A stretch of 64,000 bases of DNA, from assembly GCF_900129315.1 (NCBI RefSeq), contig NZ_FQUS01000001.1, positions 186,001-250,000 on the forward strand. Reading direction: 5' to 3'. Positions 1-64,000 of the stretch are shown one piece after another (within the stretch, counting starts at the first letter, position 1; every line of letters begins with the position of its first letter). This stretch comes from Fodinibius roseus (GTDB taxonomy: Bacteria > Bacteroidota > Rhodothermia > Balneolales > Balneolaceae). The position numbers and the translations under genes were made by a program. Below the pieces are notes generated by a model, which was not told where the DNA came from, made no database searches, and saw only the letters and a list, made by a program, of their open reading frames with translations.

Positions 1-1
1 A

Positions 2-1693
2 TACGATATTACGGATAACCTGAATTATCGCATAAACTTTGGTCCGGACCTGCAGGCCTACCGGCGCGGAGTTTTTCAGGGAACGGAGACCAATGCCCGG
101 GGAGAGGGCGTGCCCTATGCTGAAAAGTCCGAAAATTTACTGCACAATTACACGCTGGAAAATATCCTGAATTACCAGCAGACCTTCAGCGATACCCATG
201 AGCTGGATATTACCGGTTTGTTTAGTATTCAGACCGAACATTTTGAAACGGATACGGTAGCGGCTTCCGGGCTTCCCTATGAAACACAGAAGTATCATAA
301 TCTTGGTACGGCCAATACGGCTGAAAATTATTCAAGCTACTTGGAGGAATGGGGAATGATGTCGTTTATGGGACGTGTGAATTACCAGTTTAACAACACA
401 TATCTTTTTACGATTACGGGACGCGCTGACGGTTCCTCCCGGCTTGCGGAAGACAACAGGTGGGGATTTTTCCCTTCCGCAGCCATAGGATGGAGAATCA
501 CTGAAGAACCGTTTATGGCCAATCAGGATCTGTTTTCCGATCTCAAGCTGAGAATCAGTTACGGAGTGACGGGTAATACGGCTATTGATCCATACCAGAC
601 ACAGGATATTCTGGCAAGGAGCACCTACCAGTTTGGTGATAATCCCGGCTACGGTTACCGTCCGGGACAGATTCCCAACAAGAATCTTCAATGGGAAGTA
701 TCCAGGCAGTTGAATGTAGGATTGAATTACGGTCTTTGGGATTCACGGGTGACGGGCAGTATCGAGGTCTACCAAACCAATACGACCGACATGCTGCTCC
801 AGCGGAATCTACCTATTACTTCCGGCTTCGGCAGTGTCTTTGAAAATGTAGGAGAAACCAAGAATCGCGGCATCGAGTTTACCCTGAACAGCCAAAATGT
901 ACTGGACAGCGGCCGGGATGGATTCAGCTGGAGCAGTGAACTCACATTGTTCGCTAACCGTGAGGAGATCATAGACTTGTATGGCAACAGGGAGGATGAT
1001 GTGGGGAATCAGTGGTTTATCGGCGAGCCGCTGACCGTTTGGTACGATTATGAAAAGATCGGGATCTGGCAGGAAAGTGAAGAGGATGAGGCCGATTCCT
1101 ATGGACAGAATCCCGGCGAAATCAAAGTAAAAGATCAAAATGGTGACGGCATTATCAATGAGCAGGATCGCGTCATCCTGGGAAGCGATATGCCGGACTT
1201 AAGTGGTGGTTTAGCCAATCATTTCAGTTATAAGGGGTTTGATCTTTCTGTTTTCCTGTATGGAAGTTTCGGACAAATGATCTTCAATAACTTCAGAGCA
1301 GGCAATGCAGCAGCTATTGATGAAGCCGACGGGGGAAATAATACGCTTGCGGGCCGATATAACAACATAGATATTGACTACTGGACGCCGGACAATCCCA
1401 CCAACAAGGCACCCCGGCCCAATCAGAGCCGGGAATATCCGCTCTATGGAGATACAATGGCTTACCAGGATGGATCTTTTCTCAAGATACGGAATGTAAG
1501 ACTGGGTTATAACCTGCCGCTCGAAACGGTACAGCGTGTAGGCCTGCGTTCCCTGCGGATATATATAAATGCTGAGACTCCGCTGCTCTTTTCTAAAACA
1601 GGTAACATTGACCCCGAGCAGTATGGCGGAGTTATCGTGGGAGATGTACCAACAACCCGCCTCTACACGGCCGGTGTCAATATCAACTTCTAA
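2..1693 (+). CDS. SusC/RagA-family TonB-dependent outer membrane receptor (5' end outside window)
   Basis: This is the C-terminal 563 residues of a SusC-type TonB-linked receptor. The frame is already open at base 2, so the plug domain and signal peptide lie before the window. The visible part is the beta-barrel: alternating aromatic/polar strands, the family motif around FPSAAIGWRITEE, a DQNGDGIINEQDR segment typical of SusC extracellular loops, and a terminal strand ending in aromatic F (VNINF). The SusD-like gene starts 18 bp downstream, which is the standard SusC-SusD order. By family knowledge the pair imports oligosaccharides across the outer membrane with energy from TonB. The substrate cannot be read from this fragment. 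Confidence 0.93.
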   Translation, partial: YDITDNLNYRINFGPDLQAYRRGVFQGTETNARGEGVPYAEKSENLLHNYTLENILNYQQTFSDTHELDITGLFSIQTEHFETDTVAASGLPYETQKYHNLGTANTAENYSSYLEEWGMMSFMGRVNYQFNNTYLFTITGRADGSSRLAEDNRWGFFPSAAIGWRITEEPFMANQDLFSDLKLRISYGVTGNTAIDPYQTQDILARSTYQFGDNPGYGYRPGQIPNKNLQWEVSRQLNVGLNYGLWDSRVTGSIEVYQTNTTDMLLQRNLPITSGFGSVFENVGETKNRGIEFTLNSQNVLDSGRDGFSWSSELTLFANREEIIDLYGNREDDVGNQWFIGEPLTVWYDYEKIGIWQESEEDEADSYGQNPGEIKVKDQNGDGIINEQDRVILGSDMPDLSGGLANHFSYKGFDLSVFLYGSFGQMIFNNFRAGNAAAIDEADGGNNTLAGRYNNIDIDYWTPDNPTNKAPRPNQSREYPLYGDTMAYQDGSFLKIRNVRLGYNLPLETVQRVGLRSLRIYINAETPLLFSKTGNIDPEQYGGVIVGDVPTTRLYTAGVNINF

Positions 1694-1711
1694 CTATAAG
1701 GATTTAGCACA

Positions 1712-3373
1712 ATGAAGAAATTAACTGACATATTCCTTTTAATGATTATTGTTCTTTTGGCTGCCTCCTGTGATGTACTCAATGAAGAGGTTGTTTCGGA
1801 CATCACTGCCCAAACCCATTTTACCACACCGGGTGGCTTTGAAGATGCGGTCAACGCGGCCTATGAACCCCTGCGAAGTTTCTATGGTACCGAGCAGGGG
1901 GGGAATATTACGGAGTACGGGACCGATCTGATTCGAAATGCGGGTCATGGCGGCTACCACTATATGAATCAATACAACGCCGGCCTGAACTCGGAAGGCG
2001 ACCCGATGGCGAACCTGTGGGACAATTACTATGTGGGTATCAACAGCTGTAACGCCGTAATCAACCGGGCCCCGGAGGTAGAAGGGATGGACGAGGATAC
2101 CCAAAAAACCAGGGTGGGTGAGGCGCACTTTCTTCGGGCCCACTACTACTTTCATCTTGTTGAGCACTTCGGGCCCGTTCACCTGACAACCGAAGAGACG
2201 AAAGAGGTTGAAACGGAAGCCACCCGTGCGCCGGAGTCGGATGTATACGAGCAGATTATTAGTGACCTGGAGACGGCCATCGCTAATTTACCCGGGAGTC
2301 AGGAGGATTACGGCCGGGCTACCGAACCGGCGGCAAAAATGCTACTGTCGCAGGTGCTGCTGACCCGGGGATACAAAGATTATGGCACCGGCAGTGATTT
2401 CAGTGAGGCGGCCCGGCTGGCAGAAGAGGTTATCGATGACTACAGCTTTGAGCTGCTCGATGATTTTGAGATGATCTTTGACAATGACAATGAGCAGAAT
2501 GCTGAAATTATCTGGGCCGTGCAGTATGGGCAGGACCCGCTGCTCAACGGAAACGGCAACGGCAGCCACCTGTATTATCGCCCCTGGTATGAAACCTATT
2601 CCTACCAGGGGAAGGGCGGAATTATCCGCACCAATGAACCGGGTTACGGTCGCCCCTGGATTCGCTTTAAACCGACGTCGTTCGCCCTGGAGAATTATCG
2701 TCCCCTCGACCAGGATGCCCGATATGACCAAAGCTTCCAGGATATCTGGTATTATAATGATTCGGGCAATGTGCCTGAATATCCCGGCGCCCGAAATCCC
2801 AGTCCCTCAGCGGGAGACACGGCAATCTATATTGACCCGGATATGACCCAGGCTGAAGTAGAACAGGAACAGCCCAATACCAGCTATAACCTGATCTCCT
2901 GGTCCACCATACCGATCAATATGTTCCCCAGCCTGAAAAAGCACGACGATTTTCAGCGGCCTTCGGTTAATGAACCAGCCGGGAACAAAGACTATATCGT
3001 CTATCGCCTGGCCGAAGCCTACCTGTTCGCGGCGGAAGCGTACCTGATGGATGGCAATCCCGGGGCGGCGGTTCCGCATCTGAACGAGGTGCGCCGGAGA
3101 GCTGCGTGGCCGGGACAGGAAAGCAGTATGGAGATTACAACCGGGGATGTGGATCTTGAATTTATCCTCGATGAGCGGGGACGAGAGTTTTATGGAGAAC
3201 AGAAGCGGTGGTTGACGCTTAAACGAACCGGAACGCTTCTTGAAAGGGTACGGGATTATAATGATAATGAGGAGGCGCAGGCCAATATCGAGGATTATCA
3301 TATGCTGAGACCAATCCCGGCCACACAGTTAAACCGAACAACCAACGATTACGAGCAGAATCCGGGCTATTAA
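1712..3373 (+). CDS. SusD/RagB-family nutrient-binding outer membrane lipoprotein
   Basis: A 553-residue SusD-like protein that should sit on the outer leaflet as the lid of the preceding SusC. It has a lipoprotein signal peptide (hydrophobic stretch, lipobox AASC, acylated Cys about residue 20). It shows the usual SusD features: an N-terminal 'TPGGFEDAVNAAYEPLR' type start, a TPR-like 'GEAHFLRAHYYFHLVEHFGPV' helix pair, and a C-terminal 'VYRLAEAYLFAAEAYL...LNEVRRRA' and 'ILDERGREFYGEQKRW' block. It ends with the common 'NPGY' tail. It is 18 bp downstream of SusC and probably co-transcribed. The bound glycan is not determined. Confidence 0.94.
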   Translation: MKKLTDIFLLMIIVLLAASCDVLNEEVVSDITAQTHFTTPGGFEDAVNAAYEPLRSFYGTEQGGNITEYGTDLIRNAGHGGYHYMNQYNAGLNSEGDPMANLWDNYYVGINSCNAVINRAPEVEGMDEDTQKTRVGEAHFLRAHYYFHLVEHFGPVHLTTEETKEVETEATRAPESDVYEQIISDLETAIANLPGSQEDYGRATEPAAKMLLSQVLLTRGYKDYGTGSDFSEAARLAEEVIDDYSFELLDDFEMIFDNDNEQNAEIIWAVQYGQDPLLNGNGNGSHLYYRPWYETYSYQGKGGIIRTNEPGYGRPWIRFKPTSFALENYRPLDQDARYDQSFQDIWYYNDSGNVPEYPGARNPSPSAGDTAIYIDPDMTQAEVEQEQPNTSYNLISWSTIPINMFPSLKKHDDFQRPSVNEPAGNKDYIVYRLAEAYLFAAEAYLMDGNPGAAVPHLNEVRRRAAWPGQESSMEITTGDVDLEFILDERGREFYGEQKRWLTLKRTGTLLERVRDYNDNEEAQANIEDYHMLRPIPATQLNRTTNDYEQNPGY

Positions 3374-3412
3374 TCTGTCCGATAACCGAATGCTAAAGAA
3401 AAGAGCTATACG

Positions 3413-3431
3413 GGAAAGAGCGCCTCTTTCC
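3413..3431 (+). other. Stem-loop between SusD and the DUF6807-ThuA gene
   Basis: GGAAAGAG and CTCTTTCC form a perfect 8-bp stem with a CGC loop, 40 bp after the SusD stop. There is no T-tract after it, so a processing or partial-attenuation site is as likely as a terminator. The role is inferred only from position. Confidence 0.35.
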
Positions 3432-3475
3432 GGGGTAGCTGTCGTTGAATTGCTAAGATATTCAGGGCCTCGATT

Positions 3476-5476
3476 ATGAAAAATAGTACATTGATGATAT
3501 CCAGGATGGCATCTACTTTATTGGTTGTGCTGGTTCTGGCACTTTCTGCTTACATGGATGCACATGGCCAATCGCAAAAAATCGCTGAAATTACCGTCAA
3601 AGCGGGGGGATTTGACCGTTATTATACCCCGGTAAGTGCCTCACTCGAAGGGATACCGCTCGGACTTCAAACCGGACGGAGACTTCAGCTCTATGAAGTT
3701 GTGAAGGGTAAAGAGCGGGCGGTGGCGTCGCAACTGGAAGCGGACGGCTATGAGAAGAAACTCCGGTGGATACTGGAGGGGAAAACTCCCGCCGGGACTC
3801 ACCGGAATTATATACTCAAGAGTGAAGATAAAAACAGTCCGGATGCTACGGATGAGGCCATCCATATCCGGGATGACGGTAAATCACTGACGGTGATGGC
3901 CGGTGACCGGAAAGTGCTGAGTTACCGATACGTGGCCAAGTCTGCCCCGGAAGGCGTTTCTGAGCGCTACAGCCGCAGCGGGTATCTTCACCCGTTGTGG
4001 TCGCCGGAGGGTGAAGTGTTGACCAGGATTCAACCTCCCGATCACTATCACCACTACGGTCTCTGGAATCCGTGGACAAGAACCGTATTTGAGGGACGGG
4101 AAATCGATTTTTGGAATCTGGGAGAGGGACAGGGAACGGTGCGTCACAAATCAATGCCCCAAAGAATAGAAGGAGAGGTCTTCGGGGGATTTGAGGCATT
4201 GCTGAATCATGTGGACCTGACCGCACCCTCCGGTGAGAAAGCGGCTTTGAACGAAAAGTGGGAAGTCAAAGTCTGGAATGCGGACCCGGAAAGGGACGTG
4301 TGGCTGATCGATTTTGTCTCTACGCTGAATCCCGCAACGGAATCTCCGCTGACGATCAAGGCGTATCGTTACCAGGGATTCAGCCTCAGGGCTACCGGAA
4401 AATGGAGTGACAAAACCGCCACGCTGCAGACCTCAGAAGGAAAGGATAAAAGCAATGGCAACGGCACGCGTGCACGGTGGACCGATATCAATGGGGTTTC
4501 GCAGGTGGGGAATTCCGGCATTCTGTTTATGACGCATCCGGGCAACCAGAATTTTCCGGAACAGCTTCGGATCTGGCCCACGGGCGCTAATGAGGGGAAA
4601 GCAAATGTGTACTTCAACTTTAATCCCGCCCAGGAGGAGGACTGGAGGCTGGAGCCGGGGAGCAGCTACAGCTTAAAGTATCGCATGATGGTGTACGACG
4701 GGAAAATTGATTCCGCGGCTGCCGAGCGGTACTGGCGTGACTTCGGGAATCCTCCCGGGGTAGAAGTCCGGCATCAAGGCCTCGGGGGAAGCCGGGTATT
4801 GGTCTACACCAGAAATGGAGAAGGATATGTACATGACAATATTCCCAATAGTATTGAAGCCCTTAAGGAGCTCGGAGAAAACCACAATTTTATCGTTGAT
4901 ACATCAGATGATCCGGCTGATATTACTAAAGACAATCTAAAAAAATATGACGCGATAGTTTTTTCAAATACCAATAATGATGTTTTTACCACCCCGGAAC
5001 AGCACGATGCATTTCAAAATTATATTCGGTCAGGAGGAGGATTTGTAGGCATTCATTCGGCATCGGGCTCGGAGCGGGACTGGCCGTGGTTTTGGAGCCT
5101 GCTCGGCGGGTCTTTTTATCGACATGCCCCTTTCCAGAAGTTCACGGTAAATAGTACGGATGAAACCCATCCATCTACGGATTTTTTACCTCAGGAGTGG
5201 ATACGAGAGGATGAATGTTACTATCTCAAGCAATTGAACTCAGGTATTCATGTCCTGCTGCAGGCTGATATGACCACGGTGGAAGATAAAGGAAAGGGGG
5301 ATTATCCCGGCGACGTATTCGGAAGTACGTTTCCGTTAGCCTGGTATCAAGAGTTTGAGGGGGGACGCTCCTGGTATACTTCCCTGGGACACAGTGTTGA
5401 GGATTACGATGATCCGGTCTTCTTGCGACATATCCTGGGGGGCATTGAATGGGTCGTATCAGGTAGCAATCACTAA
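3476..5476 (+). CDS. DUF6807 (PmoA-like) + ThuA-like two-domain exported protein
   Basis: A 666-residue protein with an N-terminal signal peptide (about residues 1-32, ending near AHGQ). Residues about 35-430 match the DUF6807/PmoA-like family, with the His-rich DHYHHYGLWNPW motif. Residues about 440-660 match the ThuA/trehalose-utilisation glutamine-amidotransferase-like fold (VLVYTRNGEGYVHDN, GGGFVGIHSAS, LGHSVEDY). Both families are frequent in sugar catabolic loci of Bacteroidota and Planctomycetota, often beside Gfo/Idh/MocA oxidoreductases as here, but neither has a firmly assigned reaction. The function in glycan or sugar-acid breakdown is inferred from context. The stop lies 33 bp before the next gene, so co-transcription is likely. 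Confidence 0.85.
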   Translation: MKNSTLMISRMASTLLVVLVLALSAYMDAHGQSQKIAEITVKAGGFDRYYTPVSASLEGIPLGLQTGRRLQLYEVVKGKERAVASQLEADGYEKKLRWILEGKTPAGTHRNYILKSEDKNSPDATDEAIHIRDDGKSLTVMAGDRKVLSYRYVAKSAPEGVSERYSRSGYLHPLWSPEGEVLTRIQPPDHYHHYGLWNPWTRTVFEGREIDFWNLGEGQGTVRHKSMPQRIEGEVFGGFEALLNHVDLTAPSGEKAALNEKWEVKVWNADPERDVWLIDFVSTLNPATESPLTIKAYRYQGFSLRATGKWSDKTATLQTSEGKDKSNGNGTRARWTDINGVSQVGNSGILFMTHPGNQNFPEQLRIWPTGANEGKANVYFNFNPAQEEDWRLEPGSSYSLKYRMMVYDGKIDSAAAERYWRDFGNPPGVEVRHQGLGGSRVLVYTRNGEGYVHDNIPNSIEALKELGENHNFIVDTSDDPADITKDNLKKYDAIVFSNTNNDVFTTPEQHDAFQNYIRSGGGFVGIHSASGSERDWPWFWSLLGGSFYRHAPFQKFTVNSTDETHPSTDFLPQEWIREDECYYLKQLNSGIHVLLQADMTTVEDKGKGDYPGDVFGSTFPLAWYQEFEGGRSWYTSLGHSVEDYDDPVFLRHILGGIEWVVSGSNH

Positions 5477-5509
5477 CCAATTATTAAATTTAATAACAAA
5501 TAGAAAACT

Positions 5510-6949
5510 ATGGATAACAATAATAATGACGGCAACAACATGTCGCGGCGGGAATATTTAAAAACCTCGGCCCTGGGAGCAGCGGGTCTGTTTTGTGCCC
5601 CTTCCATTGTTCCCGCTTCGGTATTTGGACCTAATCCGCCGAGTGAGAAGATCAATATTGGACAGATCGGTTTTGGGCGAATTGCCCGTGCCCAGGATCT
5701 TCCCAAAACGATGGAAAATGAGGTGTCGAGAGTCGTGGCGGTGAGTGATGTGGATCTGGATCGTGCGCGCGACGGAAAGGCCTTTATAGAGCGGTATTAT
5801 GCCGAGGAGAAGGGCAGGGAAAATTATGTGGATGTAGCTGTCTACCAGGATTATCGTCAAATGCTGGAGGATCCCGCCATTGATGCGGTTATCATCAGTA
5901 CCCCGGATCACTGGCACGCCCGGCCGGCAATCGAAGCCGCGCTGGCCGGCAAAGATATTTACCTGCAGAAGCCCGCTTCGTTGACCGTGGATGAGGGTCG
6001 TGCGATGAGCGATATCATGCACAGCACGGGTACGGTCTTCCAGATTGGGAGCCAGCAGCGTTCGGTTAATCCCTGGCCGCAGTTTAAACGCGCCTGCGAG
6101 CTGGTCCGGAACGGTCGTATCGGTGAGTTGCAAACCGTGGAAGTCGGATTGCCCGGTGATCCGGGGGGTGGGGATCCCACCCCCATGAACGTTCCGGAAA
6201 CCCTGGACTATGATATGTGGCTGGGGTCAACACCAGATGTTCCTTATACGGAGCAAAGAGTCCATCCCGAAGAGGGGTATTCTCGTCCGGGCTGGCTGCG
6301 TTGCGAGGCCTACAGCGCAGGCATGATTACCGGGTGGGGAGCTCATCATATCGACACGGCTCACTGGGGAATGGGGTCGGAGCATACAGGTCCGGTTGAA
6401 TTGGAAGCCACGGCCGTGTTCCCGACTGATGATCCGAACTACGAGGGCCTCTGGAACGTCCACGGCGACTTCAACGTCACGGCCCGGTATGCCAATGGGG
6501 TTGTCATGACCGTCGGAGGGGATAATAAACAGGGGGTACGCTTTGTAGGTTCTGAGGGCTGGATTTATGTTAAACGCGGGAATGCAGGGGTCACAGACAG
6601 TGACCCGGGGAGCGGTGGTGACGATACTCCTCCGTTTCAGGCGAGTGATCCGGCGGTTCTTGAATCAGAAATCGGGGAACATGAAATCCACCTGTATGAA
6701 AGCCAGGAGCAGCACAGGAACTGGCTGGAGTGTATCAAGTCCCGCCAGCTGACCGTGGCCCCGGCGGAAGTGGCTCATCGTTCCTGCAGCGCCTGCCTGA
6801 TTTACCATATTGCCATGAAATTGCCGCGCAAGCTGTATTGGGATCCGGTCAACGAGCGGTTTAAGAATGATGAGGAAGCCAATGCCATGCTTGCCCGCCC
6901 GCAGCGGTCGCCCTGGGGCGTAAGGCATATTGAGGGACTTGCGCTGTAA
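5510..6949 (+). CDS. Gfo/Idh/MocA-family oxidoreductase, Tat-exported
   Basis: A 479-residue NAD(P)-dependent oxidoreductase of the Gfo/Idh/MocA family. The N-terminus has a twin-arginine signal (SRREYLKTSALGAAG followed by a hydrophobic stretch), as expected for an enzyme exported folded with its nucleotide bound. The Rossmann motif is GFGRIA (near residue 51), and VIISTPDHWHARPA and YLQKPASLT are the usual family blocks. The common EKP is QKP here. GWGAHHIDTAHWGMG near residues 278-292 is the C-terminal domain active-site region. It follows the DUF6807-ThuA gene closely and belongs to the same glycan utilisation region. The substrate, probably a sugar or sugar derivative, is unknown. Confidence 0.92.
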   Translation: MDNNNNDGNNMSRREYLKTSALGAAGLFCAPSIVPASVFGPNPPSEKINIGQIGFGRIARAQDLPKTMENEVSRVVAVSDVDLDRARDGKAFIERYYAEEKGRENYVDVAVYQDYRQMLEDPAIDAVIISTPDHWHARPAIEAALAGKDIYLQKPASLTVDEGRAMSDIMHSTGTVFQIGSQQRSVNPWPQFKRACELVRNGRIGELQTVEVGLPGDPGGGDPTPMNVPETLDYDMWLGSTPDVPYTEQRVHPEEGYSRPGWLRCEAYSAGMITGWGAHHIDTAHWGMGSEHTGPVELEATAVFPTDDPNYEGLWNVHGDFNVTARYANGVVMTVGGDNKQGVRFVGSEGWIYVKRGNAGVTDSDPGSGGDDTPPFQASDPAVLESEIGEHEIHLYESQEQHRNWLECIKSRQLTVAPAEVAHRSCSACLIYHIAMKLPRKLYWDPVNERFKNDEEANAMLARPQRSPWGVRHIEGLAL

Positions 6950-7243
6950 GTCGCAGAAGATGGAAAGCCGTGAGTGCGAACCGAGACAGGATAGTGGTGC
7001 TGTTTTGGAGGTCAGAGGTTGGAGGGGGCCGGTAGCCGGTTGTGGGTAGTCAGAGGGTAGAAGCTGGAAGTTGGAGAATAACCAAGTAATCAACATAAAC
7101 GCTCAAGCTACTCCGTGGAAGGGCCATTGAAGGCTGGCACTCCATGATAAAAGCGGATAATCATTGATACGAGTTATGTCTGTTTATTACGTTAAATACT
7201 GATTCGAGGTGTAGACAGCTATCTGAAACTAAAAATAAAAATA
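6950..7243. other. Intergenic region with purine-rich low-complexity stretch
   Basis: About 294 bp without a gene. Its first half (about 6957-7080) is low-complexity and G/A/T-rich on the plus strand, with recurring GGAGGT, GTTGGAG, GAAGCTGGAAG and GTTGGAG words. No hairpin terminator, operator or small reading frame could be supported. A promoter for the next gene may lie in the AT-richer part after 7140. Confidence 0.4.
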
Positions 7244-8656
7244 ATGAAAAAACTGCCCCTAAAAAGTTACGTGCTACTGTTATTGTTTTCTGCGGTATGT
7301 TATTCCTGCTCCGATTCGGATTCTGTAAATGATAAGGAGAGGAAAAACAGGTTTACCGGCGCAGATAATGAGGTGAAGCTGATGACGGTGGATCCGGGCC
7401 ACTTCCATGCGGGATTGGTCCAGAAGTATGGCTATGATCAGGTTGATTCCGTATCGTATGTATATGCACCGGAGGGGTCTGATGGACTGAAGCGGCATTT
7501 GAAGAGAATTGAACAGTATAACAACCGGGAGGAGGACCCTACGAATTGGGTGATACAAGTGTACAGTGGACCTGATTTCTTTGAGAAAATGATTGAGGAG
7601 CAGCCGGGGAATGTGGTTGTTCTGGCCGGTAATAACGCCAGGAAAACAGAGTATATCAAACGATCGGTGGATGCCGGATTGAACGTGCTTTCCGATAAGC
7701 CGATGGTCATAAAGCCGGAGCGGTTTCCGATGCTGAGGGAAGCGTTGTCGCAGGCTGAGGAAAAGGGGGTATTGCTGTATGATATCATGACGGAACGGTT
7801 TGAAATTACCACCCTTCTGCAACGCAGGCTTTCACAGTACCCTGACGTTTTCGGCAGCCTGAAGAACGGAAGCCCGGAAAATCCGGCCATTACCAAAGAA
7901 AGTGTGCACCATTTCTTCAAGTATGTTTCCGGCAGGCCGCTGACCCGTCCGGGCTGGTTTTTTGATGTGGATCAGCAGGGAGAGGCCATTGTGGATGTCT
8001 CCACCCATCTGGTGGATATGATTCTCTGGGAGACGTTTCCGGGAGAGGGGATCGACACTACGGATGTAGAGGTGTTGCAGGCCGACCGGTGGGCTACCGA
8101 AATGACGCCCGGTGAGTTTGAAAAAGTGACACAGATGGAACCGTATCCGGACTACCTGCAGGAGGATTTGGACGAGGAAGGTAAGTTACAGGTTTTTGCC
8201 AACGGCTCCTTTGTTTTTGAGGTTAAAGGCGTTCACGGAAAGGTATCGGTTGAATGGGACTATCAGGCCCCGGAGGGAGCGGGCGATACGCATTACTCCA
8301 TCATGCGCGGGAGCAAGGCCAACCTGGTGATACGCCAGGGCGAAGAGCAAGACTATGTTCCGACGCTATACGTGGAACCCCTGGCGGAGAATATTGGCGA
8401 GGAGTATGAAGGCGCACTCCGGGACGCCATTGATGAGATCGGCCGGGAATATCCCGCCCTTTCCCTTTCCGAGTCGTCCGCCGGCTGGCAGGTTATGATC
8501 CCGGAGAAATACAGAGTGGGACACGAAGCCCATTTTGCCCAGGTCACCGAGCAGTATCTACAGTACCTGGTGGAAGGAGAAATCCCCGAGTGGGAACGGA
8601 AAAACCTGCTGACGAAATACTACCTGACGACCCAGGCCTATAAAAAAAGCAGGTAG
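7244..8656 (+). CDS. Gfo/Idh/MocA-like putative oxidoreductase lipoprotein (Oxidoreduct_C type)
   Basis: A 470-residue protein with a Sec lipoprotein signal (MKKLPLKSYVLLLLFSAVCYSC, lipobox CYSC, Cys about residue 22). The body resembles Gfo/Idh/MocA proteins that carry the 'putative oxidoreductase C-terminal domain': VDPGHFHAGLVQK at the position of the dinucleotide loop, VVLAGNNARKTEYIKRSVDAGLNVLSDKPMV, and VDVSTHLVDMILWE. The classic GxGxxG/A nucleotide motif is missing and is replaced by DPGHFHA, a signature of this subfamily. With a Sec rather than Tat signal it may be folded outside without cofactor, so its enzyme activity is open. It lies in the glycan utilisation region. Confidence 0.82.
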   Translation: MKKLPLKSYVLLLLFSAVCYSCSDSDSVNDKERKNRFTGADNEVKLMTVDPGHFHAGLVQKYGYDQVDSVSYVYAPEGSDGLKRHLKRIEQYNNREEDPTNWVIQVYSGPDFFEKMIEEQPGNVVVLAGNNARKTEYIKRSVDAGLNVLSDKPMVIKPERFPMLREALSQAEEKGVLLYDIMTERFEITTLLQRRLSQYPDVFGSLKNGSPENPAITKESVHHFFKYVSGRPLTRPGWFFDVDQQGEAIVDVSTHLVDMILWETFPGEGIDTTDVEVLQADRWATEMTPGEFEKVTQMEPYPDYLQEDLDEEGKLQVFANGSFVFEVKGVHGKVSVEWDYQAPEGAGDTHYSIMRGSKANLVIRQGEEQDYVPTLYVEPLAENIGEEYEGALRDAIDEIGREYPALSLSESSAGWQVMIPEKYRVGHEAHFAQVTEQYLQYLVEGEIPEWERKNLLTKYYLTTQAYKKSR

Positions 8657-8703
8657 CTTAGCTTACACAATGCGGTCATTGCGATCTTAAATCTTTTTTA
8701 CCA

Positions 8704-8947
8704 ATGCGCTTCTGTCGAACAGTATTCATAAGTCTGCTGATGATAGGGGGGAGTGTGGCGGCGTTTCCGGAAACGGTGCAGACTAACGTCCAGCTCCCGG
8801 GGCTGGTAAGCGATGGGATGGTCCTGCAACGCCATACAGAAATCAATATATGGGGCTGACAATCCCGCGAGTGCCAATTTATATAATACAAAAGGACTGC
8901 CTGCTTCTCCTTTTGAAGCCTATCAATATTCTATCGAAAACAAATAA
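8704..8947 (+). pseudogene. Sialate O-acetylesterase (SGNH family) remnant, internally deleted
   Basis: Codons 8704-8859 encode a signal peptide and the family N-terminus (QLPGLVSDGMVLQR, then INIWG, then a TGA stop). Directly after it, in another frame from 8861, NPASANLYNTKGLPASPF reads to a stop at 8945-8947. That segment is the normal C-terminus of the same family. The central several hundred codons, including the catalytic core, are absent, and the two ends are joined out of frame. The gene is therefore dead. The intact homologue would have been an esterase that removes acetyl groups from sialic acid or from plant/hemicellulose sugars. Confidence 0.8.
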
Positions 8948-9156
8948 GATCTCAATTTAAGTATAAATACAAGGGATTTATTGAATGGACGATTCTTTCG
9001 AACAGTTCAGCGCGTATTTCTTACCGGGAAAAACCGGTTAAATTCAATTACGGTCATTTCCCGGCAAGGGAAATACTCGCAGGAACAAATCAACTGAAGG
9101 GACTATTTGGATACCCTAAGCAGAAATCATAAATAACATGTACAAGTCATATTATT
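8948..9156. other. Intergenic gap before the GH3 gene
   Basis: About 210 bp between the esterase remnant and the GH3 gene. No further esterase-like codons, terminator or operator could be recognised. A short ACCGG/CCGGT dyad lies near 9027-9042. The promoter for the GH3 gene is presumably here. Confidence 0.3.
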
Positions 9157-11856
9157 ATGGAAAAGAAGGGATTTTCATCAAAGGAAGGAACAGAGGACAA
9201 GGATAACATAAGCCGGCGCCAGTTTCTGAAAAGAGGGGCGGGATCCGCTGCTTTTTGGGTTCTGGCAGGTTCGGGTTTGTCATCTGCCGTCAGCAGCTGT
9301 GCACCGGAAAACAGCGAAAGCGAATTTTCCGGTCGCGTCGAAGAGCTGATAGCAGAGATGTCCCCCGAAGAAAAAATATCACAGCTCCGCTACGATGCCC
9401 CGGCTATCCCGAGACTGGACATTCCCAAATACAACTGGTGGAATGAGTGTTTGCATGGCGTGGGACGTGCCGGGTACGCCACGGTATTTCCCCAGGCGAT
9501 GGGCATGGCGGCGACCTGGAATGCCCCGCTGTTTCAGCAAATGGCCAACGCCATTTCAGACGAAGCGCGGGCCAAGCACCAGGCCTTCAGGGAAGAGGGC
9601 CGGCGCGATATTTATATGGGATTAACGTTCTGGACTCCCAATATCAATATTGTACGGGACCCGCGCTGGGGAAGGGGACAGGAAACCTATGGCGAAGATC
9701 CCTATCTGACCGGCTCCCTGGCGAACTCCTTCATCAACGGGCTGCAGGGCGAAGATCCCGACTATCACAAGGTGGTGGCTACGTCGAAGCATTTTGCGGT
9801 TTACAGCGGACCTGAGCCCCTTCGTCATGAGATGAATGTGGAAGTAAGCGACCGGGACCTCTGGGATACGTACCTTCCTGCTTTTGAGACCACGATAAAG
9901 GATGCAGGAGTGGCTTCCGTAATGTGTGCCTACAACAGCTTCCGGGGAATGCCCTGTTGCGGCAGTGACCCGCTGATGAAAGCCATATTGCGAAACGACT
10001 GGGGTTTTGAGGGATATGTGGTGTCTGATTGCTGGGCTATAAATGACTTTTATGAAGAGGGACGGCACGGGGCCTCAGAAACGGCCGCTGAAGCCGCGGC
10101 CCTGGCGCTCCAGACGGGAACAGACCTGAACTGCGGCAATTCGTATCCCCACCTGCAGGAAGCACTTGAGCGGGAGTTAATAACCGAGGAGGATCTGGAC
10201 AATGCCCTGCACCGGCTGTTTGAAGCCCGGTTTAAGCTGGGCCTTTTTGAGGATCCCGAAGAAGTTCCCTATTCGGATATTCCGTATTCGGTGGTCGACA
10301 GTGAAGAGCACCGGGAGCTGGCCCTGCAGGCGGCCCGGGAGTCCATGGTGCTTTTAAAAAATGAACCCGTTGGAGATCAGGACGGGCAGCCTGTGCTGCC
10401 TCTGGACCGCAACCTGGATTCCATCGCCGTTATCGGTCCCAATGCAGACAACTACTGGACTATGCTGGGGAACTACCACGGCACTCCGGCTTTGCTGACA
10501 ACAGCGCTGGCGGGAATACAAGCAAAAGCAGGGGACAGTACGGAAGTCTCTTATGCCGAGGGCTGCCGCATGGCAGAGGGGGTCCCAACACTGAACCCGG
10601 TAGAAAGCGCCTATTTAACCCCGGCAGAAGGAGAAGGTGACGGATTGTATGCTGAGTATTTCGATAACCGGGACTGGGAGGGAGAACCCCAAATTACGCG
10701 CGTGGATTCAGCGGTCGATTTTGTATGGCGGGATGACACGCCCGTAACCGGGAAGCTGGCCGATTACTTTTCCGTGCGGTGGACGGGACAGCTCGAAGCC
10801 CCGGTTAGCGGTCGTTATACCCTCGGATTCAACGGATTCAATGGCTATCGTCTTTCCTTTGAAGGGGAGAAAAAAATTGAACGGGATCTGGATCACGAGC
10901 CCTGGCACGAAACGTTTGAGGTGGACCTGGAGGCGGGGGGAACCTACGACATCACGATCGAATACTTCAACCGGGGTCCGGATCCCCGGGCCCACTTGGT
11001 ATGGCAGGTGCCGCAGAACGATCTGTTAGCCGAAGCAAAAGAAGCCGCCCGGAGTGCCGAGGCCGTAATCCTCTGCCTGGGACTGAACGCTAAGCTGGAG
11101 GGAGAGGAGATGGACCTGGATGTGGAGGGATTTAAAGGCGGAGATCGTACATCTCTCTCTCTTCCGGCGCCTCAAATAGAGCTTATGAAAGAAATATATG
11201 CCCTAGATAAACCGGTTGTATTGGTGCTGATGAGCGGAAGCGCTCTTGCGGTAAACTGGGCCGATGAGCATATTCCCGCTATCCTGCACGCCTGGTATGG
11301 GGGACAGGCCGGGGGCAGGGCCATAGCCGATGTGTTATTTGGCGACTACAATCCGGGGGGAAGACTGCCGGTTACCTTTTATAAATCCGTGGAAGATTTG
11401 CCGGATTTCACCAATTATGATATGGATAACCGCACCTATCGATATCTCAAAGCCGAGCCTTTATACGCTTTCGGACACGGGCTTAGCTATACTTATTTTG
11501 AGTACGATAACCTGTCCCTTTCCTCAGATTCGTTTCAAACGGACAGTGATACCGAGCTGGAAGTTGGCGTCGAGGTGACCAACACCGGGGAGGTGCACGG
11601 TGACGAGGTGGTACAGTTATATATACGTTACCCGGAGGGAGGCGATTCTCGTTTAAACCATGCACTAAAAGGGTACCATCGTATCTCTCTGGATGCCGGC
11701 CAGTCGAAAACGGTAACTTTTCGGGTCAACGATAAGACATTGGCTCAATGGAATGAGGAAGAGGGAAGCAAGTCCGTGCCGGGAGGCAGGGCAGAAATCA
11801 GGATAGGTCGCTCTTCGGATGATATTGTACTGACGAAATCCCTGAAAATTATATAG
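9157..11856 (+). CDS. Glycoside hydrolase family 3 (beta-glucosidase/beta-xylosidase type) with PA14 insert, Tat lipoprotein
   Basis: An 899-residue GH3 enzyme. The N-terminus combines a twin-arginine motif (SRRQFLKRG) with a lipobox (AVSSC), so it should be Tat-exported and lipid-anchored. Domains in order: GH3 N-terminal barrel (about 65-380) with the nucleophile in VVSDCWAINDF (Asp291); the start of the GH3 C-terminal domain; a PA14 insert (about 489-621, GLYAEYFDN...); the rest of the C-terminal domain (GQAGGRAIADVLFGDYNPGGRLPVTFY); and a fibronectin III-like tail (about 785-895, VTNTGEVHGDEVVQLYI). By family it releases terminal beta-linked glucose, xylose or related sugars. The SDC rather than SDW context resembles the xylosidase branch, but specificity is uncertain. 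Confidence 0.93.
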   Translation: MEKKGFSSKEGTEDKDNISRRQFLKRGAGSAAFWVLAGSGLSSAVSSCAPENSESEFSGRVEELIAEMSPEEKISQLRYDAPAIPRLDIPKYNWWNECLHGVGRAGYATVFPQAMGMAATWNAPLFQQMANAISDEARAKHQAFREEGRRDIYMGLTFWTPNINIVRDPRWGRGQETYGEDPYLTGSLANSFINGLQGEDPDYHKVVATSKHFAVYSGPEPLRHEMNVEVSDRDLWDTYLPAFETTIKDAGVASVMCAYNSFRGMPCCGSDPLMKAILRNDWGFEGYVVSDCWAINDFYEEGRHGASETAAEAAALALQTGTDLNCGNSYPHLQEALERELITEEDLDNALHRLFEARFKLGLFEDPEEVPYSDIPYSVVDSEEHRELALQAARESMVLLKNEPVGDQDGQPVLPLDRNLDSIAVIGPNADNYWTMLGNYHGTPALLTTALAGIQAKAGDSTEVSYAEGCRMAEGVPTLNPVESAYLTPAEGEGDGLYAEYFDNRDWEGEPQITRVDSAVDFVWRDDTPVTGKLADYFSVRWTGQLEAPVSGRYTLGFNGFNGYRLSFEGEKKIERDLDHEPWHETFEVDLEAGGTYDITIEYFNRGPDPRAHLVWQVPQNDLLAEAKEAARSAEAVILCLGLNAKLEGEEMDLDVEGFKGGDRTSLSLPAPQIELMKEIYALDKPVVLVLMSGSALAVNWADEHIPAILHAWYGGQAGGRAIADVLFGDYNPGGRLPVTFYKSVEDLPDFTNYDMDNRTYRYLKAEPLYAFGHGLSYTYFEYDNLSLSSDSFQTDSDTELEVGVEVTNTGEVHGDEVVQLYIRYPEGGDSRLNHALKGYHRISLDAGQSKTVTFRVNDKTLAQWNEEEGSKSVPGGRAEIRIGRSSDDIVLTKSLKII

Positions 11857-11964
11857 ACCATTAGAAGCCTTTGCAAAACCGTTTCTTTGGTCGATGTCGG
11901 CGTTATCGGTCGGTTGAAATTTTTACATTGGGGGATATAATGCGAGGGCAAACTCCCTGGAGCC

Positions 11965-12010
11965 TTGACCCCGAACAAAATTCCTGGTTTTCAAAGACTT
12001 CCATAAAAAC
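11965..12010 (+). repeat. Dispersed repeat, copy 1
   Basis: A 46-bp stretch that matches 27155-27201 at about 37 of 46 positions, with the shared core CCTGGTTTT and flanking CAAAAT, CAAAG, TCCA and AAAAAC blocks. Both copies are on the plus strand in intergenic DNA. The origin is not recognised. Confidence 0.45.
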
Positions 12011-12049
12011 AAATTATTGCATAAAATTTGTTTTTTTATGCAATAATTT
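12011..12049. promoter_or_regulatory. Perfect 16-bp inverted repeat (AT-rich operator or hairpin)
   Basis: Arms 12011-12026 and 12034-12049 are exact reverse complements (AAATTATTGCATAAAA and its complement) around a 7-nt spacer TTTGTTT. It lies 155 bp after the GH3 stop and about 190 bp before the second SusC gene. It could be a transcription terminator for GH3 or a protein-binding dyad for the SusC promoter. Confidence 0.5.
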
Positions 12050-12059
12050 TTAACCTGTT

Positions 12060-12077
12060 AATGCAACCGGTTGCATT
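12060..12077. promoter_or_regulatory. LacI-family-type operator, site 1
   Basis: A perfect 18-bp palindrome, AATGCAACCGGTTGCATT, with the central CG and TGCAAC half-sites typical of LacI-family regulators. It is about 160 bp upstream of the second SusC start. No LacI gene is in the window, so the regulator would be encoded elsewhere. Confidence 0.6.
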
Positions 12078-12147
12078 TTAATATTAGGCGGAAATGGAAT
12101 ATTAGTCATTATTAATTCCCATTAATGCTGAATAATACCAGGGACAA

Positions 12148-12161
12148 CGCAACGGGTTGCG
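12148..12161. promoter_or_regulatory. LacI-family-type operator, site 2
   Basis: CGCAACGGGTTGCG: half-sites CGCAAC and GTTGCG are exact complements around a GG centre, closely resembling site 1. The sites are 88 bp apart start to start, so cooperative or loop binding is possible. It lies about 80 bp before the SusC start. Confidence 0.5.
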
Positions 12162-12238
12162 CTATCAGGGATTGTTGTTTAATGGATTATTAATAATCCT
12201 TCAAATAATAATTTGCATCATAAATTGGGGGACCAGAT

Positions 12239-15200
12239 ATGGAACAAAAATTACAATACGGAACAGGAATTAAAAATAACACGATTGTCCGTCACCGAAT
12301 AAACCGCTTGCTGGTAACGGTCTTGGTAACTTTGATTTGCGGAACGGCCTACGGACAAACTGCAGAAGTCGCCGGTACCGTTACAGATTCGAATTCAGGT
12401 GAAGTTTTGCCGGGTGTGAATATTTCCGTTGCGGGGACGACCATTGGAACAACCACCAATGCAGAAGGTCGCTTCCGGTTGGAGGTTCCAAGCCTAAATG
12501 ACACGCTTCGCTTTTCATTTATCGGATATGAATCGCAATCTCTTCCCATTAATGGTCGAACAACGATCGATGTACAACTGGTCCCTTCGGTTATCAGCGG
12601 TAGTGAAGTGGTCGTGGTAGGGTATGGTGAGCAGCAACGCAGTTCCCTTACCGGTTCTATTTCATCAGTATCTGCCGAAGAGCTGAACGAAGTGCCCGTG
12701 GGAAATATCCAGCAGTCTCTGCAGGGGAGAGTAGCCGGCATGACCGTACGGAATAACGGCGGACCGGGAGAGGATCCGATTGTCCAGATCCGGGGTATCA
12801 GCTCAATAAACTATGCCTCGGACCCCTTGTTTGTAGTCGATGGATTACCCACCGACATTTCGAATGTCAACAGTAACGATATAGCATCCATCGAAGTTCT
12901 GAAAGATGCCAGTGCAGCTGCCATTTACGGCTCCCGCGCAACGAATGGGGTTGTACTTGTAACGACGAAGAAGGGGAGCAGAGACAGCAGGCTTGCTGTC
13001 AGTTACGATTCGTATGCCGGTATAGAGTCCCCGTGGAAAGAAATTGATCTTCTTAACACCGATCAATACCTGGAATACGAGAGAGCACTGAATGGCGCTG
13101 CCGGGATATCAAGACCCCCGCGTCTGGAACCGGATAATTTTAATGAGCCGATATATGAGGGAGCATCCCAAACCTATGCTGAAACGAACACGGACTGGCA
13201 GGACGCCTATTTCAAAAACGGGCTGCTGACCAATCATCAGCTCTCGCTGAGCGGAGGCAATGATATTTCAAGCTTTTACCTCTCCGGCGGATATTTTAAA
13301 CAAGAGGGAATTGCCGTGGGATTAAACCACCAGCGTGGAAATTTCAAACTCAACAGCCAGCATTACCTCAGTGATGTAGTTACTGTCGGCGAAAATTTTT
13401 CTCTGTCCTATTCCAAACAGCGGTTTGACGATACCGAGGGAAACCGGACCCGCCTGTTTCATCTGATCCGATCACTGCCGTACCTGCCGGTACGTGACCC
13501 TACCACCATGGGGGGCTTTCGGGAGGCGGAAAACAGTATTGATGGCGCTGATCCGGAAAGTCCGGTAAAAAATGCACGGCTGCTGGGACAGTCGTACAAT
13601 GATGTTACCGAACTTTTAGGGACTATCTATCTGGATATGGATATCGCTCCCTGGCTCAATTTTCGATCCACCTTCGGAGTAAATTATTCCAACGGCTTTA
13701 TCGATGAGTTCGATCCCATCTACGACAGTAAAGGGAACAGCTCCAACACGGCTATCATCAATAATGAGCGTAATGTGAATACAACGCTGCTTTTTACCCA
13801 GCAGTTGACCTATAATCAGACTTTTTTGGATAAGCATCACTTAAATGTGGTGGCCGTCTACGAACAGGAAGAGAGAGATAATTTTAATGAGATCTCTTCC
13901 GGCAACCATTCTACAAACAGTCTCAGAACGCTGGCCGGAGCCACGAATGTGGCCCATGAGACCATAGAAAGTGAAAGCAGGCTTCTTTCCTTTATTGGCC
14001 GGCTGAGCTACGAGTATGATGACAAATACCTGTTGAATCTCGCTATGCGCCGCGACGGACTGTCGATCTGGGCACCGGGAAATAAATGGGCTAATTTCCC
14101 CTCCGGTTCTGTAGGATGGAGAGTGGACCAGGAAGGATTTATGAAAGACCAGAGCCTGATATCGGAACTCAAAATACGAGGGGGATATGGCGTTACGGGC
14201 CTGAACGCTTCGCTGATCGGCGACAATTATCCCTGGCAGGTGTCGTTGCAAGCCAACGCGGCCACCTATCCCTTTAATAATGAGAACGATGTGGGCAATG
14301 CTTCCTACTTCCGCGAGCTGGGTAATATCGACCTGGAATGGGAGAAAACCGAACAATGGAACATCGGTGTGGACCTGGGCTTACTTTCTAACAGAATAAC
14401 ATTTACTGCCGATTATTACCAGCGATATACCGACAACCTGCTGCTGGAGGTACCGATCCCCACTTCCTTTGGGCTTAATGAAGGCGGTCAGGGGAACGGG
14501 GCCGGCGTTGGGGTACTGGCGAATGTAGGCGAAATGGAAAACAACGGACTTGATGTTCAGCTGGGTTATCACAACGTTGAGGGCGAATTCAACTGGGATA
14601 TAACGGGACTCGTGAGCGTGGTGCGCAATGAGGTATTGAGCCTGGACACCCCGACGGCCGTGATCGGTGCGGGCGGCGACGTGGACTTCGGGGGAGGAGA
14701 AGACCTGACCCGGACCGAAGCCGGACATCCTATTCAATCTTTTTACGGCTATGTCGTTGACGGCATTTTCCAAAATCAACAAGAGGTTGAGAATGCCCCC
14801 ACTCAGTCCGACGCTGCCCCCGGCGATCTGAAATTCAGGGATTTGAATGACGATGGCGTCATCAATGCGGATGACCGAAGGTATATCGGGAGCTATATTC
14901 CGGACTTCAGCTACTCGCTCAATTTTAATGCCTATTACAAAAGCTTTGACCTTTCTCTCTTTTTCCAGGGAGTACAGGGTAATGAGATATTTGACGGGGC
15001 CGGGATTGTCCGCCAGGGGATGGCCCGGTTGTTCGGAGCCGGTACGGCGGTACTGGACGCCTGGACACCTGAAAACAGGAATACGGATATCCCGAGGGCA
15101 ATCAGCGGAGATCCGAATGGAAACAAGCGTCCCTCTACCCGGTGGATAGAAGACGGGTCGTATCTGCGGCTCAAAAATATACAGCTGGGATATAATATGC

Positions 15201-15406
15201 CGGTTTCCACACTGGATGCGGTATCCGGAGGTACAATCCGAAACCTGAGGTTGTATGTCGCAGCCTACAACCTGTTTACCTTTACCGGCTATCCCGGATG
15301 GGACCCGGAGATCGGTTCCCAAAACAATACCCTGACGAATGGAATTGACTATGGACAATACCCGGCCGCACGGTCATTCAGAATCGGTCTGCAGGTAGAT
15401 CTATAG
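12239..15406 (+). CDS. SusC/RagA-family TonB-dependent outer membrane receptor
   Basis: A full-length 1055-residue SusC-type receptor. Signal sequence about residues 1-40 (long basic start, then a hydrophobic stretch ending CGTAYGQ). Carboxypeptidase-D regulatory-like domain about 43-120 (GTVTDSNSGEVLPGVNISV). TonB-box region near EVVVVGYGEQQRSSLTGS. Plug about 140-250 with LQGRVAGMTV, DPLFVVDGLP and KDASAAAIYGSRATNGVVLVTTKKG. The rest is a 22-strand-type barrel. It imports oligosaccharides with its SusD partner 67 bp downstream. The LacI-type operators upstream suggest sugar-responsive transcription. The substrate is unknown; the GH3 and acetylesterase remnant nearby hint at a beta-linked, possibly acetylated glycan. 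Confidence 0.96.
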   Translation: MEQKLQYGTGIKNNTIVRHRINRLLVTVLVTLICGTAYGQTAEVAGTVTDSNSGEVLPGVNISVAGTTIGTTTNAEGRFRLEVPSLNDTLRFSFIGYESQSLPINGRTTIDVQLVPSVISGSEVVVVGYGEQQRSSLTGSISSVSAEELNEVPVGNIQQSLQGRVAGMTVRNNGGPGEDPIVQIRGISSINYASDPLFVVDGLPTDISNVNSNDIASIEVLKDASAAAIYGSRATNGVVLVTTKKGSRDSRLAVSYDSYAGIESPWKEIDLLNTDQYLEYERALNGAAGISRPPRLEPDNFNEPIYEGASQTYAETNTDWQDAYFKNGLLTNHQLSLSGGNDISSFYLSGGYFKQEGIAVGLNHQRGNFKLNSQHYLSDVVTVGENFSLSYSKQRFDDTEGNRTRLFHLIRSLPYLPVRDPTTMGGFREAENSIDGADPESPVKNARLLGQSYNDVTELLGTIYLDMDIAPWLNFRSTFGVNYSNGFIDEFDPIYDSKGNSSNTAIINNERNVNTTLLFTQQLTYNQTFLDKHHLNVVAVYEQEERDNFNEISSGNHSTNSLRTLAGATNVAHETIESESRLLSFIGRLSYEYDDKYLLNLAMRRDGLSIWAPGNKWANFPSGSVGWRVDQEGFMKDQSLISELKIRGGYGVTGLNASLIGDNYPWQVSLQANAATYPFNNENDVGNASYFRELGNIDLEWEKTEQWNIGVDLGLLSNRITFTADYYQRYTDNLLLEVPIPTSFGLNEGGQGNGAGVGVLANVGEMENNGLDVQLGYHNVEGEFNWDITGLVSVVRNEVLSLDTPTAVIGAGGDVDFGGGEDLTRTEAGHPIQSFYGYVVDGIFQNQQEVENAPTQSDAAPGDLKFRDLNDDGVINADDRRYIGSYIPDFSYSLNFNAYYKSFDLSLFFQGVQGNEIFDGAGIVRQGMARLFGAGTAVLDAWTPENRNTDIPRAISGDPNGNKRPSTRWIEDGSYLRLKNIQLGYNMPVSTLDAVSGGTIRNLRLYVAAYNLFTFTGYPGWDPEIGSQNNTLTNGIDYGQYPAARSFRIGLQVDL

Positions 15407-15473
15407 TGCTGAAAGGCCCTGTGGATGACCGCTATTTTCAAGTTCAAATTACCAATTTCAAAGTAATACCATT

Positions 15474-17048
15474 ATGAAAGGTTATATCTCACATATATTA
15501 TGGACCGTCAGTGTCTTGCTGATGGGGACAATGATTATTTCTTCCTGCGACACCGATCTGGATCTGACAAATCCGAGTTACCAAACGCCCGAAAACTATT
15601 TTCAGAATAGTGATGAGCTTCAGGCAGCTACCAATGCCATTTATTCAAACGTTTCGGCGGCACAGCTGTTTGCCAGAGAGTGGTTTTTTCTGCACGATCT
15701 CCGATCTGATGAAGTGGCCTCCGGCGGGGGACACCTGGAGGCGCCCCGGCGACAGCTTCTTATCGGGGCGGGGACCCCTACCAATAATGTGATGAACGAC
15801 GTGTGGAATGGGTTGTATAATGTGATTAACCGGGCCAATGTCGTCATTCAAAATGCCTCGAATGTGGAAGATAATCCCTCACTCAGGGACCGCCTCGTAG
15901 GAGAGGCCCGGTTTCTTCGGGGATGGGCTTATTATGAACTGGCAAGCCTGTGGGGACCGGTTCCCATCTATACCGAAGTGATTAACAATCCCGAACAGTT
16001 TCAGCCCAGGGTCCCCGTGGAAAAGGTCTATTCACAGGCCGTTTCGGACCTGGAGGCTGCGGCGGCCGTTTTGCCGGAAACCTATCCGGATGAAGATCGG
16101 GGACGTGTTACCTGGGGAGCCGCCAAAGCCATGCTGGGCAGGGTGTTTATGCAGCAACTGGATTTTGAAACGGCTAAGAGTCATCTGCAGGAGGTGGTTG
16201 ACTCGGGAATTTATTCACTGACGGATAACTATTTTGATAATTTCAAAGAGGAAACCGAATTTAATGAAGAATCCATATTCGAAGTGGTCTTTATCGATAA
16301 GGGAGATGATGCGTTTAACTGGGGATATACCGGGGATGGCGCCAATGACCCGCAATCAACGGCCCGTGCCCAGGAATATAACCCGGTAGCCTGGCGAAAC
16401 CTGATTCCTTCGGCTACCTATGTCAACAACTTTGAATATGAACCGGCCGGTGCGGCCAAGACCGACCCCCGCCTGGGAATGTCGGTCTACAAAACCGGAG
16501 ATACCTTTAACGGAGGCACGGAAGTGCTGACGGCCGATATGCAGAACGGCAATACTACGATGTTCCATGGGGAAGAAATAAAAATGAGCTGGCGAAAATA
16601 CACGTTATTGTACAAGTTGAGCTCTGATGAGGCGGGAAATGTCTTCAGGGGCAATAACCACCGGGTGATCCGATACGCCGAAGTATTGCTCAATATGGCC
16701 GAATGTGAAAACGAAACCGGCAATATACCGGCGGCCCTGGATTATCTGAACCGGGTGCGCAACCGTGCGAGCGTAGATATGCCCGAGTATCCGACAGCAC
16801 AGTACCCGGCGAATAATAAAATGGATGTTGTGGAGATTATCATGCATGAGCGGATGTCGGAACTCGGGGGAGAGGAGATCCGGAACCGGGATATCCTGCG
16901 ATGGAGAGAGCTGGGTTATTTTGATGAAGATCCGCTTCCGTATTTTGAGGAGGGACGCGACGAGCTGCTGCCCATCCCGTCGACGGAAATTAATAACAAT
17001 CCAGAGCTTGACGCCGAAGGAATTTCCCCGCAAAATCCGGGATATTAA
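15474..17048 (+). CDS. SusD/RagB-family nutrient-binding outer membrane lipoprotein
   Basis: A 524-residue SusD partner of the preceding SusC. Lipoprotein signal with lipobox ISSC (Cys about residue 25) followed by acidic DTDLD, consistent with surface export. SusD features: TPENYFQNSDELQAATNAIYS, GEARFLRGWAYYELASLWGPVPIYTE, VIRYAEVLLNMAECENETG, LNRVRNRA, and ending NPGY. Its own sequence does not tell the ligand, and it differs clearly from the first SusD in the window. It is followed by a strong terminator hairpin, which closes the glycan utilisation region. Confidence 0.95.
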   Translation: MKGYISHILWTVSVLLMGTMIISSCDTDLDLTNPSYQTPENYFQNSDELQAATNAIYSNVSAAQLFAREWFFLHDLRSDEVASGGGHLEAPRRQLLIGAGTPTNNVMNDVWNGLYNVINRANVVIQNASNVEDNPSLRDRLVGEARFLRGWAYYELASLWGPVPIYTEVINNPEQFQPRVPVEKVYSQAVSDLEAAAAVLPETYPDEDRGRVTWGAAKAMLGRVFMQQLDFETAKSHLQEVVDSGIYSLTDNYFDNFKEETEFNEESIFEVVFIDKGDDAFNWGYTGDGANDPQSTARAQEYNPVAWRNLIPSATYVNNFEYEPAGAAKTDPRLGMSVYKTGDTFNGGTEVLTADMQNGNTTMFHGEEIKMSWRKYTLLYKLSSDEAGNVFRGNNHRVIRYAEVLLNMAECENETGNIPAALDYLNRVRNRASVDMPEYPTAQYPANNKMDVVEIIMHERMSELGGEEIRNRDILRWRELGYFDEDPLPYFEEGRDELLPIPSTEINNNPELDAEGISPQNPGY

Positions 17049-17062
17049 GGCCCGAAACAACC

Positions 17063-17099
17063 TATGCCCCGGACATGATATGATGTATGCCGGGGCATA
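17063..17099 (+). terminator. Bidirectional terminator between susD and purE
   Basis: TATGCCCCGG and CCGGGGCATA form a perfect 10-bp stem with a 17-nt loop, then CCTTTCTT. It lies 14 bp after the SusD stop and 64 bp past the convergent purE stop, so it can end transcription from both sides. Confidence 0.75.
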
Positions 17100-17163
17100 C
17101 CTTTCTTCCCATAGCCTATGGAGAATTCATCCCGGGAAGGCAAGGGATCCATATTTCGGATCA

Positions 17164-17658
17164 CTATGTCAGGTTCTTCGTTTTAGCTTTGGATGCTTCC
17201 GCCATATCCTGATGATACTGCCGGAGTTTTTCCGCAAGGCGGGAGTCATCCATACTCAGCATCCGGACGGCAAGCAGGCCTGCATTACCGGCCTTTCCTA
17301 TGGCTACCGTTGCCACGGGCACTCCCGGGGGCATCTGAACAATGGAGTAGAGGCTGTCAATACCGCTCAGGGTACTTGTTTTAACAGGCACCCCAATTAC
17401 CGGCAGGGTCGTATGAGCAGCGGTCATGCCCGGCAGATGGGCCGCCCCGCCGGCTCCGGCAATAATGACCCGGATACCGCGGCTTCGCGCCTCTTTCCCG
17501 TAGTTGGCCATCATATCGGGGGTTCGGTGGGCGGAAACTACTTTCTTTTCATAGGGGATGTCGAATTCTTCTAAGATATTGCAGGCTTCTTTCATGGTGG
17601 GCCAGTCGCTGTCGCTTCCCATGATGACCCCCACTTTTGCGGGTTGATTGTCACTCAT
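17164..17658 (-). CDS. purE: 5-(carboxyamino)imidazole ribonucleotide mutase
   Basis: A 164-residue class I PurE, which converts N5-CAIR to CAIR in de novo purine synthesis in the cytoplasm. Motifs: [10 protein letters not shown] near residue 13, SAHRTP (catalytic His44), and [14 protein letters not shown] with the CO2-binding loop. The length is normal. It lies 195 bp downstream of purK on the same strand, so the two enzymes that replace the single-step AIR carboxylase are kept together. Confidence 0.97.
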
Positions 17659-17708
17659 TGTTGTAGTTTTTAATATGGATATTAGCTGTTTCTACGTTTT
17701 AGAATATC

Positions 17709-17770
17709 GTTCCCGGATCCCGGACCCCGGAATGACAGGAGCGAAGGAGCCGCTCTCATCGACCGGGAAC
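17709..17770. repeat. Inverted repeat in the purK-purE spacer
   Basis: GTTCCCGG (17709-17716) and CCGGGAAC (17763-17770) are exact complements 46 bp apart, with a nested GAGCG/CGCTC pair between them. It makes a GC-rich extended hairpin in the 195-bp spacer. It could be a REP-like intergenic element or an mRNA processing structure. There is no second copy in the window. Confidence 0.35.
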
Positions 17771-17853
17771 TGATACCGCTGCAGGAAAGTTGGTATTTTA
17801 ATGTTGAATGAGGAATAAAAGCTAATCCGGAATTCAACATCCTGCATCTCAAA

Positions 17854-19014
17854 TTATATAGAAATTTCCTGTGTTACCTTCCGGGCCTTTTCGTACGTGG
17901 ATTCCAGTTTCTCACCGAGGAGCGTATAGTGAGCCATCTTACGACCGGGTCTGCTATCCAGCTTCCCATAGATGTGCAGGTGTCCGTCAGATACCCGCAG
18001 GGCATCCAAAGCCTGATCTACTTGCGCATCGCGTTTGCTGTCCCCAAGCAGGTTGATCATCGCTACGGCCGGCCTGCGGAGCTTGGCGGATCCGAGGGGG
18101 AGTCCCAGCACGGCCCGAACATGATTTTCAAACTGGGAGGTTATGCAGCCTTCGATGGTATAATGTCCCGAGTTATGGGGTCGGGGAGCCGACTCATTGA
18201 GCAGCAGATTACCCTCCCGCGTCAGAAAGAATTCAAACGCAAAAAGGCCTTTTCCGTCAATGGCTTCCGCAGCCTGAGCGGCAATCCGCCGGGCCTCTTT
18301 TTGAATCGAAGGGTCAACCGGAGCCGGCGTTTTGAGGGCTACGCAGATATGATTCTCCTGTACCGTTTCGCAGCAGGGATAGACGACATGTCCCGTTTCG
18401 TTGCGTGCGACTTGTACGGCCAGTTCATGGGTGAAGGGGACAAAAGCTTCCGCAATAATATCACGTCCCTCATTACCACCCAGCCGGTCGAAGGCCGCAC
18501 GCGCTTCTTCCAGATCGCGAACGGTTTCATTACCAAAGCCGTCATATCCCCCCTTGGATGACTTTAACAGGCAGGGCCAGCCATGGTCGGTCCCGAACGA
18601 CTTCAGGTCTTCCTCATCTTCTACCAGAGCATATGGAGTCACTGCGATGCCTGCCTGCTCGAATGTCATTTTTTCAATAAGCTTGTTTTCAATAAGCGCA
18701 AAGGTTTGGGGAGAGGGATAGATGGGTGTTCCGCTTGCTTCCTGGGCGCGGGAGAGCACGTCCGAATCAATAAACTCGTTTTCCAGGGTAAGTACGTCGC
18801 ACGAACGAGCAAAGGCCGAGAGGTCGTCGGCCGATTCGAAAGATCCCGTCTGTGAGTGAGGCGTCATAAACTGGACAGGTTCGTTCTCGGGACGGTCTGA
18901 AAAGACACCCACTTGGATACCGTATCGAAATGCTTGCAGCGCGGACATGCGTGCCAGCTGTCCTCCTCCCAAAAAACCAAGCCTGAAATTGGCCGATAAA
19001 GGATTTTTGCTCAT
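17854..19014 (-). CDS. purK: 5-(carboxyamino)imidazole ribonucleotide synthase
   Basis: A 386-residue ATP-grasp enzyme that makes N5-CAIR from AIR, bicarbonate and ATP, feeding PurE directly downstream. N-terminal GGGQLARM motif (about residues 15-22), ATP-grasp core with PCLLKSSKGGYDGFGN, and the ADP/Mg region FAFEFFLTREGNLLLNESAPRPHNSGHYTIEG, all standard for PurK. The length fits the family. It is transcribed away from prfA. Confidence 0.96.
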   Translation of the reverse strand: MSKNPLSANFRLGFLGGGQLARMSALQAFRYGIQVGVFSDRPENEPVQFMTPHSQTGSFESADDLSAFARSCDVLTLENEFIDSDVLSRAQEASGTPIYPSPQTFALIENKLIEKMTFEQAGIAVTPYALVEDEEDLKSFGTDHGWPCLLKSSKGGYDGFGNETVRDLEEARAAFDRLGGNEGRDIIAEAFVPFTHELAVQVARNETGHVVYPCCETVQENHICVALKTPAPVDPSIQKEARRIAAQAAEAIDGKGLFAFEFFLTREGNLLLNESAPRPHNSGHYTIEGCITSQFENHVRAVLGLPLGSAKLRRPAVAMINLLGDSKRDAQVDQALDALRVSDGHLHIYGKLDSRPGRKMAHYTLLGEKLESTYEKARKVTQEISI

Positions 19015-19193
19015 GAATACACAATTTTGAATTTAAATTTTTATCCAGAACATAAGAATTATTCGGTTGGGAATTAAGTGTCTCCATAAAAGGAATGAGT
19101 AATTCCCGGTTCCGGATTCTTCATTTTGTCGAAAGAATCGTATTTTAACCCCAGATGATTTGGAAGTTAATAATTCAAAGTGACAGTTTAAGC

Positions 19194-20273
19194 ATGGATA
19201 TTGAAGCAAAGTTAGAGCAGGTTCGGGAACGATTTGAAGAAGTGACAGCGGCCATGAGCGATCCTGCGGTCTATGATGACCCTGACCGGTATACCGAATT
19301 GACGAAAGAGCACAGCGAACTGAAGCAGCTCGTTGAACTCTATGATGAATGGAAAGATATCGGCCGTCAGATTGAAGGGAACAACGAGCTCATAGAGGAA
19401 GGCGGAGATGCCGAAATAACGGAAATGGCCAAAGAGGAGATTAATGAGCTGAAACCCCGGCTCGAGCAGCTGGAAGAGGATATTAAGTTTAAGCTTATTC
19501 CCAAAGATCCGGATGATTCCAAGAATGTGATTGTTGAACTCCGGGCCGGGACGGGGGGAGATGAAGCGGCTATCTTTGTGGGTGATCTGTTTGACATGTA
19601 CCGGCGCTATGCAGATAACATGGGCTGGAAACTCAACCTGTTAAGTATTAATGACTCTGTAAAGGGGGGCTATAAAGAACTCACTTTTGGGCTGGAAGGG
19701 GAGGAAGTATACGGCAAGATGAAGTACGAAAGCGGGGTGCACCGCGTGCAGCGGGTACCGGAAACCGAAACACAGGGACGGGTCCATACCTCCGCCGCCA
19801 CGGTGGCTGTCCTGCCCGAAGCCGAAGAAGTTGATATTGAAATTAATTCGGCCGATCTCCGGATCGATACCTTTCGGGCAAGCGGGGCCGGGGGACAGCA
19901 TGTAAACAAGACCGATTCGGCTATCCGTATCACCCATGAGCCTTCGGGAGTCGTCGTGGAATGCCAGCAGGAACGCTCGCAGCACCAGAATAAGGAAAAG
20001 GCGATGAAGATGCTGCGCTCCAAGCTGTATGAAAAAGAGGAGGAAAAACTCCGAAGAGCGCGCGATAAGGAGCGACAGAGCCAGATATCAACCGGTGATC
20101 GCAGCGCCAAGATTCGAACCTATAATTTCCCGCAAAGCAGGGTGACCGATCATCGAATTAATCTTACGCTCTATAACCTTGAGGATATTATGAAGGGAGA
20201 TGTGGATGAGGTCATTGAAGCCCTCCGCGTACAGGATAACCTGGACAAGCTGAATGCAGTGATGGAAAATTAG
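19194..20273 (+). CDS. prfA: Peptide chain release factor 1
   Basis: A 359-residue class I release factor that reads UAA/UAG and triggers peptidyl-tRNA hydrolysis. The start at 19194 (MDIEAKLEQV) is chosen over an in-frame ATG at 19155 because it matches the usual RF1 N-terminus and places GGQ at residues 233-235, the same numbers as in E. coli RF1. The codon-recognition segment VQRVPETETQGRVHTSAATV carries PET in the RF1 PxT position. The C-terminal RVTDHRINLTLYNLEDIM block is intact. Monocistronic as far as visible. Confidence 0.97.
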   Translation: MDIEAKLEQVRERFEEVTAAMSDPAVYDDPDRYTELTKEHSELKQLVELYDEWKDIGRQIEGNNELIEEGGDAEITEMAKEEINELKPRLEQLEEDIKFKLIPKDPDDSKNVIVELRAGTGGDEAAIFVGDLFDMYRRYADNMGWKLNLLSINDSVKGGYKELTFGLEGEEVYGKMKYESGVHRVQRVPETETQGRVHTSAATVAVLPEAEEVDIEINSADLRIDTFRASGAGGQHVNKTDSAIRITHEPSGVVVECQQERSQHQNKEKAMKMLRSKLYEKEEEKLRRARDKERQSQISTGDRSAKIRTYNFPQSRVTDHRINLTLYNLEDIMKGDVDEVIEALRVQDNLDKLNAVMEN

Positions 20274-20675
20274 CCGGGAAACCAGCAGCTTTCGATAGCG
20301 GGTAAATATCCGTCCTATCCAGGTTTAATTAAATAAACGATCTCTGGGCAGAGCCTGCCGGGTATTTAAAAGAAGCGTGTCTGCCGGGCTATAAAGCGTT
20401 CCCTCATAGTAAATCAATCAGTTAATAATCCGTGGGTCCCGCTTTCACCAGCTTTCCGCTTACCTCCTAAAAAAGTTATGCCGGAGAGGTTACTATTAAA
20501 TTATTAGCATAGGCTCGGAAATACTTAAAAGATAAAATATAGGCAAAGTAGTCGGATGGACACTGATACTGCTTTGATTGCGCCCGGATACTCCCTCTGG
20601 GGGAGATACGGTATGGTATTCTTCCCCCGGAGATGGTCCGGCGTGAAAAATCCGTGGTTAGTGGGATGTATTTTT
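20274..20675. other. Intergenic gap, nothing recognised
   Basis: About 400 bp between convergent prfA and the TPR kinase gene. A CTCTGGGCAGAG dyad lies near 20342-20353. No T-tailed terminator, RNA gene or convincing small ORF was found. Confidence 0.35.
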
Positions 20676-23282
20676 TTACGGGAGATTGGCCCTGAATACG
20701 GTAAGGAGGGAGTCCGCCTCCCTTATGAGGGGATTGTCACGATCGAAATGGAGTTCGAGGATTTCCAGACCGGCCGTGAATAAACTGTCAACCTGCCGGT
20801 ACTTCTGGCTTTTCATAGCATACTTGGCCTGGTTGCAGAAAACTTTGCCGAGATTTGGATGTTGGGGACCGAAATTCCTTTTAAAGTTTGATATGGTTTG
20901 CTGTCCATATTCCATTGCCTGTGCGTAATCTTCGACTTCTGCGAAGATTTCAGCATAAGTCTTTGTCATGTAGCCATAGTATGGGTGGTCCTTTCCGTAG
21001 TTATCGCCAATGATGGAAATGGCCTGATCAATCTGCTTCCTGGCTTCTTCAAACCGCCCGGTAGCGGACAACGTTTTTGCATATTCCCGGATGGCGAGGG
21101 CATACCGGAAGTGTTCGGGACCGTGTTTCTGTTTGTTGATTTCGATAGATTTTTTGTTGTACTCGAACGCTTGTTCATAATCTTCCAGTTCGAAAGCGAT
21201 GTTACCCAGCAGATGCAATGTCGATCCTACCAGCTGGTGTTCGGGTCCCAATGTCTGAACACGTATCGTATAGGCTTGTTCAGCCATTTTTTTTGCTTGT
21301 CCAAAGTCACTTATTGTTGCATACACAACGCCCATATTATGGTAGAGTCTTCCTATTTTCGGGTTGTTTTCCTCATAAATCTCTTGCTTGAGGGTCAGTG
21401 CCTTATCCAAATTGTCAAGAGCTTTCCGATGTTCACCCATATTCTTATAAGCACGTCCCCGGTTATTATACAAATCAGCCTGTAAGTCAAGCAGTGAAGG
21501 GTTCTTACCGGCAGTATTGTTAAGATTTTGTTCCGACTGAGCAAGTACTTGTAAGGCTTTTTCATACTGACCGTTTTCCAGCAGAAAATCACTGTAATTG
21601 AGCTGGTGGGCATAAAACGTTAAGGTGTTCGTTAACTGATGGGCCCGGAAAAGGGAATCCGTCAGGTTATAATAGCGTTCCGCTTCCCGGGTATTTCCCA
21701 CATCCTCGTGCCATTCGGCATATTTTGTGCCGATAGCAATCGTCTTCTCGCTTTGTTCTGTAAGTGAATCCGTGACAAACGCCATCCCCTTTTCAAGCGT
21801 GATGCCCGCTTCCTCAATATCTCCCGTATTGATCTGGATGGAACCGATCGTGCCCAGGATGGTAGCTCGGTTAAAGGCGGACATCTCCTGCTGCTCGACA
21901 TAATCGATACCGTGAAGCAGCGCATCACTGACCGTAATATCCTTGCCTACATTTTCACTGGGATTATTTAACTGTAATATAGACACTAAAAAGTTGGTGA
22001 TTTCCTCGGCACGATCGGCCTGAAGCTGAGCATGGTTGCGTTCCTGAGCAATGCGCCAGGTATAAAAACCTGTAAGACTTACAAGTAGAAGGATGACGCC
22101 TGCAGCAATAGCCAATCCCTTTTTGTTGCGTTTAAAAAATTTAGACAGGCGATAGATGGTCGTTCCTTTCCGGGCATGAACCGGCAAATTATGTTGATAG
22201 TTATAAAGATCATCCAAAAACTCTGTCACCCCCCGGTATCGGTCTTCCGGATCTTTGCGTATCGCTTTGAGAACAATCGCATCCAAATCGCCCTCCAGTT
22301 TTTTCCGAAGTGTGCTGTCCGCTGTTTGAGTGCTGGGTTGAGGCGGTTCTTTCTTTAGGATTGTTTGCTCGATGGCATAATGGGAACGATCGTTAAATGC
22401 AAAGGGACCGGTACCCGCTAACAGCTCATAAAAAACAACTCCCAGCGCATAGATATCAGTGGAGGTCTTGTCCGGCTCCTGGCGGATTTGTTCTGGTGCA
22501 GCATATCGGGGAGTCAGCAAACGGGCTTCTTCGGTAGGCCGAGTTGAGCCGTTCTCATCTTTAAGCAGCTTTGAGATACCAAAATCCAGGATTTTAACGT
22601 TTCCGGAGTCGTCGATCAGGATGTTGTCAGGTTTAAGGTCGCGGTGAATAACCAGGTTTTCATGTGCGTAACGGACCGCCTCCAGTACCTGGGTAAAGAG
22701 AGATACGATCTCATCGATGGAGCACTTATTTATTCGGCAATGATCATCCATGGGCGTGCCATCCACATATTCCATGATAATATAGGGAAAGCCATCGGCC
22801 GTGATGCCACCGTCATAGAGTTGTGCTATGGCCGGATGATTCAACTGAGCTAAAATACGCTGCTCCTGCTCAAAACGATGGATATTGGTTTGGGTAGCCC
22901 GTTCCTCTCGTATAATCTTAATAGCGACCCGGTGCTCAAAGGAATCATCTGATCGCTGAGCAAGAAAAACAGCTCCCATGCCGCCTTTGCCAATCTGTTC
23001 TTTGATGGTATAGGAACCCACTTTTTGACCAATAAGAGTGTGTTGGGAGGATAGCTCTTTTACGTCATCTGATATATCGTTATAAAACTCTTCTTTATAA
23101 TCCTTTGGGTCGTCCAGCCAGCCTTCAGAGTCAAAAATGGATTCCAGCAGCAGGGTTACTTCACTTTTAAGCCGCTCATTCCCCTTACATTGCTCAGTAA
23201 TAAATGTGTCGCGTTGGCTTTCAGGCAGTTCAAGAGCACGGTCAATAATCGTTTCTATTTTTTCCCAGTTTTCTTCACCCAT
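20676..23282 (-). CDS. Membrane Ser/Thr protein kinase with C-terminal TPR domain (paralogue A)
   Basis: An 868-residue Hanks-type kinase. The start at 23282 (MGEENWEKIETI) is chosen because it aligns with the paralogue upstream and is preceded by AGGAGG about 8 bases before ATG. A longer N-terminal reading to 23495 overlaps that paralogue. Order: conserved N-terminal module (1-85), kinase domain (about 91-370) with GKGGMG, VAIK (Lys122), HRDLKPDN (Asp215) and DFG (Asp233), one transmembrane helix (about 390-412), coiled segment, and a run of TPR repeats (about 480-850). All catalytic residues are present. It is the third gene of an ECF sigma-kinase-kinase operon. Confidence 0.92.
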   Translation of the reverse strand: MGEENWEKIETIIDRALELPESQRDTFITEQCKGNERLKSEVTLLLESIFDSEGWLDDPKDYKEEFYNDISDDVKELSSQHTLIGQKVGSYTIKEQIGKGGMGAVFLAQRSDDSFEHRVAIKIIREERATQTNIHRFEQEQRILAQLNHPAIAQLYDGGITADGFPYIIMEYVDGTPMDDHCRINKCSIDEIVSLFTQVLEAVRYAHENLVIHRDLKPDNILIDDSGNVKILDFGISKLLKDENGSTRPTEEARLLTPRYAAPEQIRQEPDKTSTDIYALGVVFYELLAGTGPFAFNDRSHYAIEQTILKKEPPQPSTQTADSTLRKKLEGDLDAIVLKAIRKDPEDRYRGVTEFLDDLYNYQHNLPVHARKGTTIYRLSKFFKRNKKGLAIAAGVILLLVSLTGFYTWRIAQERNHAQLQADRAEEITNFLVSILQLNNPSENVGKDITVSDALLHGIDYVEQQEMSAFNRATILGTIGSIQINTGDIEEAGITLEKGMAFVTDSLTEQSEKTIAIGTKYAEWHEDVGNTREAERYYNLTDSLFRAHQLTNTLTFYAHQLNYSDFLLENGQYEKALQVLAQSEQNLNNTAGKNPSLLDLQADLYNNRGRAYKNMGEHRKALDNLDKALTLKQEIYEENNPKIGRLYHNMGVVYATISDFGQAKKMAEQAYTIRVQTLGPEHQLVGSTLHLLGNIAFELEDYEQAFEYNKKSIEINKQKHGPEHFRYALAIREYAKTLSATGRFEEARKQIDQAISIIGDNYGKDHPYYGYMTKTYAEIFAEVEDYAQAMEYGQQTISNFKRNFGPQHPNLGKVFCNQAKYAMKSQKYRQVDSLFTAGLEILELHFDRDNPLIREADSLLTVFRANLP

Positions 23283-23331
23283 TGCTGTTAACCTCCTGCT
23301 TTTGAGTATAATGGTTAGTACGTAATAGCAG

Positions 23332-25716
23332 CTATTCCTGTTTGGCCGAATAATATTCGGCTTTTTCCGGTTTTCCCCATAATTGATATAGATTGGAGAG
23401 TGCCGAGGCTGCTTCCAGACTGCGCCAATCCTGATCGCCAAATTTTTCGCAAAATTGTTCATAGGCCTGCTCAACAACAGGAATGTTTTCCTCAAAGTTA
23501 CCCTGCATTGCCCGGCTGACAGCTAATCCGCCCCTGGCGCTTATAACCTGCCAGTGATCTTGAGGCAGCTTTTGACTCAGAATATCATATCCTTCTTTCA
23601 GCAGTGATTCAGCCTCACGGGTGTGGAGCTGTTTGATTTTTAGTAACCCCAACCGAATGAGAGAAGAAGCAATATGATGGTGGTCCGGCGGAAAGAGCTC
23701 GCGACGCATCTCCAGTGCTATTTGATGCAGCGAATCAGCCTTGGGATAATTACCCATCTGCTGGTAGGTGAATGCCAGGTTGTTGTGGGCGCTGGCTAAA
23801 TCAGGATGGAGGGTATCATTTACTTCCCTTTCGAGTTTCAGGCTTTGTTTATGCAGGTCTATGGCCTTTTCAAATTCTCCCTGGTCCCGATAAGCAATGG
23901 CTAAATTGCCTAAAGACACCGCAAGTGATTTTTTTTCCGTGGAATCGGCCAGGTCAATAGCTCTTTTGTAATACTCTTCAGTTTTAAGCAGCCGACCCTG
24001 CTCCCTGTAAATAGAGGCCAGCGAACCATAGAAAGGAGCCGCATAGTGGGTGTCGTCCCCGTATTTGTATTTGACAAGTTGCAGCGCTTCCATAAATGAA
24101 GCTTCCGCCTCTTGAAACCGTCCTGTTCGGTAATAAACCCTTCCGATTCTTCCGAGATTGCTGATGTAGGTTTGTCGGGCGCTTTCGGATTGCGAAGAGG
24201 AGTAAAGAGCAAGGGCGTCGCTCAGCAATTCTTCTCCTTTGTCAAAATTGCCGAGAGAAACATAGTTCTCGCCCAACAAACCCAGCAGCTCTGCCTTAAC
24301 CTCGGGTTGACCATTCAGGCTTTGACGAATGTCTTCTGCACCCCTGTCAAGAACTTCGGCGAGCGTAATGTTCCGGTCGGGTTGAGAGAAGGGGTCCTGT
24401 TGCTGCAGGATGTCATTAAAAAGATTTTTGATCTCCGTTGCCCGTTCCGCTTCCCTTTGAGCGCTGTTTCTCTCTTCTGTTATGCGAGAGGTATGCAGTA
24501 TGGTAAAACTGACAAGAAGAAGCAGGAATGCTGTCAGCGTAGCGATACCAAACATGTGACGTGAAAAAAATTTCCTGCTGCGATATTTAAAAGTATCGGC
24601 GTGGGCTGAAACCGGCAATCCCTGCTGATAGTTATGCAGATCCTCCAGAAACTCGTTAGCTACCCGGTAGCGCCGGTCGGGTTCTTTGCGGATGGATTTT
24701 AACGTTATAGCATCAAGATCGCCTTTTAGCTGTTTCTGAAGGGTGTGAGCGGAAACCCTGGTACTGGGTTTAGACGGTTCCTGCTTCAATATCGTTTGCT
24801 CCATCTCGTAACGGGAAAGCCGATCCAGATCAAAGGGATCTGTGCCGGACAGGAGCTTGTAAAATATAATACCGAGAGCATAAAGATCGGTAGCTGTTGT
24901 AATATTCGACTGCGTAATCTGTTCCGGAGCTGCGTACCTGGGCGTCAGCAACCGTGCACCGGTCTGTGTAAGCGTGGCAGCTGTTTCCTCTTCCTCCAGC
25001 AGCTTGGAAATACCAAAATCCAGGATCTTTACATTGCCATTTTTATTAACCAGGATATTGCCCGGTTTGAGGTCGCGGTGAATGACTAAATTTTCATGGG
25101 CATGACGAACCGCTTCAAGCACTTGTTGGAACAGGAGAACCTTTTGTTCCGCAGAGTAATTGTGCTTTCGGCAATACCTGTCTATGGGAATGCCCTCAAC
25201 ATATTCCATAATCAGATAGGGATAGCCATCTTCAGTAACGCCTCCGTCGAAAAGTTTAGCAATTCCCGGGTGGTTGAGTCCGGCCAGAATATTACGCTCT
25301 CGCTGAAACCGGCGGATGTTTTCGCGGGTAGCCTTCCCGTGCTGAATAATTTTTATCGCAACACGATGTTGAAACTGTCCGTCTCTGCGTTCAGCAAGAT
25401 AAACGGATCCCATCCCGCCCGCCCCGATTTGCTTTTTGATGGTATAAGAACCGACGGATTGTCCTATAAGGGAAGGGCCGGGAGAGAGTACTTCCATATC
25501 CGTTGATATTTCTTTGTAGAAATCTTGTTTGTAATCCTGAGGATTTTCAAGCCACCCTTCGGAATGGAAAATAGACTCTAACAGGGAGGTTACTTCCCCT
25601 TTAAGCTTTAGGTTGTCCCCGCACTGTTCTTTTATAAAGGTATTGCGCTTTTCTTCCGGCAGTTCCAATACTATGTCAATAATGGTTTCAACTTTTTCCC
25701 AGTTGAGATCAGTCAT
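23332..25716 (-). CDS. Membrane Ser/Thr protein kinase with C-terminal TPR domain (paralogue B)
   Basis: A 794-residue paralogue of the next gene with the same layout and even the same residue numbers for Lys122, HRDLKPGN Asp215 and DFG Asp233. The N-terminal module WEKVETIIDIVLELPEE is shared. Then come the kinase domain, a transmembrane helix near residue 400, and TPR repeats (about 480-780) that differ much more between the two than the kinase domains do. It sits 49 bp before paralogue A and 279 bp after the ECF sigma gene. By analogy with other ECF-kinase pairs, the kinases probably control the sigma factor by phosphorylation. The TPR tails would give partner choice. Confidence 0.92.
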   Translation of the reverse strand: MTDLNWEKVETIIDIVLELPEEKRNTFIKEQCGDNLKLKGEVTSLLESIFHSEGWLENPQDYKQDFYKEISTDMEVLSPGPSLIGQSVGSYTIKKQIGAGGMGSVYLAERRDGQFQHRVAIKIIQHGKATRENIRRFQRERNILAGLNHPGIAKLFDGGVTEDGYPYLIMEYVEGIPIDRYCRKHNYSAEQKVLLFQQVLEAVRHAHENLVIHRDLKPGNILVNKNGNVKILDFGISKLLEEEETAATLTQTGARLLTPRYAAPEQITQSNITTATDLYALGIIFYKLLSGTDPFDLDRLSRYEMEQTILKQEPSKPSTRVSAHTLQKQLKGDLDAITLKSIRKEPDRRYRVANEFLEDLHNYQQGLPVSAHADTFKYRSRKFFSRHMFGIATLTAFLLLLVSFTILHTSRITEERNSAQREAERATEIKNLFNDILQQQDPFSQPDRNITLAEVLDRGAEDIRQSLNGQPEVKAELLGLLGENYVSLGNFDKGEELLSDALALYSSSQSESARQTYISNLGRIGRVYYRTGRFQEAEASFMEALQLVKYKYGDDTHYAAPFYGSLASIYREQGRLLKTEEYYKRAIDLADSTEKKSLAVSLGNLAIAYRDQGEFEKAIDLHKQSLKLEREVNDTLHPDLASAHNNLAFTYQQMGNYPKADSLHQIALEMRRELFPPDHHHIASSLIRLGLLKIKQLHTREAESLLKEGYDILSQKLPQDHWQVISARGGLAVSRAMQGNFEENIPVVEQAYEQFCEKFGDQDWRSLEAASALSNLYQLWGKPEKAEYYSAKQE

Positions 25717-25995
25717 AAAGTTTTAATTTTGTAATCCGCCCAAAAGGTCGAATGATAGTTGCAGCCCGGAGACTATGATAGCTTGACATGTATGGAGCTC
25801 GCGTGCCCTCTGAGGCCCCAAAGGGTTCCGGAAAGAAATTTTGCTTAGAAGCACTTCCATGATTTGAGATGAGAAATGCAGATTACGTTTGCCTGCGGTT
25901 GCAAAATGAGTGTCCACTATATATTCCAGCCAAAGTATCAAAAGTATGGATTATACAGTCCCATCTACATATACGCAATATGGTCAAGAAATGGC

Positions 25996-26571
25996 TCACT
26001 TAACCTCAAACTGCCCTTTAAGTTCTTTATAAAGCCAACCCCGTGCTTTCATCCAGTCTCTCTTTACGGTGCTTTCTGATACATCCAGGGCTTCAGCCGT
26101 TTCCTGAATGGTCATTTCCCCGAAAAATCGCATCTCGACGACCTTGGTGAGACGTTCATTTAATTTTTCCAGTTCATTGAGTGCCGCATCTATATCAATA
26201 AGTTCCTGGGCTTTTTTATCCTGACCTTCAAAAAGTTCATCAATAAAGGTCAGATCCTTCTTTTTTCCACCCCGTTTTTTTGCATTTTTTTTACGGGCAT
26301 AGTCAATAAGTATTTGACGCATGCAACGGGAAGAAATAGCCAGAAAATGACTCTTATCCTTGAAGTCGAGCTGCGTCTGATCAATCATTTTGAGATAGGT
26401 TTCATGGACCAGTTCAGTCTTGGACAACGTGTGATCCGGCGACTGTTTGCTCATTTGCACATAGGCTAATTTTTTCATCTCCTCATAAATAAGGGGATAG
26501 AGCTGGTCATAAATACCGTTCTCTCCCTTCTTAAGGCGGATTAATAGCTGCGTTACCTCAGATTGTTCCAT
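25996..26571 (-). CDS. ECF-family RNA polymerase sigma factor (TIGR02999 type)
   Basis: A 191-residue ECF sigma factor. Region 2 (about 20-95) has LVHETYLKMIDQ and HFLAISSRCMRQILIDYARKKNAKKRGG, the signature of the TIGR02999 branch. Region 4 (about 130-185) has VVEMRFFGEMTIQETAEALDVSESTVKRDWMKARGWLYKEL. No anti-sigma gene is next to it. Instead two Ser/Thr kinases follow, the arrangement known for kinase-linked ECF groups. It lies first in the operon. The promoter must be in the 660-bp gap upstream. Confidence 0.93.
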   Translation of the reverse strand: MEQSEVTQLLIRLKKGENGIYDQLYPLIYEEMKKLAYVQMSKQSPDHTLSKTELVHETYLKMIDQTQLDFKDKSHFLAISSRCMRQILIDYARKKNAKKRGGKKKDLTFIDELFEGQDKKAQELIDIDAALNELEKLNERLTKVVEMRFFGEMTIQETAEALDVSESTVKRDWMKARGWLYKELKGQFEVK

Positions 26572-27232
26572 CCTTCAAGTACTAATTGTTTAATCCTAAA
26601 TGACCTAATTCTGTTTGATATTTCGTATACACATATGGGCGTGTTATGCATCTATCTTTTTTAAAAAAGAGATTCTGCCAAAAACATCCAATGCAATACT
26701 GGCTTAATTCTCAAAGTACTTGTCTTTTTATGTAAAGCCAATAATAAAGAGAGAATCCCGGGTATTTGTCATATTGCCCTGAGCCGCCCAAAAGACCAAA
26801 AATGGTACACAGATTTTGAAGATCCGCTTTTCACTTCTAATCAAACATAGTATTTAAGTCAATCTGTTGCAATAGCTTATCCTGTTAAATTTATGACCGT
26901 ATCGAATTCGTCAGCAACAGAGTCGGGCTGAAAATATCTCGCGATTACCTCGAATTATTTACCCATGTATGGGAAATATCCTTATAATTGGGACTATTGG
27001 AAGTGGAGCGCTCTGCGAGATAATCTTCTATGAATATGAATTGGGATAAGAAGTTTTTTACAAAACCATATTTTGTACAATCTCTGCATTCTCTCGCATT
27101 CAAGATCCTCATATATGCCTTGTATGCTACGGCGGTTTTGAATGCGTTCAGGGGTTGATATTGATCAAAATCCCTGGTTTTTCAAAGGCCTCCAAAAAAA
27201 CTTAGGTGTTATGATACGGCAGGAAAGCTCTC
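26572..27232. other. Long intergenic region upstream of the ECF-kinase operon
   Basis: About 660 bp. It holds copy 2 of a dispersed repeat (27155-27201) and must contain the promoter of the ECF sigma gene. Otherwise I see nothing: no tRNA, no T-tailed hairpin, no convincing small ORF or transposase fragment. Confidence 0.4.
27155..27201 (+). repeat. Dispersed repeat, copy 2
   Basis: Matches 11965-12010 at about 37 of 46 positions with one indel. In one frame it would read DQNPWFFKGLQKN, but no start or longer frame supports a gene. Confidence 0.45.
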
Positions 27233-28075
27233 CTAAAGGCCAAAAATACGATTAACATTAAAACCGAAACGGAAATCTCCGGCCCAGAATTGATTATCGT
27301 TGTTTGCCAGGACATATTGTTCAAGATGCCATTCGGATGAAGTAAAGAAGAGTTGAAAAACATGTCCCCCTGTCTGAATATTCAGTCCCAGGGAAAAAGC
27401 ATTGTTTGTCCCTTCCACGCGATCTCCTACGACGGGGTAGTACTCGGCGGTGAGTGCAAAACGGTTGGAAAGCTGGACGGAAGAGCCGATGCCGAGGGAA
27501 AACAGGTCATATGTTCCTGTTGTGTTCAGATAGTTGAAATGAGCATACATCGGGTTGACCTGCAGGCTGAAGGTATCATTGAATTTGCGGGAAATGACAA
27601 CGGAAGCCTGTGTGCTGATATCATCCTCCAACGGACGGCGGTTTTCCTGGGTTACAATGCCCAGATCCCCTTTTAAGGAAATGCTTACCGGTGTCTTGTC
27701 AGATTTATCCTGCTGAAAGAGAGCATATTTGGTCCTAATATCTACCACATTGAGCTGTGATGACCGGCCGACCCCCACCGACCAGCGGTCGGTCAGACCT
27801 AAATCGAGACCGAGGCGGACATTTTGCACGTTGTCGAAGCCGAAGAAATCACGTACAACATTGCTGGTAGCAATGCCAAAGCTGTGCATGATCGTTACGT
27901 TTAGATTACGGGCTGCGAGATGGTGGGTTGTTGCCTGTGTTATCAGGGTGGGAGTCCAGAAGGCGTCGACTTTTGGATTGACCACTGACCGTTCTCTCTC
28001 CATTTGTGCCAGTACCGCAGAGACTGTTATTAGATGCAGCAGAATAATCAAAATGGAAGTTTTGGCAATGTGCAT
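27233..28075 (-). CDS. DUF5777-type outer membrane beta-barrel protein
   Basis: A 280-residue exported protein with a Sec signal (about 1-23, cleavage after VLAQ). The body is rich in alternating beta strands ending in aromatic residues and matches the DUF5777 barrel family (DAFWTPTLITQATTHHLAARNLNVTIMHSFG near the start, DFRFGFNVNRIFGL at the end). The family has no assigned function. It lies 171 bp downstream of a YceI gene and a cytochrome c lipoprotein on the same strand, an association suggesting an envelope redox or lipid-related role (inference). Confidence 0.82.
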   Translation of the reverse strand: MHIAKTSILIILLHLITVSAVLAQMERERSVVNPKVDAFWTPTLITQATTHHLAARNLNVTIMHSFGIATSNVVRDFFGFDNVQNVRLGLDLGLTDRWSVGVGRSSQLNVVDIRTKYALFQQDKSDKTPVSISLKGDLGIVTQENRRPLEDDISTQASVVISRKFNDTFSLQVNPMYAHFNYLNTTGTYDLFSLGIGSSVQLSNRFALTAEYYPVVGDRVEGTNNAFSLGLNIQTGGHVFQLFFTSSEWHLEQYVLANNDNQFWAGDFRFGFNVNRIFGL

Positions 28076-28246
28076 ATCACTAGTGATTTATGATTCGTTA
28101 AATAGTTGTTACTGCGATTTTGATACTCGAACGGTAGCACGGGCAGCTGCCGTACGAACGGATTATTTCAGCCATATATAGCTGTTTCATCTTTGCTGGT
28201 TGTTACCTGTGGGTTCGAATCATGGGCATATAATAACCATTGTATT

Positions 28247-28825
28247 TTAATTGGATGACTGCGGGGGCAAGGTTGCCGATATAGATATCGGAATCTCTTC
28301 ACTCACCCGGTAGAAGAGAATACCCGGGGGCTCAATATCATAATCTTCCATATTAATGGTCCACGAAGCGGTTACTTTCAGTCCTTCTGCCGACTTTTGA
28401 AGGCTGCCGTCAATGGAGACCTGATTCGTTACCCCGTGCACGCTGAAGTCACCTTCTACCGTAACCTCCTGGGGACTCGCTGAATCCGGATCAAAAGGGG
28501 TGGCCAGCTTCCCAAAAAACTCAGCAAAAGGATGCTGTTCGGCTTCGAGGGTTTCGAGCATATCTCTGTCCCGTTTTGCGATGCCGGTCTCTATGGTGTG
28601 CACATCGAGGTAGAAATCGACGGTCGAATCGGGCAGATTGATTTTACCCACCAGCTGGTCCGATCTGCCGGTAAAAGTGTGCAGCGGCACGGAGGAATCA
28701 AACTCGGCGTGCCCGTTTTCTGTGAAGTAGACCTGGCCGTAGCCTTCTGCTGGGATTCCCAGCAAGACGGCGCCGACAACGATCAACAGCCAGCCCTGTA
28801 TTGTTCGTGTTATTCCGTAGTTCAT
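28247..28825 (-). CDS. YceI-family periplasmic lipid-binding-like protein
   Basis: A 192-residue protein with a signal peptide (about 1-32, ending EGYGQ) and the YceI fold: FTENGHAEFDSSVPLHTFTGRSDQLVGKINL, HTIETGIAKRDRDMLETLEAEQHPFAEF, VEGDFSVHGVTNQVSI. YceI proteins form a lipocalin-like barrel that binds isoprenoid lipids. The start at 28825 is chosen because it gives a proper signal peptide. The longer frame to 29023 runs into the cytochrome gene upstream, whose stop is 16 bp before this start. Confidence 0.92.
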   Translation of the reverse strand: MNYGITRTIQGWLLIVVGAVLLGIPAEGYGQVYFTENGHAEFDSSVPLHTFTGRSDQLVGKINLPDSTVDFYLDVHTIETGIAKRDRDMLETLEAEQHPFAEFFGKLATPFDPDSASPQEVTVEGDFSVHGVTNQVSIDGSLQKSAEGLKVTASWTINMEDYDIEPPGILFYRVSEEIPISISATLPPQSSN

Positions 28826-28841
28826 ACCTGCTATTTCAGCC

Positions 28842-29315
28842 TTAATTATTGGGTGCGCCATCGGCAATCCAGTCCCGGATAAGCGATATCTCATCGCTGG
28901 TAAGGGGAGTACGGTTTTGGGGCATGCGATCCCCCTGTGTGGGATTTTCTTCGATTTTGTCGACAAGGGGACTATTGTCCGGTTCTCCCTCCACCACGAC
29001 TGCTCCCCCGTACTGCTGGCCACTGCTGTTCATAACATTGTCGTAGCCGTCCAGCCGCACGCCGCTTCGTTCTTGCCCGATGTGACAGTCTCCACAATTA
29101 TCGGAAAATATTTCCTGGACGTTGGTAAACGTAGGCTCAAGGGGCTCACCGTTTCCATTTCCATTTCCGTTTCCATTCCCGTTCCCGGGACCGGTACTGC
29201 TGTCGCCGCAGGAGGTCAGCAGGAGCCCGAATGAGCACAGAAGGGTTAGAAACAGGTTGTGTTGCTTCAGCAGGAAAGTGCTTTTGGGTCGAAGGTTATC
29301 TGTACGTGGTTTCAT
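28842..29315 (-). CDS. Cytochrome c-like lipoprotein with Gly-Asn linker
   Basis: A 157-residue lipoprotein with lipobox LTSC (Cys36), then a GDSSTGP segment and a (GN)6-7 linker (about 44-56), then a small cytochrome c domain. The heme motif is CGDCH (Cys74, Cys77, His78), and DRMPQNRTPLTSDEISLIRDWIADGA supplies the probable axial Met and the C-terminal helix. This fits a periplasmic or surface electron carrier. It is followed by YceI and DUF5777 genes and preceded by a tiny lipoprotein gene. The repetitive linker is encoded by a CCATTTCC/CCGTTTCC-type repeat on the plus strand, prone to length change. Confidence 0.85.
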   Translation of the reverse strand: MKPRTDNLRPKSTFLLKQHNLFLTLLCSFGLLLTSCGDSSTGPGNGNGNGNGNGNGEPLEPTFTNVQEIFSDNCGDCHIGQERSGVRLDGYDNVMNSSGQQYGGAVVVEGEPDNSPLVDKIEENPTQGDRMPQNRTPLTSDEISLIRDWIADGAPNN

Positions 29316-29352
29316 AACTGGTAGTTTTGGGTTGGGGTATGCAAATTAACGA

Positions 29353-29484
29353 TTAACAGGTATTAGTGACCGGTTGCGATTTGCAAGAGGGCGGATCGGT
29401 GCTGTTGTCACCGCAGCCGGCCGACAGGCCCGCAATAAACACAAACACAAGAAAGGATCGGATAATACAATTGTAGGGTTTCAT
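29353..29484 (-). CDS. Small lipoprotein, 43 aa
   Basis: A short frame with a clear lipoprotein signal: MKPYNCIIRSFLVFVFIAGL, then SAGC as lipobox (Cys about residue 24), then GDNSTDPP and a Cys-containing tail. After the Cys it resembles the start of the neighbouring cytochrome lipoprotein (CGDSSTGP), so it may be a decayed or miniaturised relative lacking the heme domain. It ends 37 bp before that gene. It could be a real small lipoprotein or the remnant of a longer one. Confidence 0.6.
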   Translation of the reverse strand: MKPYNCIIRSFLVFVFIAGLSAGCGDNSTDPPSCKSQPVTNTC

Positions 29485-29549
29485 AACCGTTGAGTTTGGG
29501 TGTTAAAGTTATTGGCGGCAAAGTTATTTCATTCGTAGCTTCTTGATTT

Positions 29550-30866
29550 TCAATAGAGGGTATAGTTCAGGGAAATAAAACTGCCCATTGAATACAGTTT
29601 GACATTGCCCCATCCCACTTCTCTCACCGGCAGCTTCAGAAATGGTTCAACTTGCAGGCTTAGACGGGGGTTGAGGTCAATGGCATAGCCCACAGAGAGG
29701 CTGGCATTGCTCATCCAGTGGCGAGTACCCGTTTTGCCGCTCCACTGCCGAACCGGATCGCTCTCAGAATGTTCATAGCCATAATCAAAACGATACTCTT
29801 CGTTGAGCATGATATAGGAGTTAAAGCCCGCCGTAGCATAGAAACGGGAGCGCTCCAGCTGCCAGAATTCGTATTTTAAACTCACGGGGATATCCAGGAT
29901 GATACATCGGGCAGAAGTTTGGTCCGGCACCGTGTCGTACGACCAAAAACCGCCGGGAGGATGGTATTCGCTGCCGTCAGCGACGTAGTTTACCGAGGCT
30001 CGCATAAGGCCGCCCCGTATGCTGAGATCTGACCTCAAGCGGTATTCGAGCAGCAATCCCAGGTTGTAGCCGGGCTGATCGAAATCAGACAAGGCACCGA
30101 CCGTACTCAGATCGGGTCCCGCCACAAGACCTATAAACGCCCTGGAAACAGATGCGGGCGGCTGCCTGCGTTCTTGTCCCCCGGAAACATCAGCTGTGGA
30201 CGATGTTTCCCGTGCAGCCATTGCTTCCTGCATAGCTTTTGTTGTGCGGGATGAGGGTATGGTTGCTTGTTCCTTTTGCCCGGAGACTGAATCAGAGAGT
30301 CGGCATGCTGCACAGGAGAGCTCTTCGGCGGATATGCGGGAGATGGCATCGTCAGATACGGTCCACTCCGAGACTTCCGGGCCACTATCCGTTTCATCGT
30401 CATCAACTCCTCCGGTGCTTTCTCGTTCGGTAATGGAAGGCCGGGGCTCTTCCGGCGTTATGGCACCGTTTTCCGAGGTGCCGGATGACGATTCTGAATA
30501 CCCGCCGGCATCTTCATTATCACCGTTCTGTCGGTTTTCCTGCGAATCTTGCTGCTCAGCAGGAAGGTCCTCCCTGTTTTCCTGCTCTTCTGTGTCTACC
30601 GCCTGCTGTTCGCTCAGTTGTTCGTTTATCCTGTTAATATCCTGGTAGTTCTGATATACGGCATATCCCAGCAGGGAGAAGAGAAACAATACGACCGCCG
30701 CGATGATCCATCGTTTTTTTTGAGCGGCGTGCTGTCGATCCTGCCGGTCTAACTTTTTCTCAAGCTGCAGCCAGTCCTCTTCCCGGTATGAGATATCATA
30801 TTCTTCAGCTTTTTCCCTGAAGAGATGTTCAATCGGATCTTCGTTATGATTCTTGTTTTCAGGCAT
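29550..30866 (-). CDS. Anti-sigma-like protein joining a cytoplasmic segment, one TM helix and an outer membrane beta-barrel
   Basis: A 438-residue protein. Residues 1-50 are charged and cytoplasmic (DPIEHLFREKAEEYDISYREEDWLQLEKKLD), 53-71 form one transmembrane helix, about 75-225 are an acidic Ser/Glu/Gln-rich, probably disordered linker, and about 226-438 are a porin-like beta-barrel (RAFIGLVAGPDL..., ending in aromatic SLNYTLY). It begins 9 bp after the stop of an ECF sigma gene and must be co-transcribed with it. The N-terminal part is a good candidate sigma-binding segment and the barrel a good candidate sensor. The link between them is inferred. Confidence 0.72.
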   Translation of the reverse strand: MPENKNHNEDPIEHLFREKAEEYDISYREEDWLQLEKKLDRQDRQHAAQKKRWIIAAVVLFLFSLLGYAVYQNYQDINRINEQLSEQQAVDTEEQENREDLPAEQQDSQENRQNGDNEDAGGYSESSSGTSENGAITPEEPRPSITERESTGGVDDDETDSGPEVSEWTVSDDAISRISAEELSCAACRLSDSVSGQKEQATIPSSRTTKAMQEAMAARETSSTADVSGGQERRQPPASVSRAFIGLVAGPDLSTVGALSDFDQPGYNLGLLLEYRLRSDLSIRGGLMRASVNYVADGSEYHPPGGFWSYDTVPDQTSARCIILDIPVSLKYEFWQLERSRFYATAGFNSYIMLNEEYRFDYGYEHSESDPVRQWSGKTGTRHWMSNASLSVGYAIDLNPRLSLQVEPFLKLPVREVGWGNVKLYSMGSFISLNYTLY

Positions 30867-30875
30867 AATGACGGA

Positions 30876-31403
30876 TTAAATAAAATTTTTCTGTAGGATA
30901 GCCTGTAAATTATTTTTCGCTTTAGACAAGTTGGACTTTGAGGTCCCAATAGAAATATCAAGCATTTCTGCTATCTCTTTGTGCTTAAAGCCCTCTATCA
31001 CATGAAGATTAAAGACCGTTCGGTATGCAGGCGAAAGCTGTTGAACCATGTCGATGATTTCTTCGTAAGAAATACTGCTGATAATCGTTTCCCGGCTGTC
31101 CATTTTATTGCGTGCTGCTTCCAACTGTTCTAATTTCAACTCGTTTTCATGTTTGTGAAAGTGATTAATAGCGGTGTTGATAATGATCTGTCTCAACCAT
31201 GGCTTAAAGGGCCGCTTCATATTATAGCTATCGATACCCGTAAAGACTTTCATAAAAGCGTCATTAAGAATGAGCGCCGCCTGATCCCTGGAATCGGCAT
31301 ACCGCAGCGTAATACTCATACCATAGGCATAGAACATTTTGTAAAGCTTTTTCTGGCTTGCCCGATGCCGTTTTTGACATCCCTTTATGATTTCCCTAAT
31401 CAA
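30876..31403 (-). CDS. ECF-family RNA polymerase sigma factor
   Basis: A 175-residue ECF sigma factor. Region 2 (about 15-85): KKLYKMFYAYGMSITLRYADSRDQAALILNDAFMKVFTGIDSY and FKPWLRQIIINTAINHFHK. Region 4 (about 115-170): LSPAYRTVFNLHVIEGFKHKEIAEMLDISIGTSKSNLSKAKNNL. The GTSKSNLSKAK recognition helix is the type common in Bacteroidota ECFs. It heads a two-gene operon with the barrel/anti-sigma-like gene. It belongs to a different branch from the ECF factor at 25996. Confidence 0.93.
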   Translation of the reverse strand: MIREIIKGCQKRHRASQKKLYKMFYAYGMSITLRYADSRDQAALILNDAFMKVFTGIDSYNMKRPFKPWLRQIIINTAINHFHKHENELKLEQLEAARNKMDSRETIISSISYEEIIDMVQQLSPAYRTVFNLHVIEGFKHKEIAEMLDISIGTSKSNLSKAKNNLQAILQKNFI

Positions 31404-32011
31404 GATCGCTTGTTTTTAATGAGTAGATTGCATTTTGCACCCATTTTCTACTTCCTTCTACTTTACTATACAAGATTTAAGAGGACAGGGTTGCCTCCGG
31501 ATCCAGTTTTTTTCTGAGAAAATAATCCAGGCCACCGTCCAACTGCTCACAAATTATGATCACGGGAATGTATTTTTAGAAGGTTTTGCAAAGGTTTCTT
31601 TTTATTTGCCTGGCCAATTGAATTACCTCTTTCGGTTATAGAGGCAGTCAAAAGATTACCTGTGAAATGGCAGTCGCTACGGAATCTCTTTCCCGGAGAG
31701 GTATACCGAGAGGCGTACTCCGGCTGGACTTTCTACTCTCCAGTATCAACAGTACTTGTCAACTTGGATAATTTGAGATTGAGAAGGGCTTTAATAAAAT
31801 AAAAAGCTCTCAACCGGTCAAAGTTGAGAGCTTATTCTTTAGGGCATTTTGGACATAAGAAATGTCCAAAGTATTGCTTTATAATAGCTAATACGATTTA
31901 AAATCAAAAAAGTTACAATAAATCCTGAAATAAAATATTTATCCTTCAGAATTGTTATTCATGGTCAACAGATGGTATATTTCGCGTGAATTTTTTAATA
32001 CAACAATCCTT
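31404..32011. other. Divergent intergenic region, possible small RNA
   Basis: About 600 bp between the divergent ECF and Bax inhibitor-1 genes. It holds a CCGGAG/CTCCGG dyad with a nested GGTATACC palindrome near 31694-31726, the strong hairpin at 31804-31833, and GGACAT/ATGTCC at 31851-31867. No protein frame is convincing. Both promoters must lie here. A small RNA ending at the 31804 hairpin is possible. Confidence 0.35.
31804..31833 (+). terminator. Strong stem-loop with short T-rich tail
   Basis: AAGCTCTCAAC and GTTGAGAGCTT form a perfect 11-bp stem with an 8-nt loop, followed by ATTCTTT. It lies upstream of both flanking genes, so it does not terminate either. It could end a small RNA transcript or shield the Bax inhibitor-1 promoter. 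Confidence 0.5.
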
Positions 32012-32731
32012 ATGAGAACAGGAAATCCTACGCTTACCACGAAAACCTTTCAACAGGCTGGTCGGGCTGTCTCCGGGGAGGAGGCTATGACCGTCAGCGG
32101 AACGATCAATAAAACGGCTGCTTTATTTCTGATCCTACTGCTGGGGGCTTCCATCAGCTGGTACCAACCCCTGCCGTTGTTTATATGGGGTGGAGCGATC
32201 GGTGGTTTTATCGTAGCTATGGTTACGATCTTTAAAAAACAGTGGTCCCCCGTAACGGCCCCGGTTTATGCCGGGTTGGAAGGGTTATTCCTGGGAGGCA
32301 TCTCCCTGCAGTACGCTAACATGTATAACGGTATTGTCTTTAATGCCGTATTATTGACGATCGGTGTATTTGCCGCTATGCTCATGATTTATCGGTCGGG
32401 TTTAATCAAGGTTACCCAGCAATTCAGAATGGGGGTTGTAGCAGCCACGGGAGGTATATTCCTGGTCTACCTGGCAAGTATTGTGCTGGGTTTCTTCGGC
32501 ATCAATATCGGTTTAATTCATGGTAATGGATTTATGGGTATCGGCTTTAGCTTAATTATCGTGGGGGTTGCTGCACTTAACCTTGTGCTTGATTTTGATA
32601 TGATTGAGCAAGGCGCCGGGTCTGATGCCCCGAAGTATTTTGAATGGTATGCTTCCTTTGGACTCATGATCACGCTGGTGTGGCTGTATATTGAGATTCT
32701 TCGCCTTCTCTCCAAATTACAGCGTAGATAG
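32012..32731 (+). CDS. Bax inhibitor-1 / YccA-family membrane protein
   Basis: A 239-residue integral membrane protein with about seven hydrophobic helices. The N-terminal FQQAGRAVSGEEAMTVSGTINKTAALFLILLLGA and the C-terminal FEWYASFGLMITLVWLYIEILRLLSKLQ match the Bax inhibitor-1/YccA family of cation-leak-like channels that modulate FtsH proteolysis or calcium flux in other bacteria. The start at 32012 is chosen because it gives the typical short polar N-terminus. An in-frame ATG at 31952 would add 20 unusual residues. It lies 14 bp before mltG, probably one operon. Confidence 0.9.
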   Translation: MRTGNPTLTTKTFQQAGRAVSGEEAMTVSGTINKTAALFLILLLGASISWYQPLPLFIWGGAIGGFIVAMVTIFKKQWSPVTAPVYAGLEGLFLGGISLQYANMYNGIVFNAVLLTIGVFAAMLMIYRSGLIKVTQQFRMGVVAATGGIFLVYLASIVLGFFGINIGLIHGNGFMGIGFSLIIVGVAALNLVLDFDMIEQGAGSDAPKYFEWYASFGLMITLVWLYIEILRLLSKLQRR

Positions 32732-32745
32732 AAAGATCGATATAC

Positions 32746-33807
32746 GTGGCTAACAGATTTTTTTCCGGCATCGAACTTATTTTGGGTCTTATAGTGTTGC
32801 TTGCGGCCGCTTTTCTGGTGGCTGAATCACGCTGGTCGCGCCTGTATGAAAAACCTGCACTTACTGCAGAGGAGTCCGTAGTGCTATACTTTTCTGAGCA
32901 AACAGATAGAAAAGGATTGGTGCGTACATTGAATGAAAAGGATATCCTACGCAGTGAAGAAGAATTAGACTGGGCTCTTCAAACGCTTCGCTGGACTACC
33001 TTCAAGGAGGGGCGTTATCAGCTTCAGGAGGGAATATCGTACGAAGAAATACTATCTAAAATCGGCAACGGGATTCAGGATCCGATGCGGGTTACCATTT
33101 TGCCGGGTCAGCCTAAGTCCAGATTCATACGAAAGGTCTCGGAAGCTTTTCGTTTTGATTCAACCGCCCTGAAACAAACATTGTCCGATTCCTCTCTTTT
33201 AGCTCGTGCCGGAGTGGACACTCAAGGAGTCATCGGCCGGCTGTACCCTGCGACCTACGATTTTTACTGGACCGCACCCCCCGAGGAGGTCATAATGCGA
33301 ATGCTTGACACGTTCGAAGATCAGATCATAACTGAATTTGAAGAACGGTTTAAGGAACTGGATAAGTCGGTCGGTGAGATTATCACGATGGCTTCCATCA
33401 TCGAGTGGGAGGCGAACCTCGAAAGTGAAAAGGATACTATAAGCGGACTTTATTGGAACCGGCTGGAAAGAGGGATGAGGCTGCAGGCCGATCCTACCGT
33501 TAATTATGCCGTGGGAGAGCGCAGGAGACTGCTGTATAAAGATTATGAGACTGATCATCCCTATAACACCTATATTCATTCGGGCTTACCACCGGGACCC
33601 ATTACCAATCCGAGTAAAAGTTCCATCAGGGCGGCCCTGTTTCCCTCAGATCATGATTACCTTTACATGGTAGCCAGTCCCGATAGAAACCACGGGTTCT
33701 CCGAAACATACAGCGAACATCAGCGAAAAAGTGCGGAGTGGAGAGAATGGCTGCAAGAGCAATATCGCATTAAGCGAGAGCGGGAGCGCCGGGAGGAGGG
33801 AAACTGA
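32746..33807 (+). CDS. mltG: Endolytic transglycosylase MltG (YceG-like)
   Basis: A 353-residue membrane-anchored lytic transglycosylase that cleaves nascent glycan strands and limits their length during peptidoglycan synthesis. GTG start; one N-terminal transmembrane helix (about 8-25), a LysM-like segment, then the YceG catalytic domain: ITMASIIEWEANLESEKDTISGLYWNRLERGMRLQADPTVNYA with the catalytic Glu in IIEWE, YNTYIHSGLPPGPITNPSKSSIRAALFP, and DYLYMVASPDRNHGFSETYSEH. The length is normal. It is convergent with an LpoA-like gene that may act in the same process. Confidence 0.95.
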   Translation: MANRFFSGIELILGLIVLLAAAFLVAESRWSRLYEKPALTAEESVVLYFSEQTDRKGLVRTLNEKDILRSEEELDWALQTLRWTTFKEGRYQLQEGISYEEILSKIGNGIQDPMRVTILPGQPKSRFIRKVSEAFRFDSTALKQTLSDSSLLARAGVDTQGVIGRLYPATYDFYWTAPPEEVIMRMLDTFEDQIITEFEERFKELDKSVGEIITMASIIEWEANLESEKDTISGLYWNRLERGMRLQADPTVNYAVGERRRLLYKDYETDHPYNTYIHSGLPPGPITNPSKSSIRAALFPSDHDYLYMVASPDRNHGFSETYSEHQRKSAEWREWLQEQYRIKRERERREEGN

Positions 33808-33839
33808 TCCTGTTAGCTGTTATTAATTTATCTGGTATT

Positions 33840-33855
33840 CACATCACCTGATGTG
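33840..33855 (+). terminator. Short hairpin between convergent mltG and LpoA-like genes
   Basis: CACATCA and TGATGTG form a 7-bp stem with a two-base CC loop (practically a near-perfect palindrome). A wider TGTTAGC...GCTAACA pair (about 33812 and 33877) encloses it. It is in the 162-bp space between two convergent stops, where a bidirectional terminator is expected. The T-tract is weak. Confidence 0.4.
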
Positions 33856-33969
33856 CGGTCAACCGAGCTGAGAGCGTGCTAACACAGTTCCTTCCAAAAC
33901 GTCTTTACCAGTCCAGTAGTTACAGGTTATGGATACTGAAGACCTGACGGAAACCGGCCGCACAACGTA

Positions 33970-35718
33970 TTATTCACTTATCAGGTGCGTGCTGCTGTTG
34001 GTAATTTTAAACAGCATCAGTTTCTGGTTGATATTCGACCCGTTGAAGTGAATGTTGGTGATCAATCCGTTATAGGGAGGTTGATCGGCCAGGCCCTCTT
34101 TAAGCAGGGCCGGGTTGACCACCCGATCGAGCGTTTGAAGCAGGAACATGGCCGTGTCATATCCGATCATGGCAAATCGATTGGGATCCTGGTTGAAGCG
34201 ATCCCTGAACCGGGATTCAAACTGATCGATCTCGGCGCTTCCGGGACGGCTGTAAAAACTTTCTGTAAAATATACCGCCCGCGTGCCGATTTTATCGGTT
34301 GAGGTATTAGCATTTGCCCACTCCTGTGATCCTAAAACGGCAACGTTGCTCTCCAGGGAGTTCAGTTGTCCCAACAGATGATCGATGAGTGCTGGTGTCG
34401 CATCACCTGTAAAAGGCGCATAGACGGCCGACACCGATGATTCTGCGGTGGAGAGGCGATCTTCCGTAAAGTAGCGGGTATATTGAGATAGTCCGTACCC
34501 GCTTGACCCCAGATTTTCTACGAAAAAGTACGGAACTTCGGCATTTAACTGTTCCATCTCCCGGCGAAAAGCCTTGGCCGATATTTCCCCGAGCGTGCCG
34601 CGTTCGGCCAAAACCGCTATTTTATCGAAATTAAGCGTACGGACCGCAAAACGAGCCATGTTTTTTCCGTGAATACTGAGCGGGGGATTGACTTGAAAAA
34701 AATAGCCGTCTTTCCGGGTGATGGATTCTGAATTGGCCAGTGGAGCGAGGATCGGTGTTCGGTGTTGCGACGACACCTTTGCCATCGATTGGGCGCGTTC
34801 CGAGAAAAGGGGACCGACGACCGCATCGACCCCGGTCGAACTCAGGACTTCCAGCGCCTGCCGGGCGGAATCAGACTCAATCCCTGTATTGTGATAGGTC
34901 AGCTCAACGTTTACCTCATGGCGGCGGTTGAATTGTTCGGCAGCCAGGGTATAGCCGAGATACAGTCCCCGGACCACAGGATAGTCGTTTTTGTCGGGGG
35001 AGTAGGCCGGCAACGCGACTCCGATAGTATAAGTTAGTCCCCCGGGAGCTTCCAGCCCCGTTACCTCCTGAAGGTCGGCATATTCGGCGTCGTCGCTGAG
35101 GAGGGAGGAAATCTCTTCCAGCTGATCTGATGAAATGGTCTCGGTGCCGTTGCGCAACTTGGTAAAGAGCGTCCGGGCTTCCTCCAGTTCTACCCGTCCC
35201 AGGGCGGAGGATACCAAATCATATCTGACAGAGTCACTTTCGACCGCGTCCATTATCGTATTTCGCTGTTCAAATGTCAGGTACTTTAGGAGGTCCTCAT
35301 ATAGCCTGTTGCTTTCAGCGGCAATCTCCGGGCTGAGCTGTTGGCTTGTCAGCGGCGCCAGCCGGCTGAGCGCCTCCCCAAAATCTTTCTGCTTGAAGTG
35401 GATGAGACTCAGCGTGTAGTTCGCCTCGGTTAAAATCTGGGGATTATTTTCCTCCCTGATATTGAGCAGACGGCTCCTGGCCGTCGCATAATCCTTCATC
35501 CCGAAGTATGATTTTCCGGCAAAAAGGAGTCCCTGGTCGGAATGTATCTGATCAAACAGTCCGGCGGCCTTGGCGTATTCACCATCCTGGTAAAGTTTAA
35601 TTCCCTTCTCAAGAGACTGACCATGAGCGGCAGGGAACGAAGCAGGTCCCGCCAGCAGGAGAAAAGCCGTAGCAACCAATAATAGCGGCCGGGAAATATA
35701 GGGGAAATACAATTTCAT
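33970..35718 (-). CDS. LpoA-like periplasmic protein: TPR domain plus type 1 periplasmic-binding fold
   Basis: A 582-residue exported protein. Signal peptide about 1-34 (ends AAHGQ, no lipobox). Residues about 36-200 are TPR-like helices (KGIKLYQDGEYAKAAGLFDQI...). Residues about 225-580 are a type 1 periplasmic-binding fold (TIGVALPAYSP, GVDAVVGPLFSERAQSMAKVSSQHRTPILAPLAN, NRFAMIGYDTAMFLLQTL). This is the architecture of the penicillin-binding-protein activator LpoA, although similar proteins are annotated as branched-chain amino acid binding proteins. The start at 35718 gives the signal peptide. A longer frame overlaps the guaA stop. It lies 68 bp after guaA. Confidence 0.8.
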   Translation of the reverse strand: MKLYFPYISRPLLLVATAFLLLAGPASFPAAHGQSLEKGIKLYQDGEYAKAAGLFDQIHSDQGLLFAGKSYFGMKDYATARSRLLNIREENNPQILTEANYTLSLIHFKQKDFGEALSRLAPLTSQQLSPEIAAESNRLYEDLLKYLTFEQRNTIMDAVESDSVRYDLVSSALGRVELEEARTLFTKLRNGTETISSDQLEEISSLLSDDAEYADLQEVTGLEAPGGLTYTIGVALPAYSPDKNDYPVVRGLYLGYTLAAEQFNRRHEVNVELTYHNTGIESDSARQALEVLSSTGVDAVVGPLFSERAQSMAKVSSQHRTPILAPLANSESITRKDGYFFQVNPPLSIHGKNMARFAVRTLNFDKIAVLAERGTLGEISAKAFRREMEQLNAEVPYFFVENLGSSGYGLSQYTRYFTEDRLSTAESSVSAVYAPFTGDATPALIDHLLGQLNSLESNVAVLGSQEWANANTSTDKIGTRAVYFTESFYSRPGSAEIDQFESRFRDRFNQDPNRFAMIGYDTAMFLLQTLDRVVNPALLKEGLADQPPYNGLITNIHFNGSNINQKLMLFKITNSSTHLISE

Positions 35719-35786
35719 AAAATCTCTGGTTGAAGAATGCGAAATAGCTTTAACCGTAGGTAACGTATTTTGTTCTGCCTTATTCC

Positions 35787-37337
35787 TTATTCCCACTCGA
35801 TTGTTGAAGGGGGCTTGGAGCTGACATCATATACGACCCGGTTGATACCGCGGACTTCATTGATGATACGGTTGGAAACATGCGCTAAAAAAGGGTGAGG
35901 CAGGTGGGCCCAGTCGGCGGTCATGCCATCTACGCTGGTTACGGCCCTGAGGCCGGCCGTAAATTCGTAGGTGCGCTCGTCTCCCATCACACCCACGCTT
36001 TGCACGGGGAGCAATACCGCAAGCGCCTGCCATACGTCATCATAGAGATCCTGTTTTCGCAGTTCCCCGATAAAAATATCATCGACCTCGCGCAGCAGAG
36101 CAAGTTTCTCTTTGGTAACATCCGAAAGAATACGGATACCCAGTCCGGGACCCGGAAACGGATGCCGTTTGATAAAATGATCGGGAATTCCCAGTTCACG
36201 TCCCACATTCCGCACTTCATCCTTGAACAGCTCACGGACCGGTTCCACCAGTGCGAGATTCATCTCTTCCGGCAGTCCCCCCACATTATGGTGTGACTTG
36301 ATGGTGGCAGAGGGGCCTTTGAACGAGATGCTTTCAATGACATCCGGATAGAGCGTACCCTGGGCCAGGAATTTAAAATCGTTATCGCCGGCAATAGCAT
36401 CGTCAAAAACATTGATAAAAATGTTTCCGATAATTTTTCGCTTTTGTTCAGGATCGATCACTCCCCTGAGCTCTGCCAAAAAGCGATCGGTGGCGTCAAT
36501 TCCCCTGACCGGCAGGTTTAGCTCTTCTTCGTAGATATCCAGCACATCCCGGAACTCGTTCTTCCTTAACAACCCGTTATCCACAAAGATACACTGCAGC
36601 TGGTCGCCAATGGCCTGGTGAACGAGCGTAGCGACCACCGTAGAATCTACGCCGCCGCTGAGTCCGCACAGCACGCGATGGTCACCGACTTTTTCCCGGA
36701 TTTCCTTAACGGTGGATTCAATAAACGACCGGGCGGTCCAGGTGCCTTCCAGATGGCATATCTCATAGGCAAAATTCTCCAGTATCTGTTGTCCGTACAC
36801 GGTATGCACGACTTCCGGATGAAATTGAACCCCGAAAATTTGCTGCTCCCTGTGCCGCACGGCCGCCACACGGGCGTTATCGGTGTGCGCTATGATCTCA
36901 TATTCCCGGGGCAGTTTTTTGATATGGTCGCCATGGCTCATCCAGACAACCGACTCCTGGGGGATGTTTCTGAACAAGTCGGTAGCGTCGTCAACGATCA
37001 GCTCGGAGCGGCCGAACTCACGGTGATCAGCCTGTTCCACACAGCCGGGTATTTTATTATGAGCCAGAATCTGAAGCCCGTAGCAAATGCCCAGGATCGG
37101 GACGTCCCACTCGAAGAGGCCGGAATTCAAGCCGGGCGCTCCCTCGTCATTGACGCTGCTGGGTCCCCCAGACATGATAATTCCTTTCGGGGGTTGATCC
37201 GCAAAAGCTGAGAGCTCTTTGTTAAAAGGATGAATCTCGCAGTAAATATTCAGCTCACGAATACGGCGCGCAATCAGCTGGGTATACTGGGAGCCGTAGT
37301 CAAGTATAATGATCCAGTCAGAGGGTCGATGTTGCAT
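35787..37337 (-). CDS. guaA: GMP synthase (glutamine-hydrolysing)
   Basis: A 516-residue GMP synthetase converting XMP to GMP. N-terminal class I amidotransferase domain (about 9-195) with the nucleophile Cys85 in GICYGLQ and VQFHPEV supplying His/Glu. ATP-pyrophosphatase P-loop [12 protein letters not shown] (about 230). C-terminal dimerisation domain with [16 protein letters not shown] and the terminal [10 protein letters not shown]. Full length. It lies 61 bp downstream of gcvH. Confidence 0.98.
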
Positions 37338-37398
37338 GCAAAAGAAATATTACTATGTAAAATGACACCGCGGGGATGCCTGAATTAATGTGATTGAC

Positions 37399-37779
37399 TT
37401 AACTTACAATATCCTGGTACTCATCGGGCGACATGAGTTCATCGAGCTGGGAGGCGTCACGGAGAGCAATCCTGACCATCCAGCCATCCCCGTAAGGATC
37501 ATCGTTGACCAGCTCAGGTTCCACTTCCAGGTCTTCATTGATTTCAAGAATTTCGCCGTCAACGGGTGCAAAAAGTTCTGATACGGTTTTTACCGCTTCG
37601 ACCGTTCCGAAAACCTCATCTTTCTCGAATTCGGTTCCTTCCGGTTCAATCTCCACAAAAACGATATCACCCAGCTCACTCTGGGCAAAATCCGTAACGC
37701 CAATGGTAGCCGTCTTGTCGCCGTTGTCGCGAATCCATTCGTGTTCTTTCGTATATTTCAGATCCTCGGGATAGTTCAT
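37399..37779 (-). CDS. gcvH: Glycine cleavage system H protein
   Basis: A 126-residue lipoyl carrier protein of the glycine cleavage complex. The lipoylated lysine is Lys64 in GTVEAVKTVSELFAPVDGEI. It begins with YTKEHEWI and ends with a normal DEYQDIVS tail. The P, T and L subunits are not nearby. It follows accC by 14 bp, so a carrier protein for lipoate and one for biotin (accB) are expressed from the same gene run. Confidence 0.97.
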   Translation of the reverse strand: MNYPEDLKYTKEHEWIRDNGDKTATIGVTDFAQSELGDIVFVEIEPEGTEFEKDEVFGTVEAVKTVSELFAPVDGEILEINEDLEVEPELVNDDPYGDGWMVRIALRDASQLDELMSPDEYQDIVS

Positions 37780-37793
37780 AATGCTGTGGTTTC

Positions 37794-39143
37794 CTAATTG
37801 CTGTCGGGATTAAAATTAAATTCTTCAAGGTAGTGAGTGTTGAATTCTCCTTTCAGGAAATTCTCATCATCCATCAGCTGCAGATGATACGGAATGGTCG
37901 TCTTGACCCCTTCAATAATATACTCTTCGAGCGAGCGCCGCATGCGTTTTATGGCATCTTCGCGGGTGGGAGCGCTGACGATCAGCTTTCCAATCATAGA
38001 GTCGTAATGGGGGGGGATTCTGTATCCCGCATAAGCATGGGTATCAATGCGTACACTGTGTCCCCCGGGTGTATGGAATACCTCAATGGTACCGGCAGAG
38101 GGACGGAAGTTGTGGGTGGGGTCTTCTGCGTTAATGCGGCACTCAATAGCATGACCGCGCATTTTTAATTCCTTTTGCTCCAGCTGTTCTCCCACAGCCA
38201 CTTTAATCTGTTCAGCCACCAGATCGTAGTTGGTAATTTCTTCAGTCACCGGATGCTCAACCTGTATACGTGTATTCATTTCCATGAAATAAAACTTCTT
38301 GTCCTTGTCGACCAGGAATTCTACCGTACCCGCTCCTTCATAGTCCACAGCCTGGGCCGCATCGATAGCTGCCTGTCCCATCTCTTCCCGCAGTTCGGGC
38401 GTCATGAGAGGAGAGGGGGACTCCTCCAAAATCTTTTGATGGCGTCTCTGCAGGGAACAGTCGCGCTCCCCAAGATGGATGACATTGCCATGCTGGTCGC
38501 CCAGAATCTGTATCTCTACATGGTGGGGATCCTGTACAAATTTTTCGATGTAAACGGCAGGGTCGTCAAAAGCGCCTTTCGCCTCGGATTTGCACGTACC
38601 GAACGCCTGTTGCAGGTTTTCCTCCTCATGGACTACCCGCATGCCGCGTCCCCCGCCGCCCGAGGAGGCCTTGATAATTACGGGATAGCCGATCTCTTTG
38701 CAAATGCGCTTGGCTTCCTCAACATCATCGACCACCCCGTCGCTGCCCGGCACGACCGGTACGCCGCTGTCGATCATCGTTTTCTTGGCCACGGATTTAT
38801 TGCCCATAGCGTCAATCATCTCCGGGGAGGGACCGATAAACTTGAGATCATGTTCGGCACAGATGCGCGAGAATTCAGCTTTTTCGGATAAAAAACCATA
38901 GCCCGGATGTATGGCTTCTGCATTTGTTATTTCTGCTGCGGCCAAAATGCTGGGGATCTTCAGGTAGCTGTCTTTGCTGGGCGGGGGACCGATACAGACG
39001 GCTTCATCTGCGAATTTTTTGTGGAGGCTGTCGTTATCGGCGGTGGAGTAGACAGCCACTGTTTTGATGCCCATTTCTTTACACGTGCGAATAATTCGAA
39101 GAGCAATTTCGCCGCGATTGGCAATAAGAATTTTGTTAAACAT
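37794..39143 (-). CDS. accC: Biotin carboxylase subunit of acetyl-CoA carboxylase
   Basis: A 449-residue ATP-grasp carboxylase that carboxylates biotin on AccB in the first step of fatty acid synthesis. N-terminal [26 protein letters not shown]-binding loop [16 protein letters not shown], and active-site stretch [20 protein letters not shown]. Full length. It follows accB by 14 bp. The accA/accD carboxyltransferase genes are not in the window. Confidence 0.98.
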
Positions 39144-39157
39144 GAATTCTCTCTGTT

Positions 39158-39646
39158 TTATCCGATGATAAATAATGGTTGATCGTATTCTACCGGCTCT
39201 GCGTCATCAACGAGAATCTTTTTGATTTCACCGGAATAATCAGATTCAATTTCATTCATAATTTTCATCGCCTCTACGATGCAGATTGTCTGTCCTTCTT
39301 CCACCTGGTCGCCGACTTTGACGAAGGGATCGTCTTCGGGAGAAGGGGACCGGTAAAACGTACCCACGATGGGCGATTTGACGACTTCTCCTGTAGGCTG
39401 GTCAGATTTTTCCTCGCCGTCGTCTTCTTCTTTCGCCGGTGTCGGCTGTTGCGGGGCCGGTTGCTGTGCCCCGGCCGGTTGTTGCAGCGCCTGTGCCGGC
39501 ATTTGATATTGTACCGGCATGGATGGCTGTTCAACGTCCGCTTTCTTTTTTACTTTGATTTTAAAATCTCCCTCCTCTATGGATACTTCATTAACTTCGC
39601 TTTTGGCAATGAGTTCGAGAAGATTTTCAATTACTCTTAAATCCAT
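39158..39646 (-). CDS. accB: Biotin carboxyl carrier protein of acetyl-CoA carboxylase
   Basis: A 162-residue BCCP. N-terminal helical region, a Pro/Gln/Ala-rich mobile linker (about 45-75), then the biotinyl domain with Lys128 in VEAMKIMNE and the [19 protein letters not shown] thumb segment typical of bacterial AccB. It lies 9 bp after efp and 14 bp before accC. The efp-accB-accC order is widely conserved. Confidence 0.97.
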
Positions 39647-39655
39647 GATAGAAAA

Positions 39656-40231
39656 TTAATTTGATGTTACACGTTCGATATATTCGGCTGTGCGGGTATC
39701 GACCTTTATCTTTTCCCCTTCGTTGATGAACAGGGGGACCTGCACGGTGGCTCCGGATTCAAGGGTGGCCGGTTTGCTGCCACCCTGGGCGGTATCGCCC
39801 TTTAGGCCGGGACGGGTATCGGCCACTTCAGCTACGATATGGTCGGGGGGATGAGCATACAGTATCTTTTCGTTATCGACATCGACCACGAGCGTACAAA
39901 CCTGGCCTTCGGTTATAAATTCCGATTTTTCCACCCGTTCCTCCTCCACCGGAATCTGTTCATAGGTCTCCTGGTGCATAAAGTAATACAGGTTCCCATC
40001 AAGATAGAGAAACTGGTAGGGCTGGTGCTCGACGCGAACTTCTATAACATCTTCCCCGGAGCGGAAGGTTTTTTCAATATTTTTTTCGTTGACCACGCCT
40101 TTGAGCTTGGTTCGGATAAAGGCACCGCCTTTGCCGGGTTTTACGTGCTGATAGTCGACAATAGAATAAAGCTCATTGTCGACTTCAATGACCATCCCCG
40201 TTCTGAAATTAGAGGTTGAAACTTTTGCCAT
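39656..40231 (-). CDS. efp: Translation elongation factor P
   Basis: A 191-residue EF-P that relieves ribosome stalling at polyproline. Three beta-barrel domains. The tip loop is VKPGKGGAFIRTKLK with Lys34 at the position modified in E. coli. The C-terminal GDTAQGGSKPATLESGATVQVPLFINEGEKIKVDTRTAEYIERV is standard. Whether Lys34 is modified here cannot be told; no epmA/epmB-like gene is in the window. First gene of the efp-accB-accC-gcvH run. Confidence 0.97.
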   Translation of the reverse strand: MAKVSTSNFRTGMVIEVDNELYSIVDYQHVKPGKGGAFIRTKLKGVVNEKNIEKTFRSGEDVIEVRVEHQPYQFLYLDGNLYYFMHQETYEQIPVEEERVEKSEFITEGQVCTLVVDVDNEKILYAHPPDHIVAEVADTRPGLKGDTAQGGSKPATLESGATVQVPLFINEGEKIKVDTRTAEYIERVTSN

Positions 40232-40298
40232 ATATATCGGTTATCATTCTTAAAATTAGTGGCACAAAAATACCATGTCGGATGAAGGATAACAAGCG

Positions 40299-41654
40299 TT
40301 AAATTATACCCAGACCGGACAGCAGGTTATAGAGAATAGCCAGAGGCGCAATAACCTTGACAAACACGGGCCATACCCGGGCAAAAAAGGATGTCATAAC
40401 CGTTGGGTAGCCTTCCTGCATTTCAGCCAGGGCGTTATCCGTTTTCCAGTAATAGCCGAGAAACAGGCAGATAAGGAATCCGCCGAGTGGAAGTCCTATT
40501 TCATTAAAAATAAAAACAAAATGATCGATCAGGGAAGTGTCAAAAGAGATGATCAGTGATATGGCCAGTACGCCTCCGCCAATATAGGTTGCAGCGCTTT
40601 TGCGCTTTAACCCGTGTTCATCGATGGCATAGGAGACGGGGACCTCCAGCAGGGAAATCGTGGAAGTAAGGGCAGCAATACTGAGAAGAAAGAAAAAGGT
40701 GCCTCCGAAAATAAGGCCCAATAGTCCCCCCATTTCATGAAACAGCTCCGGCAATACCTGGAATATAAGCGCCGCACTTGCCAGCAGGTTTCCGCTGTCA
40801 TCAAAAATAGGCACTCCCTGAGCCTGGGCCATATACATGGTGGGGATGACAAGCAGGCCGGCCAGAAAGGCGATAAAGGCATCCATGAGGGTCACATAAG
40901 CCGCAGCCTCCGGGATATTTTCCTTTTTGCTTAAATATGAACCATAGGTGATCAGGGCCCCCATGCCGAGCGATAGCGAGAAAAACGCCTGACCCATGGC
41001 CGATAACACAAGATCGGGGGTCACTTTTGAAAAATCGGGGAAAAGATATACCTCGAGTCCCACCCCGGCTCCCGGCTGCAGAACAACGTAGCCGATCATC
41101 ACCACCAGGATAATGAGCAGCAGGGGCATCATGAATTTTGTCGCCCGTTCAATACCGTCGCTGACGCCCCCCAGGATGATGGAGATGGTCGCTCCCATGA
41201 AAACGGTGGCAAAGACGGCATTAATGGGTCCATTGCCCGTATTGGAAATCCACGAGGCCCAGTCGGTCATGCCCAGATAAAAGAAGACTTCCTCAAAAAC
41301 ATAACTGACGGTCCAGCCCGCTATAACGGTGTAGAAGGCGAGAATCATAACCCCGCAGATAAGTCCCCACATCCCAATGGCTGAATAGACCAGCTTGTTG
41401 TTCCCCAGCACCTTAAAAGCACCTACAGGATTACGTCCCGTTTTGCGTCCCATCGTAATTTCAGCAACCATAACCGGAAAACCGATGGCAAAAGCACACA
41501 AAAGGTAGATAAAAAGAAATGCAGCCCCGCCATTAGAGGCTACTTGTGTCGGAAATCCCCATATATTGCCCAATCCGACGGCTGAACCGGCTGCCGCCAG
41601 GATAAATCCCATTTTCGAATTCCAGTTGCCCCGTGATGTTGTTGATGTCGCCAA
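40299..41654 (-). CDS. Sodium-dependent neurotransmitter:sodium symporter family transporter
   Basis: A 451-residue inner-membrane transporter with about eleven to twelve helices. The start, WNSKMGFILAAAGSAVGLGNIWGFP, is the NSS/SNF first-helix signature with the sodium-binding GSAVGLGN segment; further helices match the LeuT fold. Bacterial members carry amino acids or related compounds with Na+. The substrate is not deducible. It lies between metG and efp in the same orientation, with about 170 and 70 bp spacers, so it may have its own promoter. Confidence 0.93.
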   Translation of the reverse strand: MATSTTSRGNWNSKMGFILAAAGSAVGLGNIWGFPTQVASNGGAAFLFIYLLCAFAIGFPVMVAEITMGRKTGRNPVGAFKVLGNNKLVYSAIGMWGLICGVMILAFYTVIAGWTVSYVFEEVFFYLGMTDWASWISNTGNGPINAVFATVFMGATISIILGGVSDGIERATKFMMPLLLIILVVMIGYVVLQPGAGVGLEVYLFPDFSKVTPDLVLSAMGQAFFSLSLGMGALITYGSYLSKKENIPEAAAYVTLMDAFIAFLAGLLVIPTMYMAQAQGVPIFDDSGNLLASAALIFQVLPELFHEMGGLLGLIFGGTFFFLLSIAALTSTISLLEVPVSYAIDEHGLKRKSAATYIGGGVLAISLIISFDTSLIDHFVFIFNEIGLPLGGFLICLFLGYYWKTDNALAEMQEGYPTVMTSFFARVWPVFVKVIAPLAILYNLLSGLGII

Positions 41655-41821
41655 AGATAGACTCCTATTCTAATGTTAAAAGATACAGGTTAAAATAAAT
41701 TTCCCACAAGATGTAATGTCAACAGTATACTTACAAATGGATATTTGTGTGCTGTATCAGCTGTTCTTGAACATAACCGAGACGTTCAGCGATATATCAA
41801 TATAATGTATTGTGCAGCGTG

Positions 41822-43852
41822 TCAGTTTATCACACTTCCCGGCTTTGCATTTGTTTCCACGAATTTCAGGGACCCGTCGTCCTCTTCGGCCATCAGAATC
41901 ATCCCGTTGCTTTCTACCCCCATCAGTTTTTTGGGAGCCAGGTTTGCCACGATACATACCTTTTGTCCTACAATATCGTCGGCGGAGAAGTCGTTGGCGA
42001 TGCCTGAAACAACGGTTCGCTGTTCAAAACCGAGGTCGACCGTTAACTTAAGCAGTTTGTCTGCTTTTTCAATGGCAGAAGCCCCTACAATTTCACCGGC
42101 CCGGAGATCAATTTTCATAAAGTCGTCAAACGCCATATTCGTTTTGAGCGGTTCGTACCGATCTTCGGAAATATTCTCACGGGCACGTTCTTTCAGTTTT
42201 TGGAGCTGTTCTTCCACCTGTTCGTCCTCGATCTTGGTAAAAAGGATTTCTCCCTTTTCAATGTGATCCCCGCTCTTGACGATCGTCGTGTTGATACGAT
42301 CCCATTCCATATCATCTTCTGAGAGATTCAGCTCTTCTCGCAGTATCTCCATTTTATGGGGTAGTATGGGATCGAAGAGGAGACTTATCGCTGCCGTAAT
42401 CTGCAGGCAGACATGGAGGGTATTGCCGCATTTTTCGATGTCTTCCTTGCGCGATTTCCATGGCTCCATATCGGTAAAGTACTTATTACCGATGCGGGCC
42501 AGCTTCATGGTTTCGGCAATGGCCTCGCGCAGCTTGAACTGCTCATAGGCGGCGGCTATTTGCTCCTTCTGGACCTCAATAAGGGCAAGCGTTTCACGAT
42601 CCCTGTCTGACGCATTTTTTAGTTCGGGCACAACGCCATCAAAATATTTATGGGTAAAAGAGGTGGTTCTGAATACGAAGTTGCCCAGAATATCAGCCAG
42701 CTCGCTGTTTACCTTATTTTGAAAATCCTCCCAGGAAAAATCGGAATCCTTGGTTTCGGGAAGGATCGTTCCCAACACATAGCGGAGCAGGTCGGCCTCG
42801 AAGTCCTCGAGGTACTCTTCCAGCCATACCGCCCAGCCCCGGGAGGTGGACAGCTTCTTTCCCTCCAGGTTCAAAAACTCGTTGGCCGGCACATTTTTGG
42901 GCAGGACGTATTTTCCGTAAGCCATCAGCACGGCCGGAAACATGATGCAGTGGAATACGATATTATCTTTGCCGATAAAATGAATCAAGTCTGTTTCCTC
43001 ATCCTGCCAGTACGTTTTCCATCGCTCCGGATCGCCCTGCTGCTGCGCCCACTCTTTGGTTGCTGAAATGTATCCGATGGGGGCATCAAACCAGACATAG
43101 AGGACTTTGTCCTCCGCATCGTCAAGGGGGACGGGGACTCCCCAGGTCAGGTCGCGCGTAACGGCCCGGTCTGCCAGACCGTCGTCAAGCCAGCTTTTTA
43201 CCTGTCCCGCTACATTGGGTTTCCAGTTTTCCCGGCTTTCAATCCAGTTTTCAAGCCTTTCCTGGAAATCGCCAAGCGGCAGGTACCAGTGCTTCGTCTT
43301 TTTGGTCTCGGGCGTATCTCCGGTGATGGCACTTTTGGGGTCGAGGAGGTCGGTTGGAGAGAGTGATGCGCCACAGCTTTCACATTGATCGCCATAGGCC
43401 TCTTCATAGCCGCAATTGGGGCAGGTCCCTTTTACATAGCGGTCGGGCAGAAACATCTCTGCTTTGGGATCATACAGCTGTTCTTCTGTTTTTTGGACAA
43501 AAACCCCGTCTTCATACAGCTTGGTAAAAATCTGCTGGGAGGTTTGGTGGTGGACCGGAGAGCTTGTCCGTCCGTAATAGTCAAAGGATATACCGATTTC
43601 ATCAAACACCTTTTTATTCCGCTCATGAAATTTGTTTACAATATCCTGGGGATTCACGCCCTCATCTTCCGCCGCAATGGTAATCGGTACACCGTGTTCA
43701 TCGGAGCCGCAGATATAGAGGATGTCTTCGCCTCGCAGGCGTTTATAGCGGACATACAGATCGGCCGGCAGATAGGCCCCGGCTAAATGTCCCAGGTGTA
43801 TAGGTCCATTAGCGTAGGGGAGGGCAGAAGTGACAAGTGTGCGTTTTGACAT
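41822..43852 (-). CDS. metG: Methionyl-tRNA synthetase with C-terminal tRNA-binding domain
   Basis: A 676-residue class I synthetase. Signature 'HIGH' is HLGH (residues 19-22), and 'KMSKS' is KLSTS in NLEGKKLSTSRGWAVW. The Zn knuckle is CPNCGYEEAYGDQCESCG (about 145-165), so the enzyme is of the four-Cys E. coli type. The C-terminal domain (about 570-676: DFMKIDLRAGEIVGASAIEKADKLLKL...) is the Trbp111/EMAP-like tRNA-binding domain giving dimerisation. Full length. A large imperfect palindrome lies upstream of its start. Confidence 0.98.
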   Translation of the reverse strand: MSKRTLVTSALPYANGPIHLGHLAGAYLPADLYVRYKRLRGEDILYICGSDEHGVPITIAAEDEGVNPQDIVNKFHERNKKVFDEIGISFDYYGRTSSPVHHQTSQQIFTKLYEDGVFVQKTEEQLYDPKAEMFLPDRYVKGTCPNCGYEEAYGDQCESCGASLSPTDLLDPKSAITGDTPETKKTKHWYLPLGDFQERLENWIESRENWKPNVAGQVKSWLDDGLADRAVTRDLTWGVPVPLDDAEDKVLYVWFDAPIGYISATKEWAQQQGDPERWKTYWQDEETDLIHFIGKDNIVFHCIMFPAVLMAYGKYVLPKNVPANEFLNLEGKKLSTSRGWAVWLEEYLEDFEADLLRYVLGTILPETKDSDFSWEDFQNKVNSELADILGNFVFRTTSFTHKYFDGVVPELKNASDRDRETLALIEVQKEQIAAAYEQFKLREAIAETMKLARIGNKYFTDMEPWKSRKEDIEKCGNTLHVCLQITAAISLLFDPILPHKMEILREELNLSEDDMEWDRINTTIVKSGDHIEKGEILFTKIEDEQVEEQLQKLKERARENISEDRYEPLKTNMAFDDFMKIDLRAGEIVGASAIEKADKLLKLTVDLGFEQRTVVSGIANDFSADDIVGQKVCIVANLAPKKLMGVESNGMILMAEEDDGSLKFVETNAKPGSVIN

Positions 43853-43993
43853 TGATAATAATATTCAGGGTTGACAAGAATGGTCGAAAATAAGTGTATC
43901 CAAGCTAAAATAACAAAAATGGTTTTATATAGTGGGATTGAATGTGATCTTGTTCTTTTTTTCAACGAGGAAAAAACGAACCAAAAAAACTCA

Positions 43994-44136
43994 CCACCTG
44001 AGAATTCTCCGCCTGAGCAACGCACCGGCAAACCTGTAAAAACGCAAACGCACTCGCTACCGCTCGCTTAAACAAGCATATTTGCGGGCGGTTTGACGGT
44101 GCCCGCTCCCGCGACGGCTCAGAATTCGCAGGGTGG
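43994..44136. repeat. 143-bp imperfect palindrome upstream of metG
   Basis: Nested complementary pairs run inward: CCACC-TGAGAATTCT (43994-44008) with AGAATTCGCAGGGTGG (44121-44136); GCACCGGCAAACC (44022-44034) with GGTTTGACGGTGC (44090-44102, 12 of 13 paired); and CGCAAA (44043-44048) with TTTGCG (44081-44086). The tip is about 32 nt. It lies 142 bp upstream of the metG start, between metG and the CNNM gene. It may be a MITE-like miniature element, a large RNA hairpin, or a terminator. Confidence 0.6.
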
Positions 44137-44343
44137 ATTTCCTGGAACAGTAACAATAATATTTATAGTATTCTAAAAACAGGGTATAATTGAGCACCCT
44201 ACTGCTTCGGGAGGTGTGTAAAGCATAGTTCAGGCCGACAGAGTGTATTTGTCAGAGTACTTGAGGTTGTAAGGATTCTGTTTACAATTTCACTGGGACT
44301 GCATATATAAAATAGAAAGTAATGAAGGGAAGGGAACACGCTG

Positions 44344-45372
44344 TCAGTCGTTGAGCAAATCCAGCGGGTCTTCGGCACTTCCTATAATGGTTTCAAGGGC
44401 ATCGGTGAGGGTAACAAGTCCTGTAATACGTCCATCATCCTTTATCAGGGCGAGCTCCTGATGCTCAACCTGGAATTGGTCAATGAGCTTGCTGACCGGT
44501 AAATCCTGGGGGACAATCATTCGGGGCCAGTCAAAGTCATCGAGCTCTTTTTCTCCTCGAAGAAGAGGTTCCATATTAGCGGTAATCTGGGGAGTATAAA
44601 GGATACCCTTTACATCGTCAAGGGTAGTACCAACCAGCGGGTAGCGGGCGTGCATATGGCGGATGATAACATCGATATTTTCCCGGATGGTGTTTTCCGT
44701 ACTCAAGCTGATGATCTCCTGACGGGGAATCATGATCTCTTTGACGGGTATATTATCGATATCGAGAGCATTGAGGACTTCTTCGCGGCGATCACCTGAA
44801 ACGCCCTTGGTTTTAAGGAGGTCAACCATTTGCGAATGAATGTCGCCGGAACCGGACGTACTTTGCTCGTTAAGCCAAGACCGGCCTATTTCAATGCCGA
44901 ACAGCCGGAGTGTAGCTTTGGTAATGCGGTCCCCAAAGAGCAGAATCGGATAAATGGCATAGGTCCACCAGTAGAGCGGGAAAGCAGCATATTTGGCAAC
45001 CGTTTTAGCCCGTTCCACGCCCAGGTAGGTCGGTGCTTGTTCGCCCCAGATTGTGTGAACAAGGTTTATGAGTGTAATAGATAATATAATGGAAACAGTA
45101 TGGGAAGAAATGGAACCGATCGTATCCGCGGTGAAAAGCAGTCCAATGAGTTCGGTAACCGCGGGCTCTGCAATAACGCCAAGCAAAATACTGGTCGTCG
45201 TAATACCGATTTGACAGGAGGTGAGATAGATTTCCAGGGTTTCGGTCATTTCCCAGGCCCTTTTGAGCCCGGCATGGTCTTCGAGTTCTTCGCGGTCGTA
45301 CTGACGCAGGCGGGTCAAGGCAAATTCTGCCGCTACATAAAAAGCGTTGATCAGGAGGCTTTTTGAATACAA
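44344..45372 (-). CDS. CNNM/CorC-type membrane protein with CBS pair
   Basis: A 342-residue protein. The N-terminal CNNM (DUF21) membrane domain (about 1-185) has LLINAFYVAAEFALTRLRQYDREELE and CQIGITTTSILLGVIAEPAVTELI. A CBS pair follows (about 210-335) with IPVKEIMIPRQEIISLSTENTI and LVTLTDALETIIGSAEDPLDLLND. The usual C-terminal CorC_HlyC domain is missing. By family it relates to Mg2+/Co2+ efflux or homeostasis. The start is weak: a TTG at 45372, four codons after an in-frame TAA. Removing one A from the AAAAA run near 45366 would join it to an upstream frame, so a small N-terminal truncation is possible. Confidence 0.8.
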   Translation of the reverse strand: MYSKSLLINAFYVAAEFALTRLRQYDREELEDHAGLKRAWEMTETLEIYLTSCQIGITTTSILLGVIAEPAVTELIGLLFTADTIGSISSHTVSIILSITLINLVHTIWGEQAPTYLGVERAKTVAKYAAFPLYWWTYAIYPILLFGDRITKATLRLFGIEIGRSWLNEQSTSGSGDIHSQMVDLLKTKGVSGDRREEVLNALDIDNIPVKEIMIPRQEIISLSTENTIRENIDVIIRHMHARYPLVGTTLDDVKGILYTPQITANMEPLLRGEKELDDFDWPRMIVPQDLPVSKLIDQFQVEHQELALIKDDGRITGLVTLTDALETIIGSAEDPLDLLND

Positions 45373-45422
45373 AATCCGTTATACGACGGACTCGCCATTG
45401 ATGTGCTATGTCCGACAGGTTC

Positions 45423-46379
45423 TTAGCGGCAGAGAATTTTCTGAAGCTTTTCATGAGGAATATTGGACCCGCATACGATCACAACGGTGGTTTGGTTTTT
45501 GAACTGCGATCTTTTTTTCAATAAACTTGCAACCGCCACAGCTGCGGCCCCTTCGATTATTTTATGATGGTATTTTATTACAGACCGAATAGCACTCGCA
45601 ATTTCTTCTTCGGAAACCAGTATAAAGTCATCCACCAGTTTTTTGCACAGATCAAAGGTAATGGAATCGGCTTCGAACCCACCGGCCGAGCCATCCGAGA
45701 TCGTTTCTTTCGATGCTGTTTCCCGGTATTCGCCGGCGCGGACACTCACGCTCATCTCGGGCGAGTTTTCCGGCTGACAGCCGTAGAGAGAAGTGCCGGG
45801 TGCGTATTCCCGCATATAGGTCCCAATTCCGGACATGAGTCCGCCCCCGCCCACAGTGGCGAGGATGTTATCGGGCCCCGGAAGCTGTTCCAGAATTTCT
45901 GCGCCGATGGTTCCCTGTCCCGCCACCACCTGTCGGTCGTTGTAGGGAGAGACGTAGATCCACCCGTTTTCCCGGGCTGTTTCCCGCACGTACGTCTCCG
46001 TTGCAAAGGGACCGTTCCCATGGAATACAATATCCACAGCGTAGTTTTTTATGGCGTCGACCTTCGAGGATACCACGTTGTGTGGTAAAAACACCTTGCC
46101 CTGTATGCCGAGCAGTTCACAGGCGCGGGCAAAGCCCAACCCGTGATTACCGGTCGAGGCGGTAACCGGCAAACCTTCCCGTTGCTGTTCCTGTAACCAT
46201 TTCAGCTTGTTCAGGCTTCCCCGGGCTTTGAAGGAGCCCGTTACCTGTTCGCTTTCCATTTTCAGGTAGACCTCGCCCTCACAGGCATCGCTCAGCCAGT
46301 GGGAATAGAGCAGGGGCGTGCAAAGGAGATCATGTTTGATGCGCCCGCGGGCCTGTGTTATTTCTTTGAATAGGTTCAT
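45423..46379 (-). CDS. Threonine/serine dehydratase-like PLP enzyme
   Basis: A 318-residue fold-type II PLP enzyme. The Schiff-base lysine is Lys51 in TGSFKARGS. STGNHGLGFARA is the substrate loop and GGGGLMSGIG the phosphate-binding glycine loop. The C-terminal GAAAVAVASLL and VVIVCGSN blocks are typical of catabolic threonine/serine dehydratases and of serine racemase. There is no C-terminal ACT regulatory domain, so it is likely the unregulated, catabolic form. The reaction is probably deamination of L-threonine or L-serine to the 2-oxo acid, but exact specificity is uncertain. Confidence 0.88.
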   Translation of the reverse strand: MNLFKEITQARGRIKHDLLCTPLLYSHWLSDACEGEVYLKMESEQVTGSFKARGSLNKLKWLQEQQREGLPVTASTGNHGLGFARACELLGIQGKVFLPHNVVSSKVDAIKNYAVDIVFHGNGPFATETYVRETARENGWIYVSPYNDRQVVAGQGTIGAEILEQLPGPDNILATVGGGGLMSGIGTYMREYAPGTSLYGCQPENSPEMSVSVRAGEYRETASKETISDGSAGGFEADSITFDLCKKLVDDFILVSEEEIASAIRSVIKYHHKIIEGAAAVAVASLLKKRSQFKNQTTVVIVCGSNIPHEKLQKILCR

Positions 46380-46457
46380 AGTAAGAAATAAATATGTAAG
46401 GAAATATTGATTTAAAGGCTGAATTTAATGAAGTGCTCAATTGCCGAACCCCAACCC

Positions 46458-48293
46458 CTACGTCGGCAGTCCCTCCATCTGCATGATTTTCAGGGCGTTG
46501 GTTGTGGGGCAGGGCCCCGGTTTCAGCTTATATTCAAAACTCATTTTCCCGTCTTCAATGGTTTCCGCGAAATGCCAGTTGCTCAGCTGGGGGATGGTCT
46601 CCTCAAGTTGAGCCAGCTCGAGGTCATGCGTTGAAACAAGTCCGACCCCGTTCCTGCCCGCAACATTTTTGAGAAAGGCTTCGCTTCCCCGCAGCCGCTC
46701 CCGGTTGTTTGTGCCCCGGTAGATCTCATCGACCATAAAGAAGACGGGCGTCCGGTGGTCGTCCTCCAGCAGGTTGAGCAACGCTCTTAGACGCTTTACT
46801 TCCGCATAAAAGTGCGAGAGACCGTCATCCAGCGAGTCGGTGACATTGATGCTGGTAAACAGGCGGAACGGCATGGTCGAAAATGAAGTGGCATTGACCG
46901 GAGCCCCGCCAAAGCAGAGCGCAAGATTGATGCCGATGGTTCGCAGAAAAGTGCTTTTCCCGGCCATATTGGACCCGGTAATTAGCAGGATATCTCCCCT
47001 GGCATCAATGGTTACATCATTAGTCACCTTCTGGTGGTCGGGGATCAGGGGGTGTCCCAGGTCTGTTGCTTTTAGGGGACGTGCAGACTGTTCGCCGGGC
47101 AGGGAAAAGGTGTAGCCCGGACGCAGCCAGGCAAAGGTTGCCATCGAGGAAAAGGCTTCGAGCTGGTAAAAATGGCTGATCCATTCATCCAGCTTCGGAG
47201 CCAGTTCCTGTTTATAAGTGCTCAGTTTTTGTGCAAAATAAAGGTCCCACGGCACCAGAAAATTGAGCAGAACCCAAACGATCTCGCTCTGTTGCGAGGA
47301 GGCTGCCCCGGCGATGCGAATGATGCGTTTGATATAGGTGGAAGGCGAATAGCTGCCGGACCAAAAGGAACGGCAGAATTCTTTGACGTTCGAACCGGGG
47401 GAATAACGGTAGTTCTCCAAAAAGGCGAGCACCGCATTAAACCGGCTGAGCAGTTTTTCAACCTGTGATGCTTCGCTGTAAAGTCCCTGTATTTTAGCAC
47501 TGTTGAAGTTGTAGATAATCAGGTAAAGCACCCAGCTGAAAATGACATAGGGACCCATAATCCCCAGCAAATAAAGAATACCCAGGATGATATTGGTGGC
47601 CGAAAGTCCCCCGAGCAGAAGCAGTGTAGAGGTATATCTGACCGGTTCAGACTGTTTTAGGTGATTGAGCAGTTCCTCCAGCGTCCAGTCGTCGTCCAGT
47701 TTTTGTTTGCCGTTCAGTTCAGCCTGCAGATGCAGCCGGTCCCGAAACTGCGGCATGCCGCAAAGTTCCCTCACCATAGCCTGCCGCTGTTCAACCTTCG
47801 CGGGGTCGGGCTCTTCGGTAAGCAGGTATTCTGCCAACCTATCGGTGCTGCCCTGGTAGGTTGCGGTGTCCATCAGCCGGAGGAGCGAATGCTCCCCGAT
47901 AATATTCAGGTCCCCGGCAAAGGGGTGATCGGAGTAATCCTCCGAAGGCGACCGGTAGGAGAGGTCCTTCCAACGCAGTTTTTGGCGGGACAGGTGGGTC
48001 GCGCGTATCGTCTGCCAGGCTTTGAATTTCCGGACGGCATGATCGACCCGGGAGTGTATACTAATCAGCTTCCAGAAGCCACCGATAAAGGCTGCCAATG
48101 TTAACCAGAAAAGCCACTCGGGACCCAGACGTCCGGCCAGATAAACGAGGGATAGTCCGGCTACAAAGCTGCCGAGACGCATCATGGACAGGCGACTGCT
48201 GAGCCGGTCGAGCGATGATATTTTTTGCTCCAGGCGGCGCACTTGATTTTGAAGCGCCTGTCGTAGAGAATCGCGGGTATACGTTGTTTGCAT
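46458..48293 (-). CDS. Membrane-anchored MutS-family ATPase
   Basis: A 611-residue protein with a MutS C-terminal ATPase but not the mismatch-binding domains. Two hydrophobic segments lie near residues 35-75 and two more near 215-260, so it is probably anchored in the inner membrane. The MutS core/clamp helices follow, then the ATPase: LITGSNMAGKSTFLRTIG (Walker A, about 435), FFMVDEIYRGTNNRER (Walker B), LVSTHDLELAQL. The start at 48293 (ATG) is preferred to a TTG at 48326 that overlaps the ABC-F stop. Such proteins are widespread in Bacteroidota with unknown function; a DNA-repair role should not be assumed. Confidence 0.88.
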   Translation of the reverse strand: MQTTYTRDSLRQALQNQVRRLEQKISSLDRLSSRLSMMRLGSFVAGLSLVYLAGRLGPEWLFWLTLAAFIGGFWKLISIHSRVDHAVRKFKAWQTIRATHLSRQKLRWKDLSYRSPSEDYSDHPFAGDLNIIGEHSLLRLMDTATYQGSTDRLAEYLLTEEPDPAKVEQRQAMVRELCGMPQFRDRLHLQAELNGKQKLDDDWTLEELLNHLKQSEPVRYTSTLLLLGGLSATNIILGILYLLGIMGPYVIFSWVLYLIIYNFNSAKIQGLYSEASQVEKLLSRFNAVLAFLENYRYSPGSNVKEFCRSFWSGSYSPSTYIKRIIRIAGAASSQQSEIVWVLLNFLVPWDLYFAQKLSTYKQELAPKLDEWISHFYQLEAFSSMATFAWLRPGYTFSLPGEQSARPLKATDLGHPLIPDHQKVTNDVTIDARGDILLITGSNMAGKSTFLRTIGINLALCFGGAPVNATSFSTMPFRLFTSINVTDSLDDGLSHFYAEVKRLRALLNLLEDDHRTPVFFMVDEIYRGTNNRERLRGSEAFLKNVAGRNGVGLVSTHDLELAQLEETIPQLSNWHFAETIEDGKMSFEYKLKPGPCPTTNALKIMQMEGLPT

Positions 48294-48303
48294 AAAAATT
48301 TGG

Positions 48304-50202
48304 TCAGGCTCGTTCGGCGAGTTCAAACCAGCGCTCCGTTTGGGTTTCGATTTCTTCTTTCAGTTCGGCGTACCGGCTTGACTGCTCCAGCAGTTCCTCG
48401 TGACCCAGTTCACCACTGCTGATTTGTGACTCCAGGGCTTCTTTCTTTGATTCGAGCTTTTCGATCTGCTCTTCCAGCTTCCGGTATTCCCTGCGTTCGG
48501 TGTAACTGAGTCCCTCGCTACCGGACGATTCGTTCGTTTTCTCCCGGTCCGGCGACACCGTTTTCTTTTGGTCACTGCGTCGTCTGGCGCGTGCCTTGGC
48601 TTCGCGTTTTTTTCGCTGTTCCCGGTATTCCACGTAGGTACCGTGATGGTCGCGAATCTCCCCGTCCCCCTCAAATACAAAATAGTGCTCCACAAGCTTA
48701 TCCATAAAAAAGCGATCGTGGGAGACAAGGATCAGGCAGCCTTCGAAGTCGAGCAGAAATTCCTCCAGCTTATTGAGGGTGAGCAGGTCCAGGTCGTTGG
48801 TCGGCTCGTCGAGGATCAGAAAATTCGGATTCTGAATGAGCACCAACATCAGGCTAAGCCGCTTTTTTTCACCCCCGCTGAGCTTTCTCACCGGAGTATA
48901 CTGCATCTCGGAAGTAAACATGAAATGCTCCAGAAACTGTGAAGCGGAAATCTTTTTCCCGCTTGAAAGCTTGATGACTTTAGCTACGTCTTCAATCACA
49001 TCGATCGCCCGCTGGTCTTCGTCAAAAATGAGTCCTTCCTGCCGGTAATGGCCGAATACGATAGTTTCTCCCGTCCGTATCTTTCCTGAATCGATCGGCT
49101 CCTCCCCCGTAAGCAGTTTGAGGAAGGTGCTCTTTCCGGCGCCGTTTTTCCCGATTATGCCGATCCGCTCGCCTTTCTCAAAGTCATAATAAAAACTGTC
49201 GAGAATAGTCTCGTCCCCATAGCTTTTGGATACATTGATCAATTCCAGGATCTTGCCACCCATCCGGTGCATATCCATCTGTAGGCGCAGTTCGGGTCCC
49301 TCGGGACCCCTGTCGGTCTTGTCCTGAAGCTCTTCAAAGTCATCGATGCGCGATTTGGATTTTGTCGTCCGCGCCTTGGGGGAGCGCCGCATCCACTGCA
49401 GCTCCTTTTTATAAAGCTGGTTGGCCTTGTGCATTTTTTTTCGCTCGATTTCCTGCCGTTCCGCCCGTTTTTCAAGGAAATATTGATAATTCCCATCGTG
49501 GTGGTATATTTTGCCGTCTTCCAGCTCTATAATGTGATTGCATACGCGATCCAGGAAGTAGCGGTCGTGCGTGACCATCAGCAGCGTTTTGGTACTCGTT
49601 TTCAGGTACTCTTCGAGCCACTCGATCATATCCACATCCAGGTGGTTGGTCGGCTCGTCGAGGATCAAAAAATCCGGATCGTCCAGCAATACAAAGGCCA
49701 GCGCCACCCGCTTTCGCTGTCCCCCCGAAAGCGTGGCAATGGACTGGTCCAGGTCATGGATATCCAGCTTGCCGAGAATCTGCTCCATTCGCTGCTCGTA
49801 ATCCCAGGCGTCGGCCGCCTCCATGGCAGCCGCGGCTTTTTCGAACGCCTTCCGGGTTTCCTCATTGTAATTTTCAGCCTGCTCCCGGGCTGCTTTTTCA
49901 TACTGCTGGATGAGCTGAACCATCCTGTTGTCGCTTTGAGCAATGTAGGAGCGGATGGTCTTGCCCTCATCCAGCTGTGGATCCTGTTCGAGGAAGCCGA
50001 TGCTGACGTCGTTCTGGATCATCACCTTGCCGGCATCCGGGGTTTCCTTCCCGGCCAATATCTTCAGCAAGGTAGACTTTCCCGTACCGTTTTCAGCGAT
50101 CAGGGCGGTTTTATCCCCCTTTGAAATACCAAAGGAGAGATCCTCAAACAGTACCTTAATGCCGTAGTTCTTGGCCAGGTTTTCAGTTGACAGGTAGGTC
50201 AT
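48304..50202 (-). CDS. ABC-F family ATPase (Uup-like)
   Basis: A 632-residue soluble protein with two ABC ATPase domains in tandem and no membrane part. First domain: Walker A LIAENGTGKSTLL, signature LSGGQRKRVALAF, Walker B LILDEPTNHLD. Second domain: GKNGAGKSTFLKLL, LSGGEKKRLSLMLVL, LILDEPTNDLDLLTL. The linker has the Arg/Lys-rich P-site-reaching region, and the C-terminus is a coiled coil (about 560-630, RREYRKLEEQIEKLESKKEALES), as in Uup. ABC-F proteins act on the ribosome or, for Uup, in DNA precise excision and ribosome assembly. It lies 10 bp before the MutS-like gene. Confidence 0.93.
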   Translation of the reverse strand: MTYLSTENLAKNYGIKVLFEDLSFGISKGDKTALIAENGTGKSTLLKILAGKETPDAGKVMIQNDVSIGFLEQDPQLDEGKTIRSYIAQSDNRMVQLIQQYEKAAREQAENYNEETRKAFEKAAAAMEAADAWDYEQRMEQILGKLDIHDLDQSIATLSGGQRKRVALAFVLLDDPDFLILDEPTNHLDVDMIEWLEEYLKTSTKTLLMVTHDRYFLDRVCNHIIELEDGKIYHHDGNYQYFLEKRAERQEIERKKMHKANQLYKKELQWMRRSPKARTTKSKSRIDDFEELQDKTDRGPEGPELRLQMDMHRMGGKILELINVSKSYGDETILDSFYYDFEKGERIGIIGKNGAGKSTFLKLLTGEEPIDSGKIRTGETIVFGHYRQEGLIFDEDQRAIDVIEDVAKVIKLSSGKKISASQFLEHFMFTSEMQYTPVRKLSGGEKKRLSLMLVLIQNPNFLILDEPTNDLDLLTLNKLEEFLLDFEGCLILVSHDRFFMDKLVEHYFVFEGDGEIRDHHGTYVEYREQRKKREAKARARRRSDQKKTVSPDREKTNESSGSEGLSYTERREYRKLEEQIEKLESKKEALESQISSGELGHEELLEQSSRYAELKEEIETQTERWFELAERA

Positions 50203-50440
50203 GAATCGTTTTTGACAAGATTATTAAAGGTGAACGTCCCGGATGCGGGGATAAGATAAGAAAAGTAATACGGACTCACAGCCTTTTCGTCGGACCTGAT
50301 CTTGCGGACCATGATTTGTCTGTGGATTGCCGGAATGAGCACTGGCCCCGGATTGAACGGACGGGTCAGTTTCCTGTTGGCTTATATGACAGAATACCGT
50401 TACTTTCACTAATCATCTATTTTTAACATACTGATTCATT
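50203..50440. other. Divergent promoter region between ABC-F and the B12 operon
   Basis: About 240 bp before the riboswitch. No hairpin terminator or small ORF was found. Promoters for the ABC-F gene (leftward) and the btuFCD transcript (rightward) are expected here. TTTTTAACATACTG near 50410-50424 is AT-rich. Confidence 0.35.
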
Positions 50441-50690
50441 GGCGGTTCGTCCCGCTGCAGGCGGGACGTTAAAAGGGAATCCGGTGACCTGTCCCACATA
50501 GGGAATAGGTAGTCCGGAGCAGTCCCCGCTGCTGTAAGCTCCTGATTAACCCGTATTTCTCACTACTATTAATTACTTGGTGAGGAACCGGGCCAACGCT
50601 TTCAATCCTTCGATACCACTGTCCCGCTACTATCGGGACGGGAAGGTTGTTGAAAGTGGAGCAAGCCAGAAGACCTGCCGGCAATGATGA
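50440..50690 (+). promoter_or_regulatory. Cobalamin riboswitch 1 (upstream of btuF)
   Basis: Contains the conserved B12-element blocks in order: AAAAGGGAATCCGGTG (from 50471), GCAGTCCCCGCTGCTGTAA (about 50519-50537), an ACCACTG block near 50623, and the B12 box AGCCAGAAGACCTGCC (50664-50679). A CGTCCCGC/GCGGGACG hairpin lies at the front and a CCCG/CGGG peripheral hairpin near 50625-50642. By family knowledge it binds adenosylcobalamin and lowers expression of the downstream uptake genes when B12 is ample. It ends 32 bp before the chosen btuF start. Confidence 0.95.
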
Positions 50691-50696
50691 TGGAAA

Positions 50697-50715
50697 AGCT
50701 TTCGGGAGAAAAGCT
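50697..50715 (+). promoter_or_regulatory. Hairpin after riboswitch 1 (candidate expression platform)
   Basis: AGCTTT and AAAGCT pair around a CGGGAGA loop, 17 bases after the B12 box and 7 bases before the ATG of btuF. The same TTTCGGGAG loop and stem occur at 54374-54397 after riboswitch 2, which marks it as a shared part of the switch, probably controlling translation start. Confidence 0.6.
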
Positions 50716-50721
50716 GTACCG

Positions 50722-51924
50722 ATGTCAATAAGGCGATCTTTTTTTCAACATACCTATTATACTATACGTATCTGTGCAGCCCTTTTGTCCACCGCTCTGC
50801 TTGCGGCGGGCTGCCAGTCATCCGCTTCCAAGGAACAGCCAAACGTCCCCGAGGCCGACGCGGAAATCGTTGATTTTACTCACAAGGCAGAGGCTGACTA
50901 TGCCGAGGGATTTCACATCAGCTATCATGACAACTACAAGCTTCTGGAAATTATCAATCCTTTTCAGGACCGGGTGGACACGCTGCGCTATTCCTTGGTA
51001 CCAAGGGGTATAGCAGATCAAGTTAATGTAAAAAATACCCGGGAAATCCCTATTCCGGTCCGCACCCTGGTCGCCACTTCCACCACCCATGTCGCTCTCA
51101 CGGACATGCTCAACGCCAATGAAACGATTACCGGGATGGTGGGCGCCGATTACATCTATACCCCGGAGGTCCGCCGGCGAATAGAGGAGGGGATCATAAC
51201 CGGCTTCCCGGAGGGGGAGCTAAATAAGGAAAAGGTGCTTGCTCTCGATCCCGATCTGCTTATGATTTCAGGGGGACAATCGTCACAGTTTGATAATTAC
51301 CGCGTGCTGATGGATTCCGGTATCGATCTGCTGGTAAATTCCGAATGGCTGGAGACGACCCCGTTGGGCAAGGCGGAATGGGTCAAGGTGATGGCGGCGC
51401 TGCTGAACAAAGAAAAGCTGGCCAACGAAAAATTCGACGCCGTAGCCCGGCGATATAATCACCTCAAGGCAGCGGTTGATACGGTAGAGGATAAACCGAC
51501 GACGATCAATAACATGCCATACAAGGGTGCCTGGTTTGTCCCGGGCGGGGAGAGCTTTACTGCCCGGTTTCTCAGGGACGCAGGAGCTGATTACCCGTGG
51601 TATGATTCCGGGGAGACCGGGGGACTCCGGAAAGCTTTCGAGGTGGTGTACCGGCAGGGACTGGAAGCCGATGTCTGGCTGCATCCCGGGACCGCAAAAA
51701 CAAAAGAGGATATTTTAGCCAAAGATGAGCGCTTCCGCGATTTTAAATCATTCCGGACCGGGAAAATCTATCATAACTACCGGCGCTCCACCCCGTCGGG
51801 TGCGAATGATTTTTGGGAATCGGGGGTCGTGCGTCCCGACCTTGTACTGGCTGATCTGGTCAAAATTTTCCATCCTGAAATCGCAGGTAATCATAACTTT
51901 TACTATTACGGCAACGTTGAGTGA
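50722..51924 (+). CDS. btuF: Cobalamin ABC transporter substrate-binding lipoprotein
   Basis: A 400-residue lipoprotein of the iron/cobalamin-binding (helical backbone) type. ATG at 50722 gives a clean lipoprotein signal (Arg-rich start, hydrophobic stretch, lipobox LAAGC, Cys31). An in-frame upstream start at 50647 would run through the B12 box and is rejected. Body: RTLVATSTTHVALTDMLNANETITGMVGADYIY, VLALDPDLLMISGG, and a C-terminal lobe with YHNYRRSTPSGANDFWESGVVRPDLVLADLVKIFHPE. It follows cobalamin riboswitch 1 and overlaps btuC by one base, so cobalamin rather than heme or siderophore is the expected ligand. Confidence 0.9.
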   Translation: MSIRRSFFQHTYYTIRICAALLSTALLAAGCQSSASKEQPNVPEADAEIVDFTHKAEADYAEGFHISYHDNYKLLEIINPFQDRVDTLRYSLVPRGIADQVNVKNTREIPIPVRTLVATSTTHVALTDMLNANETITGMVGADYIYTPEVRRRIEEGIITGFPEGELNKEKVLALDPDLLMISGGQSSQFDNYRVLMDSGIDLLVNSEWLETTPLGKAEWVKVMAALLNKEKLANEKFDAVARRYNHLKAAVDTVEDKPTTINNMPYKGAWFVPGGESFTARFLRDAGADYPWYDSGETGGLRKAFEVVYRQGLEADVWLHPGTAKTKEDILAKDERFRDFKSFRTGKIYHNYRRSTPSGANDFWESGVVRPDLVLADLVKIFHPEIAGNHNFYYYGNVE

Positions 51925-53000
51925 TGACTGATCAGCCAAAGGATCATAACAGGTCGTATCGTACGGGGATCCGTCCCCTGTACTTTTTACTGCTGGGGGC
52001 CGGGGTCGCCGGGCTGTTCCTGTTAAACCTGGCGCTCGGCTCGGTGGATATCCCGCTTCCCGATATTCTGCGTATATTGTGGGGGGGAGAAGTACAGGAG
52101 CCGGCGTGGCAAAAGATTCTGATCAATATCCGCCTTCCCCGCGCAGTTACCGCTATCCTGGCCGGCAGCGCGCTTTCCGTGGCGGGACTCCTTATGCAGA
52201 CGCTGTTTCGCAACCCGCTGGCCGGCCCCTCAGTGCTGGGCATCACGGCGGGAGCGAGTCTCGGCGTAGCGGTCGTGATGTTAGCCGGCGGGACGATCAC
52301 GACTATTTTTGCGATCCGTGAATTGACCGCATTGGGAAGCTGGCTCATTATTTTAGCGGCAAGTATCGGATCGGCAGCGGTATTATTGCTTATCCTGCTT
52401 ATCTCCGTAAGGGTCCGGGATAACGTGACGCTACTTATTATCGGTTTGATGGTCGGCAATATGACCATCGCTCTTGTGAGTATCTGGCAGTATTTCAGCC
52501 GGCCGGAACAGATACAGGACTACCTGATATGGACGTTCGGCAGCCTGGGCGGGGTACCGCTCGGTCAGCTTTGGATGTTGGGGGCCATAACGCTCGCGGG
52601 GGGAGGCATGGCCATGATACTGTCAAAATCACTCAACGGGCTGTTGCTGGGCGAAAACTATGCGCGCAGCATGGGCCTGTCCGTTTCCAGGGCCCGGCTC
52701 TGGATCATCGTAAGCACCAGCTTGCTGGCGGGGGGCATCACGGCTTTTTGCGGGCCTATCGGATTTGTCGGGATCGCCGTTCCCCATTTGACTCGATCGC
52801 TGCTGGGCACAAACGAGCATCGCGTGCTCGTTCCCGGAACCCTCTTGATGGGAGCGATGCTGCTGCTGGGCTGTGATGTCATCGCCCAGATGCCGGGTTC
52901 CACGGCGACCCTGCCCATCAGCGCGGTCACTTCGATGGTGGGCTCCCCGGTGGTTATATGGGTGATTATTCAACGCAAAAACCTGCAGGCTTCCTTCTGA
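51924..53000 (+). CDS. btuC: Cobalamin ABC transporter permease
   Basis: A 358-residue permease of the FecCD/BtuC family with about ten helices. Motifs: LPRAVTAILAGSALSVAGLLMQTLFRNPLAGPSVLGITAGASLGVA, SLNGLLLGENYARSMGLSVSRARL, and FCGPIGFVGIAVPHLTRSLLGTNEHR (coupling helix region contacting the ATPase). The ATG at 51924 overlaps the btuF stop in TGATG, a translational coupling arrangement. A GTG one codon earlier is possible. Confidence 0.95.
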   Translation: MTDQPKDHNRSYRTGIRPLYFLLLGAGVAGLFLLNLALGSVDIPLPDILRILWGGEVQEPAWQKILINIRLPRAVTAILAGSALSVAGLLMQTLFRNPLAGPSVLGITAGASLGVAVVMLAGGTITTIFAIRELTALGSWLIILAASIGSAAVLLLILLISVRVRDNVTLLIIGLMVGNMTIALVSIWQYFSRPEQIQDYLIWTFGSLGGVPLGQLWMLGAITLAGGGMAMILSKSLNGLLLGENYARSMGLSVSRARLWIIVSTSLLAGGITAFCGPIGFVGIAVPHLTRSLLGTNEHRVLVPGTLLMGAMLLLGCDVIAQMPGSTATLPISAVTSMVGSPVVIWVIIQRKNLQASF

Positions 53001-54031
53001 TGCATAACCCTGATTCCATTATATCGACCCGGGATCTGGAGATCGGCTTCCCGGCGCGGGGACGACGTCGTCCCTCCACCACCACCGTGGCCCGCCATAT
53101 TGATGTGTCGCTGCACAGGGGAGCGGTTGTTTGCCTGCTGGGGCCCAACGGGTCGGGGAAATCAACGCTCATCCGTACGCTTGCCGGACTGCACGCTCCA
53201 TTGAGCGGAGCGATCCACCTGTCGGGGGAAGAAATAGGCCGCCTTTCTATCAGGGAGATCTCCCGGGAGCTGAGTACGGTGCTGACCGATCGTCTTACGA
53301 TCGGTAATTTGAGCGTCTATGAGCTGGTGGCTTTCGGACGTTTGCCCTACACTGGCTGGTTCGGCTCCCTGGACCGAAAAGATGAAGAAAAAGTAGCCTG
53401 GGCTATCGAATCCACGGGTATCGAATCCTTTGTCGACCGTGACGTGCTGCATCTGAGCGACGGTGAGCGTCAGAAGGTGATGATCGCCCGGGCGCTGGCG
53501 CAGGATACCTCCGCCATCTTGCTGGATGAGCCCACGGCTCACCTGGACCTGCCCAACCGGGTGGCGATCATACGCCTGCTGCGCCGTTTGGCCCACGACA
53601 CACGGAAGGCAGTTTTGCTGTCGACCCATGAGCTGGATCTCGCTCTTAAAGCGGCCGACTCGCTGTGGCTTATTGACCGGCAGGGCAGGGTGGTCACCGG
53701 CACGCCCGAGGACCTGGTGCTGGACGGTACGTTTGAAGCTGTCTTTGCACAGGACAGCTTCGATTTCGACCGCGCCACCGGATCGTTCAGGCTTCACGAA
53801 CCTTCCAAAGGGCCGATCTGCCTGCATGGGGCTGCCGAGGGCGTCTTTTGGACGCGACGGGCCCTGGAGCGCTCCGGCTACCGGGTTTCAGAATCGGATG
53901 GTACAGCCCTCAGGGTGAAGGTACAGCCAACAGCGGAGGGATTCCGGTGGGATATCAGCTGCGAAGAGGAGCACTATACCTGCGATTCGGTCCGGGATTT
54001 GATTAATAAATTGGGGAAGTTAGAGTCTTGA
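53000..54031 (+). CDS. btuD: Cobalamin ABC transporter ATP-binding protein
   Basis: A 343-residue ABC ATPase of the FecE/BtuD type: Walker A LLGPNGSGKSTLIR (about 48-56), signature LSDGERQKVMIARAL, Walker B AILLDEPTAHLD, and switch His in LLSTHELDLALK. Residues about 255-343 form an extra C-terminal domain common in Bacteroidota members (WTRRALERSGYRVSESDGTALRVKV). The ATG at 53000 overlaps the btuC stop in TGATG, the same coupling as btuF-btuC. It is the last gene of the riboswitch 1 operon. Confidence 0.94.
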   Translation: MHNPDSIISTRDLEIGFPARGRRRPSTTTVARHIDVSLHRGAVVCLLGPNGSGKSTLIRTLAGLHAPLSGAIHLSGEEIGRLSIREISRELSTVLTDRLTIGNLSVYELVAFGRLPYTGWFGSLDRKDEEKVAWAIESTGIESFVDRDVLHLSDGERQKVMIARALAQDTSAILLDEPTAHLDLPNRVAIIRLLRRLAHDTRKAVLLSTHELDLALKAADSLWLIDRQGRVVTGTPEDLVLDGTFEAVFAQDSFDFDRATGSFRLHEPSKGPICLHGAAEGVFWTRRALERSGYRVSESDGTALRVKVQPTAEGFRWDISCEEEHYTCDSVRDLINKLGKLES

Positions 54032-54139
54032 TTTTTTTATGATCCTTTTGGATCAAGCCAAAAGGATCTATAAAAACCGTGCCTTTCTTTTTATCAGGAA
54101 AGCCCCTACTTTACGAGCGCTCTTTGAAATAGTGTATTG

Positions 54140-54370
54140 GTTTTCCGTCCCCCCCGGCGACTGTCGGCTCCGGGATGGAATGAAAAGGGAATTCCGTGCC
54201 CCGTCAGATGCTGACGTTTATCATAGATATGACGGGAAATCGGAAGCTGTACCCGCAACTGTAAATCCATTGCTACGCTGTCTCCAACCTTTTGCCACTG
54301 TCCCGGTAACCGGGATGGGAAGGCCGGACAGCAGGATGAGCCAGAAGACCTGCCAAACGATCCTATTTCT
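54140..54370 (+). promoter_or_regulatory. Cobalamin riboswitch 2 (upstream of the btuB-like gene)
   Basis: Ordered conserved blocks: GAAAAGGGAATTCCGTG (from 54182), AGCTGTACCCGCAACTGTAA (54245-54264), TTGCCACTG (about 54293), a CCCGG/CCGGG peripheral hairpin near 54302-54314, and the B12 box AGCCAGAAGACCTGCC (54339-54354), identical to that of riboswitch 1. It lies in the 378-bp gap after btuD and gives the receptor gene pair its own cobalamin control. Confidence 0.95.
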
Positions 54371-54373
54371 TGA

Positions 54374-54397
54374 GAAACTTTCGGGAGTTAAAGTTTC
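54374..54397 (+). promoter_or_regulatory. Hairpin after riboswitch 2 (candidate expression platform)
   Basis: GAAACTTT and AAAGTTTC form a perfect 8-bp stem with loop CGGGAGTT, 19 bases after the B12 box. A GAGGAT Shine-Dalgarno-like run and the ATG at 54410 follow at once. It matches the hairpin after riboswitch 1 in position and in TTTCGGGAG. Confidence 0.65.
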
Positions 54398-54409
54398 TGC
54401 GAGGATTTT

Positions 54410-56371
54410 ATGACCATCTTACACTTATATTATTATTTATATAGAAAAAAACAGATCAGCGTAGCTGTACTATGCTGCATTGCCCTGTTTGTATATGCAT
54501 GCCAACCTGCGCAGGCACAAACGCAAACGATAGCGGATACGCTTGAACTGGAGGAAGTGGAAGTTGTGGCCACGCGTATCGATCAGCCGATGAAGTACCA
54601 GCCTACCGCCGTAGAAGTAATCGATTCGACCCGTCTGAGCTTATTGCACGCCCAATCCATTGGCGATATCCTCGCGTCACAGTCCTCACTGTTTATAAAG
54701 AATAACGGGCCGGGCGGGATGGCAACCGCTTCGCAGCGGGGACTCTCATCCGAGCAGATCCAGGTGTTGTGGGAGGGAATTCCGATAAACAGTCCCACGA
54801 TCGGGCAAACAGATCTTTCCCTGCTGCCGACCAGTTTCTTTTCCAATATTCAGGTAAGTTCCGGGACGCCCAGCACCGCCTTCGGCGGCGGGAGTTTATC
54901 CGGGGCCCTCTATCTCTCTTCAGATTGGGAAGAGAGTCGTCATTTTTCCGCCCGGCAATGTGGCGGCTCGTTCGGACAGTGGCAATCGTCCCTGCAGGGA
55001 GGCTATACCACCGAAGACCTGCAGGTTTCGATCCGTGGATTATACGACTACGCCGAGAATGATTTTGAATATTATAACCGGGGGTACGACCGGGTTGAAA
55101 AGCGACAGCACAATCGCAGCGAGCGTTATAATATGATGGCTTCTGTAGGAGAAAAAACCGGGGCGGGGGAGTGGAAATCCGTCTTCTGGGCGGCCGACAG
55201 CGATAACCAAATTCCGGGCAATATATTGAATACCAACAGCCGGGCCCGGCAGGAAGATCAGGCAGTCCGATGGCTCAGTACATACCGACATAGCTGGGGA
55301 GATACCGAACTCGAGCTAAAGAATTTCCTGGGCCGAAGCGCATTGAACTATTTTGATCGCGGGATTAATACCCGAAGCTTTACGACTACCCGGCGCTGGT
55401 TGATCAGTTCAAACATCAAGCACACATTGAGTGAATATGTTGAGCTTAAGGGAGAGCTAAGTGGAGAACTAACGGGAGTAGAAACCAATAACTATAATTC
55501 CCTGAAAACGCGTCAGCAGTTCAGTGCCTTGACCAATCCGGAAGTTACGTTCTTTGACCGGCGGCTGCGTCTGTATCCGGCATTACGGCTGGATGTTTAT
55601 AGTGATTTTGGAACAGTATTGAGCCCTTCATTAGGGGTGAATTACGAATTGCTAACCAATCGGCTGTTTGTCCGGGGACAGCTGAGCCGGGATTTCAATC
55701 CCCCTACGTTCAATGCTCTGTACTGGGGACAGGGGGGCAATCCGGATTTGAAAGCGGAGCGGAGCAACAGTGCCGAAGCGGGAGTCACCCTTACGCCCCG
55801 CCGGTTTTTGGGCTTGTCTTCCGTTAAATTAACAGGCTACTACAGTGAGATTGATCATGGTATCCGGTGGTTTCCGGGAAATGACGGCATATATATCCCG
55901 TCCAATGTAGAGCAGCTGACCACCCAGGGGATAGAGGCATATATAAAAAATAGTTTTTTAATGCCCGGAAATTGGCACCTGCAGCTCGATCAATCCGGCA
56001 GCCTGAATCGGACCGAAATAACTGAACCCCGTTTTGACGGCGACGCGGCTGTGGGTCACCAGGTGCGCTATGTTCCCCAGTGGAAGTATAAAGCCTCGTT
56101 GAGCGTGGATAAAGGGATAGCCAGGGTACTTTTGCAATACCGGTGGGTTGGTCGCCGCTATACCACCGATACCGAGGATTTCAGTTCCTCCCTGGATCCC
56201 TATCAGGTACTGGATGCCACCCTGCAGCTCCGCCGGAGGTATGGGGATATCACCTTCAAAGCCCGGGCGGGCATCAAAAACCTGCTCGACAGGAATTATG
56301 AAATCATACAGTGGTACGCGATGCCACAACGGAATGTCACTTTTTCCCTAACAGCAACTTATCAATTATAA
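54410..56371 (+). CDS. btuB: BtuB-like TonB-dependent cobalamin receptor
   Basis: A 653-residue outer membrane receptor. Signal peptide about 1-37 (ends QAQ). TonB box region LEEVEVVATR (about 47-56). Plug about 58-180 with QSIGDILASQSSLFIKNNGPGGMATASQRGLSSEQIQVLWEGIPINSPTIG. The rest is a 22-strand barrel ending in aromatic-rich FSLTATYQL. The size is that of BtuB, far smaller than SusC, and it lacks the SusC N-terminal domain. The cobalamin riboswitch directly upstream identifies the substrate. The propeller lipoprotein 21 bp downstream is its likely partner. Confidence 0.93.
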   Translation: MTILHLYYYLYRKKQISVAVLCCIALFVYACQPAQAQTQTIADTLELEEVEVVATRIDQPMKYQPTAVEVIDSTRLSLLHAQSIGDILASQSSLFIKNNGPGGMATASQRGLSSEQIQVLWEGIPINSPTIGQTDLSLLPTSFFSNIQVSSGTPSTAFGGGSLSGALYLSSDWEESRHFSARQCGGSFGQWQSSLQGGYTTEDLQVSIRGLYDYAENDFEYYNRGYDRVEKRQHNRSERYNMMASVGEKTGAGEWKSVFWAADSDNQIPGNILNTNSRARQEDQAVRWLSTYRHSWGDTELELKNFLGRSALNYFDRGINTRSFTTTRRWLISSNIKHTLSEYVELKGELSGELTGVETNNYNSLKTRQQFSALTNPEVTFFDRRLRLYPALRLDVYSDFGTVLSPSLGVNYELLTNRLFVRGQLSRDFNPPTFNALYWGQGGNPDLKAERSNSAEAGVTLTPRRFLGLSSVKLTGYYSEIDHGIRWFPGNDGIYIPSNVEQLTTQGIEAYIKNSFLMPGNWHLQLDQSGSLNRTEITEPRFDGDAAVGHQVRYVPQWKYKASLSVDKGIARVLLQYRWVGRRYTTDTEDFSSSLDPYQVLDATLQLRRRYGDITFKARAGIKNLLDRNYEIIQWYAMPQRNVTFSLTATYQL

Positions 56372-56392
56372 TTTATTTTTAGATACCTTATC

Positions 56393-57451
56393 ATGAAACA
56401 ACGATTTATACGTTCCCTCTCTCTATTGGTAGTTACCTTTCTTATCGGTTCCTGTGTGGATGGGGGGAATAATCCCGACCCATTAGAACTCTCCTCTGTC
56501 TATGTCACGAATGAAGGAAACTTCAATGATAGCGATGGTTCATTGACGAGTTATGACCCTGAATCGGGAAGTACCCTTAAAAAAGCGTTCGGAAATGCCA
56601 ATGGCCGTCCCCTGGCCGGCATCATCCAATCCGCTAAAATAGCCGGGGAGCATATCTTTATGGTATTGAACAATGCTAATAAGATTGAAGTCGCGGAAGT
56701 CGAGTCGCTGGAAAGCGTGGCAACGATTGAGCTCTCGACTACTCCCACTGATTTTGAGATTATAAATAACCAGACAGGCTATGTCAGCAACCTGTATGAT
56801 GGCAGTGTTACGGTGGTTGACCTGGAAAACTTTGAAGAAACCGATCAAAGGATATCCGTGGGATCACAACCGTGGTCGATTTTTCGTATGAATAACCTGG
56901 CGTTTGTCGCAAACAAGGGGGCGGGCAATGACAATACGATCTCCGTAATAAATACGACCAGTCATACGGTCGATCATACTATTGAAGCGGGGCCCGGCCC
57001 CCAGGATATCAGTGTAGATATGGCCGGCCGACTCTGGGTGGTTTGCAACGGGTTGATCGCTTATGATGAGAACTGGGAGCGGGATCCTGCCAATGATAAG
57101 CCCGGAAGCGTCTATCTTATTGATGGAAGCAGCGCTACGGTAATCGACTCCATTGAAACCGGGGGACACCCTACCGGGATTGCACTGGATAATGACAATG
57201 CGAAGGCCTATTTACTGAATGACGGGATATCCGTGATTGATATGAATACGTTGTCGGTCGAGGAAGAACCGTTTACTTCACGTTCTTTCAGTGCCATTGG
57301 CTACCTGCCTACCCAGGAGCGCTTGTATGTCGGGGACAGCAGGGGATACAGCCAGGATGGACAGGCGTTGATTTATGACCAGCAGGGCACGGCCGTGGAT
57401 TCCTTTAACGTCGGTATCGCTCCCAATGGATTTCATTTTGTCGTGAATTAA
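56393..57451 (+). CDS. BtuG-like beta-propeller surface lipoprotein
   Basis: A 352-residue lipoprotein (lipobox LIGSC, Cys21) with repeated blade motifs of a YncE/DUF5074-type seven-bladed propeller: SSVYVTNEGNF, GYVSNLYDGSVTVVDLENF, LAFVANKGAGNDNTISVINTTSHTVDHTI, GRLWVVCNG, KAYLLNDGISVIDMNTL. It starts 21 bp after the BtuB-like gene under riboswitch 2. In gut Bacteroides the lipoprotein BtuG is a propeller that sits on BtuB and captures cobalamin with very high affinity. The same order, size and fold make this a BtuG counterpart by inference. Confidence 0.8.
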   Translation: MKQRFIRSLSLLVVTFLIGSCVDGGNNPDPLELSSVYVTNEGNFNDSDGSLTSYDPESGSTLKKAFGNANGRPLAGIIQSAKIAGEHIFMVLNNANKIEVAEVESLESVATIELSTTPTDFEIINNQTGYVSNLYDGSVTVVDLENFEETDQRISVGSQPWSIFRMNNLAFVANKGAGNDNTISVINTTSHTVDHTIEAGPGPQDISVDMAGRLWVVCNGLIAYDENWERDPANDKPGSVYLIDGSSATVIDSIETGGHPTGIALDNDNAKAYLLNDGISVIDMNTLSVEEEPFTSRSFSAIGYLPTQERLYVGDSRGYSQDGQALIYDQQGTAVDSFNVGIAPNGFHFVVN

Positions 57452-57486
57452 CAAAACCCTTTATGCGGTTATAAATAAAACCAGAC

Positions 57487-57511
57487 CTGACAGGATGATG
57501 ATTCCTGTCAG
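57487..57511 (+). terminator. Probable terminator after the BtuG-like gene
   Basis: CTGACAGGA and TCCTGTCAG form a perfect 9-bp stem with a 7-nt loop, 35 bp after the stop, followed by CGTTTCTAT. The weak T-tract makes its strength uncertain. Confidence 0.5.
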
Positions 57512-57682
57512 CGTTTCTATGAATACAACGCTTTTAGGCTCTGCTGATGCTAAGAGGTTATTTATAAGTCAACCGCACAACGCGTTAATATAATACGGCT
57601 GTCCGTTAGGAAAGTAGATAATTTTTAAAATATTATAGCAAATTTCCCCGACTTGTCACGATTTCTATATAAATTATTATTC

Positions 57683-57758
57683 GAAAGGGCAGGTTTTCAA
57701 AATTTGTCCTTTCTTATTTTTGAGCAGTCCAAGATTTAAGCAAAGTTTCAGAGCTATC
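57683..57758 (+). repeat. 76-bp direct repeat flanking nrdJ, copy 1
   Basis: Matches 61987-62062, with 20 identical bases in the core (CCTTTCTTATTTTTGAGCAG, here at 57708-57727) and further scattered matches on both sides. AAGGGC (57685-57690) pairs with GTCCTT (57706-57711) to form a hairpin followed by a T-rich run. Confidence 0.65.
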
Positions 57759-58014
57759 AAAATATTTTTGTTTTTGCTTGGGGTATGAAGTTTTTTTCAA
57801 TATGGTTTTCTTTGGCTGGTCCTCATCCTTACCCCGTAACCAGGAAGGCGCTCAGGATCTTCTTCCTTCCGTGTCGTCGAGCAACATGTTTTCAAACATG
57901 ATCCTCTTTATTCATAACAAGAGCACTTAGCTGCGGTGAATGTACTGCGGGCCCGGCAGGCTACCGCCGGGAGTCGGCCGTTGAAATAGGGCATACTTAA
58001 AGACAGAATGAGAG

Positions 58015-58023
58015 TTATCCACA
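58015..58023 (+). promoter_or_regulatory. DnaA box-like site 1
   Basis: TTATCCACA, an exact match to the bacterial DnaA-box consensus TTATNCACA, 220 bp upstream of the nrdJ ATG. It is part of a 10-bp inverted repeat (GTTATCCACA / TGTGGATAAC) with site 2. Confidence 0.65.
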
Positions 58024-58081
58024 TCACAAAAAGCAGGGATCCCCAGGTTTTGCCGGAAAGAAGATCTGCAGGCGAATCAAT

Positions 58082-58090
58082 TGTGGATAA
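58082..58090 (-). promoter_or_regulatory. DnaA box-like site 2
   Basis: TGTGGATAA, the exact consensus on the minus strand, 58 bp after site 1 and facing it. Confidence 0.65.
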
Positions 58091-58101
58091 CTACCCGGTT
58101 T

Positions 58102-58110
58102 TGTGGAAAA
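58102..58110 (-). promoter_or_regulatory. DnaA box-like site 3 (one mismatch)
   Basis: TGTGGAAAA reads TTTTCCACA on the minus strand, one base from the consensus, 20 bp from site 2 and in the same orientation. Confidence 0.45.
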
Positions 58111-58242
58111 GTATTTCAGTTTTTGCTTGTACCGGAGCACAAGTCCTTTATATTTTATAGAAGGCAAAAGAGCCAAGTTATTGTTATTGCTTTTACCCGA
58201 AAGGCCTATCCAAGTAAAAATATTAGTCAAGGAACCAGTTAT

Positions 58243-61200
58243 ATGAAATTTACACGTTTTTATACTCAGGAAGAGTGGGAGACCCCCTTTGAAAATATGA
58301 CATTCGAGAGCCGGAAATCAGAGATCAAGAATCCGGATGGATCACTGGTATTCTCCATGGAGAATGTGATCGTCCCCAAGTCCTGGTCGCAGGTATCCAC
58401 GGATGTTATTGCGCAGAAATATTTCCGCAAGGCCGGGGTCCCGAAGAAAACCAGGAAAGTTAAAGAGAAAGGTGTCCCGGAGTGGCTACAGCGATCAGAG
58501 CCCGATGAGAAGGCTATGAAGGATATCGATGAAGAAGAGCGATACGGCGGCGAGAACGACAGCCATCAGGTGTTCCATCGCCTGGCGGGCTGCTGGACCT
58601 ACTGGGGCTGGAAGCACGATTACTTTGACTCCGAAAAAGATGCGAAGGTTTTCTACGATGAGCTGCGTTATATGCTTGCCAACCAGATGGCGGCTCCCAA
58701 CAGTCCCCAGTGGTTTAATACCGGCCTGCACTGGGCCTACGGCATTAACGGTCCGTCACAGGGACACTATTATGTGGACGGCAAGACGGGCGAGCTCACA
58801 AAGTCGGATGACGCCTACAGCCACCCCCAGCCTCATGCCTGCTTTATCCAGAGTATTGATGACAACCTGGTCAACGAGGGCGGTATCATGGATCTTTGGG
58901 TCCGCGAAGCACGTCTCTTCAAATACGGCTCGGGGACGGGCAGCAACTTTTCCAAAATTCGCGGAGAAGGAGAGCCGCTGAGCGGGGGAGGGAAGTCCTC
59001 CGGACTTATGAGTTTTCTGAAGATCGGGGACAAGGCCGCCGGGGCGATTAAATCGGGCGGGACCACCCGCCGGGCCGCCAAGATGGTTACCCTCGATCTC
59101 GACCATCCCGATATTGAAGAATATGTGAACTGGAAGGTTCGCGAGGAGCAAAAGGTGGCCTCGATGGTTGCGGGATCTAAAATTCTGGAGAAGCATCTTA
59201 AGAAAATTATCAAGCTCTGCAACAAGCCAGTGGAAATTGACGGGCGTACCTTTAACGGGGCGGTCAGCCGCGACCCGTTGAAAAACAAAGAGCTCGGAAA
59301 AGCCATTAAAGAGGCCAAGGAAGACCAGGTACCGCTCAATTATATTGAACGGGTGGTACAGCTGGCATCACAGGGCTTCACCGACCTGAAATTCGATACC
59401 TACGATACGGACTGGGATTCAGAGGCCTACCGCACGGTAAGCGGACAGAATTCCAATAATTCGGTTCGTATTCCCAACAAGTTTATGAAGGCCGTCAAGG
59501 ATGACGGCGAGTGGAACCTCTACTGGAGAACGGAGAAGCGTAAAGCCAAGGAAGAGGGCCGTGAGCCGAAGCCGTGCAAAACCATGCCGGCGCGTGAACT
59601 CTGGGATGAAATTTCCAACGCGGCCTGGGCTTGCGCCGACCCGGGAGCGCAGTATCACGATACCATTAACGAATGGCATACGTGCCCCGAAGACGGACCG
59701 ATCAACGGGAGTAATCCCTGCTCGGAATACATGTTCCTGGACAACACGGCCTGTAACCTGGCTTCCCTCAACCTGATGAAGTATTTCAAAACAGACGAGT
59801 GCAAGGAGTTTGATGTGGAAGCACTCCGGAATGCCTCGCGGCTCTGGACTGTCGTGCTGGAGATCTCCGTACTGATGGCCCAGTTCCCCTCCAGGGAAAT
59901 AGCGGATCTTTCGTACAAGTATCGCACGCTGGGGCTGGGATATGCCAACATCGGGGCGGCGCTGATGGTCCGGGGCGTCCCCTACGACAGTCCCGAAGGA
60001 TGCGCGATTGCCGGGGGGCTGACCAGCCTTATCCATATGAATGCCTATGCCACCAGCGCGGAAATGGCGAGTGAGCTGGGCACCTTCGAGCGATACGAAG
60101 CCAACAAAGAGCATATGCTGCGGGTGGTGCGCAATCACAAGCGGGCGGCTTTTAATGTCGATCCCGACGAATATGAGGGACTGACCGTCAAGCCGATGGG
60201 CATTGATGCAAACCAGTGTCCCGATAACCTGCTGAAGGCAGCGCGCAAGGATTCCGAGAAAGCCGTGAAGATGGGTGAGAAGCATGGCTATCGCAATGCA
60301 CAGGTAACGGTTATCGCCCCGACCGGCACCATCGGACTGGTCATGGACTGCGACACCACGGGTATAGAGCCTGATTTTGCGCTTGTGAAGTTTAAGAAGC
60401 TGGCCGGTGGCGGGTATTTCAAGATCATCAACCAGTGCGTCCCCAAAGCACTCGAAAATCTGGGATACGCTCCCAGGGAGCGCCAGGAGATCATCGATTA
60501 CGCCAAAGGTCACGGTGAGCTGGAGGGCTGCCCGCATATCAATGAAGAGAGCCTGCGCGAGAAAGGCTTCGGAGATGCCCAGTTGGAGGCGATCAAAGAA
60601 GCGCTGCCAAGCAGTTTCGATATCAAATTCGCCTTTAACCAGTTTACGCTGGGCGAGGATTTTTGTGAGCAGGAACTGGGACTGGAGGAGGAGCAGCTGG
60701 CCGATCCGCAGTTTAACATGCTGAAGTATCTCGGCTACTCGCAGCGGGAGATCCAGGAAGCGAACGATTACGTGTGCGGGACCATGACCGTGGAAGGAGC
60801 GCCGCACCTGAAAGACGAGCACCTGCCGGTCTTCGACTGCGCCAATCGGTGCGGGCGAATCGGGACGCGCTACATTAAGCCCGGGGGACACATCCGGATG
60901 ATGGCCGCCGCGCAGCCGTTTATTTCGGGAGCGATTTCCAAGACAATTAACCTGCCGAATGAAGCGACCGTGGAAGACTTCAAGGATGCGTATATGGATT
61001 CCTGGGAGCTGATGCTGAAAGCCAACGCCCTCTATCGCGACGGCTCGAAATTAAGTCAGCCGCTGAACAGCCTCAGCGATGTCTTTGAGGAACTGGAAGA
61101 CGAAGAGGACCTGGAAGAGACAGCGGAGGCACAGGACAAAGTGGTGGAGTCGGCCGAAAAAATCATCCACAAGTATGTGGCCAACCGCCAGCGGCTGCCA

Positions 61201-61869
61201 AGCCGGCGGACCGGTTACACGCAGAAAGTGAAAATCGGGGGACAGAGTGTCTACCTGCGGACGGGTGAATATGAGAATGGTCAGCTGGGTGAAATCTTCA
61301 TTGATATGCACCGCGAGGGGGCCGCATTCCGCAGCCTCACCAATTGCTTTGCCATTGCGATCTCGCTCGGCCTGCAGCACGGCGTGCCGCTGGAGGAGTT
61401 CGTGGATGCCTTCACCTTCACCAAGTTCGAACCCAGCGGGATGGTCAACGGAAGTCCGCATATTAGAATGACGACATCCGTTATTGATTACATCTTCCGG
61501 GAGCTGGCCGTGACGTACCTCGGCCGGGATGACCTGGCGCATGTCCCTGCCGACGATATTATGTCGCGTAAACTGCGTCCCTCTGAAGAGGCCGAACAAG
61601 CCCGCGAGAAAGCAAAAAGGGTAGACCCGACGCAGAAGAAAAAGCCTGATTCCACCAATCAAAATCAGCCGGAAACCGTCACTCAGGCACAATCTGCAAA
61701 GCAGGCCCGGACGGCCGCTGATGATGACAGTTACCAGAGCGACTACGAGAAGGCTAAGGAGATGGGCTACACCGGCGATTCGTGTCCTGAGTGCGGAAGC
61801 ATGACGATGGTACGCAACGGCACCTGCCAGAAGTGCATCACCTGCGGCTCGACGACGGGGTGCTCGTAA
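58243..61869 (+). CDS. nrdJ: Vitamin B12-dependent (class II) ribonucleotide reductase
   Basis: A 1208-residue adenosylcobalamin-dependent reductase making deoxynucleotides. The start at 58243 ([16 protein letters not shown]) is the usual NrdJ N-terminus; in-frame codons back to 58081 overlap the DnaA-like sites. Motifs: [14 protein letters not shown] with the first redox Cys, [16 protein letters not shown], the active-site loop [53 protein letters not shown], and a C-terminal Zn/redox Cys tail ([18 protein letters not shown]...CGS). A Lys/Glu-rich linker (about 1115-1170) precedes the tail. Full length. It uses the vitamin imported by the genes upstream. Confidence 0.97.
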
Positions 61870-61894
61870 GTTGAAGTAAACTTAAATTTCCGAG

Positions 61895-61928
61895 AGCCCG
61901 CTGTGAGCAATCATGGCGGGCTTTTTTA
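61895..61928 (+). terminator. Rho-independent terminator of nrdJ
   Basis: AGCCCGC and GCGGGCT form a perfect 7-bp GC-rich stem, followed at once by TTTTTTATT, 26 bp after the nrdJ stop. Confidence 0.9.
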
Positions 61929-62295
61929 TTCTATAACCACAAAGAATCCACCCGGTAATTAAGATTTTTAGAATAATTTTTTATGCGTAAGGGCGGATTT
62001 TTAACACTTGCCCTTTCTTATTTTTGAGCAGCATAAGATTTTAGAAAACTTTCGAAGCTCTCCTACCTCCTTTTTTCTCCCTCTTTTAAGGCAAATTATC
62101 CGCATTTTCCTTTCGTTTTAAAAAGGAATAAATAGGCTCATTTCGGCGAAAAAATGCCGTTTATACGCTCAGGACTTGCTTTTTGCCTTTGTTTTAGTAA
62201 TTATGCAGAGAGTCATTTACCGCTCGTTGGCTTTTCCTGGGAGCGGCAGCGGTAAGAGAGCGCAAAGAAGAAAGGGGTTGGCTGTGTATGTTATA
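61929..62295. other. Intergenic region after nrdJ
   Basis: About 370 bp, holding repeat copy 2 (61987-62062) and a pyrimidine-rich stretch (62063-62095, CTCCTACCTCC then TTTTTTCTCCCTC). An in-frame extension of the next gene back to 62176 is not convincing. The promoter of the propeller lipoprotein gene is presumably here. Confidence 0.4.
61987..62062 (+). repeat. 76-bp direct repeat flanking nrdJ, copy 2
   Basis: Counterpart of 57683-57758. The identical core lies at 62012-62031. Its hairpin is AAGGGC (61989-61994) with GCCCTT (62010-62015). One pair is G-C here and G-U in copy 1, so the stem is preserved while the sequence differs. Confidence 0.65.
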
Positions 62296-63285
62296 ATGAA
62301 ACAAGCCGTATTCATATCATTACTGTTGGCATTCATTTCTTGTGGAGTGATGGGAAGCGGGGACGACCGCCCGGATATTCCCGGCAAAATTGTTTTTTCC
62401 GCCAAAGACGGGGAAGGGACCTCTCAGATTTACACGATGAACGCAGACGGATCGGACCTGGAGCAGTTAACCCATTTTGGTCCGGAAGGCGGAGCCACAG
62501 ATCCGGCCTGGAGCCCGGATGGGAAGCTAATCGTCTTTGAGAATTACACCGGGGCGACGACGTTGGGCCCGTACTTGTATGTGATGGATTCGGATGGTAC
62601 CAATATGCGTCCCCTTAAAAAACGACAACGCGAATCGATTTCTGCCCTGATCGGATCGGCCCCGGCGTGGAGTCCCGACGGGACGAACATTGCCTACCAG
62701 GTATGTACGAATTGTGAGCTCGGCGGAAGGGACTATGAAATTGTCGTGGTAGAGGTTGCCGGCAAAGATTACGATCCGGACCAGATTCATGCAATTACTG
62801 ACCATCCTGCAAGTGATATGAAACCCACCTGGAGTCCGGACGGACAGCGGATTGCCTTTGTCTCAGACCGGGATTATGTGGATGCGGATACGCTGCGGTT
62901 CAGAAAGGATTTATATGTGGTGGATACAGATGGGTCGAATCAAAGAAGAATGACGGAAACTGGTTTTGCTAGAGATCCGGTTTGGAATCCAGATAGTAAT
63001 ACCATCGGATTCAGATCTAGTAGCTCATCACTGGGACTTTTCCTAGTGAGTGTACAATCAGGGGTTATCTTTAAAGTTGAGGAAGATTTCTCGACGTCCA
63101 TCCAACTTTTCCCTGTGGCTTGGTGTCCTGATGGACAGAAATTACTGATAACCGCAAGAGATCAGTCGGAGCCCAGAGATTATTCGCTTTATATAATTGA
63201 TACTGAAAAGAATGAAACCATTTTAATTCCTTTTGGGCCGACAAATATTGGCGACGCCGACTGGATCGTCCGAACAACCAAATGA
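62296..63285 (+). CDS. TolB/PD40-type beta-propeller lipoprotein
   Basis: A 329-residue lipoprotein (MKQAVFISLLLAFISC, lipobox FISC, Cys about residue 16) with WD40-like PD40 repeats: IYTMNADGSDLEQLT, DPAWSPDGKLIVFEN, APAWSPDGTNIAYQ, KPTWSPDGQRIAFVSDRD, DPVWNPDSNTIGFRS. This is the propeller type of TolB and DPP4 N-terminal regions, but no TolB N-terminal domain or peptidase follows. The start at 62296 gives a proper signal peptide; the longer in-frame start at 62176 does not. Function unknown; an envelope or surface binding role is inferred. The second half (after about 62950) is richer in AT than the first. Confidence 0.85.
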   Translation: MKQAVFISLLLAFISCGVMGSGDDRPDIPGKIVFSAKDGEGTSQIYTMNADGSDLEQLTHFGPEGGATDPAWSPDGKLIVFENYTGATTLGPYLYVMDSDGTNMRPLKKRQRESISALIGSAPAWSPDGTNIAYQVCTNCELGGRDYEIVVVEVAGKDYDPDQIHAITDHPASDMKPTWSPDGQRIAFVSDRDYVDADTLRFRKDLYVVDTDGSNQRRMTETGFARDPVWNPDSNTIGFRSSSSSLGLFLVSVQSGVIFKVEEDFSTSIQLFPVAWCPDGQKLLITARDQSEPRDYSLYIIDTEKNETILIPFGPTNIGDADWIVRTTK

Positions 63286-63310
63286 GCATACGACAAATAT
63301 GGTAAAAGAA

Positions 63311-63330
63311 TATGCTTTCCATGAAGCATA
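63311..63330 (+). terminator. Short hairpin after the propeller gene
   Basis: TATGCTT and AAGCATA form a perfect 7-bp stem with loop TCCATG, 26 bp after the stop. No T-tract follows, so termination is only possible. Confidence 0.4.
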
Positions 63331-63348
63331 AATCACAACAATAAATAA

Positions 63349-63474
63349 GCCCCCACAATTGCTCCGTCTCCGGGAAGAGTCCAAGAGCAATGCTGCAGGG
63401 GCCGGTGTGATCGTGCTGACCCGCTGCTGCAGGTTAGCACGACACACCTCCAATATACAAAAACAATTGGAGGT
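63349..63474 (+). promoter_or_regulatory. Structured leader with three consecutive hairpins and a sequestered ribosome binding site
   Basis: Stem A: GCCCC (63349-63353) with GGGGC (63398-63402), enclosing ATTGCTC (63358-63364) with GAGCAAT (63385-63391). Stem B: GTGTG + CGTGCTGACC (63405-63421) with GGTTAGCACG + CACAC (63432-63447), about 15 pairs. Stem C: ACCTCCAAT (63446-63454) with ATTGGAGGT (63466-63474), which hides the GGAGGT Shine-Dalgarno 7 bases before the ATG at 63481. Stems B and C share two bases. It matches no riboswitch class I can name. Confidence 0.55.
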
Positions 63475-63480
63475 ATCATC

Positions 63481-64000
63481 ATGAAACGACTCATTACCTT
63501 ACTCGTCCTTTTAGGTTTATCCTTTTCATCCTGCGACTCACCGGTGAGCGATTTAAGCAGTGATCCACAGTCCTCATCCGATGCTGTTGACATCATATCT
63601 CAAATACCATCCGGTACGCCCCCGGCAAAGGCTGATTCCATTCGCAAGGCGATCTGGAAGCAATTTAAAGAACAGCACGGTTCCGAATGGAGCATCCGCT
63701 GGAGTAAAGATACTGATCTGCCGGCTGCCGGCTTCCGTCTTTTCCGGACAGACCAAGGAAACTTATCCCGGCAAGTCCCAACAAGCGGCCCGGTCTTTTT
63801 TAACCCGATACGGGGCGTTGTTTGGGATATCGGATATAAACCAACTGGGTTATACTAAAACCCAAACGCACCGGGGCATACAGCATGTTACCTTTCAACA
63901 AACTGTTCAAGGTATTCCAGTGTATGAGGCCGAGTACAAAGTGCATCTGCGCTCTGATGGCCGGGTAGATATGGTCAATGGAAATGGCTGCCGATGATGC
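63481..64000 (+). pseudogene. FTP-domain (fungalysin/thermolysin propeptide) lipoprotein, frameshifted, 3' end outside window
   Basis: The gene starts with a lipoprotein signal (MKRLITLLVLLGLSFSSC) and IRWSKDTDLPA. It then changes frame: the exact tandem duplication of CTGCCGG (63718-63724 and 63725-63731) inserts 7 bases. Dropping one copy joins DLPA to SVFSGQTKETYPGKSQQAARSFL and then VTFQQTVQGIPVYEAEYKVHL and GRVDMVNGN, a clear FTP propeptide domain as found before M4/M36 metallopeptidases and some T9SS cargo. In the duplicated form the reading ends at 63858. A second stop (63995-63997) in the restored frame suggests further decay or another shift near the window end. Confidence 0.75.

Follow-up and report, generated by a model that had tools for sequence, protein, structure and literature searches.

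A probable BtuB-BtuG vitamin B12 uptake pair in Fodinibius roseus (Balneolaceae), with relatives outside the gut

The closest described systems are the vitamin B12 transporters of Bacteroides thetaiotaomicron, in which BtuG caps the receptor BtuB and a BtuB loop, EL8, carries an aromatic residue (Tyr538 in BtuB3) that expels B12 from the lid, according to the sections of PMC10404256 consulted. The pair is reported from gut Bacteroides in excerpts of PMC6143338 and PMC10404256. Those of Wexler 2018 (PMC6143338) place BtuG homologs exclusively in Bacteroidetes after a search of 313 gut genomes, and those of Abellon-Ruiz 2023 (PMC10404256) regard TonB transporters capped by a lipoprotein as apparently confined to Bacteroidetes and useful in the gut. 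DUF4465 also binds B12, and PF16819 propellers adjoin 40% of one DUF4465 cluster, according to passages of a 2026 paper (PMC13398666). Among open-licence PMC papers, we found none that places BtuG in Balneolota or gives it a type IX tail, and none bringing Balneolota, cobalamin and TonB together.

The window analyzed here is a 64,000-nucleotide stretch of the Fodinibius roseus genome, and its relevant features are collected in Table 1. The initial annotation had described a propeller lipoprotein directly following a BtuB-like receptor under a cobalamin riboswitch, the arrangement of BtuB-BtuG, in a genome resembling Balneolota, and all of these observations held. Receptor and propeller lie on the same strand with 21 bases between their open reading frames, and 38 bases separate the riboswitch from the receptor start. 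Sequence, predicted fold, gene order, riboswitch, lipobox and receptor loop fit the BtuB-BtuG arrangement. Within the window's own family, two genomes carry the deposited name Balneolaceae (locus L037 matches L137 letter for letter, and L045 has the stretches tested in common with L081). With btuFCD-like genes upstream and nrdJ downstream, the window covers capture at the outer membrane, import across the inner membrane and an enzyme that uses B12. The btuC-like gene scores 191 bits with the BtuC equivalog model, whose cut-off is 334. The btuD-like ATPase (53003-54031) has about 80-90 extra residues past the ATPase match and is of similar length in relatives L035 and L038.

Table 1. Features of the vitamin B12 locus, in positions of the window
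Feature	Position	Strand	Basis
Second cobalamin riboswitch, before btuF-btuC-btuD	50426-50696	+	94.6 bits
btuF-, btuC-, btuD-like genes (periplasmic binding protein, permease, ATPase)	50719-54031	+	domain and family profile matches
Cobalamin riboswitch RF00174, before btuB-btuG	54121-54371	+	82 bits against a gathering score of 31.5; E 1.1e-18; full model 1-189
BtuB-like TonB-dependent receptor, 653 aa	54410-56371	+	ORF, Plug and TonB_dep_Rec, predicted fold
Receptor loop EL8, W487-N499 (WFPGNDGIYIPSN)	55868-55906	+	Tyr495 aligned with BtuB3 Tyr538
BtuG-like propeller lipoprotein, 352 aa	56393-57451	+	ORF, PF16819 DUF5074, predicted fold
Signal peptide of propeller, lipobox IGSC, Cys21	56393-56455	+	sequence
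Propeller ligand-gripping loop N40-S50 (BtuG2 Asn54-Thr64)	56510-56542	+	alignment
B12-dependent ribonucleotide reductase NrdJ, downstream of btuG	58081-61869	+	NF005736 2014.6 bits, cut-off 1737

The same arrangement recurs across the order. Its 58 genomes, the window's own included, were classified with a propeller cut of E <= 1.1e-23, reached by 34 genomes (the next weaker best match of a genome is at 4e-7), and a receptor cut of E <= 1e-40, reached by 39. Both genes are found in 34 genomes, BtuB alone in 5, BtuG alone in none and neither in 19. All 33 relatives' loci with both genes have btuB then btuG on one strand and a riboswitch before btuB, a recurrence that speaks against chance. The nrdJ gene lies downstream in 20 of these 33 stretches, sometimes several kb off, and some of the stretches end early. 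Among the loci with BtuB alone, L187 is cut by the contig end, and in L188-L191 btuB is directly followed by an open reading frame that reads as nrdJ, consistent with where the NrdJ matches fall. Distances among BtuBs and among BtuGs are correlated (Spearman 0.69, 528 pairs), as much as shared descent alone could give. At L061 (G033:C71:59104-61210), the btuB frame is broken by several stops and the neighboring btuG frame is open; L064 holds two Acido-Lenti-1 RNA matches in opposite directions, at 4242-4287 (-) and 4421-4466 (+).

A single-sequence phmmer search of the PDB with the receptor returned only BtuB2, BtuB3 and BtuB1 of B. thetaiotaomicron at E <= 0.001. A 33-row receptor profile ranked BtuB2 (345 bits), BtuB3 (339), BtuB1 (190), E. 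coli BtuB (101-106) and CirA (81), and Foldseek placed the B. thetaiotaomicron BtuB3, BtuB2 and BtuB1 chains of BtuBG complexes at ranks 1-6 for the predicted fold (pLDDT 88.8), followed by E. coli BtuB. All three comparisons thus put the receptor nearer to Bacteroides BtuB than to other TonB receptors. NCBIfam heme-receptor models match it below their cut-off, but the order of profile scores and the riboswitch directly before the receptor in all 33 relatives make it hardly credible that it imports heme, a siderophore or another substrate while the riboswitch serves something else. The propeller matches PF16819 (DUF5074) at 41.1 bits against a cut-off of 27.2, the one DUF5074 match in the whole genome, and its best phmmer matches in the PDB are BtuG2, BtuG3 and 3DSM, at E 3e-25 and weaker. 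Its profile scores the BtuG2 and BtuG3 chains at 224 bits, BtuG1 at 167, 1l0q at 158 (in four separate stretches) and the next at 59. Foldseek ranks 1-16 for its predicted fold (pLDDT 93.8) are all BtuG or 3DSM. The structural comparison with B. thetaiotaomicron BtuG, proposed at the outset as a check, came out in favor: VIA-align gives the BtuG and 3DSM chains Z scores of 37.6-40.5 against 33.2 for the next chain, in a list where a missing family is not thereby excluded. The whole predicted chain aligns to seven-bladed BtuG chains, the seven blades being taken from this alignment and not from a separate count. Identity to BtuG2 is 82/321 (~26%), and the net charge (K+R minus D+E) is strongly negative at -29; counted the same way, the BtuG2 stretch has -19. 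That this is an unrelated YncE/YVTN-type propeller merely adjoining btuB is very improbable. NCBIfam YVTN/YncE repeat models do match, and 1l0q and YncE have the same fold, but BtuG chains lead both in profile bits and in Z, and the propeller adjoins btuB in 33/33, 36/39 and, among the matches listed, 64/72 assessable loci.

The ligand pocket is conserved in part. The loop that grips the ligand, Asn54-Thr64 in BtuG2, is kept, with Asn in 35/35 rows, Gly in 35/35 and Phe in 33/35, BtuG2 included. BtuG2 residues Trp194, Tyr239, Trp272 and Tyr316 are replaced by A177, I222, H259 and S300, leaving Tyr335 (Tyr319 in the window propeller) as the only one kept of five aromatics checked, and loop β5A is longer than in BtuG2. 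In BtuG2, Trp194, Trp272 and Tyr316 narrow the cavity for the upper ligand. Of the initial proviso that a propeller or pocket unlike BtuG would count against the assignment, the propeller half went in favor of BtuG, since the whole chain aligns, but part of the upper-ligand pocket does differ. These replacements, His259 for Trp272, Ala177 for Trp194 and Ser300 for Tyr316, with histidine at the Trp272 place in 12/34 Balneolales rows, would suit a pair that imports a corrinoid with a different lid preference, its rebuilt cavity favoring other upper ligands or its His259 binding cobalt, and its affinity BtuG-like without being BtuG2-like. Against this stand the retained Asn54-Thr64 loop, overall fold and riboswitch and, according to PMC10404256, hydrogen bonds to the corrin side chains that come from BtuG blades 1-4; we regard this alternative as unlikely. 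Contact between the histidine near the upper ligand and cobalt is a guess that we hold to be more doubtful still.

The locus is, in our judgment, very probably a BtuB-BtuG vitamin B12 uptake pair. This reading follows from the riboswitch, from nearest solved structures that are the BtuBG complexes of B. thetaiotaomicron, from gene order and riboswitch in 33/33 relatives, from the absence of BtuG without BtuB among the 58 genomes, and from the EL8 motif, the net charge, NrdJ next door, an intact MetH and no CbiC. Against it count the low identity, the pocket replacements, EL8 in BtuBs that lack BtuG and a B12 need that does not predict the pair. By analogy with work on B. thetaiotaomicron (Abellon-Ruiz 2023, Wexler 2018), surface display, corrinoid binding, lid motion and hand-over can be proposed for the pair. 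Low cobalamin would release the riboswitch, and both btuB and btuG would be made. The propeller would be taken to the cell surface as a lipoprotein, bind corrinoids and act as a lid on the receptor. Upon closing of the lid, the aromatic tip of EL8 would push the vitamin off it and into the barrel, TonB energy would carry the vitamin through the receptor, and BtuF-BtuCD would complete its import.

EL8 itself is highly conserved. Its columns in 33 Balneolales rows show W in 33/33, P in 32/33, an aromatic in 30/33, P in 31/33 and N in 33/33, and the window receptor has the aromatic tip (Tyr495). Loss of EL8 was expected where BtuG is lost, an expectation contradicted by L188, L190, L191 and the DUF4465 loci, all of which keep the loop; L189 has an altered form. 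Because it is also kept where BtuG is missing, EL8 is not a mark of BtuG and does not discriminate. It may serve any lid or belong to the receptor's own site. At L127 (Aliidiomarina sanyensis), a gammaproteobacterial receptor resembling BtuB (79 bits) has an EL8-like motif, and BtuG is not in range.

The propellers carry two kinds of predicted surface anchor. Among 34 Balneolales propellers, an N-terminal lipobox is present in 19 (assigned by eye in L040, L046 and L067), and the other 15 end in a type IX sorting tail instead; none has both and none has neither. Of ten propellers scanned with TIGR04183, all six tailed ones exceed the cut-off and all four untailed ones lack the match. The type IX tail stands in place of the lipobox at L049-L062, L064, L192-L196 and L231, and in the phylum sample the best propeller is tailed at 6 of 39 loci (L192-L196, L231), every one of them from the class to which the window belongs. 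No named-genome BtuG among the matches listed has such a tail. On a tree of rows trimmed beforehand to the propeller profile, the anchor state changes at least three times. The secretion protein SprA is found in 58/58 genomes of the order, so both export routes are open to all of them. At L219:5602-7290 and L222:232-1920, the lipoprotein BtuG is followed by a second propeller, weaker and more distant, that bears a type IX tail. In some Bacteroidota loci, near an EL8-bearing receptor, four of ten proteins scanned (L083, L120, L133, L077) are DUF4465 proteins with Por_Secre_tail; L083, L120 and L133 have no BtuG in range, and at L077 the edge hides what follows btuB. If these assignments are true, a type IX-exported lid would be tethered by its C-terminus or released, not hinged on an N-terminal lipid. 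This natural swap of lipid anchor and type IX tail would be a direct test of the need for an N-terminal hinge in the lid model.

Three cobalamin riboswitches were found in the genome, the third of them lying before what is left of metE, with nrdB and nrdA, the class I ribonucleotide reductase, behind it (L068:7592-8397, minus strand, contig C52 of the same genome). The remnant consists of two ends only, positions 2-79 of the N-terminal domain and 144-323 of the catalytic domain, and an assembly error may lie behind the truncation. MetH is whole, with an open frame of 1261 aa. CbiC, the sole B12-biosynthesis marker looked for, is absent from the genome, so the statement that B12 cannot be made rests on one gene. 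From the metE remnant, the whole MetH and the absent CbiC, methionine synthesis should need B12 from outside. Across the 58 genomes, NrdJ is present in 55, MetH in 54 and BtuB in 39. The notion that B12-using genomes are the BtuBG genomes finds no support in these counts, those of NrdJ and MetH running far beyond the 34 BtuBG carriers.

At the scale of the phylum, the propeller profile matches at least 160 of 395 genomes in an even sample (E <= 1e-25), a lower bound as four candidates were scored per genome. In 39 such loci from many families, btuB adjoins or lies within ~1 kb in 36 and was not found in L208, L216 and L227; Rfam scans of 18 of the 39 found the riboswitch in 17 and none at L214, where the gene order is reversed. 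The pair is also found in Flavobacteriia, Chitinophagaceae and Saprospiraceae. Named genomes were scanned by DNA pattern for FNxLYWxxGGN, and 80 of at least 117 stretches were listed as a sample. All 80 loci among the matches listed have BtuB, with BtuG downstream in 64, absent in 8 and cut by the edge in 8. The taxa among the matches listed include Flavobacterium, Chryseobacterium, Polaribacter, Chitinophaga, Saprospiraceae, Marinilabiliales and five Neomarinimicrobiota MAGs. Four of these five MAGs have BtuG (L071, L087, L108, L142), three of the four with a riboswitch, and the L108 receptor runs to the edge. The four propellers form one clade (100/100), which makes contamination of single MAGs unlikely, and this occurrence runs against the printed exclusivity to Bacteroidetes.

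In a tree of 101 propellers, the window falls in the starred Balneolales group and B. thetaiotaomicron BtuG2 with Bacteroidia rows, with nothing to point to gut Bacteroides as a recent donor. No single branch of the best tree separates the Balneolales rows from the rest (two changes), deep branches are weak and the bootstrap is unsettled; a single origin may still apply. As the tree is unrooted, an ancestral state can be proposed from it but not read off. The initial suggestion that the locus would widen the known range of the capture system stands insofar as the pair exists outside the gut, but it was too narrow, as the window genome is one of many. The pair is probably no gut invention, since it is widespread in related genomes and has two kinds of surface anchor. 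A broader proposal, which we hold to be evenly balanced, is that a BtuB with a lid gripping B12 dates far back on the Bacteroidota, Balneolota and Neomarinimicrobiota side of the tree and is not a gut adaptation, and also that the lid is exchangeable, one EL8-bearing receptor working with a propeller on a lipid anchor, with one exported by the type IX route (at least three changes) or with a type IX-exported DUF4465 protein. With the pair in Balneolaceae, environmental Bacteroidota and Neomarinimicrobiota, the evolution of the lid becomes testable outside the gut.

As a probable BtuBG pair, well formed and found in a new place, the locus is worth following for its wider range, tail-for-lipid swap and rebuilt pocket. 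A comparison with the known systems shows what is shared. With BtuB2G2 and BtuB3G3 of B. thetaiotaomicron (PDB 8BMX, 8P97/8P98, 8BAI, 8BMY), the window has in common the gene pair, both folds, the lipoprotein anchor, the EL8 aromatic tip, the Asn54-Thr64 loop, strong negative charge and riboswitch control, the last in B. thetaiotaomicron known from parts of the published papers. It differs in its ~26% propeller identity, replaced upper-ligand cavity residues, longer loop β5A and neighboring nrdJ, and B. thetaiotaomicron has three loci in the published excerpts, whereas the window genome has a single DUF5074 match. BtuB1G1 (PDB 8BLW) has the same pair and folds but is more distant by profile, and BtuG1 has a C-terminal BtuH domain, as its paper states in the part consulted, that the window propeller lacks. 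E. coli BtuB shares the B12 receptor fold, but its aligned region lacks the W-x-P...P-x-N motif of EL8 and it is described, in the portion of the paper at hand, without a lid partner. DUF4465 proteins of the BtuJ type are B12-binding partners near BtuB in excerpts of PMC13398666, but they are beta jelly rolls and not propellers, and the window holds none.

Follow-up and report, generated by a model that had tools for sequence, protein, structure and literature searches.

Does the initiator DnaA control a vitamin B12-dependent ribonucleotide reductase (RNR)? RNR supply has to match replication, the DnaA link has been worked out for the class I enzyme of E. coli, and many bacteria rely on NrdR. 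The question is raised by three DnaA-box-like sequences upstream of nrdJ, a class II reductase gene, in a 64,000-nucleotide stretch of the Fodinibius roseus genome (the window, by which we mean this whole stretch). From these boxes an earlier note had proposed that DnaA ties dNTP supply to replication at nrdJ, a logic that it held to be undescribed for a B12-dependent reductase. It suggested counting consensus boxes genome-wide and checking the conservation of the cluster in relatives, and allowed that the place might instead be the chromosomal origin, with dnaA and a GC-skew switch nearby.

In E. coli, DnaA binds boxes in pairs, and at almost every one of its ChIP targets, nrdA included, the two boxes are 2-3 bp apart; it also binds upstream of nrdD, the class III RNR gene (PMC11317965). 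Expression of nrdAB is activated by DnaA-ADP or low DnaA-ATP and repressed by high DnaA-ATP (PMC8203912). Our search of the open-access literature agrees with the earlier note in that it returned no report of DnaA acting on nrdJ: a review of DnaA as a transcription factor makes no mention of nrdJ or Bacteroidota (PMC8203912), and open-access papers holding both DnaA and nrdJ, as far as titles, term counts and the text of PMC6538847 go, contain no regulatory link between the two. The DnaA-RNR link has so far been described only for other RNR types, and the element analysed here may extend it to a class II enzyme in an order of salt-loving bacteria.

Boxes and putative promoter upstream of nrdJ

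The nrdJ gene (58243..61869, + strand) encodes a 1208-aa adenosylcobalamin-dependent (class II) RNR that scores above the cut-off of the B12-dependent RNR models (profile match PRK07562, 2015 bits), and its ATG at 58243 is common to nearly all relatives; a 1262-aa reading frame was discarded, since all that it reflects is an in-frame TTG further upstream. The intergenic region before nrdJ measures 791 bp, is A+T-rich and contains two exact DnaA boxes (TTATCCACA), box A (58015..58023, + strand) and box B (58082..58090, − strand), together with box C (58102..58110, − strand), which reads TTTTCCACA and is nearly invariant in Balneolaceae. A check of the sequence confirmed the positions and strands of all three, 133-228 bp before nrdJ. 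The relaxed E. coli R-box is TTWTNCACA; box C differs from TTATCCACA by one mismatch yet fits this form, and both TTTTCCACA and TTTTCAACA would probably be weaker sites for DnaA. The cluster had been described as two exact boxes facing each other. Both are indeed present, but the conserved unit is the tandem of 58082 and 58102, which box A faces, and the facing pair 58015/58082 was rejected as a functional unit because box A is lineage-specific.

The tandem core, TGTGGATAA-N11-TGTGGAAAA (58082/58102), holds boxes B and C in the same orientation and 20 bp apart, a spacing of about two helical turns that would put both boxes on one face of the DNA. In an alignment of 51 distinct sequences the conserved columns beside the boxes are a TTTTTtCTTG block and TATATT, which we take to be the −33 and −7 elements of a Bacteroidota-type promoter lying directly downstream of the core; the first of these columns lies some 16 bp beyond the pair. 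In the window the putative −33 element is CTTG (58126..58129, + strand), conserved as CTTG or TTTG, and the putative −7 element is TATATTTT (58149..58156, + strand), of the TAnnTTTG type and conserved as TATATT. Transcription of nrdJ would then start near 58163, with the boxes at about −57 and −77.

Further upstream lie a cobalamin riboswitch found by Rfam search (54121..54371, + strand), the gene for a BtuB-like TonB-dependent receptor for B12 uptake identified by domain match (54410..56371, + strand) and, directly before nrdJ, a beta-propeller lipoprotein gene whose product is, by position and domain, presumably BtuG-like (56393..57451, + strand). Cobalamin riboswitches (RF00174) were found in the window at 50426 and 54121 only, with none in the nrdJ leader, and riboswitch control at nrdJ was rejected on that ground. 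The segment 50426-57451 reads as a locus for B12 uptake: besides the receptor and the lipoprotein it has BtuC/D-like genes and two cobalamin riboswitches. In several relatives nrdJ has similar neighbours.

Conservation of the box pair

Across 92 Balneolaceae genomes, the pattern TGTGGATAACT-N6-TTTTGTGGAAAA, with up to 3 mismatches allowed, gave 141 matches, against 2 for its reversed control. The pair lies within 500 bp upstream of nrdJ in 78 of the 80 family genomes having the nrdJ 5' end, at a median distance of 170 bp from the start, and the conservation in relatives on which the earlier note had placed weight is thereby borne out. The two exceptions are G083, in which the contig gives just 173 bp upstream and still shows TTTTCCACA, and G057, in which the tandem is divergent and of the kind seen in the sister families. 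Mean information content over the 51 distinct sequences was 1.99 bits in the 18 box columns, 0.69 in the 11 columns between them and 0.23 in the upstream flank, the box values being partly by construction since a match to the two boxes, with one position free, was the criterion for choosing the sequences; the unbiased figure is 78/80. Most of the genus retains box A with its 67-bp distance unchanged; elsewhere boxes at other places replace it, and other genera have further boxes near −340 to −390. In several genera the space between the two boxes of the pair contains a third at a 10-bp period (upstream of nrdJ in L104, L031 and L082; TGTGGATAAgTGTGGATAAtTGTGGAAAA). This additional box is a perfect match in one genome and an almost perfect one in several; it is absent from the window's genome and was rejected as part of the core.

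Many genomes of sister families in the same order have degenerate tandem boxes near the promoter with a 2-bp gap (TGTGAATAAgtTGTTGATAA, TGTTGAAAAgtTGTTGAAAA and TGTGGAAAAgtTGTTGAAAA), and in some (e.g. G108, G109) no recognisable pair was found next to the nrdJ start. Another order of the class has a more distant NrdJ, with exact boxes in some genomes, and at two loci of one of its families TGTGGATAA or TGTGGAAAA is followed after 2 bp by TGTGATTAA. Among 46 outgroup loci (Ignavibacteria, Planctomycetes and others) no exact box occurred within 500 bp of nrdJ. Similar tandem boxes were also seen in two other settings: several Gracilimonas-group genomes have them in the gap that separates a purine nucleoside phosphorylase-like gene from a 262-aa gene (L043:2493-2521), and G032 has them upstream of a gyrB-like gene (L163:2820-2845).

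The class I operon and the absence of NrdR

Balneolaceae also carry nrdB-nrdA, situated behind metE in several genomes, and the class I promoter has the same box pair as nrdJ; the element is not special to the B12-dependent enzyme. Within the genus the TTGACA of this promoter sits about one helical turn closer to the pair than the −33 element of nrdJ does. A cobalamin riboswitch follows the class I pair in the nine loci examined, including that of the window's own genome, where the first box has decayed to TGTTAACAA. The operon there runs cobalamin riboswitch, dead metE, nrdB, nrdA, the metE being a remnant with a large internal deletion (L035:5550-6400; G000:C52).

A search for NrdR passed the cut-off in 1 of 244 genomes of the class, and that genome has 8% contamination; the weak NrdR matches overlap NrdA, the ATP-cone of which resembles NrdR. 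Essentially no genome of the class has NrdR, and control of the reductase genes by NrdR was rejected since the nrdR gene is absent.

Alternative explanations

The intergenic DNA is A+T-rich, as chance or low-complexity matches would have it, but such an origin of the boxes is virtually excluded: 20,000 rounds of dinucleotide shuffling applied to the 791-bp region never produced two exact boxes, nor three TTWTCCACA sites, and the near-invariance over 51 distinct sequences already refutes it. The genome-wide count that had been suggested, made by pattern searches, likewise shows enrichment, with 62 exact boxes in 5.08 Mb against 22 for the reversed-pattern control. Pairs of exact boxes less than 100 bp apart number 5 against 0.07 expected, and they occur at four places only, namely dnaA, the inferred oriC, nrdJ and a gap after a glmS-like gene. 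Three boxes within 96 bp of an A+T-rich gap could also mark a chromosomal or secondary origin, yet we give this hardly any credence, given that the window has no GC-skew switch near the place and that dnaA lies on another contig with its own boxes just before it (G000:C23; spacing 98/163 bp, and 99/163 bp in a second genus, G003). A cluster of four exact boxes, with TTATACACA at a 3-bp gap, stands instead at a local skew minimum between genes that we named dtd and purM by reading their sequences. In the complete genome of G003 (3.49 Mb) the skew switches near 0.95 Mb (the sign of the sampled skew flips somewhere from 0.885 to 1.06 Mb, and the cumulative curve has its local minimum at dtd-purM, near 0.956 Mb), whereas nrdJ, at 3.337 Mb, is about 1.1 Mb from the inferred origin. 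Skew, the position of dnaA and the dtd-purM cluster together led us to reject the nrdJ upstream region as oriC, which is most likely the dtd-purM gap (L003:4971-5257; G000:C35:40470-40756; also L160 in G003). The fourth cluster, after the glmS-like gene (L002:5006-5059; G000:C28:136005-136058), has a 3-bp-gap doublet and could be a datA/DARS-like site.

A different transcription factor, standing in for NrdR, might bind TGTGGAWAA direct repeats that merely resemble DnaA boxes. The lack of NrdR in the class and the presence of sites at both RNR promoters would suit such a factor, as would the 11-bp gap and, in some genera, the third box at a 10-bp period, features unlike the double boxes of E. 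coli. We nevertheless regard it as unlikely, because the 9-mer is the exact DnaA consensus, because these genomes have the identical TTATCCACA upstream of dnaA and at their inferred origin (at the latter also in a 3-bp-gap doublet), and because the 2-bp gap of the sister families is typical of DnaA. The DnaA protein carries the usual GGRDHSTV box-reading signature. From sequence, the 2-bp doublets are the best argument for DnaA as the binder and the 11-bp gap of Balneolaceae is the best argument against it. It is highly improbable, in our judgement, that the boxes are a titration or reactivation site of the datA/DARS kind that stands before nrdJ by chance and controls DnaA activity, not nrdJ. 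Clustered, differently oriented boxes about 1.1 Mb from the origin (in G003, one complete genome) do recall the E. coli sites, but such a site need not follow RNR genes, and the pair has a fixed place beside the nrdJ promoter, recurs at the class I promoter and moves with copies of the promoter.

Proposed control of the two reductases

The analysis establishes the sequence of the element, its conservation, its place at both promoters, the lack of NrdR and the lack of an origin. We consider it likely that the element is a cis-regulatory site of the nrdJ promoter bound by DnaA, probably activating, and common to both reductases, the choice between which would fall to B12. The proposal that DnaA ties dNTP supply to replication at nrdJ is therefore upheld in part: the boxes are conserved, enriched and located at a promoter that is not an origin, whilst the binding of DnaA, activation as opposed to repression and the effect on dNTP supply are what we infer, and the gap is 11 bp against 2-3 bp in E. 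coli. With the pair just upstream of −33, DnaA would most likely aid RNA polymerase in starting nrdJ when the initiator is available. Activators usually sit around −57 and −77, and it is the position of the boxes that favours activation, although either sign is possible. The ATP/ADP state of DnaA, or its titration, could tune the level of nrdJ, and dNTP supply would follow replication. The same element would drive the B12-independent class I operon, whose leader riboswitch for cobalamin should shut off expression when B12 is present; DnaA would thus set the amount of reductase and B12 which reductase is made.

Like E. coli nrdAB, nrdJ has sites matching the DnaA-box consensus directly upstream of its (here presumed) core promoter, one exact and one weaker and in the same orientation. 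E. coli nrdAB encodes a class I (Ia) enzyme and has a 3-bp gap (TTATCCACAaagTTATGCACT; PMC11317965), whereas Balneolaceae nrdJ encodes a class II enzyme and has, in place of the 2-3 bp of nrdAB-type promoters, a gap of 11 bp, with 2 bp in several sister families; the nrdJ element, in addition, belongs to a genome without NrdR and is known from sequence. A link of DnaA to RNR beyond nrdAB, in other classes or phyla, is shared with E. coli nrdD and with Bacillus subtilis and Caulobacter, where DnaA has been proposed to control RNR genes, although the relevant parts of those accounts name no class II gene and describe no conserved paired element (PMC11317965; PMC8203912). Cobalamin riboswitches are known to control B12-independent isozymes (metE; class I nrd operons), and metE-nrdB-nrdA likewise has one in several relatives, but the Balneolaceae operon adds the DnaA-box pair that it has in common with nrdJ, joining two controls. 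One regulator site common to RNR operons of different class also recalls the NrdR regulon, except that NrdR is absent and the site sequence is different. An order without NrdR has a strictly conserved DnaA-box pair on a B12-dependent RNR and on its riboswitch-controlled class I backup; if DnaA binds there, replication control of dNTP synthesis would track the role of the gene and not the class of the enzyme, and the joint DnaA and B12 logic is testable with two promoter fusions.

Promoter copies away from nrdJ

Four genomes of the genus have between them five copies of the promoter and pair at sites other than nrdJ (L159:11501-11596; L157:9072-9100; L158:8808-8903; L156:3727-3822; L155:359-387), the most extended likeness to nrdJ promoters covering 270 bp at 79%. 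The L159 copy, next to an integrase-like gene, precedes PycTM and PycC (Pycsar, 4.7e-127), the L157 copy precedes genes for MazG_C, two ThsB-type TIR, Nmad2 and SLATT proteins, and the remaining copies have small unknown genes behind hairpins downstream. A tentative lead, and one that we think less likely than not, is that the nrdJ promoter and pair have been copied to mobile islands of the genus, before anti-phage defence operons, and that defence would there respond to replication state or to how much DnaA is available, as the reductase may do. Related small proteins (FRAxxxHPxTGExIYPKNGxxFPIW) are encoded between the copied promoter and the cargo at L156 (about 4300-4400) and L157 (about 9400-9500), their genes sitting behind hairpins that share an AACT(T)AG motif.
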